The position numbers and the translations under genes are program-made. The notes beneath the pieces were generated by a model. The model had not been told where the DNA came from. It worked only from the letters and a program-made list of their open reading frames with translations, and did no database searches. Of a DNA stretch of 64,000 nucleotides, positions 1 through 64,000 are shown in pieces. The DNA comes from Sorex araneus (lineage: Eukaryota > Chordata > Mammalia > Eulipotyphla > Soricidae). The stretch lies in assembly GCF_027595985.1 (NCBI RefSeq), contig NC_073305.1:167868172-167932171 (forward strand). Direction: 5' to 3'. Each line of letters begins with the position of its first letter. Within the stretch, counting starts at the first letter, position 1.

Positions 1-232
1 ATCCCATTGATTGTGGAATTTCTTGAGTGGTCTCAGTAACGTCTCCATTTGTCCTAACCCTGAGATTTTAGAAGCTGCTCTTTATTCGTCCTTCCCAACG
101 GTGTTGTATTGGAGGCCCTTTCAGGGTCAGGGGAATGAGATCCATCGTTGTTACTGGTTTTGGCATATTAATACACCACATGGGAGTGGGCAGGAAACTC
201 TAGGTAGCTTGCCAGGTTCTCCCAGAGGGAGA
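1..232 (-). repeat. Family B' SINE (RTE-tailed, long variant), cut by window edge
   Basis: Read on the minus strand, this carries the SINE body, the extra B' block (inverse of 'gattggaggctctttcaggg' and 'ccctgagattttag') and the RTE-like tail (inverse of 'cagtaacgtctccatttgtc'). The same block recurs at 32122-32388, 49162-49428, 52140-52310 and, as a tail only, at 62008-62103. The 3' end lies at or before base 1, so the TSD cannot be seen. Confidence 0.7.
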
Positions 233-535
233 ACTTTGTGGCCTTGTGCTTCCAGGAGCTTGGGTTTTATAGTCTCTGGATGTTGGCCGTTGGTGAAATT
301 ACACGGCACCGGTGGCAGTGTCTGGGTGTGATCGCTTAGCTACTGGAAAATGGCGAATCTGGGTGAAAGAAGCCCAGTCCCGATCTGAGTAGGCTTGGAG
401 GTCTCAGCCCCAGGTCCCACACACCTGGGTTCCTCTGTCGGTTGAGAAGGGCCTTGAGCATGGCTGTGGCTAGACTTGGGAGGTCTTCGGCCACGGGATC
501 TCTGCTCAGGGTGGGGAGGGAAATAAGAATATAAA
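233..535. repeat. Unclassified interspersed repeat next to the B' SINE
   Basis: Bases about 283-445 resemble 27400-27545: both carry 'ggtgtga', a 'gagcaagcttggag'/'gagtaggcttggag' segment, and 'caggt(t/c)cca' followed by a copy of 'ctgggtt'. This is therefore a dispersed repeat of moderate age. No coding potential was recognised. It may be the 5' or LTR part of a larger element. Confidence 0.4.
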
Positions 536-964
536 TCAAATGAAACTTGAGCTTAATATGTTCATGGTTTTTCAATAATTTTTTTAATAAATTGTTATTG
601 TTGGAAGAATATTTTACATTAATTTTTAGACCTTATGATGCTCTAGCTAAATAATATCTATAACCATTTTAAAGCTAAAATGTATAAGGTACTGTATTAG
701 TAACACTGAGTTAATATAAATTGTTATCAACATTAATGATCAAAACATGATGCTCAATCTTGTCATGCCATGATTTCTTTTGACATAACTTTGTAACTTT
801 ATTATTTTATTAGTTTAAGCAACTACTTCAGAATTATGCGAACACTGTTAATGGTATATGTAATTCTATTAATGGTAGGGAAAGTGAAAAGATGATATTT
901 ATATTCTTGTTTTTTTACTGTATTTGGGTTTTTCATCCACTGAAATGATAGAAAAACTGACAAC
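536..964. other. Unique A+T-rich stretch, nothing recognised
   Basis: No repeat, open frame or motif stands out. Homopolymer T runs and simple A+T-rich DNA only. Confidence 0.5.
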
Positions 965-1100
965 TTTACATGTTAGTTATGTGCTAGGCAAGCTTCTAAA
1001 TGCTTTTCATGTGCTATAAAATTCCCATTCCATAATATTATGAAGACCATCATGCCCATATTAAAAACAGATCTAAACTCACACAAGTTCAGTAATGTGC
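965..1100 (-). repeat. MIR-like ancient SINE relic
   Basis: The segment reading 'tgtgctaggcaagcttctaaatgc', then the cluster around 'aatattatgaagaccatcatgcccat', then 'ctcacacaagttcagtaatgtgcagaa' follows the order of landmarks in the reverse complement of an MIR/MIR3 SINE. It is highly diverged, as expected for this ancient family. Confidence 0.45.
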
Positions 1101-1125
1101 AGAAATAAGCAGTCTTTGAAATTCT

Positions 1126-1296
1126 ATTTTTTTATTTTTGGGTCACACCCAGCGATGCACAGGGGTTACTCCTGGCTCTGTACTCAGGAATCACCCCTGG
1201 CAGTGCTCAGGGGACCATATGGGATGCTGGGATTTAAACCTGGGTTGGCCTCGTGCAAAGCAAATGCCCTACCCGCTATGCTGTTGCTCCAGCCCC
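1126..1296 (-). repeat. Family A SINE, full length, with TSD
   Basis: Reverse-complement copy of the tRNA-headed SINE. It begins with a T-rich stretch (the A tail), then 'gggtcacacccagcgatgc', the 'accatatgggatgctggg' core, and ends at 'gctccagcccc' (the 5' head). The flanks 1111-1125 and 1297-1311 read agtctttg(a/t)aattct and form a 15-bp TSD with one mismatch. The A-rich tail and long TSD fit L1-driven insertion. Confidence 0.92.
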
Positions 1297-1311
1297 AGTC
1301 TTTGTAATTCT

Positions 1312-2352
1312 TTTGGATTCAGGAATCAAGAACAAGCAATATCCTAACAAGAAATTCCCTTTTATCCTATTATTGTAAGTTATGATTACAAAACTTACAT
1401 TTTTAGACAATAATAGGTTAATCTTCAAAATTTTGAGACAAGTGTTAAGAAATTTTCTCAATATGTTTTATCTAGGCAGACTGAAAGTAAAAGCGAAATT
1501 AAAAATAATTTCCTTTGTAGCTCTGTAAACCATTAGTACTGTCAATTGATCATGTTTACTATATAAGATGGAAACTCTTATCTATGCTTATGACATGAGG
1601 TTAACATTTTAAATGTCTAGATATTCAATGAATAGACAACAAATGGTTTTCATTTTGGAGCTGATATAGATTACATAAATTAAGTTAATAACTCAAATGT
1701 ATAATTGATAATATTGGTATGCTAGAATGCGGTATTATATATCATGCATAATATTGCAGTGCAATTAGGAGTCTTTGCTTTTCCCAATGTTTTTTTTGTT
1801 TGTTTTTATCAGGTTTTTGGTGAAAGAACACATTAAAATGGTCTTTCTCAGTAAAGAAACTTCAAATATGAATACTTAAAGTGACATTCATGCAGAAGAA
1901 AAAGCAATATACTTCTGACATCAAACCTTTGAAATCCTGCTGGGATTAGAGGCATGTATATAACACCACAAACCATCATGTGTCATTTTTTTTTTTTACT
2001 GCACAGAAGACAGACACAATGTTCCTTACTTCCAAGTTTTTATTAATCTGTTTTGGTTGTTATTTATTTATTTATTTTTGCATAAAGGCTTAGCTTAGGT
2101 TCTCCATAAAAAGTAATTTGACATTTGTTTTCTTTCTCTTCCTTTACTTTCTTGTCTAGAATGTTGAATAGAAAATATGAATTGTTAGATTGAATCTGAG
2201 GACATAACTAGCTTGAGAAAAATTAAAAAGATAGGTCTTCATTCTTTTGTTTTAAATAAGGATTGGCTAACACTTAGAAAGAAGCACTGTAGGATAACAT
2301 TGGGTTTGTCCTTTTAGCCTTGCCACAGAAAACTAAGTTTACCTTAAAGCAA
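1312..2352. other. A+T-rich stretch, nothing recognised
   Basis: Unique-looking DNA with several T runs. No repeat core, open frame or RNA-like structure was recognised. Confidence 0.5.
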
Positions 2353-3355
2353 TGTCCTTTCTGTATGGACACAGGTTATGCTTTGTAACTAGGGAGTTGA
2401 TTGACTCCAAAAATATTTACTCCTGGGCATCTGCTTTCTTGACTCAGTTGCCCTTAGTTCCTAGCACCCCAAAAGCAGGGTCCCAACGAGGAACAAAATG
2501 GACCCAGGGCAAGCTGTGAGTAGCCCTGGCATCGAAATGGGCCAGGCCAAAGCACCATAATATTCAACTCTAAGTTGAGAACATGGTCATAGACAAATGC
2601 TGTCATGATCCAAAAGTAACAACGAGACTAGGACTCTTCTGAGATTAGAAGACTAACATGGCCTGAAGACTGTGGTCTGGAATATACAGTGAATGTCCTC
2701 AGGAAGAACCAAATGCTAAGTTTGATAACTGTGCTCATACAGAATGACAATGTGAGAAATATTAGAAGTAGATTTACGACCACTATTTAAGTGGATTACT
2801 AGCTGAGGAAAGATACACCCTGGATGGGATCCTGCCCTTAAGCAGATCTCCTAGTAATCTGGAGTAATCTCCTTAGATGAGATTTTGTTAATCTCCTGGA
2901 GGAGTGGTTTTACCCCTGTTTGTTGATTGTTAATGTTCAACCCACCTTTGTGTCACCACCCTAGTTATTGCTATATACACTAAGACTGTAAGAGAAGTAG
3001 AGAGAGAAGACACAGAAGCAGAGCACAGAGTGAAAGAGAAAGAAAGAACACAAAGGGAGTGAGAATCAGAGTCAGAGTCAAAGTCAGAAGTGAGACCAAG
3101 TGGGGCTCCAGAGATTGAAGCAAAAGGGCTCTGGAGAGAGAGATCAGAAGAAGAGCAATAGGAAGAGACCAGAGGAGAGATGACAGAGACAGAGAGGTTA
3201 AGAAGAGACCAGACGAGAGACTACAGAGACAGAGTCAGAGATAGAGGGATAGAAGAGAGCACAGCAGCACGCACAGAAGCAGAGCACAAAAAAAGGAGCC
3301 ATCCCAATCAGTCCATACAGAATGGCTCAAAAGCACTGAACACGAGTGGTAAAAG

Positions 3356-3425
<70 letters not shown>

Positions 3426-3466
3426 GTAGAGAGAGAGAGAGTCGCCCCGAGAGCCTGCGAACAACA
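2353..3466 (+). mobile_element. Solo LTR-like element 1 (endogenous retrovirus type)
   Basis: The first ~350 bp are homologous to 52449-52790. Shared landmarks include 'tgtatggacacagg', 'tctgggcatctg' (here 'tcctgggcatctgc'), 'cctagcacccc' followed by 'aaaagcagggtcc', 'ggacccagggcaag' and 'gacaaatgctgtcatgat'. A long purine-rich stretch follows (about 2985-3430). The end near 'gcgaacaaca' resembles 'gcggccaaca' in the second copy. Two dispersed copies without internal genes suggest solo LTRs. No gag, pol or env frame is nearby. Exact ends and a TSD were not established, and the class is unknown. Confidence 0.5.
3357..3424. repeat. (GATA)17 microsatellite
   Basis: Seventeen uninterrupted GATA units (68 bp), followed by GGTA and a short GA run. 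The tract lies inside the purine-rich part of LTR-like element 1 and probably grew from it. Its purity makes it likely to be length-variable. Confidence 0.97.
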
Positions 3467-3480
3467 CACATCTCTCCCTT

Positions 3481-4270
3481 CCTCGAATGCATGTTTATAG
3501 TTTTTTACAAAGCACCAAGTCAGCCTTGCATTTAAGAATTCATGTGTGAAGTTAAATGATCATCCTAGTTGTAACTGAATGCATTCTTTCAGAAAAAATT
3601 ACAATCTGTCATTAACACATAGGAAAAGTGATAGAAAATTCAGACTTAAAATTCAAGTGTCCCTATGTCTCTTTCTTTGAGAGAGACTGAGACTTATATG
3701 CCCATATATTTCATTCATTAACTTTGCCTTTGTTACCTTATATTTCTATGATGCCCTGAGGAACTTGTTCTCAAGTTCCTATACAACTTATCTAAAAAAA
3801 AAATTCTCAAGTTTTTTAGTGAGAATATTTCAATGCATAGCAATAACTTTATATCCTTTGATAATATAAATTTTTATGGTGTGCCAGAACTATTGGAAAT
3901 TGTATCTGTGTGTCTTTTAACTTAGATTATAAACATGACCTGCTCGAATTATGACTACGGAATTATCTTCAGTTCAGAAGATATTCTGAACAAAAGGTCC
4001 TGGTTCTTCTCTTCTGAGTACTACTACCAGAACTTACAAAATAGTGACCATCCTGAGTTTCCAGAAAAATCATAATAACTTTTTTTGGCATTAATTTCAT
4101 TTTAAAATGTGTGATAAGCCTCCACCCAAGAAGCAAACTAAGACTTTTTCCTATTAAGGCAGCACATGTGCTGACTACTCTCTCCCTTACAAAGTTGTTC
4201 TACCATCTGCCCCATCTCTCTCTTCTCTTTGATAAATGTGTTATTTATTGAAACTACACTAAATTCATTA
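3481..4270. other. A+T-rich stretch, nothing recognised
   Basis: Unique-looking sequence between LTR-like element 1 and a SINE. No open frame or repeat was recognised. Confidence 0.5.
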
Positions 4271-4452
4271 TTTTGTTTTGTGTGGGAGATACACACAGGA
4301 GTGCTTAGGGCTTATTTCAGACTCTTTTACTCAGGGATAACTCCCAATATTTGCTCAAGGAACAATATATGGTGCCAGGAACCATATATGATCAAACCTT
4401 GATCAGCAGTGTGCAAGGCAAGCAACTTACCCACTACTCTATCTTTCTAATC
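4271..4452 (-). repeat. Family A SINE, old and diverged
   Basis: The order of landmarks is that of a family-A reverse complement: 'ggagtgcttagggcttatt', 'actcagggataactcc', 'tgctcaaggaac', 'gatcaaacctt' and 'gtgcaaggcaagcaacttacccac'. Many substitutions place it among the older copies. Confidence 0.75.
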
Positions 4453-4799
4453 AAAAGGTTAGATCCATTTTAACATGACCCTGGATAGGGGAGGCACGTG
4501 TAAAATGTTTTGCACTTCTGTTATTGCTTATTTTAAAAACATAGTGATAATTGACTACAAAAAATTCTAGCTGAAAAATTATTATAGAAGGTATAGTCTT
4601 TTAATTACTAAAATATTTTAAAATCCAGAATCTATTAAAGTAGTTTAAATTTGACTTTTTAATTGACTTTTTTCACTCCTTACTTATTTTTTTCTAATGT
4701 TATAATGAGTGGATATAAATCTCTATTTTTTTAAAGCAGATCACAAGAAGTCAAAAAATGGTACAATGGAAATGAAAAAAAGAGAGCTAGAACATTAAA

Positions 4800-4955
4800 C
4801 TAAAGCTTGAAGGCAGGAAAATGGATAATCTGGGAAGAGGAGATGAAGGGAAGGAGAAAAAAATTAAAAAGGAAGGGAAAGGAGAGGAATAAACCCACAA
4901 GGGTGGAAAGGAGTGGAGGGAAGAAGGAGGGCAAAAAGACAAGAAAGGGATTAGA
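4800..4955. repeat. Purine-rich low-complexity tract
   Basis: About 150 bp dominated by G and A on the plus strand. The open frames found across it on both strands are consequences of this composition, not genes. Confidence 0.7.
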
Positions 4956-5020
4956 AACTTCCCAATGGAAACATCCTGAACATGGAAATTCCCAATGGAA
5001 ATGGGAATTAAGGAGGCTGA

Positions 5021-5254
5021 GGGTTTGGGGATAGCACAGCGGTAGGGCGTTCACCTTTCACTTGACCGACCCATGTTCAATTCCTCGGCCCCTCTCAGAG
5101 AGCCGGACAAGCTACCAAGAGTTTCGTGCCCACACAGCAGAGCCTAGCAAGCTACCTGTGCATATTGGATATGCCAAAAACAGTAACAATAAGTCTCACA
5201 TTGAGAGACGTTACTGTGCCCACTCGAACAAATCCATGAACGACAGGATGACAG
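5021..5254 (+). repeat. Family B SINE (RTE-tailed)
   Basis: tRNA-like head ('gatagcacagcggtagggcg', 'gttcaattcct'), then the body with the near-repeat 'gagccggacaagctacc' / 'gagcctagcaagctacc', then 'tgccaaaaacagtaaca', then the RTE-like tail 'gagacgttactgtgcccact' ending in 'aggatgacag'. There is no poly(A). About 85 bp of unassigned sequence follow to 5340. Confidence 0.88.
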
Positions 5255-5340
5255 AGGATTTGGGGGAGGGGTCACCAGGGGACAATGATGGAGGGATCTT
5301 GACTCACCGGTGGAGAAACTGACAGAGCAGCACTGCATGT

Positions 5341-8300
5341 ATTAGACAACTTCCATACTTTTACACCTTATGAAACATATCATTTAAAAAGAACTATGGG
5401 CAATCACTAGATTCAAAATTTATATCACCTGAATTGCAAATATCCTCTTGAAAATTTTCTTTGGAAAAGTGTTTTTTTTTTCTTTAGCTATCTAAATCAA
5501 GCTGGCTCCTCATTTACTTTTGTTGTTTAGTTTTAGCTTTGTTTTATAAATAAGTTCAATCATATTTACAAGTTTAACTGGAATCTTTTGATATCTGTTT
5601 CTCTGCACAAAGAATTCACAAATACCACTTTCACTTGATCAGCATATATCAGTGTTTTGTATATTGGGTGCTGTGCTCCTGTATCACATTTCAAAGTTTA
5701 ATTTCAAAATTGCAATGGTTTTAAATATAGACCAGATGATATGCATGATAATGTGGGATGATTTTAATTTGCTATTTCACAAACTTGAGCTATTGAGGAT
5801 CTAAAACAATGGGGTTTACAGACCTATTTTGGTACAGGCTTCATAAATCTTTCTTATATGAAATTAAAAATATTGAAAGATTAATTATTTTTGTAATTAT
5901 TGATATCTGTGGATATTTTGATTACATAAAATTTTGTCTATTGCAACTATTCTTAATTATTAATTTATTAAGAACTCCAAGGAAATAACTATAAAACAGT
6001 TTGTAGGAATAAAATATAAACCTTTTTGTTAGAGTTCTCATTATTGTTTAAGCATATAGCATAAGGAAGAATTAGAGACATTAATAGATAGAGCTAAACA
6101 GAACTGATAAAAAAACTATTTCATAAAATATGATGGAAAGATTATGAAAGAAATTGAGTTCTCTTTCCCTTTCAAAAATAAAAGCAATTGAATATGGGTC
6201 TAAGCTTGAAATTTCACTATTCCAACATAGTGTTTGAAAAAATATTTTTTCATAATAATAATTTTTATGTCTGTTGGTTTATGTGTGTGTATGTTTGTCT
6301 GTTTGAAAAGTTATTATAAATATGACATGGAGCCTGGATTCATTCCTGGTTATTGGAAAGCTAACCGCAGATGGGATATATCCTTCTTTATTAGAATGTA
6401 AATGTGTCTGAGCTAGACCTCATGTTTGTATTGTGCAATATGCCCCAAGGAGAATTAACTGCACGCAGCCTTTGTGGTCTTTCCTTGCATAGCTGACATC
6501 CACAGAGAACTCAAGTATTATAGCCTTCATTTTATTCTTCCCATTTTCCATATCATTATTTACCAGATAGGCTTTCTAGCTCACTTGGACCATTCTTCAT
6601 AAGCAAGAAAAAGATCTCGGATATTCCACAGGTCTTTAAATATATGCTTACCCTATATTTGAATTGAATTAGTATAGTAAAGTATATCTCACAAAGTTCT
6701 CAAGTGAATTTCAGAGGAGATCCAGGGAAACTGGCTAGGAAAGCTGAGTAAGAGACCACCTGACAAAAAGACAGTAAGATAAGAACGCTGTGGATAAACG
6801 GAAAAAATGAGGAGCCATGTAAACCTCATGGGCAAGAGAGGCCATGAGTAGTTGCATTAGCGCAACTGGATTTTGCTATCCTTTCTTGACCAAATTATCA
6901 AGGGATGTATACATTTTTCTTAGGCTGTGTAGATGGGATGTAGAGGGAGTCACTTGAGCGCTTCAGAAGTCATGAGAATAAATCTATGCTCAAATGTGAA
7001 TGCTAAGTATGAAGCCCACAGCTCAGTTGTCCTACGACTGACCTGTATTGCCATACTTTTTGCCCTGAAATACTGTGGACCTTTTCCAATTATGATAGAA
7101 TATCCTTGAGTTCTCAGTATATATTTGTAATCCAGGCTTAGGAAAATATCAATTGTGAAGGGTTTCCTAAAAAGATGTGATAATAGATGCCTGCTTATCT
7201 CTTAGCAATGTTCAGACTCAAAAACAGACTGAGTCAAAGATCCAGCAAAAAGTAGCCAGAGAAAGCAATGTTCCCATTTTTAAAAAAAGGGGGGAAAAGA
7301 CTGGGATAAAACAGATAAATTCTTCTTTTTTCCCACAGCATGTGGTTAAAATTAGGATTTTGGCTTTCTGCAGGCCCTTATTTCCTTCATTTATACAGCT
7401 GGGCACTTTGTTTTTGAGATGTACAGAGGCTGCTTGAAAGACCAAGAAATCTAGGTCTTTAAAAAGCATTAAATTGGATCAGTTTAGAAAATTGTTAAAT
7501 CCTAATGCGATGCCCAAATCAACTTAAATGACTCCAGGGGAGTAGTTAAAGATGTTTTATACATTTGTACTCCTTAGCATAAAATAAACCAAGCACATCA
7601 AATGGAAGAATGTATGTGGGTTTCTCTATTCTTAGCTCTGTTCATGTCCTATAACTATAACATGTGCATATGTCCAAAAACAACAACAAAACAAAGCCCT
7701 CTCTTTTATAAGCCATCATCTTTACTTCTCATATCTTTGACTGAATGAGGTTTGTGCAATGAGCTATTCTATCTTTAGAAGAGCAATCTTTTCTTCATCG
7801 TATGTGGCCTTTAATATCCCCTTTATGCTATTTTCTGAATGTTGATAGTTTGCCCATAACAAGGAAAATCTGTCTAGCTCACTGATCAAAAATATCAAAA
7901 ATTTTTCTCAAACTGAGGGCTAGCAGACAGAGCTATTTGTCAACAGCGTGAATCCCCCTCAGGTAATTTGAATCCTTTCTTTTCTTATTTTTAGTACGTC
8001 TTTTATCAAACCTCTTAAATTCATGCCTAGCATATCAAGTATGCCTTAAAAATAGCAATGTACTACCACTGTTCAGGGGCGAATTAAGACAGAACAGTTA
8101 AGAGTTAATTCTTACAGTTTCCACACTGGAATAAAGTTAATAAGCTGCCAATAACATGGGTTATAGTTGCAAACGCTAAAGTTATAAGTAATCCTAAAGG
8201 GAAAGAGAAAAATTGTTCCTGACAAGCTGAAATTACTTTATAAAACCTCTTATGTGTTGAGAAGCCTTAGGTTGGTCGGGGCATGAAGCTTATTTCAATG

Positions 8301-9799
8301 TTTAACTCAGTCTGTTTATAAAGAAAATATCTTGCCCAATATCCGCTTTCCTAAAGCATGCCCTTTAACCCACTGTTTTTTGTTTCATTTTGTTGTTGGC
8401 ATGGAGACGAAGAAGCACTACACTAGACTGATCAATGCATGGTTACATCAACATACCATTTTCAGTCAAGTTCCCAGGAGCCTTCCTCCTGAATCTGTCA
8501 TTTTGATTCAGATAACTAAATCAGGCTAAGCACAGCAATGATAACGGATGACTTGCCTCATTAGCTGGCTCCTGCTGCTTTATGCTGCCAGGAAGCTCCA
8601 CAGCGCCTGCCTAGGATCTGGGGAGAGATAACTGTTTTTAAAAATGATTTTGCTGTTCCTTTTGTCATCCTCATCTTGCATTTTGACGGTGATTTTATAG
8701 GATGACATATGCACCAAATCCATGTCTGGGTTTTTCCTTCTCCACAAATACATTGTCATGTGATTACTTTCATGAAGACTGAGCCAACAAGAGGCTTAAT
8801 CCTGGGGCCTATTTAAAAATGTCCTTCAGTTTTTCTCCTTCAAATGTTACATATCTGATAGCATTTTAATTAATAGTATTAGCAATACGAGGATGATGTA
8901 TCTTCCACAATGAAAGCAGGCTCTGCCATAAATTCTGTTCCAGCTCCAAAATGATAGTTCAGTTGGGTCTTAGAACTCATTGAGCTTGAATATGTATGAC
9001 TAATAGCTTTTAAAAAACTAATTATTCATAGAGATGTTTGCATGGAAGGGAAACTAGACAAACAAGAAACAAAAGACTACATGCAGTCATCACAATCTGA
9101 ATTTAAGAGACTCATCTTCGAGACTCATGAAATTAGATATAATAATTATGCATGTAGCTGAAAGCTGCCTGTAGAAAAAAAATGAATGAGAATGCACAAT
9201 CAGAAGCAAAAAGAAGCTGCAATTAGACCAGGAGCTATGTTCCAAAGAGAGAGAATATGGAGAAATTATCAAGGGCTTCTCCAAATCAAACATTATTTTA
9301 GCAATATTACTACATTACAAAAATCAATCTAACTAAAACCAAAATCTAGCCTTGAAAACTAGACCTCTGAGCAATGTTTAAGTTTCCAAATATCTTATGG
9401 CATTTTTCCCTTGACCTCAGAAGACTGAAATTCTCTGTAACAAATGCCCACCCCCCAAACAATTTATGGTTTCAATTTTAAGTACATCCACTTGCACATG
9501 CCTTATTTGCCAAATACTAGGCAATACTGGATACATTTCATAAATCTACTATCTAAGTGAATAAAAATATACAGTAAAGCTGCATGGAAATACATATTCA
9601 AGTATTTTGATAGGAAGATATTTGAATAGTAGCTTTTTTCTGGATGCTCTGAAAAAGTCAATTTTGTAAGCTCAATGTAAAATGTGGATAGTAACAAAAG
9701 TGTTTAGAAAGCATTTTTGTTAAATATTTAATATTGAAGTATTTCAATGCAGTAGATCTGTCATAATTTAACACTCCATCAGTATTCTCCATGCCCCTT
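5341..9799. other. 4.4-kb repeat-poor A+T-rich stretch
   Basis: No SINE, LINE or coding frame was recognised. Bases about 8540-8780 are less A+T-rich and free of repeats, for example 'gctggctcctgctgctttatgctgcc'. That subregion is a weak candidate for conserved non-coding DNA, on composition alone. Confidence 0.45.
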
Positions 9800-9965
9800 T
9801 GTTCGCTTGGGTTTGTTTTGTTTGGTTGCACATCTGCTGGTGCTCAGGGCTTATTCTCGGTTCTCTGCTTGTGGATCATTTCTGGAGTACTTTGGGAACC
9901 ATATGGACTACCAGTGATGGAACCTGGGTTAGCCATGTGAAAGGTAAGAAACCCTGCCTGCTATA
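9800..9965 (-). repeat. Family A SINE, diverged
   Basis: Reverse-complement landmarks: 'ctggtgctcagggcttattc', 'gtggatcatttctggagtac', 'ggaaccatatgg', 'gatggaacctgggtt' and 'gtgaaaggtaagaaaccctgcc'. The open frame starting at 9799 on the plus strand is a chance frame through this SINE. Confidence 0.75.
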
Positions 9966-10373
9966 TATTACGTCTCTGACCTTCATGGCTTTAAAAAAAA
10001 AGAATGTTTTAGAGATTAGTGTCTATGGAGCATAACTATAATCTCTTACAAATGTTTATAAAAGTTTATTTTGTCAAATGGAATATTCTGTGTGGAATGA
10101 TTTATTTATTTACTTGCAAACTGGTTGACTAAAATGTGTAGGAGAAACATACATATAATTAAGTGTCTTATTTTACTTTAAGTAAAGAATATCAAACTTC
10201 AAACAAACATTAATTTTTTTCCACTCTTAACTTATCTTCCAGAAAGTTTATTTTCAATACCTAAAAGAATTCTTCCTCATCTGTGATTTAATTTCTCAGA
10301 TATACTCATTGGTCCCCACTACCAAGAAAAAAGAAAACAATGTTATCAAGTGAATCACACTATTCATTTCCTT

Positions 10374-10423
10374 ATTATTTATTTATTTATTTATTTATTT
10401 ATCTATTTATTTATTTATTTATC
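10374..10423. repeat. (TTTA)n microsatellite
   Basis: About 12 TTTA units with two TCTA interruptions, directly followed by 'tctcatctcc'. No element attached to it was recognised. Confidence 0.93.
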
Positions 10424-10661
10424 TCATCTCCTTAAAAGCTAATGCCTTCACTTATAGTCTATATAGGACATCCCACTACCCCACTAGCTACATCTATTAA
10501 GGAATTTTCAACATGGTACTTTCTACAGTATATGTAACCCCCCAAAAATGTATGTATTCAAATATTACTGTGCCTTACACTTCCAGGCATTATGTCCTTT
10601 CCTTACATTAAAAATGCCTTATAAATCTAGAATACAGATGATATTGTTAAAACAACTTTCT

Positions 10662-10741
10662 GGGTTTTTTTTTTTTTTGTCATGTGGGTGTGGGAGCCCA
10701 TACCCAGCTTTAAAAGTGCTTAGTCCTGGCTCTGAGCACTA
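10662..10741 (-). repeat. Family A SINE fragment
   Basis: A T run followed by a degraded 'gtgggtgtgggagcccatacccag' region and 'gtgcttagtcctggctctgagcact'. This is the 3' half of a reverse-complement family-A copy. The tRNA-like half is missing. Confidence 0.6.
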
Positions 10742-11026
10742 ATTTCTTAGAATTATTTTTGGTTTTTATAAATTTCTTTATAGTTTAATTGGAATATTTT
10801 TTTTGTCACTTGAGTGGAAGATTAAGCTCTAAACTTTTTCTGGAGTAATAGAAAAATTCCAGGTGACACTTGTCTATAAACCGGTTATTTCTACTTATTC
10901 AGTATTTCATATTTTATTATATTTCAAGTTCATCATTTCTGGGTTTTCTGTGTTACTTTATTATTTTGTATGCATTATAACACTTCACTATTTAATTTTA
11001 TTATTTATTGTTCTGCTACATCCATG

Positions 11027-11250
11027 TAGCACTGTCATCCTTTTATTCATCAATTTGCTCGAGCAAATTGACGTCTCCATTGTGAGACTTGTTACTATTT
11101 TTGGCATGTTGAATACACCATGGGGAGCTTGCCAGGCTCTGCTGTGCAGGTGGGATATTCTCGGAAGCTTGCTCTGCTCTCTGAGAGGGACAGAGGAATC
11201 AAACCTGGGTCGGTCGTGTGCAAGGTAAATGCCCTACCAGTCGTGCTATT
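11027..11250 (-). repeat. Family B SINE (RTE-tailed), minus strand
   Basis: Starts with 'tagcactgtcatcc' (tail), then 'tttgctcgagcaaattgacg', 'gtctccattgtgagacttgtt', 'tttttggcatgttgaatacacc', 'cttgccaggctctgc', and 'gaatcaaacctggg' with 'gtgcaaggtaaatgccctacc' (B box and head). The RTE-like part has lost a few bases. Confidence 0.88.
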
Positions 11251-11344
11251 ATATAATCAAAATGATTATTAATATCTATCAGAGTAAATCCATGAAATTT
11301 AATGATCTGCTTAAAATTTTGCCTTCACAGCGACTTGAGACTTG

Positions 11345-11500
11345 GTACCAGGATGTAAAATCCTTGCCTTGCACACAGCTGGCCCCAGTTCAATAACCAC
11401 ACCACATATGGTCCCCTGAGTGTAGTCACAGATGATCTCTAAACACAGTTAGGTGCATGCCTTGAGCAGGGCCAGGTGTTGCCAAAACCATCAGTAAAAC
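11345..11500 (+). repeat. Family A SINE, very diverged
   Basis: 'ccttgccttgcacacagctg', 'ccccagttcaataacc', 'catatggtcccctgagtg', then 'ttgagcagggccaggtgt'. The order is that of family A, but the A box is not recognisable. Bases 11520-11670 may hold a further relic, on the opposite strand. Confidence 0.6.
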
Positions 11501-12250
11501 TAAACAAATCTGACTAAGTGTGTAGGGATGGATGGGTAGGAAGGTAGGTAAACACTGAGCTGGGATCGGAAGAGATGGGGACCCTATGTTATGGTAATCA
11601 GATCACAGTTCATAGCATGCAAGGTAAGGTTGCATGAACTTAAGCCCGCTCTTATCTCTCTAGCCTAGGTATTTTATTTTTGATTCAATTGTAAATCAGA
11701 TTGTTTTCTTAATTTTCCTCTCCTCTAACTCTGTTTGTTATACATTTTAATACTTGGGTATTTTTTCTCACTCAAACATATATTTCAGTGCTTGAAACAT
11801 ATGTTTGTAAAACTCTTGAAAACCTGCATGATTATACATTGTTCCTTCACATATTTTTTTTAACTGAGTTTGTACTAATTACCCTTCTCTCCTTTAGGCT
11901 TCTTCCCAAACAAAAAGGCAACATCCTTCATGCTAAAGCCTTGAATTCCAGACGACACATGCCTGACTATGGTTGTGTCTTTATACTCCACTCTGGTCTT
12001 CTCTACCACAATGCGTGTATATGATTCTACAGATCACTAAGCAGCCATCTGGAAATATAATGATAATCTACTATATGTCCATATACCACATGCTTAATAG
12101 ACACTTGATCACATTTTCCTGGACCGATAGGTAATTATAGGGGATAAGAAGCATCATAATTCAGTAAAATAAGTTTAAAAGTTTATACAAAAATTTTGTA
12201 TTAATCATTCTATCGCATTTCTGTTCAGAGCATAAAAACTGTTATAGATT

Positions 12251-12428
12251 GGGGCTGGAGCAATAGCACAGCGGGTAAGGACTTTGTCTTGCATGCAGCT
12301 GACCCGGGTTCGATTCCCAGTATTCCATATGGTCCCCCGAGCACTGCCAGGAGTAATTCCTGAGTGCATGAGCCAGGATTAACCCCTGCACATAGCCGGG
12401 TGTGACCCAAAAACAAACAAACAAAAAA
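12251..12428 (+). repeat. Family A SINE, full length
   Basis: Head 'ggggctggagcaatagcaca' with a good A box, then B box 'ggttcgattcc', 'catatggtcccccgagcac', and 'ccgggtgtgacccaaaaac' with a CAAA-rich tail. Flanks 'aaaaactgttatag' and 'aaaaactttaatag' may be a mutated TSD. Confidence 0.92.
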
Positions 12429-12947
12429 AACTTTAATAGGATATTTGTATTGAAGTGGAAATTTGGATACTTTCCACAAAAATCATTCATAAACTATTTA
12501 TATCTTACATAGTATTATAGTTGAGGAATTCAAGTATTCAAACCTATTATTTTTGGGGTAAATACTGAGGTCTGGAGGGAAGAGTAGCAAATCTGGGATT
12601 AAAATAAGACTAATTTGACATTAATAATTTCCATTATTTTAATTATCTAAGATAGTACAAGCCAACCCTTTTTGGAGTTTCAAAATTTTTTTTAAAAGAT
12701 GTGAAATTAGGAAGAAAGGTTTCTTGGAAAATTGATCAAAAATTTCTCTTAGTACTTGAATTACTCTTGTCTACTATACCATTCAAATGTTTTTCAATTA
12801 ATGTCTTGTAATGACATATTTATCAAAAATCATGTTTTATACAATTCAGATCAGAATGAGTAATTCAAAGCATATGATTTGTAAACATTAGTAAATTTAT
12901 TTTTGTCATTTTTATAAAATAAATTCCAAAAAAATATGTAATTTTAA
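12429..12947. other. A+T-rich spacer, nothing recognised
   Basis: Unique A+T-rich DNA between two SINEs. Confidence 0.5.
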
Positions 12948-13115
12948 AAGCAGGGACAGGAGCAATATTACAGATGTCAGGGAACTTGTTTTTCATATTG
13001 AAGACCTGGGTTTGATCCCCAGCACCTCATATGGTCCCCTGAGCACTGTCAGAATTGATCCCTGAATGCACAGCCATGAATAAGCTCAAAGAACTACAGG
13101 TGTAGCCCAAAATCC
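12948..13115 (+). repeat. Family A SINE, moderately diverged
   Basis: 'ggacaggagcaatattacag', B box region 'gggtttgatccccagcacc', 'catatggtcccctgagcac', 'gatccctgaatgcacagcc', and tail 'gtgtagcccaaaatccc'. No clear TSD. Confidence 0.82.
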
Positions 13116-13717
13116 CAAATTTTAATGAACATTATTATATAGTACATGGTTGAAGTTAAAATTTTTTATGTGCATGAAGTAGGTGACTATAAATTTCACA
13201 GAGAACATAGATTACTCATCTTATAATATTCTAAAGTATTTACAAAAAATTAAAGTGAATCTACAAAATATTTGAAATTTAGCAATTTAGTCACTTTCCA
13301 TAATTAAAGATTTGATAACTGATAACTATTATTTTAGATATGATATATATAAGAAAATCTGTACTACATATTAGCCAGCTTAAGTTAATACTTCATAAGT
13401 AACAAATTAAAAAAAAACACAAAATTTATATCATCCTGACTTTATTATGGTAAGGTTTATATCCTCTGGGAAGTATGTTTATAAACATTGGCACACATGT
13501 GGACATTCAAATTGTATTGAGGAGAATTCCAAAATGTACCAATAGTGAAGTTTTAACAAACTGTTTCAGGTAAAATAATTATGTTAACCACACAAAACCA
13601 TAGTGTATATTTGATTTTATAGGAAGAAAATACAAAAACGTAAGTTAACTATAAATATGAAGAAATATCTAACTTCCTATTTAGACCTCATTAAAGGAAA
13701 GAAACAAAATTCCCTTA
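13116..13717. other. A+T-rich spacer, nothing recognised
   Basis: Unique DNA between SINEs, about 75% A+T by eye. Confidence 0.45.
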
Positions 13718-13731
13718 CAAATCATAAGATA

Positions 13732-13940
13732 GGGGCTGGAGCAATAGCACAGTGGGTAGGGTATTTGCCTTGCACTCGGCCAAACCGGGTTCGAATCCCA
13801 GCATCCCATATGGTCCCCCGAGCACCGCCAGGAGTAATTCCTGAGTGCATAAACCAGGAGTGACCCCTGTGCATCGCTGGATGTGACCCCAAAAAAAACA
13901 AAAAAAAAACCCCAAAAAAAAACCCCACAAAAAACAAAAA
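13732..13940 (+). repeat. Family A SINE, young, with perfect 14-bp TSD
   Basis: A-box-like 'tagcacagtgg' at 13745-13755 and B box 'ggttcgaatcc' at 13788-13798 mark the tRNA-derived polymerase III promoter. The body ends at 'gatgtgacccc', then about 50 bp of A-rich tail broken by CCCC blocks. TSD caaatcataagata is perfect at 13718-13731 and 13941-13954. Low divergence and the intact TSD indicate a recent insertion. Confidence 0.96.
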
Positions 13941-13952
13941 CAAATCATAAGA

Positions 13953-14037
13953 TAATTTTTGCACCCTCAACATTGTGTATATTTTGAGGGTGCAAAATTA
14001 TGGATAATACTAGAAAATTTAGCATTATCCATAATTT
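13953..14037. repeat. Two back-to-back inverted repeats (double hairpin)
   Basis: Hairpin 1: 13953-13970 pairs with 13984-14000 (core 'ttttgcaccctcaa' / 'ttgagggtgcaaaa', 14 bp perfect, loop ~13 nt). Hairpin 2: 13995-14008 pairs perfectly with 14024-14037 ('aaattatggataat' / 'attatccataattt', loop 15 nt). The arms touch or overlap at 13995-14000, so the two folds compete there. No known element was recognised. Confidence 0.85.
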
Positions 14038-14349
14038 GATACAATGACAAAAAAAGTACTTAATCAATTTGTTGCCCAAAATAGATAAGGAAGTAATTAC
14101 AAAGCATTTAAAATATACCAAAAATAAAAAAGACAAAAATGAGCACTAAAATGTTTATAGCTATATCAATTGAAAAATAGAAATATTACAAGGACATGTA
14201 ATGTTGGGTGTTTTGCATAATGAATCAACTGTTGAAAATAAGCTTTGTGTCCATGCATATGTATTTATATTATCAAAATTGATTTTATTTTTATAAACTA
14301 GTTCACAATAATTGATTATGCTTTATATTTTTTTAAGATTTTATTTTTT
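14038..14349. other. A+T-rich spacer, nothing recognised
   Basis: Very A+T-rich DNA leading into the L1-like segment. Confidence 0.45.
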
Positions 14350-14985
14350 ATTTATTTTTAAAGAAATATTTTATTGAATCACCGTGAAAAAAAGAATGAA
14401 AAAAAATTACAAAGCTTTCAGATTTAAGTCACAGTCAAATACTGATTAAACCCCCATCTCTTCACCAGTGCACATGTTCCACCACCAAGAACCCCAATAC
14501 ACCCCCTCCCACCCCATCCCCCATTTAAGTAGCTAATGATATTCCCTTTATTCTCTATAAACTTTGAGTACATTCCATATTTCCACACAGAACTCACTAT
14601 TATTGATTGGAAATTTTCCCCAACTATCAGGCCTGCTGAATAGGCATCATCTAATAATTTCCCTTCATTGTTGAGAGTGAAGACTTTGAGTCCGCGCGGT
14701 TTTGGGTTTCTAATATTTTAGCTCAGTTCACAGTCAAAATGGATGGCTGCAAGAATCCGCTCTGGTGCCAAAATGGGTTAGGAGACCTCAGGATCACAGT
14801 CTTTAGGGGCGGAGGGTCCTATGTTTTATATTTTAACAACAATCCCACCACCATAACATCTTCTCACCCGATGTTCCCATCCTGAACCCCAATCCCTGCC
14901 CCAAAGCAGAACCAAAATAATTCATTTTGTATTGTATATTCAAAAAGCAGTTGCCAGTAGAACAAAGACCCAAAAATAGTCCATC
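14350..14985 (-). mobile_element. L1-like 3' region, minus strand
   Basis: Starts with the inverse of an L1 3' end ('tattttattgaatcaccgtg', 'acaaagctttcaga'), then a C-rich stretch ('caccccctcccaccccatcc') that is the inverse of a G-rich L1 3' UTR. Bases 14826-14945 are homologous to 27030-27160 ('caccaccat', 'catcttc', 'aaccccaatccctgccccaaag'). No reverse-transcriptase frame is left. Bases 14680-14820, with 'agtccgcgcggttttggg', are not assigned. Confidence 0.55.
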
Positions 14986-14999
14986 AAAACTCCAAGGAT

Positions 15000-15111
15000 A
15001 ATGGGAAATGTACACTGGTGGAGGGATGGATATTGGAACATTATATGACTGAAACCCAACCATGAAAGCTTTGTAACTTTGTATCGCATGGTGATTCAAT
15101 TAAAAAAAAAA
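15000..15111 (+). mobile_element. L1 3' end, plus strand
   Basis: 'ctggtggagggatggatatt', 'atgactgaaacccaaccatg', 'aaagctttgtaactttgtat' and 'ggtgattcaat' followed by ten A's form a standard L1 3' terminus with poly(A). A similar terminus lies at 19655-19765. It faces away from the minus-strand L1 sequence just before it, so the pair has inverted ends. Confidence 0.7.
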
Positions 15112-15164
15112 GTCTACAAGGATAAGACACACACAATCAAGGCAAAGAAAGAGAAAAGTCATGG

Positions 15165-15285
15165 TTTTCTAAACTAACTTGTTGGTCAGAAAAACTGCTC
15201 AGTGTAGAGCACTTGACTTACAAGTGAGGAACTGGATTCCATTTCAGGCATTGCACAAAAATAAATAAACTTGGAAACGTTTCTA
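15165..15285 (+). repeat. Possible tRNA-derived SINE relic
   Basis: 'gtgtagagcacttgacttac' and 'ggaactggattccatttcagg' resemble a tRNA-like A box to B box arrangement. The rest is too diverged to assign to family A or B. Confidence 0.35.
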
Positions 15286-15757
15286 TAAAAAAAAATTGAG
15301 CAGACTCTTATGAGTTCTCATTCATAGTTATGCCCTCTGACTATAAATTAATTAATATTATTTAGTGTCTAAATCATATTTAGTTACAGTTGTATGTTAT
15401 TTGTGCAATTTTCAAAAATACAAGTTTAATTATAACCATAGAATGAATATTAATGCTATAAAAATGAACAGTGTGCATATAGTGGTTCTGTCAATGGGCA
15501 TTCGTATGTATGGGCTTATGGAAGTGATAGACAAAAATAGGTAACATGAAATCATTATACTATTATAGCAGGTGGTCTTTAAGGATAAGACAAAAGTTTA
15601 ATTTCATTTTTAGGCATATTAAGGTTATAAATTATTTTTAACCCTGGAACTGACATATAAAGTAAAATGCATTAATGTTTATAATAAAAATAAGTAAACA
15701 AAATATTTTAAAAATTCTCCTTACCGGCAAAGGTAGTTAAAAAGGAAGTAAAAAATA
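15286..15757. other. A+T-rich spacer, nothing recognised
   Basis: Unique A+T-rich DNA without recognised features. Confidence 0.45.
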
Positions 15758-15772
15758 TGAAGAGTAACTTTC

Positions 15773-15947
15773 TTTTTTTTTTTTGCTTTTTGGGTCACAC
15801 CCAGTGATGCTCAGGGGTTACTCCTGGCTTTGCACTCAGGAATTACTCCTGGCAGTGCTTGGGGGACCATATGGGATGCCGGGGATCGAACCCAGGTCAG
15901 CCGCGTGCAAGGCGAACGCCCTACCCGCTGTGCTATCGCTCCGGCCC
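15773..15947 (-). repeat. Family A SINE, young, with perfect 15-bp TSD
   Basis: Reverse-complement copy: T-rich tail, 'gctttttgggtcacaccca', 'gaccatatgggatgcc', B box inverse 'ggatcgaaccc', and head inverse 'gctatcgctccggccc'. TSD tgaagagtaactttc is perfect at 15758-15772 and 15948-15962. In SINE orientation the TSD begins GAAAG, as expected for an L1 endonuclease site. Confidence 0.96.
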
Positions 15948-16121
15948 TGAAGAGTAACTTTCAAAAAGAAAATGGATCTACTATTTAAGAGAAAAATATG
16001 CTTGGCAAGATAAGAAAATTATCTAGATACTACAGTAGTGAAGTAGGAAAATGCTACCATGTGACAAAGCCAATTGTGCTATGGATATTTAGAGAATTAT
16101 GAAAAATAGCAGTAACGTTCT

Positions 16122-16272
16122 CATTGGGAATGTGCCCAGGGATTAATCTGGTTTATTGCTTAGTGGTTACTTCTCACAGTGTCCAATGAATCATACATAG
16201 TGTCAAGGATTGAACCAAGGTCAGTTGCATGCAAGGAAGATGCCTTACCTTCTGTCCTATATATCTGCCTTT
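16122..16272 (-). repeat. Family A SINE, old
   Basis: 'gtgcccagggattaatctgg', 'ggattgaaccaaggtcagtt' and 'catgcaaggaagatgcctta' give the reverse-complement layout. Strongly diverged, with no TSD. Confidence 0.65.
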
Positions 16273-16600
16273 GATAGGATATATACATAATGGGGTTCTG
16301 ACTTTTAAAAGGTAATGTATAAAAATAATAGATTTTTAATCCTGGTGGACAGAAATTAAATTCATTGCTACCAAAGCTAGTGAGGTAAGTTTTGGTCAAT
16401 TTATAAAATTTATGTATTTAAATATAATTTACACATAAATTTGTAGTTGATACAGTTCATAAAGCATATCAATTTATAAAATTTTAATTGAACTGAAGTT
16501 CATTGAAGACATACATAATGATTAAAATACATATGTTAATAAGGTTTGCTGTCAACATTGTTGTTTAAGATTAAGTCATGGTCAGCCTTTCACAATGCTG

Positions 16601-16785
16601 AGGGTTAGAGATATAGTACAGTGGGAAAAAGTGCTCACCTTGCACGTAGCTGACCCAAGTTTGATCCCCAGCAACACAGATGATCCCTCAAACCCAACAT
16701 AAGTGATCCCTGAGAGCAAAGCCAGGTATAAACCCTGAGCACATCCATGTGTGGCCTCAAAACCAAACCAAAGAAACAAAAACTA
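16601..16785 (+). repeat. Family A SINE, moderately diverged
   Basis: 'gagggttagagatatagtac' head, 'aagtttgatccccagcaac', 'gatccctgagagcaaagcca', and 'catccatgtgtggcctcaaa' with an A-rich tail. Confidence 0.85.
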
Positions 16786-19437
16786 ATAAATGTCCATGGG
16801 GCTGAGAAGGTATCTTCTGTTAATCACAAGATTTATTATTTATGGTAAAATTATTCAACACCCAGGTAAAAGGTATCCACTTAAAACTATGTGAGAAAGT
16901 ATCTCCCTGAATTCTTCAAAATATATTTTTATTCCCTAATAACAACAAAGATGCAAAAAGAAAATCTCTTTCAAACACTGTACTATGTTTTTTAGTATAA
17001 AATGTATTAACTCAAGCTCTTATAGTCATCATCATAAAATCATCCATTCATGGACAAAAAGAACACAGGGATGTTAAGGGTGACATTGGTAATCTGCCAA
17101 GCAAAAAAGGGAAGCTGATAGATAATTAATTAAATTAATTCACAGTAGAAGCAAACCTGCTGAATTCCTTGCAAAAGATGACCCCCATTCTGTCACTTCT
17201 CAAAGACACTCATCTTATTCCTTTCCCATAAACCCAGTCACCTTGACCCGTCAGACACACATCAGTGGACATTTCTTCTTTGTTTGCTTCTTCAGCTCCA
17301 CATCTGAGGTGTTGACATAAAGTAGAAAATTCAGAGAAGTTATCACTGTACTGCTACTGATGTTCTTAGAAGAGCTTTCTTCTACCTTTTGCACGATTAG
17401 TGTTTTCATTTTAGATAAAAAAAATACATGTGTGTAAATTAGAGGGTAGTGTTAATATTTATTCAGCAGAGATAGAAATCTCCCCAGAGTGAGCCGTTGG
17501 TGCAGTAAGATATCAGATATACTTGCACACTCTAAGGACTGAGTCTTTCCATGTAGGCTGGTAGTCGGGGTTTGGACACAAAAGGTCACATGATATGTCA
17601 TGGAGCCTGGAATGGCAAAAGAAAGAAAGTAGGATGTTGGAGATTTAATCTGCCTCTACTTCTTTTACCCAACAAGGAACTCAAGGGGTATGAGACATCT
17701 AAATTCGAACCTCATGAGATATTTATGATGGATTTTGGTAAGAAATGGAATGTGAACATACCTCATTTAACATTAAAATATTTTAATTGTGACTAATACA
17801 TAAAATGTGTAGATATATATGTACGGATGTGTTTGAAAGACCTACTGGTGAGTATCGCATTCCATTTCAAATTGAATGATTAAGCTGGTAAAATATTACA
17901 AAAATCGTTGCTAGGCATATGAATGTTTAACATTTAGGTCTTTAGTTGTTAGACTGTGGTTATTACACCATCACAGGAATGTTCATATTTTACATAAAAT
18001 TTGAAAGAAAAGATAATATTATCCCCAAGGTAAAAAGTTGTGATTTGTCACTGACCCTACATTTGAACACTGCAATTAATGTTTGGACTATCCCAGAACA
18101 AGGTATTTAAAGTTTAAAGTTACTATTCTCAAACCATACATTTTACTTTGATTCAGCCAAAGGTTTTTATTATCATCATGTAAGTATTGTTTCTCTCTCA
18201 AATATTTCTCAACATAAGGTAGATCATAATGCAATTTAACATGCAAATTTAAGTTAGTAAGACATAGTTAAGCCTAATTGCTTTCCAAGCCCAATCAAGA
18301 AATTTGTTAGTTGAGAGCTGACAGTTTTGGAATGCAAAAGATTTGTCTTTACATATTTTAACTAATTAAACTTGTAATTATTCAGTACTTTCCCTCTCGG
18401 AGCACTTAAAAAAACACTTTTAAGTCAATTTCCTGTGGAGTAGAGCAGTAAGTGATCATCAGCTCTATTCCTCAAATAGAAAACATGCGGTAATATAATT
18501 TATTGATGGTTTCCCTTCTATATTATGTTTATATTAACACAGCTAAAACTTTCCAGCAGAAATTGAAAATGCTCCAAAAAGTATATACTTATTTTCTTTA
18601 TATTTAGAAACTATTTCAAAACAGTTATACACATTTTAATGGAACTCTGAGAGAGCCATAAAATGAAAAATAAGATTAACATTGTGGGGATTTTTTTTCA
18701 ACATTGGTACAATTAATTATTCTTTTCACAAAGAAGCTGTGAAAATGCTATTGGTGAGATGTAATCACGTTCTTGATTCAGGCTTAAGCCGTTACCTTGA
18801 TTGGAGAAACGATGTTGAAATATGCTAAAAGGATTACTTACATGTTGGAACAACATCAATTCATATTCTCAGGTTGTTTAAAGACTCCACATATTTGAAA
18901 GTACCCACAAAATGAGTAGACAGAAAAGTTCTCAAATATTCACTACATAAATAATGGTCTTTTATGTCACATAACTAGTATATAGAGAGAAATACTGAAC
19001 TTATTTTAAATTATTTAATAGCTATGGGCTTTTCATTCAATATCAAATTTAACATGACTGTCACCTACACTAAGTGGAAAAATCTTACTATCTACATGGA
19101 GTAGTTCTGCTTAAACTTGACTGAGGAAAAATTACCATAATAATCATAATGATCTGTATTCTATTCACAAACTAAGCAAAGTATTTCAAACAAAGAGAAC
19201 TTTTATAATTGGCATTAATTAGTCCTTCTGCTGACAGAGGGCACCGAATATAGAAATAGTTTCTAACCTACAGAGGAAGTCCCAGAGTGTTGGCACATCA
19301 GGGGAGCAGATATAAACAAATTTCAAATGATTCTTTTGCTCTAATTTAATCAATTTGTTGTTGCTGTTTAATGACAAATATTCAGGATCTTGTTTGTTAG
19401 CTAAACTTCAAAAGAAATCAAATAAAGGACGAGTTAT
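16786..19437. other. 2.6-kb repeat-poor stretch
   Basis: No SINE, LINE or open frame of note. Unique-looking A+T-rich DNA with no periodicity I could see. Confidence 0.45.
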
Positions 19438-19439
19438 GA

Positions 19440-19582
19440 AAATGTGTGTGAGAGAGAGAGAGGGAGAGAGTGAGGGAGAGAGAGGGATGGAGGAAGAGAG
19501 AGAATGAGGGAGAGGGAGGGAGGAGGAGAGAGAAAAAGAGAGAGAGACAGAGAGAGATAGAGAGATAGAGAGAGAGAAGAAA
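19440..19582. repeat. (GA)n-rich low-complexity tract
   Basis: About 140 bp of GA/GAGG repeats on the plus strand. The long frames on the minus strand, rich in Ser, Leu and Pro, are products of this tract. Confidence 0.93.
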
Positions 19583-19654
19583 AGTACCTGCCATAGAACC
19601 ATAGATGCAGGCGTGGTAAGGGAGAGTTGGCGGGAGGGAAATGGGTCATTTGTG

Positions 19655-19765
19655 GTGGAAAGTAGACATTAGTAGAGGGATGGGTGTTGGATCATTGTAT
19701 GACTGAAACCTGATCATGAATACCTTCATAACTTTTGTATCTCAAGGTAACTCAATTAAAAAAAT
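19655..19765 (+). mobile_element. L1 3' end
   Basis: 'agagggatgggtgttggatc', 'gtatgactgaaacctgatca', 'acttttgtatctcaaggtaa' and 'ctcaattaaaaaaatt' match the L1 terminus at 15000-15111. Only about 110 bp remain, so the copy is very strongly 5' truncated. Confidence 0.7.
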
Positions 19766-19865
19766 TAAAAAGAGAAATGAAAAAATAAAAGAGATCACAG
19801 TAAAAGTTAGATTGCATAGACCTTACCCAATTCCAAGTTTTTATAGTTAACTAGGTTTAGTTTTT

Positions 19866-20050
19866 TATTACTGGTTGTTGTTGTTGTTATTTGGGGGGTC
19901 ACATTAAGTGGTGCTCAGTGCTTACTCCTAGTTCTGAACTCAAGAATCACTCTTGGTGGGGTGGTGGGGACCATTTGGTGTGTTGGGGTTCAAACCCAGG
20001 TCAGCCACTTGAAAGACATGAGCCCTAGCCACTATAATATCTGTCTGGGA
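19866..20050 (-). repeat. Family A SINE, diverged
   Basis: (GTT)n-rich tail side, 'ggggtcacattaagtggtgc', 'caagaatcactcttggtggg', 'ggggttcaaacccaggtcag', and 'agccctagccactataat'. Confidence 0.85.
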
Positions 20051-20591
20051 CCTAAGTCAGTTTAGATTTAATGACATTGATAATAAAATTTTAAAATTCA
20101 TCATCTGTACTAATATACATATTTTACATTAGGAACAGTCATAAAAGTGTCTATGGGTGATATTTTCAGTCAATTATGTGATACTTTCATCCTCACTTTT
20201 CAAGACATTTTTAGTTGAAGGAACTATTTTTTTCCCAAGGATCTTATTCACAATTCATAGTATTTTGGGCTTATTTATTATTGTAGTCAGCTGATTCAAA
20301 ACGATTGTGGTGGAGAGTGAATATAGACATGTGAATCAAATGCTGAACTTTTCAAAAAGAATAATCACCTGATGCAAATTAATAGTCTGCAATATTATTA
20401 AACTTATCAATTTTAATAATGTCAAAATTTAATGCAGTAATCAATAAAATGTTATGTTAGAATGTGTATTTACATTAAAATTTTATCATGGATAAATTTC
20501 ATAAGTAATTTATGATAGCCTTTGAGCATCTTTAAAATAACAAGTTTATCATAGTCATACAAAATCTATGTATTTTATCTCTGTCAGTAGC
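20051..20591. other. A+T-rich spacer, nothing recognised
   Basis: Unique A+T-rich DNA between two SINEs. Confidence 0.45.
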
Positions 20592-20832
20592 ATTGTAGCA
20601 CTGTTGTCCTGTTGTCCATCGATTTGCTTGAGCAGGCACCAGCAACATCTCCATTGTGAGACTTGTTACTGTTTTTGGCATATCAAATACGCCACGGGTA
20701 GCTTGCCAGGCTCTGCCTTGTGGGTGGGATATTCTCGGTAGCTTGCAGGGCTCTCCGAGAGGGACAGAGGAATTGAACTGGGTTGGCCTCGTGCAAGGCA
20801 AACGCCCTACCTGCTGTGCTATCGATCCAGTC
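20592..20832 (-). repeat. Family B SINE (RTE-tailed), minus strand
   Basis: Tail inverse 'gtagcactgttgtcctgttg', 'catcgatttgcttgagcagg', 'acatctccattgtgagactt', body 'tttggcatatcaaatacgcc', 'agcttgccaggctctgcc', and head inverse 'cctacctgctgtgctatcg'. Nearly full length. Confidence 0.93.
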
Positions 20833-21087
20833 TTCTCTTCATCAGTATTTTCTGAAAAACAGTAAGTCAAATCTGGTTTTTAGCAGTAATGAAAATCCTA
20901 ATAAATTATCCTAATAAAGGAAATTGGTTACCATTTTGCCATAGAATCCACTATGGATATAATATATAATAATATAATATATTATTCAAAGAATATTCAG
21001 TACATTCAAAGGATTAAAATAACCAATCAAGCAATGGCACAATGATAATATAAAAGTCCTCAATAGGTAAATACTATTAAAAATTGG

Positions 21088-21235
21088 GGAGGGTAGAGAT
21101 ATAATACAGCAAGTAGGGCATTTACCTTGTACTTAGCCTACATAGTTTTGATCTCTGGCACCCCATAGGGTACTCTGAAATCCTTAGGAATGACACCTGA
21201 AAGCAGATTCAGAAATAAGCTGAATTTAGCAACAC
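21088..21235 (+). repeat. Family A SINE, old
   Basis: 'ggtagagatataatacagca', 'agggcatttaccttgtactt', 'gatctctggcaccccat', then a decayed 3' half. Confidence 0.65.
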
Positions 21236-21440
21236 CAACATGACTTTCCCAAAGCGAAATTTGATAGTTCAAGTACAAGGCCCATTCCTTTATAGAACTG
21301 GTTCTATCCTTGACACCAAGTATAGACTCAATGCCACACATGGGTCCCTGGCCACTTCCAGCAGGGACCCCCGAGGATATAGCAAGGAGTAAGTTCTGTT
21401 GTAAGCCAGGTGTTAGCAAAGCTGGATATAGCCCTCCAAC
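21236..21440 (+). repeat. Possible family A SINE relic, second in tandem
   Basis: 'agtacaaggcccattccttt', 'cacacatgggtccctggcca', 'aggagtaagttctgttg', and 'ccaggtgttagcaaagctgg' follow the family-A order loosely. It lies directly behind another copy on the same strand. Confidence 0.45.
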
Positions 21441-22251
21441 AAACAAAAAGTACATAAAATGCATTGGTGTTTGTGGTATATAGAAATAGTCGGATGAAAA
21501 AATGCAATGTATTAAAGGTACGATGCCTAGGTCATCCTAGACCCCAGAGCATAGAGAGGAAAAGGACAGAGAAGGAAAGAAATCAGGGGTGTGGCTGGGG
21601 AGTAAGAGAGACATTAGGGCTTGGGGCCCGGGGTCAAAAAGACTTGGTTTATCAATGAACCAAATTCTATTTTCACAGAGTCAACAACACTAAAATCATG
21701 AGATCCACATTTCCACAACCAAATTTAAAAATGGCCCCATCGAGGTAGCCGACCAAGGCTGCTGTTGTGGGTATGAGGCAACCCGGGACCATTGGAAGAG
21801 GGATGTTAACAGTGGAATTAGGATTGGTAGCGGGTGTCTGAAACTCAGATATGGATAACGTTGTAAATCGGAATGCTTTAATAAATGAATTTTAGAGATA
21901 AAATAATTCAGAATAAAAGCAAACATGCTTGCTCTCAGGGATGTGACTCAGAGTGGTAGGGACATAAATATGATCTTCAGCAGCCCGTGATTCCACAGTT
22001 CTGCCAGAAATGTTCCTGCCCTCTACCAAGATCTCTGGGTGAGACCTCACAATGGTAGCAACTATGTAGAAGTAAATAATCCATCATGCAGTCGGTGAAT
22101 AAGAATTGAAATCAAAAGTACTCAGATGATGAAAAATGTAGTCACAGCATATCAAAATTTATGGTACAACTAATTATGGAAGATATATAGTTTTATGTAA
22201 TGGTCTAATGGCCACAGAAAATACCTTAGTCTATCTGAAAACACTAGGTGA
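21441..22251. other. Unassigned stretch, partly L1-like
   Basis: Bases about 21720-21890 contain 'ggtgtctgaaactcagatat' and 'aacgttgtaaatcgg', which loosely recall the L1 3' end but are too diverged to call. The rest is unique A+T-rich DNA. Confidence 0.35.
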
Positions 22252-22280
22252 GGGGAGCGGAGGGGGGGATGGGGTGGGGG
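22252..22280 (+). other. G-run cluster, potential G-quadruplex
   Basis: Four runs of at least four G's (GGGG, GGGGGGG, GGGG, GGGGG) lie within 29 bp, separated by loops of 1-6 nt. That meets the usual sequence rule for a G-quadruplex. It sits ~350 bp upstream of the PSMD4 retrocopy in otherwise A+T-rich DNA. Confidence 0.75.
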
Positions 22281-22599
22281 CGAACTAATACAAAAATGTA
22301 ACCGAAGCCAAAAGGCAATAAAAATTGGATAGTGAGGGGGCAATAGAGAAATAGAATAAATCAAATGTTTTTTTAAAGTATGACAAAAGAAAAATATTAG
22401 ATTAAAAAATATGGAAACGTTTTCAACAACAGCAATAACAAACAACAACAAAAACAAATTTAGTGAAGGAAATGGGACGTTTGAATATTCCCAGGTAAAA
22501 ATGAAACTTGAGGAAAAATCAAAATCCTTCACACAGAGACGAGGTCTGGGGAAGGAAGAGTGCTGGAAACCCTCCTCGCTAAGTGTTGGCAGCCGTGTA

Positions 22600-23860
22600 G
22601 CTGTGTGGAATGGAACCGTGTGCACGTCCCGGGGCTTCTGGACCAATAGGAGGCTCTTCACATTGTGAGTCACCCCAGGACCCGCAGAACAATGGGGCCC
22701 CCAAAGAACAGGCGCTCATCATAGTCAACGACTGTGAAGTGAAAACCGTTCTCACCCGTCGAGGACGGCGCTTGGGCCACATCCCGTCTAAGCTGCTAAA
22801 CCAGGGGGCAAGATCACCTTCTCCTCGGGCCCTGGCAGCGGCCACCACCGGGCTCTGAGCACGACGGGGCCGAACCCCAAGATGCGCATCGTCATTGCCT
22901 TTGTGGGGAACCCCGACGCTGCCAAGAAGGATCTGGTCAAGCTCGTTAAACGCCTCAAGAAGGAGAAAATTAATGTGGACATCATCAATCTGGGGACCCA
23001 GGAGGTGAGCACGGACAAGCTGACGACCTTTCTGAAAACCTTGAACGGGAGCGGGGGGAACGGCTCCCACCTGCTCACAGTCCCGCTGGGACCCAGCTTG
23101 GCCGAGACCATCATCGGCTCTCAGATTCTGACTCGGAAAGGCCGGCCCGCGTCAGGGCCGGGGACCAAGGACTTTCCCTTCGGAGTGGACCTCACTGGGC
23201 TGGCCCTGACCCTGCGCGTTTCGATGGAAGAACAGCGCCAGTGGCAGAAGGCCGAGGCCACGCGGGGGGCTCCTGCCCCCAAGGCTCCTGCCACCGAGTC
23301 CCCTGCCACCAAGGCTCCTGCCACCAAGTCTCCTGCCACCAAGTCCAAGGTTTTGGCTCGTAAGAAGGACAATTTGGAAGAGGTCCTGCTGAAGAAGACC
23401 ATCAATGAGCAGGAGTCCTGGCTCCCGGGCCCGGGCAGTAGGACCAAGGAGCAGCAGCAGCAGGTCGCTCATGGCTCGCAGATGTGCCCGGAGGATGCTG
23501 AGTTGGGCCAAGGCACATCAACGGCCACGGCCGCCCAGCTCACATCCCGACCAGCCGTGGAGGAGGAGGAGGACTATGACGTCATGCAAGATGCCGAGTT
23601 CCTGCGAAGTGTCCTCGAGAACCTGCCGGGGGTGGATCCCCAAAGTGAGGCCATCCGAAATGCTACGGGCTCCCTGACCTTGGGGGACTCCCTGTCCACC
23701 AAGAAGGACAAGAAATGAGAACTCGTCGGGAAGAAGGCGGTGCCCCTGCCCATGGGACTGTATTAGGCGTGGATGACATGTAGCACTAGAAGTGGTATTT
23801 AGGAGCATTAATGACCTAAATCTTGGCAAGTTTCTCTGCCAAATAAAATAAAATTTAATT
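22600..23860 (+). pseudogene. PSMD4: PSMD4 (Rpn10/S5a) processed retrocopy with a 278-codon open frame
   Basis: PSMD4 is the 26S proteasome ubiquitin receptor: an N-terminal vWA domain docks it in the regulatory particle, and two ubiquitin-interacting motifs (UIMs) bind chains. Here the start of the vWA domain is scrambled. 'NDCEVKTVLT' (22726-22755) lies in one frame, a shift falls at about 22793-22806, and from 'GKITF' (22811) the rest lies in the frame of the 278-aa ORF at 22882-23718. The ATG at 22882 matches an internal Met of PSMD4 (about residue 110), not its start. Recognisable blocks: 'KDLVKLVKRLKKEKINVDII', 'LALTLRVSMEEQRQ' (UIM1; the core Ala is Thr), 'SQMCPEDAELGQ' (UIM2 region; core Ser lost) and 'DYDVMQDAEFLRSVLENLPG' near the C-terminus. 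The Ala-rich linker is replaced by Pro-Ala-Thr-Lys repeats. There are no introns, and AATAAA lies at 23842-23847. Probably a decayed retropseudogene; whether the long frame is used is unknown. Confidence 0.9.
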
Positions 23861-23870
23861 TCAAAAGTCT

Positions 23871-24227
23871 TCACAAAGAAAAAGCGTAATTCTATATTTA
23901 GTTGGAGGCATTTCAAAAATTTAAAAGGAAAAAATATTTAAAAATCTATCGCCCCTGTAATTCATTTGGTGGAATCCAAACTATTAAAAACAGCAATGAC
24001 AACAACCAAAAAAAAACCAAAAATAAGATGGTTTTATAGACAGCCGTCATTGGTGCCATTTTAAAAGATGGGGGATTAAGCCCAGCCATGAATTAAACAA
24101 AACAAAACAAAACTATAATTTAGTATAAGATAATACTCTTGTTTCAAACATATACTCTTGTTCTATATTATAGTGGCTGCCAAAGTTCCCCTTGGAGATG
24201 CTCATAGGTGATGTACCAAGAACCCAT
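23871..24227. other. A+T-rich spacer, nothing recognised
   Basis: Sequence 3' of the PSMD4 retrocopy, with short CAAAA runs. No clear poly(A) tail or TSD for the retrocopy could be set. Confidence 0.4.
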
Positions 24228-24388
24228 TCTAGGGCTTCTCCTATACAAAACATGCTCTAGCACACAACCAAGCTAGGTTTAATCTCCTCCACCAAATAGG
24301 GTCCCTGGAGTCCCACCAGGAAAGACCCCTGAGCGCAAAACTAGGAGTAATCCCTGAGCTCATTGGGAATGGCTTAAAAACAAAAAGC
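24228..24388 (+). repeat. Family A SINE, old
   Basis: 'gagtcccaccaggaaagacc', 'cctgagcgcaaaactaggag' and 'taatccctgagctcattggg' give the 3' half. The tRNA-like half is strongly diverged. Confidence 0.65.
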
Positions 24389-26980
24389 ATGTACTATACT
24401 ATCACTTTTGCCACAACCTCAGTCCCTAAGAGGACTTTTTTTTTTTAATGAATAGAAGAACTAGATAATGCCTTCATCTTAAGTTCTTTCAGTCCCAAAA
24501 CTATGTAAATGAAAACATTTTTAATACCAATATTTACTTTTCCTAAAGATCCGGGACACTTAGATAAATAACCATTTCTGTGGTCTAGAAAGTAAAGAAA
24601 CATTTCCCTAATAAGAATTTTATTTAGAGTGAAACTGTTTCCATGACCTTTGTTGGAAACTCACAGGCATTGCAATATGTCCTATCATTACTAAACATTT
24701 TTATTAGGGACTACTTTTTTTAATTCATAAAGAAATTTATAGAACTGAAGAAATTTATAGACACCTTGCCAATGATTTTCTTCCCACTGAGCTCCCCACA
24801 ATTTTATAAAAGTATAAAATTATCTGGTAGTTAAGGTAAAATTTTTATAATTGCCATCTTTAAAACTTCATATCTAGCACCCTCAAGTGTATGTAATTCA
24901 TATGCTTAAAATAAAGTTGCCATCATCTTTATAGCATTTACACAAAAATGACTCCGTCTGACTTCATTCCTAACCAGATTAAATATTAATGTTTCTAGAA
25001 TAACAAACAAAAGAGACACTTCAGCATTTGAAAAGTTTTTTTGCTACTCCATAAAATAAAACATTAAAATTCCTTAGTTATCTAAAGAGCCCTACAATTC
25101 CCTTGGCAATCAATGATTTTGAAAACATTTTCCCCTCTGGAAATTAGATTGGTTTATGTATCACTGGTATGATGACTTAGACATAAAAGTTTCCGAATAT
25201 CACTTTATGCTAATAAATTCTCAGGAGAAGAGATACTGTTTCATCAAATAAATTTTGCAATCTTAGAAGCAGCTACATTTTACCAAACTATTGAATGCAT
25301 TTCTATATTTGATTACCCTGCACCTGTGTGAAATGATCAGTAAAGCAGTATGCATTCCAAGTGAGTGAGTTACAAATTTGGCAGTTATTATATTGATATT
25401 ATATTCATTTATTTATCCTAAATCTACTTAAAGCATGGGAATCATAAAGAGAACTGGATGTTATTTTCTATTACATCAGCTAACTGGTACATAAACCAAA
25501 TATTGAGAAAAATATGTTTGGGACATAGTTCAAAGCCAAATATTGCCTGGAGTTTGTCTCTGGACTCCCAAGTATTTCTCAAAAGAGAAAAAGAGAAAAA
25601 GTAAATATGTATGTTATGTGTTTTATGTTAGAAACTTTCAATTTTCTATTTAAGAGCTAATAAAACCTCTGGCTTTATAATTATGCCATTTGTCATAAAA
25701 TGCAAAATAAAATTGAATGCATAGCATAAAAATTCTACAAATAATTTACCTACTTTAAATTTGTTCTTATGAATTAAGTTACCAGTATTATAAGCTCTAA
25801 AAATTTCTTGCATAGATAAATTTTCTTACATGAAACTGCTATTATTACCTAAAACAAAATACCAAAAGCAAATAAATTTTCTGTCCAAATATTTATTGTA
25901 TTTTATTTACCCTTAGTGTTCAACAAGATTCTTATGATAAGAAAATAATTAGTGAAAACAAAATGGCTGTACTGTTAGAAACTTACTTACATTGTCCCTT
26001 ATATTAAAAAATTATAGTGTTTTTATGACATGACTGCAGTTGGTTTAAAAATATGGAAGTTTATATATTTGGTTATGTGCACCATAGAGAACATCTAAGT
26101 TTCTTTGCCCATTAATGATCAAACAAAATTTTGCTCAACTTTATTCCACATGACAATGTAATCCATTATTTCTCTCATTTTACCAGGGATTTCTTGAATA
26201 AGAGATACAGATTGATCACATAGAGTGGCTCAAGAATCCTACATTATTTTATATTTTGGTTTTTAGGTGTTTGCAGGGGGGGTGTATAATCTCATCATTT
26301 GATATCTTTGTCTTTTAAAAATTGATTTTTTTAAAGCTTATATAGCATACTTCTAGCAAAGGTATATACAATGACATCCCAGTGACAGTTGAAGGCAGTT
26401 TACATCAATCTGTGTTGAAATTGCAAAAATGGATATTTTGCATCCCTCATATTCAAATGTCTTTGGTCAATTTACTATTAGTTCTTATTGACCAAATTTT
26501 TCAGCAGTTCACAAAAGTCTTTCAGTATATTGGTCAGAATCACGATATTTTGTGTATATTTTCTTGCTAATATTCTCTATACAATTTACCCTTGTGTGTA
26601 AATTCTTATTAATTTTCTCATATTGAGATTTTAAATATCAATTTGTGCATTAATTTTCACTGGTCCTTGATGTATTCCTTGTCTTTTGCAATCCTGATCT
26701 GTATCTGTATCTTAGGATTCTGATACTTATGGACTATTCTATTGCCCCTTTGTTCTTTCACTTCAAGCTGCTTTCAGCCAGTGTGCTACACTAGTAGGAA
26801 ATCAGAGTATAAAAGAAATAAATCAGGGTTTTCAGTCTAGTTTCTATGTGTTTATTGTGTCCCTCTATATTTAAAAAAATGTGAAGACCATACCCAGTTT
26901 TTAAACCTGCCTTCCAAACCAAGACTTCCATTTTAAACATAACACTTCAAAATTTTGCTTTTATCAACCAACAATTTTTT
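24389..26980. other. 2.6-kb repeat-poor A+T-rich stretch
   Basis: No recognisable SINE, LINE, coding frame or structured RNA. Confidence 0.45.
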
Positions 26981-26984
26981 TAAA

Positions 26985-27170
26985 TTTTATTTTATTTTCA
27001 TAGTTATTTACAATAGCTCATTACACTTAATATTCAAACACCAATCTCACCACCATTGCATCTTCCCACCAACATATTTTGAGTGTCTCCACCTCAAATC
27101 TCAAACCATGCCCCCCAAAGCGAACAAAAATATTAATTTTGTATTGCTTTTCATGAATAATCTGGTAAAA
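26985..27170 (-). mobile_element. L1-like 3' UTR fragment, minus strand
   Basis: T-rich start (inverse poly(A)), then 'caatctcaccaccattgc', 'catcttcccacc' and 'ccatgccccccaaagcgaac', homologous to 14826-14945. This is a second copy of the same L1-like or composite element. Confidence 0.5.
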
Positions 27171-27309
27171 ATCATACAATAAAGTTTTCTTAGAGAATAG
27201 TGTGTGAAAAATATTGTTTTTCATCCTGGAGCCATTAAACCCTAACATTTTTAAACATAATCAAATGTTGTGTATCGTGTGTTCTAGGAATTCTAACATT
27301 TTGAATACG

Positions 27310-27640
27310 ATTTTTGAGCAGATTCATTCATGGGTGAGGCCTATGCTACTCTCTTCCCAGAGCTTTACTTCTGAGTAATAGATCATGGCCCTTTGATGAA
27401 AGTATATGGAGCCAGGGGCAGTTTGTAGGTGTGACTCCAAGCTACTCCCAAGTAAACTTGGGAGATGGGGTTGAAAAGGCCCATTCCTGTGCTGAGCAAG
27501 CTTGGAGATTTCAGTCACAGGTTCCACATATCTGGGTTTTACTGCAGATTCACTCATGGGTGAGGGTATTCCAAACCTGTGGAGAGCTCATCCAAACTGG
27601 GGTTGGAGGAATGGACAGGAGCAAGTACTTGCTTTGACCT
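27310..27640. repeat. Unclassified repeat with internal direct repeats
   Basis: 'agattcattcatgggtgagg' at about 27320 recurs as 'agattcactcatgggtgagg' at about 27546, ~226 bp apart. The interior is related to 283-445, and the repeated unit loosely resembles the 75-bp direct repeats of 34690-35155. Could be the promoter part of an L1 or an LTR. Confidence 0.45.
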
Positions 27641-27659
27641 TACCTTAATTCCTTCCCAA

Positions 27660-27735
27660 CCCTCTGAACACCTCCAGGAGTGATCCCTGAGTGCAGAGGT
27701 AAGAGTAAGCTTTAGTACTGCTGGTTACAGCCCAC
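27660..27735 (+). repeat. Family A SINE 3' fragment
   Basis: 'gaacacctccaggagtgatc' and 'cctgagtgcagaggtaagag' match the 3' half of family A. There is no head. Confidence 0.65.
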
Positions 27736-27994
27736 CGGCACTTCCCCCAGAAGTCCCACCATTTCCCAAAACGAATGGTTTGGAAACTATGCAATAGAGT
27801 GCTGTTTTGATACAAGGTTTAGGACTTTTAGCTATTGTATTGTAAGGTATGTACTACTTATCTAATATATTAACTTTCAATGGTTTCGTAACAATTTCAG
27901 CAGCCTAAAACAAAACTATTTGTTGAGGACACATGTTTTTTATGGATTTGTGACATTAGTTTCTCATTTTATTTTACTTTACATTTGCTTTATT

Positions 27995-28178
27995 GGGTCT
28001 GGAGCAATAGCACAGTGGGTAGGGTATTTGCCTTGCACACAGTGGCTGACTCAGGTTTGATTTCCAGCATCCCATATTGTCCCCTGAGCATCTCCAGGGG
28101 TGATTACTGAGTGCAGAGCCAGGAGTGATCCCTGAGCATCGCGGGGTGTGACCCAAAAAGCAAAAGAAAAAAGAAAAA
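27995..28178 (+). repeat. Family A SINE, full length
   Basis: 'ggtctggagcaatagcacag' head, 'tttgccttgcacacag', 'ccccatattgtcccc'-type core ('cccatattgtcccctgagca'), and 'gcggggtgtgacccaaaaag' with an A-rich tail. Confidence 0.93.
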
Positions 28179-28278
28179 GTAATAAAATTTGTTTTATTTA
28201 GGAATACAACTCTTTCACTTGCTTATCTATATAATCCAAAATTATATATCAGGATAATATGTTAAGGAAAAAAAGTTT

Positions 28279-28455
28279 AGGGGGTCAGAGCAATACTATA
28301 GCAAGCAGAGCATTTACCTTGCACAAAACTATCATGGGTTTTATATCCTGAAACCCATTTGGTCTCCCCCAAGCCCTGCCATGAGTTATCACTGAGAGCA
28401 AAGCCAGAAGTAAGCCCAGAGCACTGCCGAGTGTTCCCACACCCCAAAGAAACAA
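28279..28455 (+). repeat. Family A SINE, moderately diverged
   Basis: 'ggggtcagagcaatactata', 'gcatttaccttgcacaaaac', 'ctgccatgagttatcactga', 'gccagaagtaagcccagagc', and an A-rich end. Confidence 0.82.
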
Positions 28456-28889
28456 GTTTATTAGCAATGGCATCAAATAGAAACAAGATTAAATGGCTCC
28501 ACAAATATAGTTATTTTATATTTTTACATTATCATTTATTTTATAGTTTTAAACTACTTTATATTTTTACAGTACCTCACCACAATGTTGGTGATGTAAA
28601 ACAAACAAAGACAGAATACACCTAACAATATTTGTTATGTCATCAGAGTCATGCTAGTATTTCTCTATCTTGGTTTCTCAGCACCTTGTGCATATAATCG
28701 AGATCTCATCCCTAGGCTCAAGATTTCTAAACTGGTCTTCTATGGCGGTATTTAAGCATCATCATTGAACACTGAAAACCCAATATATCTATAAAGCTAA
28801 GTCCTCTTTTCAATGTCTTATTGTAGAAGGAAAATGACTCCATTCTTAGAGCTGACTTTATGTTTCAAAGTATAACATACAAAGGTTTA
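28456..28889. other. A+T-rich spacer, nothing recognised
   Basis: Unique DNA between a SINE and an MIR-like relic. Confidence 0.45.
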
Positions 28890-29075
28890 GACCAGGGACT
28901 TTGGACTCTGACTACTCTTTAAAGTTTGGCTTTGTAAAATTATTTTGGCTCTGAAATTACTCAGACAGGCAAGTTATTTAAGTTATCTTAACTTTGGATT
29001 AGCCATATGAGAAAGGAGAACGATGTCAAACTTAGTAGTAAATAGGATGCTGTATGTTAGAAGAGTAATATGCTA
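28890..29075 (+). repeat. MIR-like ancient SINE relic
   Basis: 'gggactttggactctgacta', then 'gacaggcaagttatttaagt', 'tatcttaactttggattagc' and 'catatgagaaaggagaacga' follow the MIR core and 3' order (Leu-rich 'ggcaagttacttaac', 'ctcagtttcc', 'ctgtaaaatggg' positions). Strong divergence fits an ancient mammalian repeat. Confidence 0.55.
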
Positions 29076-29345
29076 TAAAGTGATCTTTGAATCTGACCAA
29101 TCTATCCAAATAGTTCCCCTCTCTAATACTTCTAATTCTTTGACCTGTCATTCTCTCCCCAGTTTCTCTCTCCCCTGTAGATCTACAGCACAGAGTAATT
29201 CACATTAGTGATGGAAACTCCTAAAAACAAACAAAACTTCCCAAGAAAAAGTGTCTGTCTTGGGAGTCTTAACTGCCACTCAGATTCTTTGATAATACAT
29301 GAACTATGAAAGTTCTATTCACCATTATTTTTATCATTATCAAAT

Positions 29346-29594
29346 TTGGGCCAGAGCAATAGTGCGGCAGGTAGGATCTTGCATGCAGCCGACCTGAGTT
29401 CCATTCCTCCATCCCTCTCGGAGAGCCCAGCAAGTTACCGAGAGTATCTCGCCTGCACAGCAGAGCCTGGCAAGCTCCGTGTGGCGTCTTCGATATGCCC
29501 AAAATGGTAACAACAAGTCTCACCATGGAGACGTTACTGGTGCCCGCTCTAACAAATCGATGAGCAATGGAATGACAGTGACAGTGATACAGTG
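29346..29594 (+). repeat. Family B SINE (RTE-tailed), full length, with TSD
   Basis: Head 'ccagagcaatagtgcggcag', 'gagttccattcctccatccc', body 'gagcccagcaagttacc' / 'gagcctggcaagctcc', then the RTE-like tail 'atggagacgttactggtgcc' and a terminal 'gacagtgacagtgatacagtg'-type repeat. TSD attatcaaat is perfect at 29336-29345 and 29595-29604. There is no poly(A). Confidence 0.95.
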
Positions 29595-29604
29595 ATTATC
29601 AAAT

Positions 29605-30639
29605 GTTGTCCTCAGAGTTATCAACAGTGAATTATTCACTTTCCTTTAAAACTGAATTAAGTGAAATTATGTTGCAGGCTTAAAATCAGTCAAAGGAAAA
29701 TTTTTATTAAAAATCAACAGATACTCTCTATATGAGGTTTTTGGCTTGGGTTGGGTTGGGTTGCTTTTATAACTAGAGGACTAACTGTAGCTCAGTGCTA
29801 CTCAGACTGTGAAACTTGGATCAATGTCACTAAACCTTTTGATTAGTTAAGCTAGTATAATGTAGAGCAACTGAATATAAGCAGTTGAAAATGTTCACAG
29901 CATTCTGATGCTTCTATTCCATTAAGTACATTAGTATATATATTTGGTGATGGATTTCTGTTCAATTTTACAAATCCTCCACATCACAATGATGCAAAAA
30001 AATATGCCCATGATGTACTACTGCTTAGGACACTGTGTTAAACCCAGTCCTCCATTCCTTAGCTTCTCCATAACCAGATCACTTTCAACTTTTGCCCTCC
30101 CATGGAAACTGGAGTCTGTCCAATCTCTTCCTTACTTCTCTTTCTCACTGTTTGAGGACCAAGAATGACTGAAGTCGTAGCCAACTCAAATTGCTGCAGT
30201 GAACTTTAGTAATAACACACTTTATTTCTATGTTCTATGATTTCCATTTTTCTGGGAATTGATTTTTATGAAGCAAATAAGACGTTCTCTAATGTGGAAA
30301 GCTATCTAAGAATCAAAAAGAAGTGGTTGGCATGGGCAGAAGAGAAAGAAAATGGTGTTGGCAAAATTGGCCGCAAGTTATTCTGCAGTGAAAAACTGTG
30401 GATCTTAGAGACTTGCTTGGAAGTTCTGGTATAAAATATCTTTATTTTTAAACCCAAGATTATTTTGAAAGCCATAATTTACTTCAGAGAATTTGGCACT
30501 TATTTCAAGCACTTTAAATAACCCATTGAATATTTTATAGTTTGTATATTCCCTAGCCTAAATTTGTATAAAAATAAAAGCTGCAGTGTTATTTTAAAAA
30601 TCAGAAGCAAGAGATAGAGGAAATAATCTTAGCCCAATG
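29605..30639. other. A+T-rich stretch, nothing recognised
   Basis: About 1 kb with no clear repeat. '(ttgggttggg)'-type T/G runs near 29745 and a fragment 'tagctcagtgctactcag' near 29791 could be a SINE remnant but are too short to call. Confidence 0.4.
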
Positions 30640-30791
30640 TCTTGGTATGTTTAGGCCTGGGGACTGACTCAAAGGACCAGAGTCTATGTTTACATGCTGG
30701 AGTTCAGGGCTCAATTCTCAGCAACCTAAGAGCTACCAAGTACTCCTAGAGGATCCATCCATCCCCAAACCCACAAACACACATACACACA

Positions 30792-30822
<31 letters not shown>

Positions 30823-30880
30823 CACTTAACCAGGAGTAAAGGAATAATCACTAAGCATCTCCAAGTCTGGTCTAAAAATA
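30640..30880 (+). repeat. Family A SINE, old, interrupted by (CA)n
   Basis: 'gggctcaattctcagcaacc' (B-box region) and 'accaggagtaaaggaataat' with 'cactaagcatctccaagtct' lie on either side of a CA-repeat at 30771-30823. The microsatellite sits where the SINE core should be. Confidence 0.55.
30771..30823. repeat. (CA)n microsatellite
   Basis: About 25 CA units with three interruptions (CAAACA, CATACA twice). Confidence 0.93.
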
Positions 30881-31061
30881 CTTGACACATTTATCTGTTG
30901 CACATCTTATATATTTATATTAATGTTCACTTCAATCCTGAGCTAAATTAAAAAGACAGATTTATATTCATGATTTCTTGCATAAATTTCAGGAAATACT
31001 CTGCTTCATATTTTGTCTTCCAACTGATTCAACTTTCTTTCCCATGTAAAAGAAATTGAAA

Positions 31062-31205
31062 CACTTTTTGGGCTTACTCCTGATTCTGAGTTCAGGGATA
31101 ACTCTTAGTAGATCTTCATGGAGCTCAGGGAATCTAATGGATGCTCGGGATTGAACTTGGGTGGACCACGTGCAAGGTTAGCACCCTACCCTCTATACTA
31201 CCCCT
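31062..31205 (-). repeat. Family A SINE, diverged
   Basis: 'tttttgggcttactcctgat', 'agttcagggataactcttag', 'cgggattgaacttgggtgga', and 'cgtgcaaggttagcacccta'. Confidence 0.8.
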
Positions 31206-31492
31206 CAAGATATAATAATTCTTCACATATTATCATAGCAGACGATGGGTGAATATTTTAGAAATAGTGGTTTCTGATATTAATCTTAAAGTGTGAGTGG
31301 AAATTACTGACACTGAATATAATAGTTGCATATTTCAAAAGCAACAAAATTAAATGCTAAAAATTGAGACTCAAATTAGTATAGTGTAAGCAAGCACAAC
31401 ATCCATATTTTTATTATTCTCATCGCAGTTTCATTAACATTTCCAAACTTTCCATGATCTATAATTAAGGCAACTTAAGAGTTGCCTCATAA

Positions 31493-31655
31493 AGGGCCAG
31501 AGTGATAGTGCACTTACTTTGCATGTGACTGACCAGGATTTAATGCCCAGCAGCACATAAGGACCCTCAAGTCTTACCAGGTACTATTCTTGAGTCCTGA
31601 ACTAGCCATGAGCCCTCAGTGTAGCTGCATATTGTCCCAAAACAAATAAAAAAGT
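31493..31655 (+). repeat. Family A SINE, diverged
   Basis: 'aagggccagagtgatagtgc', 'ctttgcatgtgactgacc', 'ggatttaatgcccagcagca' and 'attgtcccaaaacaaataaa'. Confidence 0.78.
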
Positions 31656-31689
31656 TGCATAGTGCACCAGGTTGTCATTAAATACATTT

Positions 31690-31797
31690 TGTGGAGGAGC
31701 TGGGCAACACTTACCAGTGCTCCGGGGTTAGTCCTGGCTCTGCACTCAGGCATTACTCCTGGAAGAACTCGAGGGACCATATGGGATGTTGGAGAAT
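31690..31797 (-). repeat. Family A SINE, 3' two-thirds only
   Basis: 'gagctgggcaacacttacca', 'gttagtcctggctctgcact', and 'gaccatatgggatgttggag', then it breaks off into A+T-rich DNA at 31798 before the tRNA-like head. So the copy is 5' truncated. Confidence 0.78.
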
Positions 31798-31857
31798 AAC
31801 ATATGGGATAATATTATAATACTAGGAATAATACTAACATATAATTCATATATAATA

Positions 31858-32084
31858 AGGACTGGAGTGATAATACAGCAGGTAGGGCGTTTGCCTTGCA
31901 CGCACCGATCTGAATTCGATTCCTCCATCCCTCACAGAGAGTCTGGCAAGCTACAAAGAGTATCCCATGCATACCTGTGGCATATTCGATATGCCAAAAA
32001 CAGTAACAAGTCTCACAATGGAGATATAACTGGTGCCCCCTCGATTAAATTGACAAACAACAGGATAACAGTGCTATAATGCTA
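31858..32084 (+). repeat. Family B SINE (RTE-tailed), with TSD
   Basis: Head 'ggactggagtgataatacag', 'gaattcgattcctccatccc', body, 'atatgccaaaaacagtaaca', and a decayed tail 'gagatataactggtgccccc'. TSD atatataata lies at 31848-31857 and 32085-32094. The A+T-rich target makes chance identity possible. Confidence 0.88.
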
Positions 32085-32121
32085 ATATATAATAATTTGG
32101 GATAATAATAATGATGATAAT

Positions 32122-32384
32122 CACTGTACCACTGTCCTCCCATTGTTCATCTATTTACTCGATGGGCGCCAGTAGCGTCTCCATTCGTCCCAGCCCTGAT
32201 ATTTTAGCAGACTCTCCTTACTCGTTTTTCCCAATGATTGGAGGCTCTTTTCAGGTTCAGGGGAATGAGACCTGTTATTGTTACAGTATTTAGCATATTG
32301 AATACACCACAGGGAGCTTGCTAGCCTCTCCCTTGTGTGTGTGGGTAAGAAACTCTCAGTAGCTTGCTGGGCGCTCTGAAAGGG

Positions 32385-32388
<4 letters not shown>
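32122..32388 (-). repeat. Family B' SINE (long RTE-tailed variant), 5' truncated
   Basis: Reverse-complement: 'actgtaccactgtcctccca' (tail), 'cagtagcgtctccattcgtc', the extra block 'agccctgatattttagcaga', 'ctccttactcgtttttccca', 'atgattggaggctcttttca', then the family-B body. It ends at 'gcgctctgaaaggg', before the tRNA-like head, against an (AT)n tract. Confidence 0.88.

Positions 32389-32425
<37 letters not shown>
32386..32425. repeat. (AT)n tract between B' SINE and RTE LINE
   Basis: About 40 bp of almost pure AT. It lies exactly between the truncated 5' side of the B' SINE and the 3' terminus of the RTE LINE, all on the minus strand. Confidence 0.95.
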
Positions 32426-32429
<4 letters not shown>

Positions 32430-34600
32430 TTGTATCACTTGAACACTTGTAGTCGCATTGATCTTTGATTTCCTCAAGCAGGCACCAGTAACGTCTCCAT
32501 TTGTCCCTGTCTCAAGCTAGTGTGGCCCAGTGATATCTGCTCACTCCAGGAACAGGAAGAGCCCCAAATCGTTCACACAGAGATTTGACGAAGAAATCTG
32601 ACCATCTAGTTGGTGGGTTGCCACGAGGTCTTCTGACATCCCGTGGAATCCAGTCTGTAACAGCTCTAGTCCAGCGGTCATCTCTGAATCGCATTACATG
32701 ACCGGCCCATCTGATTTTTGATGCCTTGGCAAATGAGATAGCATTTCTGATTTTTGACCGGTGATGGAGGTCAGAACTCCGGATTCCTTCTCTCACTTGA
32801 GTGAGACATGATATTCCCAGCATAGCTCTTTCGACTCCTCTTTGGGATACCCTAATGCTGTTCTCATCCTGTTTGCATAGGGCCCAGGTCTCTGAGCCAT
32901 ATGTTAGTGCAGGAAGAACAGTGGAATCGAAAAGATGTGCCCAGAGTCAGAGGTTCTTCTTTCTCTTAACCACGTCTTCTACGCTGTTGAATACATTCCA
33001 TGCTGCTCTCTTCCTCCTGCGCATTTCTGGCACTAAGTCATTCCTCATGTTGATTTCTTGACCCAGGTACACATAGCTGCTGCATTCAGAGATGTTCCTT
33101 CCATTAAGAGCAAATGGAGCTTTAGGGATCAGTTCGTTTTTCATGAACATCGTCTTGTTGAGATTCAACTGCAATTCAACCTTTCCACACTCGTGGTCGA
33201 AGTTGGTCAGCATTTCTGCTGCTTGGCTAATGTTTGGTGTTATGAGAACGATGTCATCAGTGAAGTGCAGGTGGTGTAATTATCGACTGTCTATCTTTAC
33301 TCCCATTCCTTCCCATTCCAGTCGCCGCATATTGTTCTCAAGGGCGGCACTAAAGAGTTTCGGTGAAATGGTATCACCCTGACGCACCCCTCTCTTTACA
33401 TGAATGATCACTTCTTTGTAGAATGGTGAGATCCTGGTGGTGAATCCACAATACAGCTTGCGGAGGATTTTGATATACTGAGTTTGAATGCCCTCTTTGG
33501 CCAGAGCTTCGATGACAGCCTCAGTCTCAACAGAATCGAAGGCCTTCTTTAAGTTGATGAACGTTAGACAGAGCGGCATCTTGAACTCTCGCGAAACTTC
33601 AATGAGTTTGGTCACTGTGTGGATATGGTTGATTGTGCTGAATCCCCTTTGGAACCCGGCTTACTCACATGGTTGTCCTTCGTCTAGTGTTCTGTCTATT
33701 CTATTTAGGATGACACGAGGGAACAACTTGTAGACGACAGACAGCAGGCAGATTGGGCGATAGCTGCCAATGTCGTGAATGTCTCCCTTCTTGTACAACA
33801 GAACTGTCCTGCTAGTTTTCCACTGGGATGGAACCTTGCATTCAGACAGGTAGCGTGTGAAGAGTCGGGCCAGTGTATTTATGAGTACTGGCGGCAGATT
33901 CTTTAGGTGTTCGGGTCTGACTTTATCTGGACCAGGTGCTGTTCGCGTCTTTACCAGCGAAATGGCGTGTTGGATTTCAGAAGGGAGAACGTTGGGAATG
34001 ACTTATCCATCCTGCAGAATTTGGTATGTAGGCAGGTGGACATGGCTATCAAAGAGATCTGGGTAGAGGTCATGAATAATTTTCTCCATTGCCTTTCTGG
34101 AGGATGTGATAGATCCATCAGGACATCGAGGGCAGTCATCTTGGTTTTGTAGTTGGCGAAGGACAGGCGAGCGTTGCGAATACTTTTCCTGGCTTCTGCT
34201 GCACTGGCCAACACTGCTGCTTTTCTCTCTTTGAGGTCTTCCTTTATCACATCTCTGCACAGCTTTGTGAGCTCAGACATTAGCTTGTGGTTGCCTGAGG
34301 CTCGTGCCAAACCACGTTGACGAATGAGCTCAAGAGTATTCGAAGACAAGCATCTGTTTGTGGCTTTCTAACTCTCAGCATTCTTCGCACAGACATGGAG
34401 GTGCTGAACCAGTTGATCATATTCCTCGTTGATGTTGTCAAGAACGGCATCTTCCCACATTGATGCAATAGTGCCAAAGAGCTCCCAGTGGGTGGTCATT
34501 CTGGGAGTTGTCTTCTTAGACTTAACTTAGACTTAAATTTTGCAGACTTTTCTCCCCGCTCTGTGAAGTAGAATTTCACATGAAAGAGACGATGATCTCC
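32426..34600 (-). mobile_element. RTE-type LINE, nematode-like, 5' truncated, decayed
   Basis: RTE LINEs encode an apurinic-type endonuclease and a reverse transcriptase (RT) in one frame and end in short tandem repeats, not poly(A). In minus-strand order: end of the endonuclease ('GDHRLFHVKFYFTE'), linker ('LIRQRGLARASGNHKLMSEL'), RT blocks ('YRPICLLSVVYKLF', 'CLTFINLKKAFDSVETEAVI', 'KRGVRQGDTISPKLFSAALE'), catalytic 'FTDDIVLITP' (both Asp kept), 'NISECSSYVYLGQEINM', 'IRWAGHVMRFRDDRWTRAVT' and 'ARDRDKWRRYW' near the end. Several frameshifts and stops break the frame, so it is inactive. The 3' terminus is a CAAGTGATACAAGTGA-type repeat. The block set is that of the RTE family I know from hookworms and other strongylid nematodes. 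The 5' end at 34600 abuts an A+T-rich microsatellite. Confidence 0.9.
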
Positions 34601-34665
34601 ATATACATATATATATATACATATATATATACACATGCACACATATATATGCATACATATATTTC
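34601..34665. repeat. (TA)/(CA)-type microsatellite
   Basis: Alternating 'atatatatac', 'acacatgcac' and 'atatatgcat' segments directly after the truncated 5' end of the RTE LINE. Confidence 0.85.
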
Positions 34666-34689
34666 CCTTTGCTGCCGTGTGGTCTAAGA

Positions 34690-35155
34690 GTATGTTCACT
34701 CATATGTAAAGCTCAGTCCGAGTGTGTGGAAAGCAGTCTGGAGCATGGCAGCATGGGGTAGTGGAGATTGGCTGCCAGGGCTGGGTCTCTTCGTGCAGGG
34801 AGGGCTCTCACCTGCCCCACTTGGGGCACCCCTGATGCAGAGTCCAGTGGCATGGTTATGGGGGCTTCATTTTATGCTCCCTTCCAGGAGAAGCAGCTGT
34901 AAGTTCTGGAGGGTGGCCAATGAGGAGATTATCTGGCATCAGAAGGAGATAGCTTATCAGAGTCACCTCTGGGTCGCCAGAGATTGAGGGAAGCAGGCAA
35001 AGGATCTCTGCTCCTCGGTCCTGTTGAGCCCAGGGTCCAAGATCACAAAATTCTGCATTACCTGGGTTCCATGGGACTTCGCTCATACGTGAGGCTCGGC
35101 CCGAGCGTGTGGAAAGTGGCCTGGAGCGTGGCGGCAATGGGGTAGTGGAGATCAG
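34690..35155. repeat. Unclassified repeat with two 75-bp direct repeats
   Basis: Unit 1 (34690-34767) and unit 2 (35078-35153) share 'gtgtggaaag', 'ggagc(a/g)tggc(a/g)gc' and 'atggggtagtggagat', and start with 'ttc(a/g)ctcata(t/c)gtgag/aag'. Most differences are transitions at CpG sites: unit 2 keeps CG where unit 1 has TG or CA. The interior (about 310 bp) is G+C-rich for this window. This could be short LTRs around a small interior, or monomers of an L1 5' UTR. No coding frame was recognised. Confidence 0.6.
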
Positions 35156-35441
35156 TGATGATGATAATAAAGCAGTATAATATCTGATGGGATGTAGGCC
35201 GATAGTATGCAATACAAACACTCTTCTCACTGTACTCTCACTCTGGCCCCCTCATTGAGTACATTTTAAAAGTAATTGATATTTATTTAAAAATATTTTT
35301 TCTATATTAGAGGTAAAAATTTATCAATTCCTGTTCTTTAGAACAATAAAATATGTATGCAATCATAGAATTATACATTTTAACAATATTTTTCTTTATA
35401 TAAGAATTTTGATGTATTTTTCCTTGTAAATAAATGATATA

Positions 35442-35463
35442 AAGGGGGAGAGAAAGAGAGAGG

Positions 35464-35497
<34 letters not shown>

Positions 35498-35504
35498 GAG
35501 AGAT
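35442..35504. repeat. (GA)n microsatellite
   Basis: About 60 bp of GA/GAGG repeats, ending at the start of a SINE fragment. Confidence 0.93.
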
Positions 35505-35622
35505 TCTATAGTACAGCATGACTGATGACTGACCTGGGATTTATCCAAGTCCAAACAACTCTGAGAGCAGAGCCAGGAGTCAGCACTGAACAATGGCAAC
35601 TATGGCTCAAAAAATGAAAACA
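35505..35622 (+). repeat. Family A SINE fragment
   Basis: 'attctatagtacagcatgac', 'actgacctgggatttatcca', 'ctgagagcagagccaggagt', and an A-rich end. The central core is deleted. Confidence 0.7.
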
Positions 35623-36286
35623 AAAAGAGTAGTTTTAAACTATAATTTTATGTTGAATCATAAATTTTGACATAAAATATTGCTATATGTTAAATGTCTC
35701 AGTCTTCTGTGTTCACATCTATCCACCCATATGTACATCTGTCCTATAAAATTTTATATTCAATATGCATATTCAGTAACCAATCCTCACCTAGAACAGA
35801 GAAGAAAAATATGTTACTAGTCTGAGTATTAAAATGTTTTATAAACCAATTAAAAGTGAATGAAGCAGAAATATAAAGGAACAAAAATATCTTATTACCT
35901 ATCCGACATTTTAGTTACTTCAGTAATTTGTCATTCTTTGATTAAGTAGTATTATGAAATTATTACAATTTAAATGGGATGGCTTTTCTAAAACAATGAG
36001 TTCTTTATAAAGCTAGGGTATCACATATTGTCTATAGGCTAAATAGATATTCTCACATATCTGTGCTGTCATGTTATTCAAATCTCAAGCAATTTTATTC
36101 AATGGTTGCTAGTATTTTTATTCTGTTTTAAAAAGCCAGATATCTGCTTATTTGGTTTGCAACATTAAGACACTTCTTAATTTTGTGTGGATAAGATAAG
36201 GAAATAATCAAAGTCATCTTTCAGTAATATCATAAATAAGAAATTTTTAAAACCTTATTTTGGATACCTTCTATATACTAGTACTT
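35623..36286. other. A+T-rich spacer, nothing recognised
   Basis: Unique A+T-rich DNA. Confidence 0.45.
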
Positions 36287-36301
36287 ACAGTAAAGATAAT
36301 A

Positions 36302-36552
36302 GCACTGTCATTGTAGCACTGTTGTCCCATTGTTCATCAATTTGCTCGAGCGGGCACCTGCAATGTCTCCATTTTGTGACTTGTTGTTACTGTTTTTGGC
36401 ATTTGAATACACCACGGGTAGGTTGCCAGGCTTTGCTATGTAGGCAGGACACTCTCAGTAGCTTGCTGGGGTCTCTGAGAGGGGCGGAGGAATCGAACCC
36501 AGGTTGGCCACGTGCAAGGCAAATGCCCTACCCTCTGTGATATGGCTCCAAT
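36302..36552 (-). repeat. Family B SINE (RTE-tailed), full length, with 15-bp TSD
   Basis: Tail inverse 'gcactgtcattgtagcactg', 'tttgctcgagcgggcacctg', 'gtctccattttgtgacttgt', body, 'gaatcgaacccaggttggcc' (B box inverse) and 'tgatatggctcca' (head inverse). TSD aca(g/c)taaagataata lies at 36287-36301 and 36553-36567 (one mismatch). No poly(A) or poly(T). Confidence 0.95.
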
Positions 36553-36567
36553 ACACTAAAGATAATA

Positions 36568-38049
36568 CAAATCATAAATCAGAATATTAGTTTGAGTATT
36601 TATTAGAACATGACATTAACATTGCTTAATGATTAGATTCAATAAACAGAAAAGCAACAAAAATCAAACATTAAAAGTTGGTATTTTATGTCGTACGACA
36701 AATGGTTCTTAGGTAGACGTAGAATTAGTATGCCATCCTATACTAATCACAAAAGGATCAAATCTTTCCTATTCCCTTGGTTATTAATGCAGGATCCCAG
36801 TTATTATTAAGGTCATATTTGCTTAGTTTTATGGAATCAATTTTAGACATTATTTTCTCATTTCTTTTATTTTAGTTATGACATTTACTTCTATTACAAT
36901 TTAAAAATATTCCAGTAGCTCTGAATTTCTTGATGCCTACATGGTTCAAATGTATTTGTTCAAAAATGAGAATTTAGTGCAACTTGCTATTCTTAGTTTC
37001 TCTAAGAATCTTGGACTTACTTAGTCAATACCGCTTCAATATACAGCATAGTTCTAAGTACAAAAAAAAAATGAGAGTTGTCAAATAACTAATACTGTCA
37101 TCCAAAAACTTCTCTTTCCACATACTAACCAGTACGTAACACTACAAAGTAATGATTTCAGGTAGTAGAGTAGCCTGGATGAAAGAATTATTTCTAATTT
37201 TTGTAAATGAAATAACATCACAGAATTTTAATACATGTGGACCTTTAATTTTTTATAGTAGTAAAATTTGTTGTACTGATATACAAAATCACTATCCCAT
37301 CACTCCCACCAAAGTGGCTATGACCACTGTCTCTACCTTCTACTCTGATCTTCTCCCTTCATTTCCATTCCTCCTGTTCTTTGTTCATTGGTTCTATAGT
37401 CAAATGTCAAGGGTTTGTCATTTTTCAGTGCTGCTTATATTCTTATTTTTTCTGTGCATACTCCAATGATGAGATATTGTCCCAGGTGTCCCCGTTTATT
37501 TTTTGTCACTATTTTCTTGGTGAACATGACATATTGATTTGTATGTGACTTGCATATGGCAGATTCGCCAAGCCCAGTCCTACAGGATATTGTTAATTGA
37601 TGAGGTAGAAAATGGGTACTTTATTCAAAACAACTACTGCAATTATGTTATTTATAATTCTATTCTTTTGTTAGTTCATCATGTTTTCTAGTAAATTTGT
37701 AAAATTAAAATAATAATATTTTATCAAGGTAACTGTATTTTAATTCTATTTTATAAGGGCTTTGTTCAAACATCAAATACAGCTTATCTGGTAAAAGCAA
37801 ACCTTGCAGTGGCAAGTCAAAGCAAAACAGGACATCAGGTATACTAAGTGAACTTAGAAATATATTTTAAAATATCCATGCTTTAGCTCATTTTCCCTGT
37901 AAGAAAACTAAACAAGCATTCTGACTACATGCTGATGATTTAATAATTTCTCATGTAATCATTTTCCTCATTAACTTGGCAATTTAACTTCAGGTGATGT
38001 CTTTGCATATGTTGACTATTTGTTCTTACAAACTCGGACACGCTGAGGC
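36568..38049. other. 1.5-kb A+T-rich stretch, nothing firm
   Basis: Mostly unique. Bases about 37280-37500 are C/T-rich ('ccttctactctgatcttctc') and could be an inverse L1 3' UTR, but no diagnostic terminus is present. Confidence 0.4.
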
Positions 38050-38230
38050 TTAAGAGATAGTATGAAAGTGTAGGGAGATGGTCCAGGGGTATAAGTCTAA
38101 TCTTTGCAGGATGTTTGGCAGCCAAGACCAAGTGATCCCCAGAACATGGCTTGCGGTGGCCCTGAGACACCTAACTAGCCCCAGGGTAACCCAATTCTTG
38201 AGCTTTGCCTCAGAGCTTCTGCTCTGAATA
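38050..38230 (+). repeat. Very diverged SINE-like relic
   Basis: 'ggcttaagagatagtatgaa', 'aagaccaagtgatccccaga' and 'accccagggtaaccc'-type fragments follow a tRNA-SINE order loosely. Weak call. Confidence 0.35.
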
Positions 38231-38283
38231 AGACTCCGACGCAGTTTTCTAGAATGGATATAAATCATTACTTCACTTCTTCA

Positions 38284-38368
38284 TTTTTATTTTGAGGGCG
38301 ATGCTCAGTGCCTACTCCCAGAACTGTACTTAGAATATACTCCCAGTGGTACCCGGGGGAGACTTTAT
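38284..38368 (-). repeat. Family A SINE, 3' part, host of the L1 insertion
   Basis: 'gaggg(c)gatgctcagtgcc', 'tactcccagaactgtac' and 'actcccagtggtacccgggg' are the reverse-complement 3' part of family A. The other part resumes at 40188, after the L1. Confidence 0.8.
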
Positions 38369-40187
38369 TTCTATTAGTGAATCACCATGAGTTACAGTTA
38401 CAAACTTGTGAACTTTCATGTTTGCATTTTGTTTATATCCCTCCAGCAGTTCCCAGTCCCCTCCACCAATCTTCCCAGTATCACTCCCACCCTCCCACCC
38501 CATGCCCTCCACCCCAACTCTGTGGCAGGGCATTCCCCCTTGTTCTATCTCTCTCCTTTTGGGTGTTGTGGTTTGCAACAGAGGCACAGAGGCACTATGT
38601 GGCCATCATGTTTGGTCTATATTTTATTTTCAGAGTGCATCTCCCATCCCTGTGGGTCCTCAAACCACACTTTACCTGGTGTTCCCTTCTCTATGCGAGC
38701 TTCCCCTTCCTCCAGCTTGTGAGGCCAGCTTCCAAGCCTTGGAGCCAACCTCCTGGTACTTATCTCTACTATGCTTGGGTGTTAGTCTCTTATTCTGATA
38801 TTTTATTTTATATTCCACAGATGAGTGCAATCTATGTCTGTCTCTCTCTTTCTGACTCATTTCACTTAGCATGATACTTTCCATGTTGATCCACTTATGT
38901 GCAAATTTCATGACTTCATCTTTTCTAGCAGCAGCATAGTATTCCATTTTGTAGATATACCAAAGTTTCTTTAACCAATCATCCGTTCTTGGGCACTGGG
39001 GTTTTTTCCAGATTCTGGCTATTGTAAACAGTGCTCTAATGAACATTCAAGTGCAAATGTCATTTTGACTGTACGTTTTTGCCTCTCTGGGATATATTCC
39101 CAGAAGTGGTATCACTGGGTCAAATGGGAGCTCAATTTCTAATTTTTTGAGAAGCGACCATACTGTTTTCCAAAAGGGCTGAACCAGTTAACATTCCCAC
39201 CAGCAGTGTAGGAGGGTCCCTTTTCCCCCACATCCATACCAATAGCGGTTGCTTTTGTTCTTTTGGATGTGTGCCATTCTCTGTGGTGTGAGGTGGTATC
39301 TCATAGTTGTTTTGATCTGCATCTCTCTGATGATTAGTGATGAGGAGCATTTTTTCATGTACTTTTTTGCCATTCGTATTCCTTCCTTGAGAAAGTTTCT
39401 GTTCATTGCCATCCTCCATTTTTTGATGGGGTTGGGAGTTTTCTTCTTGTAGATTCCAACCAGTGCACTGTACAGATTCAATGTGATCCCTATAAGGATA
39501 CCCATGAAAAACTTCAAAGAAATGGAGCAAACACTTCTGAAATTCATATGGAACAATAAAAGCCCATGCAATTCTTAGGAAAAAGACAATGGGAGGCATC
39601 ACCCTCCCCAACCTCAAACTCTACTATAAAGCGATAATAATCAAAACAGCATGGTACTGGTTCAAAGGCAGATACGCAGACCAATGGAACAGGGTGGAAT
39701 ATCTCTACACACGACCCCAATTTTATAAACATCTAATCTCTGATAAGGGAGCAATAAATGTGAAATGGAGCAAAGAAAGCCTCTTCAACAAATGGTGCTA
39801 GCATAACTGGACAACCACTTGTAAAAAAATGGGTTTAGATCTAGACTTATCACCATGCAAAAAATTCAGATCAAAATGGATTAAAGACCTCAACATCAGA
39901 CCAGAATCCATAAGGTACATTGAAGACAAGGTTGGCAAAACTCCAAGACATTGAAGCTATTGGTATATTCAAAGATGACATGCCACTGACCAACCAAGTG
40001 GAAACAGAGATAAACAAATTGGACTATATTAAACTAAGAAGCTTCTGCACTGCAAAAGATACAATGACCAAAGTACAAAGACTATCTACAGAACGGGAAA
40101 GAATATTCACCCAATACCCATCAGATTAGGGGCTGATATCAAGGATATACAAGGCACTGGTTGGAATCTACGGAAAGAAAAGTCGGC
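38369..40187 (-). mobile_element. L1 LINE, 5' truncated, with 5' inversion and 11-bp TSD
   Basis: The 3' part (38369-39466) is on the minus strand: 3' UTR, then ORF2 C-terminal blocks such as 'MFIRALFTIARIWKKPQCPR', 'WYIYKMEYYAAARKDEVMKF', '[20 protein letters not shown]' and 'GTLLHCWWEC'. The 5' part (39467-40187) is on the plus strand: '[20 protein letters not shown]', '[20 protein letters not shown]', '[11 protein letters not shown]' and 'INKLDYIKLRSFCTAKDTMT'. Both parts overlap in L1 sequence by about 25 bp ('gcactggttggaatctac'). TSD ggagactttat is perfect at 38358-38368 and 40188-40198. This structure is the signature of twin priming. Stops and frameshifts show it is dead. Confidence 0.93.
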
Positions 40188-40265
40188 GGAGACTTTATCA
40201 AATGATAAAGATGAACACCGATTGGCTGTGTGCAAAGCAAACACCCTACTTGCCATAGTGTATCT
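40188..40265 (-). repeat. Family A SINE, 5' part, host of the L1 insertion
   Basis: After the second TSD copy the SINE resumes with 'gaacaccgattggctgtgtg', 'caaagcaaacaccctacttg' and 'ccatagtgtatctctttgg', the inverse of the B box and head. With 38284-38368 it makes one SINE split by the L1. Confidence 0.82.
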
Positions 40266-41713
40266 CTTTGGATTTCAATTATTAGTGACAGCCTAACCTA
40301 TTCCTTACAATGCTTTTAATATGTAAAAGATAACAACTGCAGATTGTCTAAAAGAACAGCATGTTAACATTTCATTTTATCTTTACTGTAACAATAATAA
40401 TTCTGAGAACTCTCTGAAGAGTGTACCTTAGTGAAGATTGTGCCACATGTGGATCCCAATTATTATGAAAATATTTTTCTAGGGTGAGTCACACACTGAG
40501 AAAGTCAAGAAACATTTGGAAAGGCGTTGGAGTGGAGAGCACAAAGGCGACCAATTCCAAAGGGCGACTTTTCTTCACGTTGGTCGGAGCTTAGGGATTG
40601 TAAGGAAAATGGTCATATTTGTCAAATATGATTGTGGTCATATTTGGTCCGGTCTACAATTCTCCCCTGTAGTGTGCATCCCAACTTCAGGGTGGATTTC
40701 TTAGGGAGAGGTGGATAAAGTTCAGGGAGAGTCATCAAGATCCATTAAGGAATATTTCCTTCTCCTTAGCCGACTGGCTGTTGTGTCCTTACTTGCATTT
40801 TTTTGTGAAATTCTCAGGTTAGAGTTGCTAGTTGCTTATTCCATGTCAAAGCATCTAGGATATAGGATAACTAATGGGATATGTCATTTTTGCTAGCAGT
40901 TCTCCAATAATAAAAGGACTGAATATCCCCCAATAAAAAGAATAGTACTCAAAGTATGAGAGGAGGTATCAATCATCCATAATATGATTGTATCATATTC
41001 AAAGTATATGCTCTGAATATTACACTGACCAGTTCATTTCCAAAGGTATAAATGCAATTAGTCACACAATTATCTATTTCATACAGTTTACAGACCTGCT
41101 ACTAATTTGACAAATTGACAATCCATACTTCTTCTTTTCTTTGGTTACTGACTTCTATATTACTTTGGGGCTCAAAAATAATCCATCATAGACAACTTAC
41201 ATGGTCTAACAGACAAAAACATTGGATTTCAGAAAGACAAAAATGTTCTTTGGTAAAATGGTCTTTGCTAAATAAATCAAAATAAATGTATTAAATGCTG
41301 TAAAGTATAATTTATCACTTTCATATAAAGTCACAATTTTACATTCAAAACATTTTGAAAAAACTTCTGAGGAGTAAAACATTAAATAAGCCACACACAT
41401 ACAAAGCAGACTCATTGCTAAAAATAAACAATAATTATAAAAGCCCGCATGTAAAACATTTATTTTGGAACATTGAGTAAAGAACTGTTACAGTCACTAA
41501 TTTCTCTAACATTGATTGCCAATATAGAAAAAAAAGCATATGTACATGATTTTTATGAGATCCTTTTATTATTCTTGTACTCCAACTTTCTCTGTTATAT
41601 TATTATTCACTGAGAAAGTTCAACTTGTAGAAAAACAACCCTTCTTTAAAAATTAACAAAAATTCTGAATAATTTTTAGAAGGTATCCAAAATTTTTAGA
41701 ATGCTAAATCATC
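40266..41713. other. 1.4-kb stretch, nothing recognised
   Basis: Unique-looking DNA without repeat landmarks. 'gtcatatttg' occurs several times near 40610-40650 ('catatttgtcaaatatgatt' is a short palindrome). Confidence 0.4.
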
Positions 41714-41727
41714 CAAAAAGAAAGAGA

Positions 41728-41923
41728 GGGGCTGGAGTGATAGCACAGCGGGTAGGGCGTTTGCCTTGCACGCGGCCAACCCGGGTTTGAATCCCAGCAT
41801 CCCATATGGTCCCCTGAGCACCGCAAGGGGTGCTTCCTGAGTGCCCAGCCAGGAGTAACCCCTGTGCATCGCCAGGTGTGACCCAAAAAGCAAAAAATTA
41901 ATAATAATAATAATAATAAAAAA
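41728..41923 (+). repeat. Family A SINE, young, with perfect 14-bp TSD
   Basis: Best-preserved family-A copy here. A box 'tagcacagcgg' at 41741-41751, B box 'ggtttgaatcc' at 41784-41794, 'ccatatggtcccctgagcac', and 'caggtgtgacccaaaaagc', followed by an (ATA)n-containing A-rich tail. TSD caaaaagaaagaga is perfect at 41714-41727 and 41924-41937. Confidence 0.96.
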
Positions 41924-42187
41924 CAAAAAGAAAGAGAAAGGAAGTGGAAGTAGATAAATAAGTCAGACATGTAGTACATATTTTATGATCTCTTTTATGT
42001 AAATTAAAGCTCAGAAAAAATCAAATGATATTCATAAAATATGATATAGTATTTTCCTTTGGGGATAATCATGATTGAAAGAACACATTATTATATCTTC
42101 TGACTTAATTTTCATATATTTTATGCCAGAATTTATTGAAAAAAGTGTGGTCTAATCATTATGTTAAGATTGCTAGAGTAAATAACT

Positions 42188-42305
42188 CAAAGGGTTGAGC
42201 CAATGTTTTACATGAGGAGAACTGGGTTTGATCTCTAGCACCATATGGTTCCTCAAACACCCTCTGAGCAAACCCCAAGTAACACTTCTTATGATCCCCG
42301 AAAAA
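42188..42305 (+). repeat. Family A SINE, old, partial
   Basis: 'aagggttgagccaatgtttt', 'gggtttgatctctagcacca', 'tatggttcctcaaacaccct' and a decayed end. Confidence 0.68.
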
Positions 42306-43356
42306 TAATTGCTTTTAATAAAAATTAATATGCTGGTGTTACTACTAGTCAGTTATTACTAAATTGGGACACATTAACATTAAATAGTCCAAAATAACAC
42401 ACATAATTTTATCGTGGTAGTTTATTGAATATTTTTGTAGTCTGACAATAAAATGATGCATGCATTGCAGTCGAATATTGCACACGGGAAATTTTACTAT
42501 ACTGTTGTGAAGCATAATTTTATGTAACTTAAGCATCTGCCCATAGATTCTCTGCTGATATAATCAGTTTCATAATCTCACACACTGTTTCTCCTTAGCA
42601 CCACCCATTTTAAAGTTGTTTGCTTCATCATTTTACCCAGTATCTAATCTTGAGGTCTATCTATTACATTTTAACTCCAGTTCTTTTAATGCCTTTGTTT
42701 GCTGTTTCAGTGTGGTATGAAGTTTCAATACTTAATCATTCCTGTGCTGTACAGTTCAGAGAGTGGACTCATAATTTCCAGGTGACAGCAATTAGTACTA
42801 GTCAAACATTATCAATTTATTGTATAAATGATCATATATGTAAAGGCTGTAAGATACATGGTAGGTCACCAGCAATGACTACCTACTGCATCTTCATGGA
42901 GAAGTTCTTTCAACTTCACAATGTAACCTCAGAAACTATATAAAATCAGCAGAGCTGACTTGTTTGCTCTATCACTGGCAGATGAACTGTATGGTTCACG
43001 AGATGAGTTTTACTATATCACTGTCTGGAAACTTCACCTCCAATTTTGCGCCCTTTGTGCCTACAGTTCTTTGTTGGGTTACAATACTATTAAAACTGCT
43101 GCACTCTAGACAAACCAACAAGGTGACTTTTAAGAACTTACTGACTATGCAAGTATGGTAACAATTCTAAGCTCAAACATCACTGTGTGATAAAACAAAC
43201 GCATGACCATATGCTGCTAATAAATACTTTGCTTTTTTTGTTTAGATTTATTCAGCATGACAAACAGAATGTTAACATATGACATTTATAGGTCAGAATC
43301 GCAATTTTTGACTGAAAAATACAGGGTTGAATAAGTATGGTGTAAATAAGTAGGTT
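42306..43356. other. 1-kb A+T-rich stretch, nothing recognised
   Basis: No repeat core. The ~107-codon plus-strand frame from 42620 shows no domain and is likely chance. Confidence 0.4.
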
Positions 43357-43505
43357 CCTTCTTGGGGACATCCCTGTATGGTTCTGGGGCAAAGGACAAA
43401 TTCTTGCTATTCTTAGAGGTCACTCCTGGAGGTGCTAAGAGGAACATGGGTTCTAGGGATCACACCTGGACTTCTCACATACTAAATATGCATCCCAAGC
43501 CATTC
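43357..43505 (-). repeat. Family A SINE, old
   Basis: 'gaggtcactcctggaggtgc', 'taagaggaacatgggttcta', and 'gggatcacacctggact' give the reverse-complement order. The tRNA end is decayed. Confidence 0.6.
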
Positions 43506-44947
43506 TTGGATCTCTGTCCATGGATTTATCTCATGGGAATGCAAAGGTATATTTGTAAAAAATAAACATCTACTGTGCCTATCCAATGACTTCTTTCTGT
43601 TCTTCTCATGGTCAATCATATCCTAGTTTATGCAAGACTCATTTCATTTCAGCTGCCATGTGCCACACGTGGGGTTAGGAATGCTAGAAATTTTGGATCA
43701 TTAAATATCCTAGTGTTTATGCCAAGTGTCAAAATGTTTATAACAGGAGTTTGACATATGTGTCATTGCAACAATAATTACAACTGTGCCAATATTACCT
43801 GTAGTGTATATTACTACAATATAAATTATAGTAAAGGTTTATGTGGGATATAACCTTTATGTTGGCATTTGTAAAAATTTTTATTATCAGATGGACAGGT
43901 GATCATTGTAGACAAAGCTGGCCTTGTGTTAGAGGGCATAGAGTTAATGAGTACATAATTTCTATAATTGTTAGTAATTATTGTGTAAGTCTCAATCCTG
44001 GGACTTGAATAGAACCAAAAGATAGCACAAATGATAAGGCTAATATTATTAATTAAATATCAGATATGAAGATATTTCTAGGGTTGATTATGGGATTTGA
44101 ACCTTCTTCCATAGGCAATGGAAAGATATTTGAATGTTTAAGAATAAATTTATCTTAAAATCACACATTCATTTTAAAATATCCTCAGGTAAGATGGACT
44201 GGAATAATGAAATGGTAGATGACAAAACAGATTAACTCAAAAATAAGACACTCCAAAAAAAGCTGGATGGAAACTAAAAGTGATAGTTGTCATTTCTATC
44301 ATAATCCTTGCTGAAATATGCCTATTGAACTTTATTATTATAGCAAAAAAAAGTTACTTGTGTTTATTGATGCTATCTCTTTTCAAAATACGGAAAAAAT
44401 TTTCAGTTAAATTTTACTCACTTCATTCTGGTATTATTTAAAAACTTTTCTAATTTTGTAATCTTTCTTCTGGAGTATTTATGAACTAAAAACTATATGA
44501 CTGTCCCTATGTTAAAGAATTAAGAGAACTGGTACTTATAAATTCATAATATATAAATGAAATATTTAACATATTTATATAATCTTTTCACAAAACAAAG
44601 GAAAACTATATTATGCCAAGACAGTGATAACTCAATTTGTTCTAAGTGACAATGAAAGTGGGCATATTATAAGCATTTAATTCTGCACACCTGGGTAAGT
44701 CCAACCTGGATTTGGAGAGTATCAAGTTCCCAGTTTTATTTCTATTCTTCAATTCAGTGTTCAGACTCTGCTGCATAAAGCCAAACAGAATACAAATATT
44801 TGAAAACATGTAATTGTCTTTCTAGTCAAGTACTTAAGGGAATAGAATCGTACAGATTAAGTGCTTTGTGTCTTGTGTCTTTGCTCAATATTTTCTTTAT
44901 GAGACTGATTCATGATTTTTTGTGTGTACTTGTATAATATTTGGAGA
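43506..44947. other. 1.4-kb A+T-rich stretch, nothing recognised
   Basis: Unique-looking DNA without repeat landmarks. Confidence 0.45.
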
Positions 44948-45124
44948 TTTTTTTGTGGGGGGGGGTGTGGAAACACATCATCTTCATTTAGGTCTTACTC
45001 CAGATTCCTCCATCAAGGCTTACTCCTAGAGGGACTTAAGGAACCGTCTGCAATGCTGGAAACCAAGATGAGGTGGGATACATTCAAGGCAAGTGCCTTA
45101 ACCTTTGAACCATCTCTTTGGCCC
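44948..45124 (-). repeat. Family A SINE, diverged
   Basis: T/G-rich tail side, 'ggcttactcctagagggact', 'aaggaaccgtctgcaatgct', 'attcaaggcaagtgccttaa' and 'ccatctctttggccc'. Confidence 0.8.
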
Positions 45125-45196
45125 ATAAAGTACACAGTTTTATTTCTGCATTCTATTCTTTCATAATTAATGAGCTATCTTTTAATTTAGGACAAT

Positions 45197-45377
45197 TTTT
45201 TTTTTTTGTGGACGTGAGGTGGGGTTGGGCCACATCCAGTGATCCTCAGGGCATCCTACTGCCTCTGTACTCAGAAATCACTCCTGGTGGGCTGCAGGAC
45301 CTTTTGGGGTGTGGGGAATTGAACCCCATGCAAGCAAGGTAAGTGACCTATTTGTGGTACCAATACTCCAGCCCCTT
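45197..45377 (-). repeat. Family A SINE, diverged
   Basis: 'ggttgggccacatccagtga', 'cagaaatcactcctggtggg', 'gtggggaattgaaccccatg' and 'ccaatactccagcccc'. Confidence 0.85.
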
Positions 45378-45754
45378 AATTAGTGCTATGGCCCCCAAAT
45401 TGAACCCAAGGACTGTGTCCAATGGAATGTTACTCAATAACAGAAAAGGAGAAACAGAGAAAGACATTATTTTCTTGTTGAACTACTCCATTCTTGAAAA
45501 TCCACTTGTTGAGTAAAAAAGCTTTTGACCAATTGATTGAAAAACAACAACACTTTACAACAACACTAAATGCTGTCTAATTTATTTTGGGAAATCCCGC
45601 TAGCATTGAGCAGTAGTCCCAGGGTCAACTGTTTATGATACTAAGTTAAATAGGCCCGAAGATTGAGTACTAGTGTTGGTAATACTATGCTGCTCAGATC
45701 CAGTATACTGGTGCACAGCAGGACAACCCAGAGATTGGTACAACAGTGCTATAC
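45378..45754. other. Spacer, nothing recognised
   Basis: Unique sequence between SINE relics. Confidence 0.4.
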
Positions 45755-45857
45755 CTGCTAGTATGTTCGGGGCCACTTAAGGGTGTTAGGAATCCAACTT
45801 CAGACTTTGCATATGAAAGCATGTGTTCCTTACTGCTGAGCTACCTTCTTGGACCTA
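45755..45857 (-). repeat. Family A SINE 5' fragment, old
   Basis: 'ggccacttaagggtgttagg', 'aatccaacttcagactttgc' and 'ccttactgctgagctacctt' resemble the inverse head of a tRNA-derived SINE. Confidence 0.5.
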
Positions 45858-46027
45858 AAATGCAATAGGTTTATTAAATCGTAATTTATTAAATGTACTA
45901 TCTTTGAACTACCGCAGTATTTCTCTATATTTTTAAGTATGCGATTAATTTTACAAAACAAATTAGAATTTTGTGAAAAGTGAGTCAATGAAATATGTCT
46001 AATAACTAGTAAAATTACGTGAAAATT

Positions 46028-46205
46028 CCCCCACCCCTCTCGGAGAGCCCGGCAAGCTATCCCTCCCACAAGGCAGAGCCTGGCAAGCTCCCCGTGGTGT
46101 ATTCGATATACCAAAAACAGTTAACAACAAGTCTCACAATGGAGACGTTACTGGTACCTGCTTGAGCAAATCGATGAGCAACGGGATGACAGTGATACAG
46201 TGATA
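46028..46205 (+). repeat. Family B SINE, 5' truncated, excellent RTE-like tail
   Basis: Starts inside the body ('ccctctcggagagcccggca'), so the tRNA head is missing. The tail is well kept: 'caatggagacgttactggta' onward translates as WRRYWYLLEQIDEQRDDSD, the C-terminus of an RTE frame. It ends in 'gacagtgatacagtgata'. Confidence 0.93.
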
Positions 46206-46317
46206 TGTGATAATAATGCCCACCTAAAGGCTGACAAAATTGGGCAACTATCTTTAAGAGAGAGCACTACACATAAAGTACCAATAGGCCTAAAACTAGG
46301 CACTGCAAACTTCTTTT

Positions 46318-46487
46318 TAGTTGTTGTTGTTGGAGGTGGGGTGGCAAGTGGTTTTGGCCACACCAGTGGTCTCAGGGCTTACTCCTGGCTCTTTGTCTAG
46401 GTATCTCTCCTGGAGGTGCTGGGGCTTGAACCCATATGGCCATAGGCCAGGCAAACATCATCTTCACTGTTCTAATGCTCCATCCCT
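46318..46487 (-). repeat. Family A SINE, first of three in tandem
   Basis: (GTT)n-rich tail side, 'tggccacaccagtggtctca', 'gggcttactcctggctcttt', 'gcttgaacccatatggcc', and 'taatgctccatccc'. Confidence 0.8.
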
Positions 46488-46508
46488 ACACTCCAAGCGT
46501 CTTTTTCT

Positions 46509-46683
46509 TTGTTTGTTTTTTTGTTTTAAGTCCATGCCTGGCAATTCCGAGGGGTTACTCCAGGCTCTGTACTGAGGAATTACTCCTGGTGATGCCTGGG
46601 GGGATGGGGTGGCATATTGAAATGGAGTCAGTCAAACTCATGCCAGGGAAATGTCCTACAAGCTGTACTATTGCTTTGGACCT
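46509..46683 (-). repeat. Family A SINE, second of three in tandem
   Basis: 'gaggggttactccaggctct', 'gtactgaggaattactcctg', 'atgtcctacaagctgtacta' and 'ttgctttggacct'. Confidence 0.82.
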
Positions 46684-46724
46684 AATATTTTCAAATTTTA
46701 TTTTTCTCTCTGCTTTGTGTTTTA

Positions 46725-46904
46725 TGTTATTTTTTTTCACTTCTTGTTCACACCTGATAATTCTCAGGGGCTCACCCCCAGGCTCTACAGTCAGGAATTA
46801 CTAGGCGATGCTCAGAAGGGTGACCATAAGTTACACTGAGGATTGTACCTGAGTTGGTCACATGCAAGGCAAGAGCCTTAGCTGCTGTGCTATCTCTCCA
46901 GCCT
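46725..46904 (-). repeat. Family A SINE, third of three in tandem
   Basis: T run, 'acacctgataattctcaggg', 'gtcaggaattactaggcgat', 'gattgtacctgagttggtca', and 'gctatctctccagcct'. All three copies lie head to tail on the minus strand. Confidence 0.85.
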
Positions 46905-49161
46905 GCCAAACCTCTTAATTTGATCACATTGACTTGTTATTTGTCTTTCTCCTATAGATTGGTTCTTTATAAATTATTTTATATTCCATCACATGGGTTT
47001 ATATGTGATAAAAATCAAACTGTCTCTTCCTGTCTGTGTATAATTTTCACATGTATACAGAAAGACTATTTTTACATGATTAAACTTGAAATATATTTTT
47101 CCATAACATGTTTGAAAACCTCTTCTATATTTTAAAACACACTGGACTAGTGAGTAACTACTGCAATTATTTTCTTTTCATCAATCATCATTTTAGTTTT
47201 ATCATCTATAATTTAAAACTAGAACTTATCAGACTTTTGACAATGATTAATAGTATTTTCTTTTAATGTTAGCATACCTTCTGCTGCTATTTTAAAATGA
47301 ATCTCAGAGGTAAACCTACTTAATTACTTGTGCCAGAATTTATGTGTCATTTTTTTCTAAAACAATTATTTTATTTTTTTTAGTAAAATGAAAGAGGAAA
47401 GAACTAGAACATACAAATTTGCTTAAAGTGCTGTATTAATTATGCTTGACTATTTCATCAATCAATGCTTGAAAATAATACATAAGATATATTTCTATTT
47501 TAAAACTTTTTAAGTTTCTATTTTCTAATATGCTCTAAAGCAGGTTTCCTGCATGGCTAGTAGTCACATAGACTAACATTCATGCTCATAAAAATGACTA
47601 TATTATGATGTACTATGTTGCACTATGTTATCATTATAAGTGGTCAGACAGAGCACTCTGATTCTATAATATTGAACTTTAGAACTAATTTTTAATTGTT
47701 TTGTAACTGTATTACTATGTTGAGTGTTGCTTTTTAATGAAAATTATTTCTAGGTTTATAAATAAAATAGTTCATCAGAACATAGAAAAAGAAACAATTT
47801 ATATATTATAAAAATATACCATGTACTAAATTTTATCTTAAATTGTATTTTGAACAGTCCATTAAAATACAAAGTAAAGCATTTTCTCATACACTAACAA
47901 AAAAAAAAGGCATAGATATGCAGTTCACTAATGAAATATATTTAAAAGTCAGCTGCCTCAAATGAGGAAAATTTTCAAGAATCATTACATTAAAATTTCA
48001 TTCTATTAAAATTAAGGTTGAATCTTAACCTCTGATTGATATTTAACCATCAGTAATATGTTTCTTTTAATTATTAATTTGTCACATGTTTGTCGCTCCG
48101 GTCTTCACTCTTTCTTCATGATTTGAAGCAATCTGCATGAGAAAAACTAGATGAACTGCTGGAATAAATATTGACAAGATCCATCAGTGAGGGTTTTTTT
48201 CTTCAATAATTAATTTAGTCATATTTGGTCAAGAGGGGCTTTTATGCAGAAGCTAAAAATAAAAGGCTCTCCCAAATGCAGTGGCTTAATACAGCACAGT
48301 GTTTTTTTTTCTTTATGTCTCAAATATGAATTAAAATATTTTTATACCCTGGTCACTCTGTAATAGATCCACACAGAGTCTCCACCTTAAGGCATGCATC
48401 TTTATTGCTTTGGCCAAGATAATGGGAATATTGTGAATTATAAACTACCTTTTGGACTTTCCAGTAGGAATAGAAATATGTCACTTTTGGTTTTCTTACA
48501 CTGATCAAAATGTGTGATCATGTCACAGGTATTCCTGTGTCACTTGCCCCCATCTCTCTGTCTGCACCAATCACTGAGTTTTATTTAGGTTGTGAAGCAG
48601 AACTCACCACCTCATTGAAGGTGAGAGAGCGAGGAGTATTTATCAAGTAGCTCTACTGCACAGGCTCTCCATTTCTGGGACTAAGTATTTTGTGAACTTT
48701 CTGTGCCTTGGATAAAAGGTTTATATATTCCCAAGATATATAAACCTTAAGCTATTTTCATTCACAAAACCAAACCAAAGTCCACTAATTCTGGATCTTC
48801 TATAGTAGTCATTCCATTTAGCTGAAACAAACAAACAAACAAACAAAAATTAAGAACATCTTTAACAAAAATAAAATATTCTCTTGATCAACAAAAACAA
48901 ATGAATTAATTAGTAAATAAATAGACACATAACTTACTTGCCCTTGAACTTCCAAGTTTTCCATTTTGAAGACTTCCACAGGTCTTCCATACACTCAAAG
49001 GGCAGATGTTAATAGATATGAAGACTTTCAGGGAAGTTTTGAAAAGTTCTCTACCTTAAATGTGTAGAACATTTTATGACAATAGTCTGTTGTGGAGCCT
49101 CATGCATGAGTGAACATATTCCTGGACTGACACATTATCATAGAGGGAAATATATCTATAT
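46905..49161. other. 2.2-kb A+T-rich stretch with a (CAAA)n run
   Basis: Repeat-poor, unique-looking DNA. A (CAAA)6 run lies at about 48822-48847. No open frame or repeat core was recognised. Confidence 0.45.
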
Positions 49162-49428
49162 GCCTCTCGGAGAACCCAGCAAGCTACAGGGAGTATCCCA
49201 TCCATACAGAAGAGCCTGGCAAGCTCCCCGTGGCATATTCAATATGCAAAAAACAGTAACAATAATAGGACTCATACCTCTGAACCTGAAAGAGCCTCCA
49301 ATCGTTTGGAAAGACAAGTAAGGAGAGGCTGCTAAAATCTCATGGCTGGAACAAATGGAGATATTACTGGCACCCACTCCAGTAAATCGATGAACAGGAT
49401 GACAGTGATACAGTGATACAGTCTAGAT
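49162..49428 (+). repeat. Family B' SINE (long RTE-tailed variant), 5' truncated
   Basis: Starts in the body ('gcctctcggagaacccagca'), has 'aagagcctggcaagctcc', then the extra block 'gaacctgaaagagcctccaa' to 'gctgctaaaatctcatggct', then the RTE-like tail 'atggagatattactggcacc' and 'gacagtgatacagtgata'. The tRNA head is missing. Confidence 0.9.
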
Positions 49429-49555
49429 ATTCTCTTCTGTAGAAATTTCCAGTTTAATATTCCCTACCCCCGCCATACTATTATCTGGAAAGTTCTTTCA
49501 CCCATATTTTTAAGATACGAAGTTTTGTAACAAAAAGCGTTGTGAGTAATAAAAT

Positions 49556-49694
49556 TGATGATACAGGGATACTCTTGGATACTTTGGATACTCCTGTCTT
49601 CTTGTTCAGAGATCATTACTGGAGACCCGAGGAACCACAGGAGGTGGCCTCGTGCAAAGCAAGTGCCTTATCTGCTGTACTATCTCTCTGGACC
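49556..49694 (-). repeat. Family A SINE, partial
   Basis: 'cagagatcattactggagac', 'aggtggcctcgtgcaaagca', 'agtgccttatctgctgtact' and 'atctctctggaccc'. Confidence 0.72.
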
Positions 49695-50356
49695 CAAACA
49701 AATTTTTAAGTCTGTTTCTTCTGCAGATAGGTGTGGATACCAAGTCTCAAAATGTTAAGGACTTCCTTCTTTCTGAATAGTTTGTCTTTTTCTTGACAGG
49801 GAAACCTTAACAAACTTCTGATATTCTTCTCCACTGAATTTCATTCAAATCAAGTTACATAACTCTACTTATAATTTATTTCAAAATTATCATATTTTCT
49901 GGAAACTTCTTTTGGATTAAGTTGGGTTTGTACTTTGTTAATTTGCCCTAGTTTAATCCATTCAGAGATCTTAAAGTGACTTTCACAACATAAAATATTA
50001 CAAAAGTTTATCTTTTACTGTTTGGGATTCAGAAAGTTATCCATTCTTAGCTTACAACTTGCTGTAATTGTGTAGCTCTCTTATCCTTTATAATACTTTC
50101 TTGATTTATTTTTTTCTCTCTTTAATGCCTTGAGTTGGACAGTGAATACTAATAAGCCCATGCAAATAATTTTATTTTCTAAAAATTATCAAAGAAGTCA
50201 AAATCATTTTGTACATAAATAGAGACTTATTTTACCAAATATTTTTGGTTCTTGCAGGGTAATTATTATTATCCACTCACATTTGATAACACATGCAGAT
50301 TCACCAGTAAATTAATAGCCTAGAGCAGCATCACTAATACTTTGATGATTGTTTTC
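49695..50356. other. A+T-rich spacer, nothing recognised
   Basis: Unique DNA before a microsatellite. Confidence 0.45.
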
Positions 50357-50507
50357 CCTACCTTCCTTCCTTCCTTCCTCCCTTCCTTCCTTCCTCCCTC
50401 CCTTCCTTCCTTCCTTCCTTCCTTCCTTCCTTCCTTCCTTCCTTCCTTCCTTCCTTCCTTCCTTCCTTCCTTCCTTCCTTCCTGCCTTCCTTCCTCCCTC
50501 CTTCCCT
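50357..50507. repeat. (CCTT)n microsatellite, ~150 bp
   Basis: Long pure runs of CTTC units with a few CTCC and CTGC interruptions. Open frames that read Leu-Pro-Ser-Phe repeats across it are artefacts. One strand is all pyrimidine, so a triplex-type structure is possible. Confidence 0.97.
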
Positions 50508-51751
50508 TATTTTTTCAAAATATTTTATTGATATTATTATTTATATTGATATTGATAATATATTTTTATAAATGTTTCAGATATTTATAAAATATTTGAA
50601 AGAAATTTATATAGAGAGCAGGAGATAAGCAAAGAGAGATTCATGTTCAAGAGAAAACAAAGACTTCCCCAGAGTTGGGTAAATCCCCTTTTCAATTCTT
50701 ATGAAAACACCTTACTCTTGGTACTTACATCTAAATGACTCCCGCTTGATAAAGATTATGAATTAGTGTCAAATAACTCCAGATAATAATGACTTCACAA
50801 ATTAAAATGTATTTTAATTCCTACTGTTCATGAAGGAGTTATATCCTTATCATGCCTATTCAGCTCAATCTCTTACCTAAATGGTACAATTGTAAATGTA
50901 GAGAAAATGATTTCAGACCAAGTCTCTCTCTGGCTTCCTAAGCTCCTATCTGGGCCTTCTACTCATCACTCCTTAGTTTAAGAAGGTCACTAAGTTATGC
51001 TTAATTTAAAAGTGGTATGAAAATTTTATTGATTATTGTATCACATATAAAGGGGAAAGTGATCCAGAAAATTTTGTTGAATTGATAAGCTAATGTTCAT
51101 ATTATTATAATCTTTGTATGTTTTATATTTGTGGGTAAAATAAATACAGATAAATTTTGTACATATAGGTGACTTTTTTACCTTAAGGAATCAACAAAAG
51201 GGAGCTTTCTCCCAAAGTATTCCTCCCAAAGAATTTCTCCCAAAGAACTCCCAAAGAATTTCTTCCAAAGTAACAAAAACTGTTTTTTAAATTCAGTGCC
51301 ATAAATCAAACAGGATCTCTCATAATATATGTATATATGTACCGGTACATATATATCACATATACGCATATAAATGTTTTCACTCTATCTTATTATTATT
51401 ATAATTCCTAGAATAACCACCAAAATCAAAGCATTGTTATATATTATTATTATTCCTATTCTACAAATATTCAAATATCTGCTTGAAATGAAAATTTAAA
51501 AATAGAAACTGAAAAATTGGAGGAAATAGAAACTGAAAAATTGGAGGATAACTTTTTTGCGTGTTTTACATTCAGAACTTTTGAGACAATTCCTTTCATA
51601 CATTTATAAAATGTGTTTTATCACAATAATCAAGGATGGGCATTATACAATTATAGGACTTTAGTATGCTGTGAAAGGTATTCTGACTGCCTTCATAGGT
51701 CTTTCGTGCTACCACTTTAGATTACATAGACCCATTTCAGACTTCAGATTT
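50508..51751. other. 1.2-kb A+T-rich stretch
   Basis: 'ccaaag(a/t)attcctcccaaagaa'-type short tandem repeats at about 51210-51270 (unit 'tctcccaaagaa', about 4 copies). Otherwise nothing recognised. Confidence 0.45.
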
Positions 51752-51763
51752 CAGATATATGAT

Positions 51764-52013
51764 CACTATCACTCTCACTGTCATTCCGTTGCTCAGAGAT
51801 TTGCTCGAGCGGGCACCAGTAACATCCCCATTGTGAGACTTGTTGTTACTGTTTTGGGCATATTGATTACGCCACAAATAACTTGCCAGACTCTTCCATG
51901 AGGGAGAGACACTCTTGGTAACTTGCTGGGCTCACAGAGGGGGTGGAGGAATCGAACCCAGGTCAGCCACTTGCAAGGCAAATGCCCTACCTGCTGTGCT
52001 ATCTCTCCAGTCC
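51764..52013 (-). repeat. Family B SINE (RTE-tailed), full length, perfect 12-bp TSD
   Basis: Tail inverse 'cactatcactctcactgtca', 'gatttgctcgagcgggcacc', 'catccccattgtgagacttg', body, 'gaatcgaacccaggtcagcc' and head inverse 'ctgtgctatctctccagtcc'. TSD cagatatatgat is perfect at 51752-51763 and 52014-52025. Confidence 0.96.
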
Positions 52014-52139
52014 CAGATATATGATATAGAATTTAAATGTTAGTTGTGATCATTTGATTTGACATCAATAGCAAACAAATTTACTGTGTTTAACTAGGAT
52101 TTTAAGCTGCAGTGTGTAGGATAACATAATCTCAGGTAT

Positions 52140-52310
52140 CACTCTGTCACTGTTATCCTGTAGTTCGTCGATTTACTTGAGTGGGCACCAGTAATGTCTC
52201 TATTACACTCAGCCCTGAGATTTTAGCAGACTCTCCTTACTCATCTTTCCCAATGATTGGAGGCTCTTTCAGAGTCAGGTGAAGGAGACCTCTATCGTTA
52301 CTGTAGGTAG
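52140..52310 (-). repeat. Family B' SINE, 5' truncated
   Basis: Tail inverse 'ctctgtcactgttatcctgt', 'gtgggcaccagtaatgtctc', extra block 'cagccctgagattttagcag', 'actctccttactcatctttc' and 'gattggaggctctttcagag'. It stops near 'atcgttactg', before the family-B body. Confidence 0.85.
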
Positions 52311-52448
52311 CCTCAGGTAGTTTAGGTTTATTGGGTTACTTCCATCACAGTTCTCCTCTGTGTTTATTTGTAACTTCTTTCTTTGTGTTCTGGTAAATAT
52401 TTGTTTTTCTCTTCTCCTTGAGTTCTTTGCATAGTTTATTCAGAGCCA

Positions 52449-53415
52449 TGTCCAATTGTATGGACACAGGAAGACTGTAGCAAATGCTATGCTTTGAAAC
52501 CTGGGAGTCATTTGACCCTACGTGATATTTTCCTTCTGGGCATCTGTTCTCTTAACCTAAACCACAGCTGCCCTTACTTCCTAGCACCCCCAAAAGCAGG
52601 GTCCTGACAAGGGATGGGACGGACCCAGGGCAAGTGCTGAGTTATGTGCTACCCTGTCATTGAGATGGGTAGTTAAGCATTAAGTAAAGTGCCTAATGCT
52701 TAACTATAAGTTAAGAGCTTAGTCACGGACAAATGCTGTCATGATAAAAAAAATAATAATAATTAGATTCTGACCCTGCTAGGGTTAGGAATGATTAATC
52801 TGGCCTGCGTGCTGTAATCTGAATCTGTGGCATGATGTTGCCAGGAAAGTTGCCCTGCAAGCCTCAATGTATCTCTTACTATGTCCATACAAAAATAACT
52901 AGTACTGAGATGTTGATGGAGTTTTTGGACTGAGGAAAGGCGAAAAACACCGTTAGAGGTATTTTGCCTGCTGGCAGTCAGGAAGGGCTTTGGAATGCTT
53001 TTCCTTTGTTTCCTTTGAACCTGGTGGGCCCTTAGGAATGGTTTTCTTATGTTGATTTTGCTACCAGACTGGGTGTGGTCCAGAGGGCAAGGTGGAGAGA
53101 GACAAGTAGGAGGAGAGACTTGTCAAGAGACTTGTCAAGAGACAAGTAGGAGGAGCAGAATCCAGAGTGAGAATCCTAAGAGCAGGGATGGAGGAATGAG
53201 GAGCTAGGAAGGGAGAGTGCTGAGGGAGAGAGAGGAGACAGGAGAAATGGGGAGCTCAGAGAGACTGGAACAGGCACGTGGAGAGAATGGAATAAACAGC
53301 AACTGATCAATTAATCAGCTTGGTCCTTGTTTCCTCCTCTATCTGCCCCATGGCCCGGGGTACTCTGGCTGGGTGTGTGGACAGGACTGATCCCCGAACC
53401 CGGGGGCGGCCAACA
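52449..53415 (+). mobile_element. Solo LTR-like element 2 (endogenous retrovirus type)
   Basis: The 5' ~350 bp are homologous to the element at 2353-3466. It begins TGTCC...GGACA, a short inverted repeat near the usual LTR start. A purine-rich region follows (53080-53290), with 'gagacttgtcaagagacttg' as a short tandem repeat, and AATAAA at about 53291, giving the strand. The end is set near 'ggcggccaaca'. No internal viral genes are present. Exact ends, TSD and class were not established. Confidence 0.55.
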
Positions 53416-53507
53416 GGGAGAGCTGCCAGGGCTCTTCCCCCATTTGCCCCCTGCCAGATGTTTTTTTACAGCAGTGAGAAATGCTTTTTATTTTATCGAA
53501 AATCAGT

Positions 53508-53640
53508 TTTCAAGCCAGAGAGATAGTTCAACAGTCTGAGTAGCTGTTTTGCACATCAGACACCAGGGTTCAATAACTAGCATCAAGATGTCCCCTGAGC
53601 AGTACTAGATTGATCTCAAAACCCCACCAAAGTGTCCCAA
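53508..53640 (+). repeat. Family A SINE, diverged
   Basis: 'aagccagagagatagttcaa', 'cagggttcaataactagcat', 'tcccctgagcagtactagat'. The 3' end is short. Confidence 0.7.
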
Positions 53641-53671
53641 ACCCAAACCTACCCTCCCACACACAAAGTCA

Positions 53672-53853
53672 GGTTTTTGTTTTGTTTGTTTTGTGTTGGG
53701 GCCACACTTAGCTGTGCTCAAGATTTCCTCCTGAATCTTCCCTTGGAGTTCACTCCTAGTGCCATTTGGGGGACCATATGAAGTGCCAGGTTGAATGGTT
53801 GTTGACCATGTGCAAGATAAGTGTCCCGCCCTCTGTACTATGTCTCTGGTCCA
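53672..53853 (-). repeat. Family A SINE
   Basis: 'ttggggccacacttagctgt', 'ggagttcactcctagtgcca', 'ggggaccatatgaagtgcc' and 'ctctgtactatgtctctggt'. Confidence 0.85.
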
Positions 53854-53884
53854 CCACAACTGATTCCTAAGAGTTAAAGAAAAA

Positions 53885-54015
53885 TTAGGACCGGAGAGAT
53901 AGAACAAGGCTTAGGAGCTTGTCTTGCTTGCTGCTGACCTGCCTTGGATCCCTGAGCACAGTCATGGGAGTAAACCTTGAGCTCTGCTAGCTGAGCTGTG
54001 AACCAAAATCCAAAC
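53885..54015 (+). repeat. Family A SINE, partial
   Basis: 'ggaccggagagatagaacaa', 'ttgctgctgacctgccttgg', then 'atccctgagcacagtcatgg' and an A-rich end. The B-box core is deleted. Confidence 0.7.
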
Positions 54016-54855
54016 AATAACAGACACAACTTTAAAAAAGAGAGAACAAAATCAAAATCGTCTATTAAATGTAAATCAGTATGTTTGTGACTACGATACA
54101 GGAAGTAAAAACAGGTAGATATAATTCTTAATAAGGATTAAATGCAATATCAAATATTAGACATTATGTCAGATTAATAGGTTGCAGAAAAAATAGCACA
54201 AACCTCTGAATGACACTGAATCAGGTTTTTGTCTTTGAGGTAAAGGAGTTGAAGAAATTTTTGTAAGTAGCATATACAAGTCTTTTTCCATATTTATAAA
54301 TCCGTAAGTAAAATTTTGACATTTTATAAATATTTATGGGTATGTTTTTAAGTGAAATAGTCTAACTTATATCGCAATTTGAATAATTCTTGGAAAAAAA
54401 TCAAAAGACAAACAAAGCTCAGTTCCTGACGCTCTTGTCTCCAAGCACACACAAATTATATTTCAGAACTATTCTAATATAAATGTGTCACTAGACTGAG
54501 AATATTAAGTATATCATCTTACCCTTTGAGTAAATCAGAGATTTCTTGAAAAGAGGGAATCAACTGAGAGGCTTTTTGTTTGGAACATAGGAAACACTCG
54601 ATAAATGTTCATCAAATCAACGTGCTCTCATTTGAAGTGATAGATATTGGAATCGATCAGATTTTAATCAACCCAGAACGTTTCTCACTTACTGAATCAC
54701 ATCTTCACACTGTGTTAATCATAGAAAGAAACTTGCTCGCACATTTTAGAGTTAATTTACTGCATGCACAACACACCTGTATTGCTTACATTTCAAGGAA
54801 AGTAAGAGGTAGATGTAATTTTGGGATAGTTTTGTGAAGCTTGGTGAAGCTTGGT
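54016..54855. other. A+T-rich stretch, nothing recognised
   Basis: Unique-looking DNA. The short plus-strand frame from 54580 shows no recognisable domain. Confidence 0.45.
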
Positions 54856-55000
54856 GAGGTATGGGTTGGTTTGGGGGCCACATCTAGTGATGCTCAAGGG
54901 CTACTGCTGAGAGTCTACTCTTGGCAGTGCTTCAGGGACAATTCGGAGTGATTGGCTTCTAACCTGGAAGCCCCAACCCACTGCACTATCTAGCTGGCCT
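54856..55000 (-). repeat. Family A SINE, diverged
   Basis: 'ggggccacatctagtgatgc', 'tctactcttggcagtgcttc', and 'actgcactatctagctggcc'. Confidence 0.78.
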
Positions 55001-55983
55001 ATCAGAGACTGTTTCTTGGCTCTATCTACTCAGTTCCAATTGTGTCCTGATAAATCTAGCTGCATCAATGCTACTGAAAAGTTTTTCAAAGACATAGCTT
55101 GTGGTCATTTAAATACTCCTATTATTTTCATTTCTTACATTACTTTTGGTTTATCAATATTTTTAATTATAATTCATTCAATTTGTTTCTTTTATAATAG
55201 CTTAATGCCATAATTTATTTACATACTTTGAAACTTATGTCATTAATTCACTGAATTACTATTCTAGTAATATGTACATTCAGAAATAATTTTCTACATA
55301 CCCAGTTAGGATATAAAACAAGGCATTTTAAAGAAGAGAAGTCAAACTGTAAGTAGGATATTTTGTAACATTAGATCTCTGAGAATTATGAGAAGCGTGA
55401 TAGAAATAAACCCAATTATGTATATTTAAGGTGTAACAAGGAAAGTGAACTGGAGATATTATAGAACTCAAAGAAAATGAATAGTGAATAATAAAATTGA
55501 CTACAATGAGATAACAAAGTGTTGTTTCTTATTTTGTGTTTTAGGAGATGATGGGTGAGGAGAAAAGTTCAACAATATTAATATTACACATATAAGAATC
55601 AAGAAGCACAAATATCCTGTTTCACAAACCAAATACTTTGACTATGGGATAAAATACCCTGACAGTATTGCAAAGATTGGTGTATGAACCAGATTAAAAA
55701 AATTTAGTTACTTAGGAAAATTCAAGTTACACCATATTTTTAAAATTCGACAGATAGATGCAGTTGGAGGAGCTCATATCATATGTCAAATTATTTAATG
55801 TCTAAATTAAGTTCACAAAATTTTAATAAATTGTGTTCTATCCCGTCTTTACAAATACACTTGCATTATGGTAAAATGCGTAAAATGTTTTAAAATCACC
55901 TAAACTTTACACATTATCAAAGATAATAGACAATGATGATTCCATGCATGGGTATTTGTTCTGTTGATAGAATATATTTAAAT
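55001..55983. other. A+T-rich stretch, nothing recognised
   Basis: Unique-looking DNA between SINEs. Confidence 0.45.
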
Positions 55984-56192
55984 TGATTCCTGCGTCCCTC
56001 TCGGAGAGCCCGGCAAGCTACCAAGAGTATCCCGCCAGCACGGCAGAGCCTGGCAAGCTACCCATGGCTTATTCAATATGCCAAAAACAGTAACAACAAG
56101 TCTCACAATGGAGGTGTTACCGGTGCCCACTCGAGCAAATCATTGAGCAGCAAGATTTGCAGAGGGACAGTGACAGTGACAGTGACAAAAAA
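55984..56192 (+). repeat. Family B SINE, 5' truncated
   Basis: Starts at 'gattcctgcgtccctctcgg', just after the B box, so most of the head is missing. The body is well kept, with tail 'caatggaggtgttaccggtg' and an end of (AGTGAC)4. The 'ttgcagagg' before the terminal repeat is an insertion relative to other copies. Confidence 0.9.
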
Positions 56193-57245
56193 TAAGAGAT
56201 ACTAATTACTCCTTATAGTTACACATTTATTTCACAAAATTTATCTAATTCCAGCAAAACCATTACTTAGGATTTTCTTATAATGATGGTATTTTAAAAT
56301 GATATTTATTGTCAAATATGTAAAATAAGAATATGCTATAGGCTAAATTTTGTCTACCACAATTCATAGTTGAAGACATAATCATCCAAAGTCCCAATGA
56401 GTATAACTGGGAATAATGGCTTTTCAGCAGGCAATTGAGGTTTAATGAAATCATAAAAGTGAGGTTCTAATCCAACAAGATTGGTATTTTATAAAAGTAA
56501 AATTTTCTTTCCCCTCTCTTTCTTTCCAGTTTTCACTCTCTGCCTCTCTCTGTCTATCCCTCTCCTGCTTTCTCTTTTCCCTACTTATTCCTCATTAACA
56601 CGCCAGCAAATAAACAGCTTGTGAGCACATGCCTAGAAGGTTACTATCTGCAAGTAAAAGAATTTTTGTCATAAACCTCCAGAACTAAATAAACACAAAA
56701 TGAATTTCTGGTACAGATATTATCATTCTATAGCATTTTGTTATAACTAACTAAACAGACCAATTCAGAATATTTTCAGAAATACAATCTGTGACAAAAT
56801 TTAAGACACAGTTTACATCTTTAAAACAATTAAATATTCAAATTTTCCATTAATATTAAATAAAAAGAAAAAGAAATAAAAATATAAGTACTATTAACAT
56901 TTTTAATTTAAAACATTTTAGCTAAGCAGCATAAAAATATTTGTAAAAAAAATAACATTTCTAATGGACAATTGTCATCTAATTTATTGTAAAAAGAATC
57001 TGAACTTGCTATACAGGTTTTTCATCCAGATCGATATTACAACAAAATATGCAGTGTTTTCAATAGAAGACAATACTGTAAACAAATTCTTATCTTTAAG
57101 TTATTTGAGATATTTTACTAATTTACAGATGACTGACTAATTTGTGACTACCCTCACTGCCAAGATCGGAATGAGTACAGAAAGAGGAAAATTGTGTTCA
57201 GCTCTAAGATTTATCATATTTTTGCTCAGTAAAAGATTTGGAAGT
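56193..57245. other. A+T-rich stretch, nothing recognised
   Basis: Includes a pyrimidine-rich run at 56510-56590 ('cactctctgcctctctctgt'). No other feature. Confidence 0.45.
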
Positions 57246-57260
57246 TAATCTTTTTTTTTT

Positions 57261-57426
57261 TTCTTTTTGAGTCACACCCAGTGATGCTCAGGGGTTACTC
57301 CTGGCTCTGCACTCATGAATTACTCCTGGTGGTGTTGTGGGAACCATATGGGAAGCAAGGGATCGAACCCGGGTCTGTAATGTGCAAGGCAAATGTTCTA
57401 CCCTCTGTAATATTGCTCTGGGCCCC
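57261..57426 (-). repeat. Family A SINE with probable TSD
   Basis: 'gagtcacacccagtgatgct', 'actcctggctctgcactcat', 'gggatcgaacccgggtctgt' and 'tattgctctgggcccc'. 'taatctttttttt' on both sides (57246 onward and 57427 onward) is probably the TSD, although its T run makes the limit uncertain. Confidence 0.92.
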
Positions 57427-57840
57427 TAATCTTTTTTTTTCTTACCTAAGCATTTCTGCTCTTCAAAATCTCTTGCGCTTCAGAACAGCATCCATATTCT
57501 ATATAATTAGAAAGAATATCAAAAGACTCCTTTGTATTTAGCTTAAGTGATCTTTTTATTTTATTTTTACCATGTAGGACAAGAAATGTTAAAAAGCCAT
57601 TCTCTGGAGCCTGATTCAGATGCCCCAGAAAATAAATAGTTTGAGTCAAAATACAGAATCTACTCTGGGAGGTCACTGCTTCAGATACGGCTCATTATGA
57701 TTATTTTATTATTGCTTGTGCTAAGGAGTGTTACCTTGTGAGGTACTTGTTCTTCAGCAGCATTTTTGATGTGTAAATCTATGGGGAGTGTGATTTTTCT
57801 TGGATTCTCAAACATGACAGACCTACACATATAATTATCC

Positions 57841-58018
57841 ATGGGGCCAAGCAACAGCACAGGTACAAGGGTGCTTGCCTTGCACGTAGCTGACCTGGGT
57901 TCAATCCCCAGCATCATATACGGTCCCCAAAGCCGGTCAGAAGTATTCCCTGAGTGCAAGCCAGAAGTAAGACCTGAGCTCTATGGGATGTAATCCACAA
58001 GCAAACAAACAAACAAGA
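57841..58018 (+). repeat. Family A SINE
   Basis: 'ggggccaagcaacagcacag', 'cttgccttgcacgtagctga', 'ctgggttcaatccccagcat' (B box), then a (CAAA)n tail. Confidence 0.9.
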
Positions 58019-58354
58019 ATGTATAAGTGCCCACTGAATTTAATGGGTGTTTTCAAACTAAGGAAGAATGATGATAACAGGAACTCTGAGTACATTCTGC
58101 TGCTCAAATTGAGGAAGATATAAGATCAGGGAGAGACATAGAACCTCCAATAGAAGTGTGAAGATAAAGGAAGAAGGTGGTTGGCACAAATATTCAAAAA
58201 TTCATACACTATTTTAATTTTCTTTTGATTACTGTCCTTGTCATCCCTGTTAAATAATTAAAGGAATTTTAATTTATTTTACAAATATTGTATCACTTTT
58301 CACTTCTAAGCAATATTATATGCTAGTTTCAGTACAATATATCATTTGATTTCT

Positions 58355-58542
58355 GGTTCTTTTTTTTCTTTTTTTTTTCTTTTCTTTGGGTCACACCCAG
58401 CAATGCTCAGGGGTTACTCCTGGCTCCATACTCAGGAATTACTACTGTGGTGCTTGGGGAACTATATGTGATGCCGGGGATTGAACCCGGGTGGGCTGGG
58501 TGCAAGGTAAGTGCTCTACCTGCTGTACTATCACTGTGGCCC
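58355..58542 (-). repeat. Family A SINE with 13-bp TSD
   Basis: 'tttgggtcacacccagcaat', 'gctcaggggttactcctggc', 'ggggattgaacccgggtggg', and 'tactatcactgtggccc'. TSD tcat(t/g)tgatttct lies at 58342-58354 and 58543-58555 (one mismatch). Confidence 0.94.
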
Positions 58543-58858
58543 TCATGTGATTTCTAAAATGATGCTAGCATTACATTGTTGAGTACTATTTTTTTCTACC
58601 AAATTAGTGTTTTGGTAATGATGATGAATATTTGTTTGTGTAATCGTTGCTACTATTGTTGTAGCTATTCATTCTAATATCTAGACTTCGCTTATACAAT
58701 AATCTTTCCTAAAACAATGACATATTTATTGTTACCTTATCTGATGTGCAAGTGATATAAGGAGAATATGACTCTATTTCAAATGAAAGGAGACATTTCT
58801 ATCTAAAATTAGAAATTTTAAGTGATAACCGATCAGATATTAATGATGAATCTTCCTC

Positions 58859-59105
58859 CAGCACTGTATCACTGTCATCCAGTTGTTCATCGATTTGCTC
58901 AAGCGGGCACCAGAAACATCTCCATTGTGAGACTTCTTGTTACTGTTTTTGGCATATCGGATATGCCACAGGTAGCTTGCCAGGCTCTGCGGTGCGGGAG
59001 AGATACTCTCGGTAGCTTGGCGGGCTCTATGAGAGAGATGGAGGAATCGAATCCAGGTCACCTGCGTGCAAGGCAACCTCCCTACCTGCTGTACTATCCC
59101 TCTAT
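58859..59105 (-). repeat. Family B SINE (RTE-tailed), full length
   Basis: Tail inverse 'gcactgtatcactgtcatcc', 'catcgatttgctcaagcggg', 'acatctccattgtgagactt', body 'ttggcatatcggatatgcca', 'gaatcgaatccaggtcacct', and head inverse 'gctgtactatccctctatc'. TSD not obvious. Confidence 0.93.
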
Positions 59106-59607
59106 CTCTATTGGAAATCAGAAACCATTCATTAATGGTTTCTTAATGAATGCTTGCCAATAAATAAGGTTGGCAGGTCTACCCTGAGAATATGAGAAGT
59201 TGAGTCTGATCATTAATTGTATCATGCAATTAATCTGCACATCTGGGTTTCCAGATACAAGATAATAAATTTCCATATTTTATGCTGATTTTATTTTATT
59301 TGCATGGAAAGACAGTTAGGCTGCTAAGCATATGAAAGACGTATTGACCTATTCTAAAGCAGGAGAGATGTCAATTAATAGAATATTTAAGTAGTTTGGG
59401 ACAAGGAAAAATGCAAATTCTATTTAGAGTTGTATGCAATATTTTGGAAATGTCCAAAACCTGAAAAGCACTGACTTAAAAATTTAAAGAAATCAGGACT
59501 AAAATTTAATATTTTTCTTTGTATTAACAGAGTTATTTTACAAAAATCTCATTTCTTTATTATTTATTCAATTTAATAAGATAATTTTGTTATGTGCGTG
59601 AGAAAAA
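59106..59607. other. A+T-rich spacer, nothing recognised
   Basis: Unique DNA before the second RTE LINE. Confidence 0.45.
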
Positions 59608-61475
59608 TCACTTGTATCACTTGTCATACCATTGATCTTCGGTTTGCTTGAGTGGGGGCCAGTAATGTCTCCATTTGTCCCTGTCGCGTGCTAGCGTATC
59701 CCAATGGTTTTTGAACACTACAGGAACACAAAGAGCCTCAAACTGTCCATTCACAGATTTGACGAAGAAGTCTAAATCATCTCGTAGGTGGGTGGTCACG
59801 TGTATTTTGATATCCTATGGAATCCAGTGGGTAACAGCTCTAGTCTAGCGGTCATCGTTTCAGTGAAACGTGATAGTCCAAGCATAGCTCTTTAGATTCC
59901 TCTTTGGGATACCTGAATAGCGTTCTTGTCCTGTTTTCATAGGGCCCAGATCTCTGAGGTGTATGTTAGTGCAGGAAGAATGGTGGAGTCGAAAAGATAT
60001 GCCAGAACCAGAGGTTCTTCGTCCTCTTAACCACTTCTTTGACATTCTTGAAGGCACTCCACTCTGCTCTCTTCCTCCTGCGCAGTTCTGGTGCCAAGTC
60101 ATTCCTCATGTTGAGTTCTTGACCCAGGTACACATAGCTGCTGCATTCGAAGATGTTCGTTCCGTGTCTTGGTGAGATTCAGCTGTAGTCTGACCTTTCC
60201 ACACTCACGGTCGAAGTCTGCCAGCATTTGTATCTCTTGGCTAGTGTTCGGTGTTATTAGAAAGATTTTATCGGCAGTGTAGCTACTGACCATCTATCTT
60301 CATTCCCATTCCTTCCTATTCAGTCATCCCATGACTTTCTCGAGGGTGGCACTGAAGAGTTTCGGTGAAATGGTATCACCCTGCTGAACCCCTCTCTTTA
60401 CATCAATGATCACTTCTTTTTAGAATGGTGAGTTCCTGGTGGTGAATCTGTAATACAACTCATGAAGGATCTTCATGTACTGAGTTTGAACACCCTGCTT
60501 GGCTAGGGTTTAGATGACCACTTCAGTCTAAATAGTATCAAAGGCCTTCCTTAAATTGATGGACATTAGAAGAGTAGCATCTTGAACTCTTGCAAAACTT
60601 CAATGAGCTTGGTCACTATGTGGATATGGTCGATTGTACTGAATCCTTTTAAGAGCCCGGCTTGCTTGCATGGTTGTCCTTCATCTACTGTTCTGCCTAT
60701 TCTATTTAGGATGACTCAAGTGAACAACTTGGAGATGACGGACAATAGGCAGATTGGGCGATAGTTGCCGATGTCATGGATGTCTCCCTTCTTGTACAAC
60801 AGAACGATCCTGCTGGTTTTCCATTGGGACAGAACCTTGTATTCAGACAGGTAGATTGTGAAGGGCCGAACCAGTATATTGATGAGATTCTTCAGGTGTT
60901 CGAGTCTGATCTTGTCTGGACCGAGTGCTGTATGCGTCTTTACCAATGAAATGATGTGTTGGATAATTCCTACAGAATTTGTTATATGGGTAGGTGGATG
61001 TGGCTGTCAAAAAGATCCCAGTAGAAGTCATGAATAATCCTCTCTGTTGCCCTTCTGCAAGATGTGATAGAGACATCAGGACATTGGAGGGCAGTCATAT
61101 TAGTCTTGTAGTTAGTGCATAGATGACGAAGATAGAAACTGCCGGCGGTGAGCCACATCTATTCAAGCATAATCGTCCAATTCAGGTTGTTAGTCATTCG
61201 AATGTATCAATGTTCATGGCCAAGTTTGTGTTGACAAGGACCCCAACACCACCAACGCCTCTATTGTCGAATATCCTGAGGAAGATTTCTTCTCCAGTGT
61301 CGAAAATGGTGTAATGTGATTGATGCCTTTTCGTCTTGGTCAGACCAATGATGTCTTACTTGATTTTCTGCTCTTGCACCATCAGGTCCTCGATAGATGT
61401 TTCTGATGCCAGCGTATGTGCATTGAAAGTACAGACGATCATTTTAGTCCTTCTTCATTTTGGCAGTCTAGTTCA
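59608..61475 (-). mobile_element. RTE-type LINE, second copy, with endonuclease start and internal deletion
   Basis: On the minus strand it opens with 'MIVCTFNAHTLASETSIEDL' and 'RGVGGVGVLVNTNLAMNIDT' (N-terminal half of the endonuclease). Around 61110-61130 it jumps to the region before the RT, so the rest of the endonuclease and the linker are missing. The RT follows: 'KTHTALGPDKIRLEHLKNL', 'WKTSRIVLLYKKGDIHDIGN' and 'YRPICLLSVISKLFT'. The catalytic box reads 'TADKIFLITP', with the second Asp replaced by Lys. It ends 'DKWRHYWPPLKQTEDQWYDK', a stop, and TGATACAAGTGA. It shares the layout and 3' terminus of the copy at 32426-34600 but is more decayed. No gene function remains. Confidence 0.88.
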
Positions 61476-61998
61476 TCCCTGAGATTTTAGTTTAATTCAT
61501 AAACATAAATGAGTTTAATTCATAAATTAGATAAAATTGGTAGTACTTTTCCCTAAGAATTTAAAATATCTCTTAATAACACTATAATGTTATTCAAATT
61601 TTTATTTGAAGGAAAAAAATCATTTTTGTTAAGTACAATACCTCCAATGCCTAAATCTTTTTTGTATTGTATTTACTTTTATTATCTTTGCGTTGGTAGA
61701 CTGGTTATTATATACTAATTAAAATGTATATTGCAACAGACTCAATCCCTACAAAATTGTAAACTATCAACTGACTTACAAATTATTTTTTACATTGACT
61801 TCAAAAATGTTACTAACTTCAACAAATTCAAATTATATTCTTTTGTACTATGAACCATAAATACCTGTGGACAATTTAACAGTCAAATTACTTTTATTCA
61901 ACATTTGAAAAATTCCCAAAAGTGTTAATACAAGATTTTTCTGTAATATGTATGTATGTACAAATATATGTGCATACATACATATATATGTGACATAT
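61476..61998. other. A+T-rich spacer with a TATG-rich run
   Basis: 'atgtatgtatgtac' and 'catacatacatatatatg' at 61945-61995 form a short microsatellite. Otherwise nothing recognised. Confidence 0.5.
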
Positions 61999-62007
61999 AA
62001 TTCCTGC

Positions 62008-62103
62008 TAAAATCTCAGGGCTGAGTGTAATAGAGACATTACTGGTGCCCACTCGAGCAAATCAATGAACAATGGGATGACAGTGATACAGTGTGATGCA
62101 GTG
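62008..62103 (+). repeat. 96-bp RTE-tailed fragment with perfect 9-bp TSD
   Basis: Starts 'taaaatctcagggctgagtg' (last part of the B' block), then 'gagacattactggtgcccac', 'gagcaaatcaatgaacaatg', and the 'gatgacagtgatacagtg' end. TSD aattcctgc is perfect at 61999-62007 and 62104-62112. It is therefore a separate insertion, truncated to the B' 3' end. Confidence 0.88.
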
Positions 62104-62112
62104 AATTCCTGC

Positions 62113-62947
62113 ATTATCACTTTTTGTGATTTTCAACATACATATATAGTTTAAATGCAAATAAAGCTACCTTACGAACTAATAAGAAGTTGTTTAACTT
62201 TTATTTTAAATCTGCATAATACTATAAGAAAAGTTAAGTTTAAATATAGAGTATGCACTACTTCAGCTAAAATTAAACACATTTTCTGTTGTTCAATTAG
62301 AAAATGTAATTAACACCTGCCTAATTATAAGTTACATTGTCTATTTTATTTTTAGATTTCCATAACAGAGCATTCCCACAAAGAATTCTACCTACTGAAG
62401 ATTAGAAGTATTTTGATAAATCTGTTAAAAATTGCTTGAAATTTGACCTAAAAATATTCCATTTTGCTATGAATAAATTAATGAATTAAATGTACAGCCT
62501 TATATTAAAGTCTAAACATTAAACTTTGTTCTAAAAATAATTATTACCTCCTTTGAACCTCTTAGCTTTATAAAAATTATTTCTACAGAATAGATTCAGT
62601 AACACTTAGGTTCATTGTTTTTATAATGAAAGAATGAGGAATAGCTTTTAATACCCTCATTGACTATACTTTCATCAAATGCCACTTGCACCTGTATTCT
62701 AGAGGGAATGTGAATTATTTATGCATACTTGTCTCTCAGGGTTATATCAAAATTCTTAAATAAATTAATATTTTAGTCTAATTTTAATTTAAATGCAATA
62801 AAGTCAGAAAATGGAAATAGCATGAGATTAGGAAGGCGATGAAAGTAATTGTCATTTGCACACTATGAATCAGTCTAGTAAAAATTAGTACAATTGTAGG
62901 ATGCTTCTTATTTTTAAATTAATTCTTATATATTTCACTATTTCACT
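62113..62947. other. A+T-rich stretch, nothing recognised
   Basis: Unique-looking DNA between two RTE-tailed insertions. Confidence 0.45.
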
Positions 62948-62975
62948 ATTTAATATATTTGCGTGTCATCCTTGT

Positions 62976-63229
62976 GCAGGGTCCATGCAATAGCACAGCA
63001 GGTAAGGCGTTTTCCTTGCATACGGTCTACCTGGGTTTGATTCCTCCGTCCCTCTCGGAGAGACTGGCAAGCTACCGAGAGTATCCCACCTGCATGGCAA
63101 AACCTGGCAAGCTACCCGTGGCGTATTCGATATGCCAAAAATAGAAACAACAAGTTTCACAATGGAGATGTTACTGCTGCCCACTCTAGCAAATCCACGA
63201 GCAACAGGATGACAGTGACAGTGACAGTG
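62976..63229 (+). repeat. Family B SINE (RTE-tailed), full length, perfect 12-bp TSD
   Basis: Head 'gggtccatgcaatagcacag', B box 'gggtttgattcctccgtccc', body with 'gagactggcaagctaccgag' and 'aacctggcaagctacccgtg', tail 'caatggagatgttactgctg', then (GACAGT)n. TSD atttaatatatt is perfect at 62948-62959 and 63230-63241. About 16 unexplained bases lie between the 5' TSD and the head. Confidence 0.95.
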
Positions 63230-63241
63230 ATTTAATATATT

Positions 63242-63559
63242 ACATGCAATGTTGTATTTTGGGCATTGTTCTATCATGAATGTGTTAATAAACAGTAAAA
63301 TGATATGACAAATATGCATAATTCTCTCAGGATATTTAGTGATACATGTGTCCATAAGTTAATAAAAGTCTAAATAATTGGGAGATTTGCAAGTACTTTC
63401 AGTTCTACAAAGGAGAGTTATGATATCTTTATGATCTTATTGTAAAGTCTATGTCACTTGGAAGGAAGGTTAGAAAAACATTCTGAGAAATTTAATTATT
63501 TTTAAAAATTTTATGTATTCCTTATAATATATCAGAAAAAAACTTTTCTGGTATTTAAC
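63242..63559. other. A+T-rich spacer, nothing recognised
   Basis: Unique DNA next to an MIR-like relic. Confidence 0.45.
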
Positions 63560-63740
63560 ACAAATTACCTTATATAATCTTCACAACACCAATGTTATGA
63601 AATTATTTTGTATTCTTTTTATCTATAAAAAAATTAAAGATCAGAGAGAGAAAAAAAACTAACTACCTGAAGTTTACTCAACAAGTAAGTTACAGAACCA
63701 GATGTAAGATCTATGCAGTCTTGTACGAGAGATTGCATTT
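63560..63740 (-). repeat. MIR-like ancient SINE relic
   Basis: Reverse-complement order of an MIR: 'taatcttcacaacaccaatg', 'attctttttatctataaaaa', 'ttaaagatcagagagag', 'tcaacaagtaagttacagaa', 'ccagatgtaagatctatgca'. Good landmark spacing despite divergence. Confidence 0.65.
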
Positions 63741-64000
63741 TACCCCATAACACACGGTCCCCTACTGAGAAACATACTATAATGTCAAGAGGAGGAGTTT
63801 ATTAGGCAAGCCTCATCAGGTTTATTAAGCAATAGTCATCAAGGGAACAGTAAAGATAGTTCAGGAGGGAAGAATAATTGTTACAATTTTAGTTCAAATA
63901 TGCAGCAACCTCATGAATTAGGAAAGGTAAAATGCAAAGAAAAAAGATAAAAATGTATAACTAGTCAATGAATGTAGTTTATGAAAACAATCAGGAGTTC

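Follow-up and report, generated by a model that had tools for sequence, protein, structure and literature searches.

Repeat elements of the window

The window, the whole 64,000-nucleotide (64-kb) stretch of Sorex araneus DNA that was analysed, holds copies of SINE A and SINE B, the related B-prime elements and two RTE LINEs, located as follows.

46025..46205, plus strand, SINE B copy cited in the first-pass annotation (there from 46028), 5'-truncated and headless, nhmmer model 62-242 for 46025-46197
46035..46130, plus strand, body of the cited copy, LINE 5'UTR piece, 84/94
46138..46205, plus strand, tail of the cited copy, LINE C-terminal codons plus GTGATACA repeats, 60/68
5023..5255, plus strand, SINE B, model 4-238
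11028..11251, minus strand, SINE B, model 10-241
20597..20831, minus strand, SINE B, model 3-241
29349..29583, plus strand, SINE B, model 2-242
31860..32075, plus strand, SINE B, model 2-241
36315..36551, minus strand, SINE B, model 4-241
51775..52012, minus strand, SINE B, model 2-240
55983..56174, plus strand, SINE B, 5'-truncated and headless, model 59-241
58867..59105, minus strand, SINE B, model 4-242
62985..63220, plus strand, SINE B, source of a genome query, model 7-242
1..281, minus strand, B-prime, cut by the window start, blastn matches to the B-prime consensus at 1-178 and 186-281
32122..32394, minus strand, B-prime, 80% over 274 columns (blastn)
49140..49415, plus strand, B-prime, 82% over 279 columns (blastn)
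52140..52304, minus strand, B-prime, 5'-truncated, 94% over 165 columns (blastn)
62004..62093, plus strand, B-prime, 5'-truncated, 93% over 90 columns (blastn)
32424..34598, minus strand, RTE LINE, 5'-truncated, model 3-2159, score 2650
59604..61488, minus strand, RTE LINE with internal deletions, reaching the ORF start region, pieces 59604-59856, 59858-61118 and 61095-61488
12256..12328, plus strand, SINE A head, called tRNA-Ala (tgc) by ARAGORN

The first-pass annotation had counted 15 SINE copies against two LINEs; the two LINEs stand, and the count beside them is 11 SINE B plus 5 B-prime copies. Its description of a tRNA-headed SINE holds for the SINE B family, but not for the cited copy or for B-prime, both of which are without the head. 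The cited copy starts 62 positions into a model of about 242, the copy at 55983 is also headless (model start 59), and the other nine SINE B copies start at positions 2-10. Positions 50357-50505 hold a (CCTT)n microsatellite with about 37 repeat units. Genome searches covered 2.4 Gb in 65 contigs.

Composition of SINE B and the LINE that shares its ends

SINE B is about 250 bp long, and its majority-rule consensus was dissected by alignment. Nucleotides 3-65 match the SINE A head at 62 of 63 positions (score 121, shuffle maximum 29), nucleotides 64-174 match the LINE 5'UTR at 104 of 111 (score 187, shuffle maximum 33), and nucleotides 182-241 match the LINE 3' end at 55 of 60 (score 90, shuffle maximum 30), with a 7-nt junction between the 5'UTR piece and the 3'-end piece. 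By its 62/63 identity to the SINE A head, the SINE B head is predicted to be of pol III promoter type; ARAGORN called two window SINE A copies tRNA-Ala and zero SINE B copies. SINE A, whose body differs and whose tail is poly(A), has only the first ~63 bp in common with SINE B, and the SINE B consensus is without poly(A), its tail closing with GTGATACA-type repeats like the LINE. We take SINE A to be, probably, the shrew SINE known as SOR. SOR is described, in the accessible text of two papers, as lacking a pol III terminator (T-minus) and as transcribed in transfected HeLa cells (PMC7279448, PMC8466645); if it is SINE A, it differs from SINE B beyond the first ~63 bp, in body and in tail.

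By these alignments SINE B is a tRNA-type head joined to a body that is internally deleted and derives almost entirely from the LINE, and the LINE capture appears bipartite, comprising a 5'UTR segment plus the 3' end. The LINE-derived part had been placed in the last ~70 bp, which are LINE-derived, but so are the preceding ~110 bp. The 5'UTR origin was found through a B-prime consensus (12 genome copies) that matched regions upstream of LINE ORFs, and a LINE 5'UTR consensus was then built from 8 LINE loci, 7 of them independent (L021 and L022 are a duplicated segment). The segment lies upstream of the ORF at the same place in all 8 loci, and ends roughly 55 bp before a candidate start codon (ATGAGCAAAGAG, read by eye). 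Since the LINE 5'UTR segments carry a variant set absent from the SINE B consensus, they do not represent a SINE inserted before the LINE.

For the cited copy, whose K2P distance to the SINE B family consensus is 0.037 (CpG excluded), the body at 46035-46130 aligned to the LINE 5'UTR consensus at 84/94 (score 102, shuffle best 27, n=1000), and the tail at 46138-46205 aligned to the LINE 3' consensus at 60/68 (score 86, shuffle best 29 in 1000 dinucleotide-preserving shuffles), bearing out the earlier claim that the tail is the 3' coding end of an RTE LINE. Against the individual window LINEs, 46138-46203 matched the copy at 59608 at 54/66 (score 62, shuffle best 27, n=1000), and 46138-46205 matched the copy at 32426 at 56/68 (score 71, shuffle best 28, n=1000). 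Retranslation agreed with the peptide readings given earlier for all three elements: the cited copy ends ...WRRYWYLLEQIDEQRDDSDTVI, the C-terminal reading of the LINE at 59608 is RDRDKWRHYWPPLKQTEDQWYDK*YK*, and that of the LINE at 32426 is DRDKWRRYWCLLEEIKDQCDYK. The SINE tail matches coding sequence because the LINE ORF runs into the 3' end of the element, and both tails close, as had been noted, in short GTGATACA(A)-type repeats and not in poly(A). A fall of the match to chance level, one of the checks proposed in the first-pass annotation, was not seen: the scores of 62-187 stand against shuffle maxima of 27-33, and with no supporting point found for it, the probability of chance resemblance is negligible.

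Conservation of the tail for its encoded peptide is highly improbable. The reading frame can be followed in many copies, and B-prime joins the apparent first ORF codons in frame to the C-terminus (by eye), yet an in-frame stop falls within the 51-bp tail in 7 of 24 SINE B copies, a test that superseded a mixed set of SINE B, LINE and B-prime tails (stop in 14/41). Third-position changes (23/306 versus 8/285 and 17/331) include 12 of 23 at one A/G subfamily site, and coding conservation was rejected on the stops and on this single-site third-position excess.

The LINE was characterised from 30 genome loci. With 32424..34598 as query, at least 40 other genome places matched at 86-90% (best 40 candidates scored), and the longest open frame among the 30 loci was 768 aa (L011). 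Pfam searches found RVT_1 in L011 (5.1e-26) and Exo_endo_phos in L016 (2.4e-07). The ORF protein gave 1192 matches at E up to 0.001, and among the 120 of these that were listed every visible species name was that of a strongylid nematode (genera Necator, Ancylostoma, Haemonchus, Nippostrongylus and Heligmosomoides; also Strongyloidea), though many listed rows are nameless and vertebrate transposon proteins are perhaps poorly represented in the database. Identities among the listed matches were 42-76%, the best full-length ones 69-74%. By its predicted endonuclease and reverse transcriptase domains and its strongylid relatives, on which the name rests, the LINE is assigned to the RTE clade. It is probably RTE1_Sar, published as a horizontally transferred element of the common shrew (Dunemann and Wasmuth 2019, PMC6542046) and likewise an RTE LINE that is abundant in a single mammal and has relatives in the strongylids Heligmosomoides and Nippostrongylus; the main text of that paper, as far as accessible, is without the terms "SINE", "UTR", "non-autonomous" or "short interspersed".

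Nematode RTE C-termini such as DEWRRYWRPLEEVDDQRDDR resemble the SINE tail reading WRRYW..LEQIDEQRDD, which argues that the tail went from LINE to SINE and not the reverse. The common LINE tail (GAAGATCAACGGGACTACAAGTGA) and the SINE tail (GATGAACAACGGGATGACAGTGA) differ at several sites; among the 30 LINE loci the common type was found in 28, the SINE type in one (L020) and neither in one (L034), and the common tail occurs within 3 mismatches at 592 genome sites. The L020 LINE, with its SINE-type tail (IDEQRDD), may be related to the LINE lineage from which the SINE B tail came. It could also be cited for the opposite direction, in which the LINE took its ends from a pre-existing SINE B; terminal exchange between SINE and LINE is conceivable, but this direction is very unlikely, given that the tail codes a C-terminus like those of strongylid-nematode RTEs (which bears on the tail, not on the 5'UTR segment) and that the SINE B median K2P of 0.065-0.068 is not above the 0.042-0.137 of the LINE pieces.

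Two further features of the genome loci were observed. Minus-strand 5'-region matches occur in eight LINE loci (L011, L012, L026, L027, L030, L031, L032 and L038), and these inverted 5' parts suggest 5' inversion during insertion. Three pairs of loci (L021/L022, L075/L077 and L090/L091) are near-identical with their flanks included, and are probably duplicated segments.

Insertion sites, divergence and abundance

As given in PMC13295347, TSDs of RTE insertions begin with an A preceded by T and have a run of thymines some 10 nt upstream; the L1 insertion site is quoted there as TT|AAAA. For SINE B, TSDs were found in 17 of 55 full-length copies (same criterion, 1/1082 shuffled pairs), and a looser scan gave 19/42 (1.1% in shuffled). 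At the 17 sites, T stood at -1 in 13, A at +1 in 13 and both in 11, the A at +1 being inflated, since the final ...GTGA of the SINE B tail lengthens the match; neither the T at -1 nor the T run is subject to this bias. TTT was present at -16..-8 in 11/17, against 4/17 in the interval -25..-17 and a frequency of 0.198 in far-flank 9-mers (binomial P 7e-5 for the excess over background). SINE B insertions therefore carry the RTE-type signature, in a small sample of 17 TSDs.

For SINE A, 25 of 139 copies had TSDs (control 3/1374), with A at +2 in 23/25, at +3 in 20/25 and at +4 in 19/25, an A-run inflated by the poly(A) tail, T at -1 in 12/25 and TTT at -16..-8 in 5/25; at least one of the 25 TSDs (L005) is simple repeat. 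SINE A insertion sites look L1-like on this pattern, and the upstream TTT separates the two families (SINE B 11/17 versus SINE A 5/25, Fisher P 0.008).

For the LINE, L009 and L022 were left out before counting, and a free TSD scan scored 9 or more at 13 of 28 loci (3/72 shuffled pairs). Visual inspection removed four of the 13 (L018, L021, L025 and L033), which were of low complexity, lay inside a LINE or SINE, or were off the junction; the remaining 9, at the 5' junction, showed T|A in 6 and TTT in 5 (counted by eye). A scan with preset 5' boundaries, thought to be misplaced, gave 0/28.

It is very unlikely that SINE B was moved by L1 like SINE A, with its LINE-like parts as passive passengers. 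L1 moves many RNAs, the SINE B head is the same as that of the L1-type SINE A, and L084 holds a 3'-truncated SINE B with an (AAAT)n ending; against this, the SINE B consensus has no poly(A), and the two families, within one genome, have unlike insertion sites, as the TTT comparison shows. SINE A and SINE B have the same head but differ in tail and insertion scar, which is most simply explained if the choice of copying enzyme depends on the LINE-derived part, and we infer for SINE B mobilisation in trans by the LINE protein.

K2P distances were calculated with CpG sites excluded for SINE B, with a median of 0.068 for 33 copies and of 0.065 (range 0.033-0.117) for a strict set of 24. By part, the head looks the most diverged at 0.102, against 0.057 for the body and 0.067 for the tail, from few sites (719, 2018 and 1097, respectively). 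Six LINE pieces from outside the best-hit sampling lay at 0.085-0.137 (two of them from a duplicated segment), the window LINE at 59608, which is one of the six, at 0.122, and that at 32426, the genome query, at 0.042; 29 best-hit LINE copies, the 32426 copy included, had a median of 0.031, a set biased close to the consensus. By this set, some LINE copies postdate the majority of SINE B copies. The proposed check for a SINE B that predates the RTE, run on about six independent LINE copies, found SINE B not older than the LINE by divergence; a LINE sample this small does not prove the order of origin. SINE A divergence is bimodal (K2P near 0.09 and 0.30, 110 copies), which suggests two bursts, and older SINE A copies existed that could have supplied the SINE B head.

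In 213 kb (window plus flanks), SINE B covers 3.6%, SINE A 8.9% and the LINE 2.8%; this sample is non-random, being chosen around repeats, and the SINE B figure includes B-prime pieces. The SINE B junction word CAAGTCTCACAATGGAGA, 18 bp long, has 81,882 exact occurrences in the genome (reversed-word control 0), and the true number of SINE B copies should be a few times larger, given about 7% divergence.

Proposed origin, known systems and deleted LINE forms

We assign a probability of about 0.9 to the reading that SINE B is a tRNA-headed SINE, composed of the SINE A head and LINE ends, and mobilised by the neighbouring RTE LINE. Support for the core of the earlier proposal, in which a tRNA-headed SINE carries, as in ruminants, the 3' end of an RTE acquired by horizontal transfer, comes from the consensus alignments, the nematode relatives of the LINE protein, the published transfer of RTE1_Sar (PMC6542046) and the RTE-type insertion signature. 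In the proposed sequence of events, a pol III promoter head of ~65 bp, common to the poly(A)-tailed SINE A, would have been fused to an internally deleted RTE LINE transcript that retained ~111 bp of the 5'UTR together with the final ~68 bp. SINE B RNA would be made by pol III, the RTE protein would recognise the common 3' end, and perhaps the 5'UTR segment too, and reverse transcription would be primed at T|A sites that have a run of T some 10 nt upstream; the site pattern is observed, the enzyme presumed. RNA folds of the tail were no more stable than those of shuffles (z -0.91 and 0.06), and no recognition hairpin was found in them.

SINEs of this type are known from other hosts. Bov-B SINEs such as Bov-tA reportedly carry bipartite Bov-B 5' and 3' parts, and the Bov-B SINE Ped-2 is said to have taken its head from an existing SINE (ID), both reportedly described by Gogolevsky, Vassetzky and Kramerov (2008, Gene 407:75). 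Ped-2 and SINE B would be alike in a head from a pre-existing SINE. The partner of Bov-tA is Bov-B, whereas the LINE partner of SINE B is closest, among the 120 listed of 1192 protein matches, to strongylid-nematode RTEs, the only names visible there, which would speak against Bov-B as its partner. AviRTE SINEs, in the accessible text of Suh et al. 2016 (PMC4844689), combine a promoter-bearing head with a bipartite tail made of a LINE 5'UTR part plus the 3'UTR, and AviRTE is common to nematodes and vertebrates through horizontal transfer. They resemble SINE B in the promoter head and the bipartite LINE-derived part, and differ in RTE family, in host (birds) and in their heads, which are tRNA-Glu, 5S rRNA, 28S rRNA or GC-rich (PMC4844689), whereas the SINE B head is that of a tRNA-Ala-like resident SINE. 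SINE B shares the features of bipartite RTE SINEs, namely a predicted pol III-type head, a LINE 5' body, a LINE 3' tail ending in short tandem repeats and not in poly(A), and, in a small sample, the RTE-type insertion signature. No description of a shrew RTE SINE was found in the open-licence PMC literature, including the accessible text of PMC3183009, PMC4476161, PMC5857283 and PMC12026660, and the family may already be in Repbase or Dfam. The class of bipartite RTE-mobilised SINEs is thus known, and SINE B is undescribed in the open-licence PMC literature searched.

If the published nematode-to-shrew transfer is true, the shrew genome gained a worm-related LINE and, from its ends, a large SINE family. 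The two-ended design from an RTE is a further case after Bov-B and AviRTE, and suggests that the design is required. One head with two insertion scars makes SINE A and SINE B a natural experiment on the role of the SINE 3' part, and the same pair, one head with two bodies, would make a two-end requirement directly testable. SINE B insertions might also be markers within shrews.

A more general reading, which we hold tentatively and rate somewhat below even odds, is that RTE reverse transcriptases need the 5'UTR segment in cis plus the 3' end, so that neither could be lost by an RTE parasite. The same 5'UTR segment is retained in SINE B, in B-prime and in the further deletion forms found, and Bov-B and AviRTE SINEs would have kept theirs independently, which bears on this reading; apart from 5'-truncated copies, none of the non-autonomous forms seen has lost the 3' end or the 3' part of the 5'UTR module.

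B-prime is a LINE with an internal deletion and no tRNA head. A tRNA-headed B-prime was rejected, as no head in the orientation of the element lies beside the 12 genome B-prime copies, the sole head match near them (L070) being on the opposite strand. B-prime holds two tandem copies of the 5'UTR module, reaches the apparent first ORF codons and joins the 3' end near a GGGACRAA-like shared word (by eye). The 39 genome matches listed besides the query, taken from the best 40 of 2107 candidates, share 91-94% identity with the window copy, and B-prime may be a separate non-autonomous family of recent origin. The B-prime 5' end seems to run past the consensus built here (L080).

LINE-like upstream sequence combined with the SINE tail was found, within 3 mismatches, at 41 genome sites (reversed-pattern control 0). 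The 12 of these that were examined were rejected as parent LINEs with a SINE-type tail: all 12 have 5'UTR-like sequence shortly upstream, and they are therefore internally deleted forms. Among the 12, ten (L081-L087 and L090-L092, with L090 and L091 near-identical) have a third deletion form, in which 5'UTR CCCAATAYG is joined to 3'-end CCATCGGGCTACACTAGC with a SINE-type tail (by eye), and L088 and L089 have other junctions. L084 was rejected as a headed deletion form, since its head belongs to an adjacent, separate, 3'-truncated SINE B. This SINE B, which ends in (AAAT)n and lies beside the deletion-form element, may have had a different history at its 3' end.
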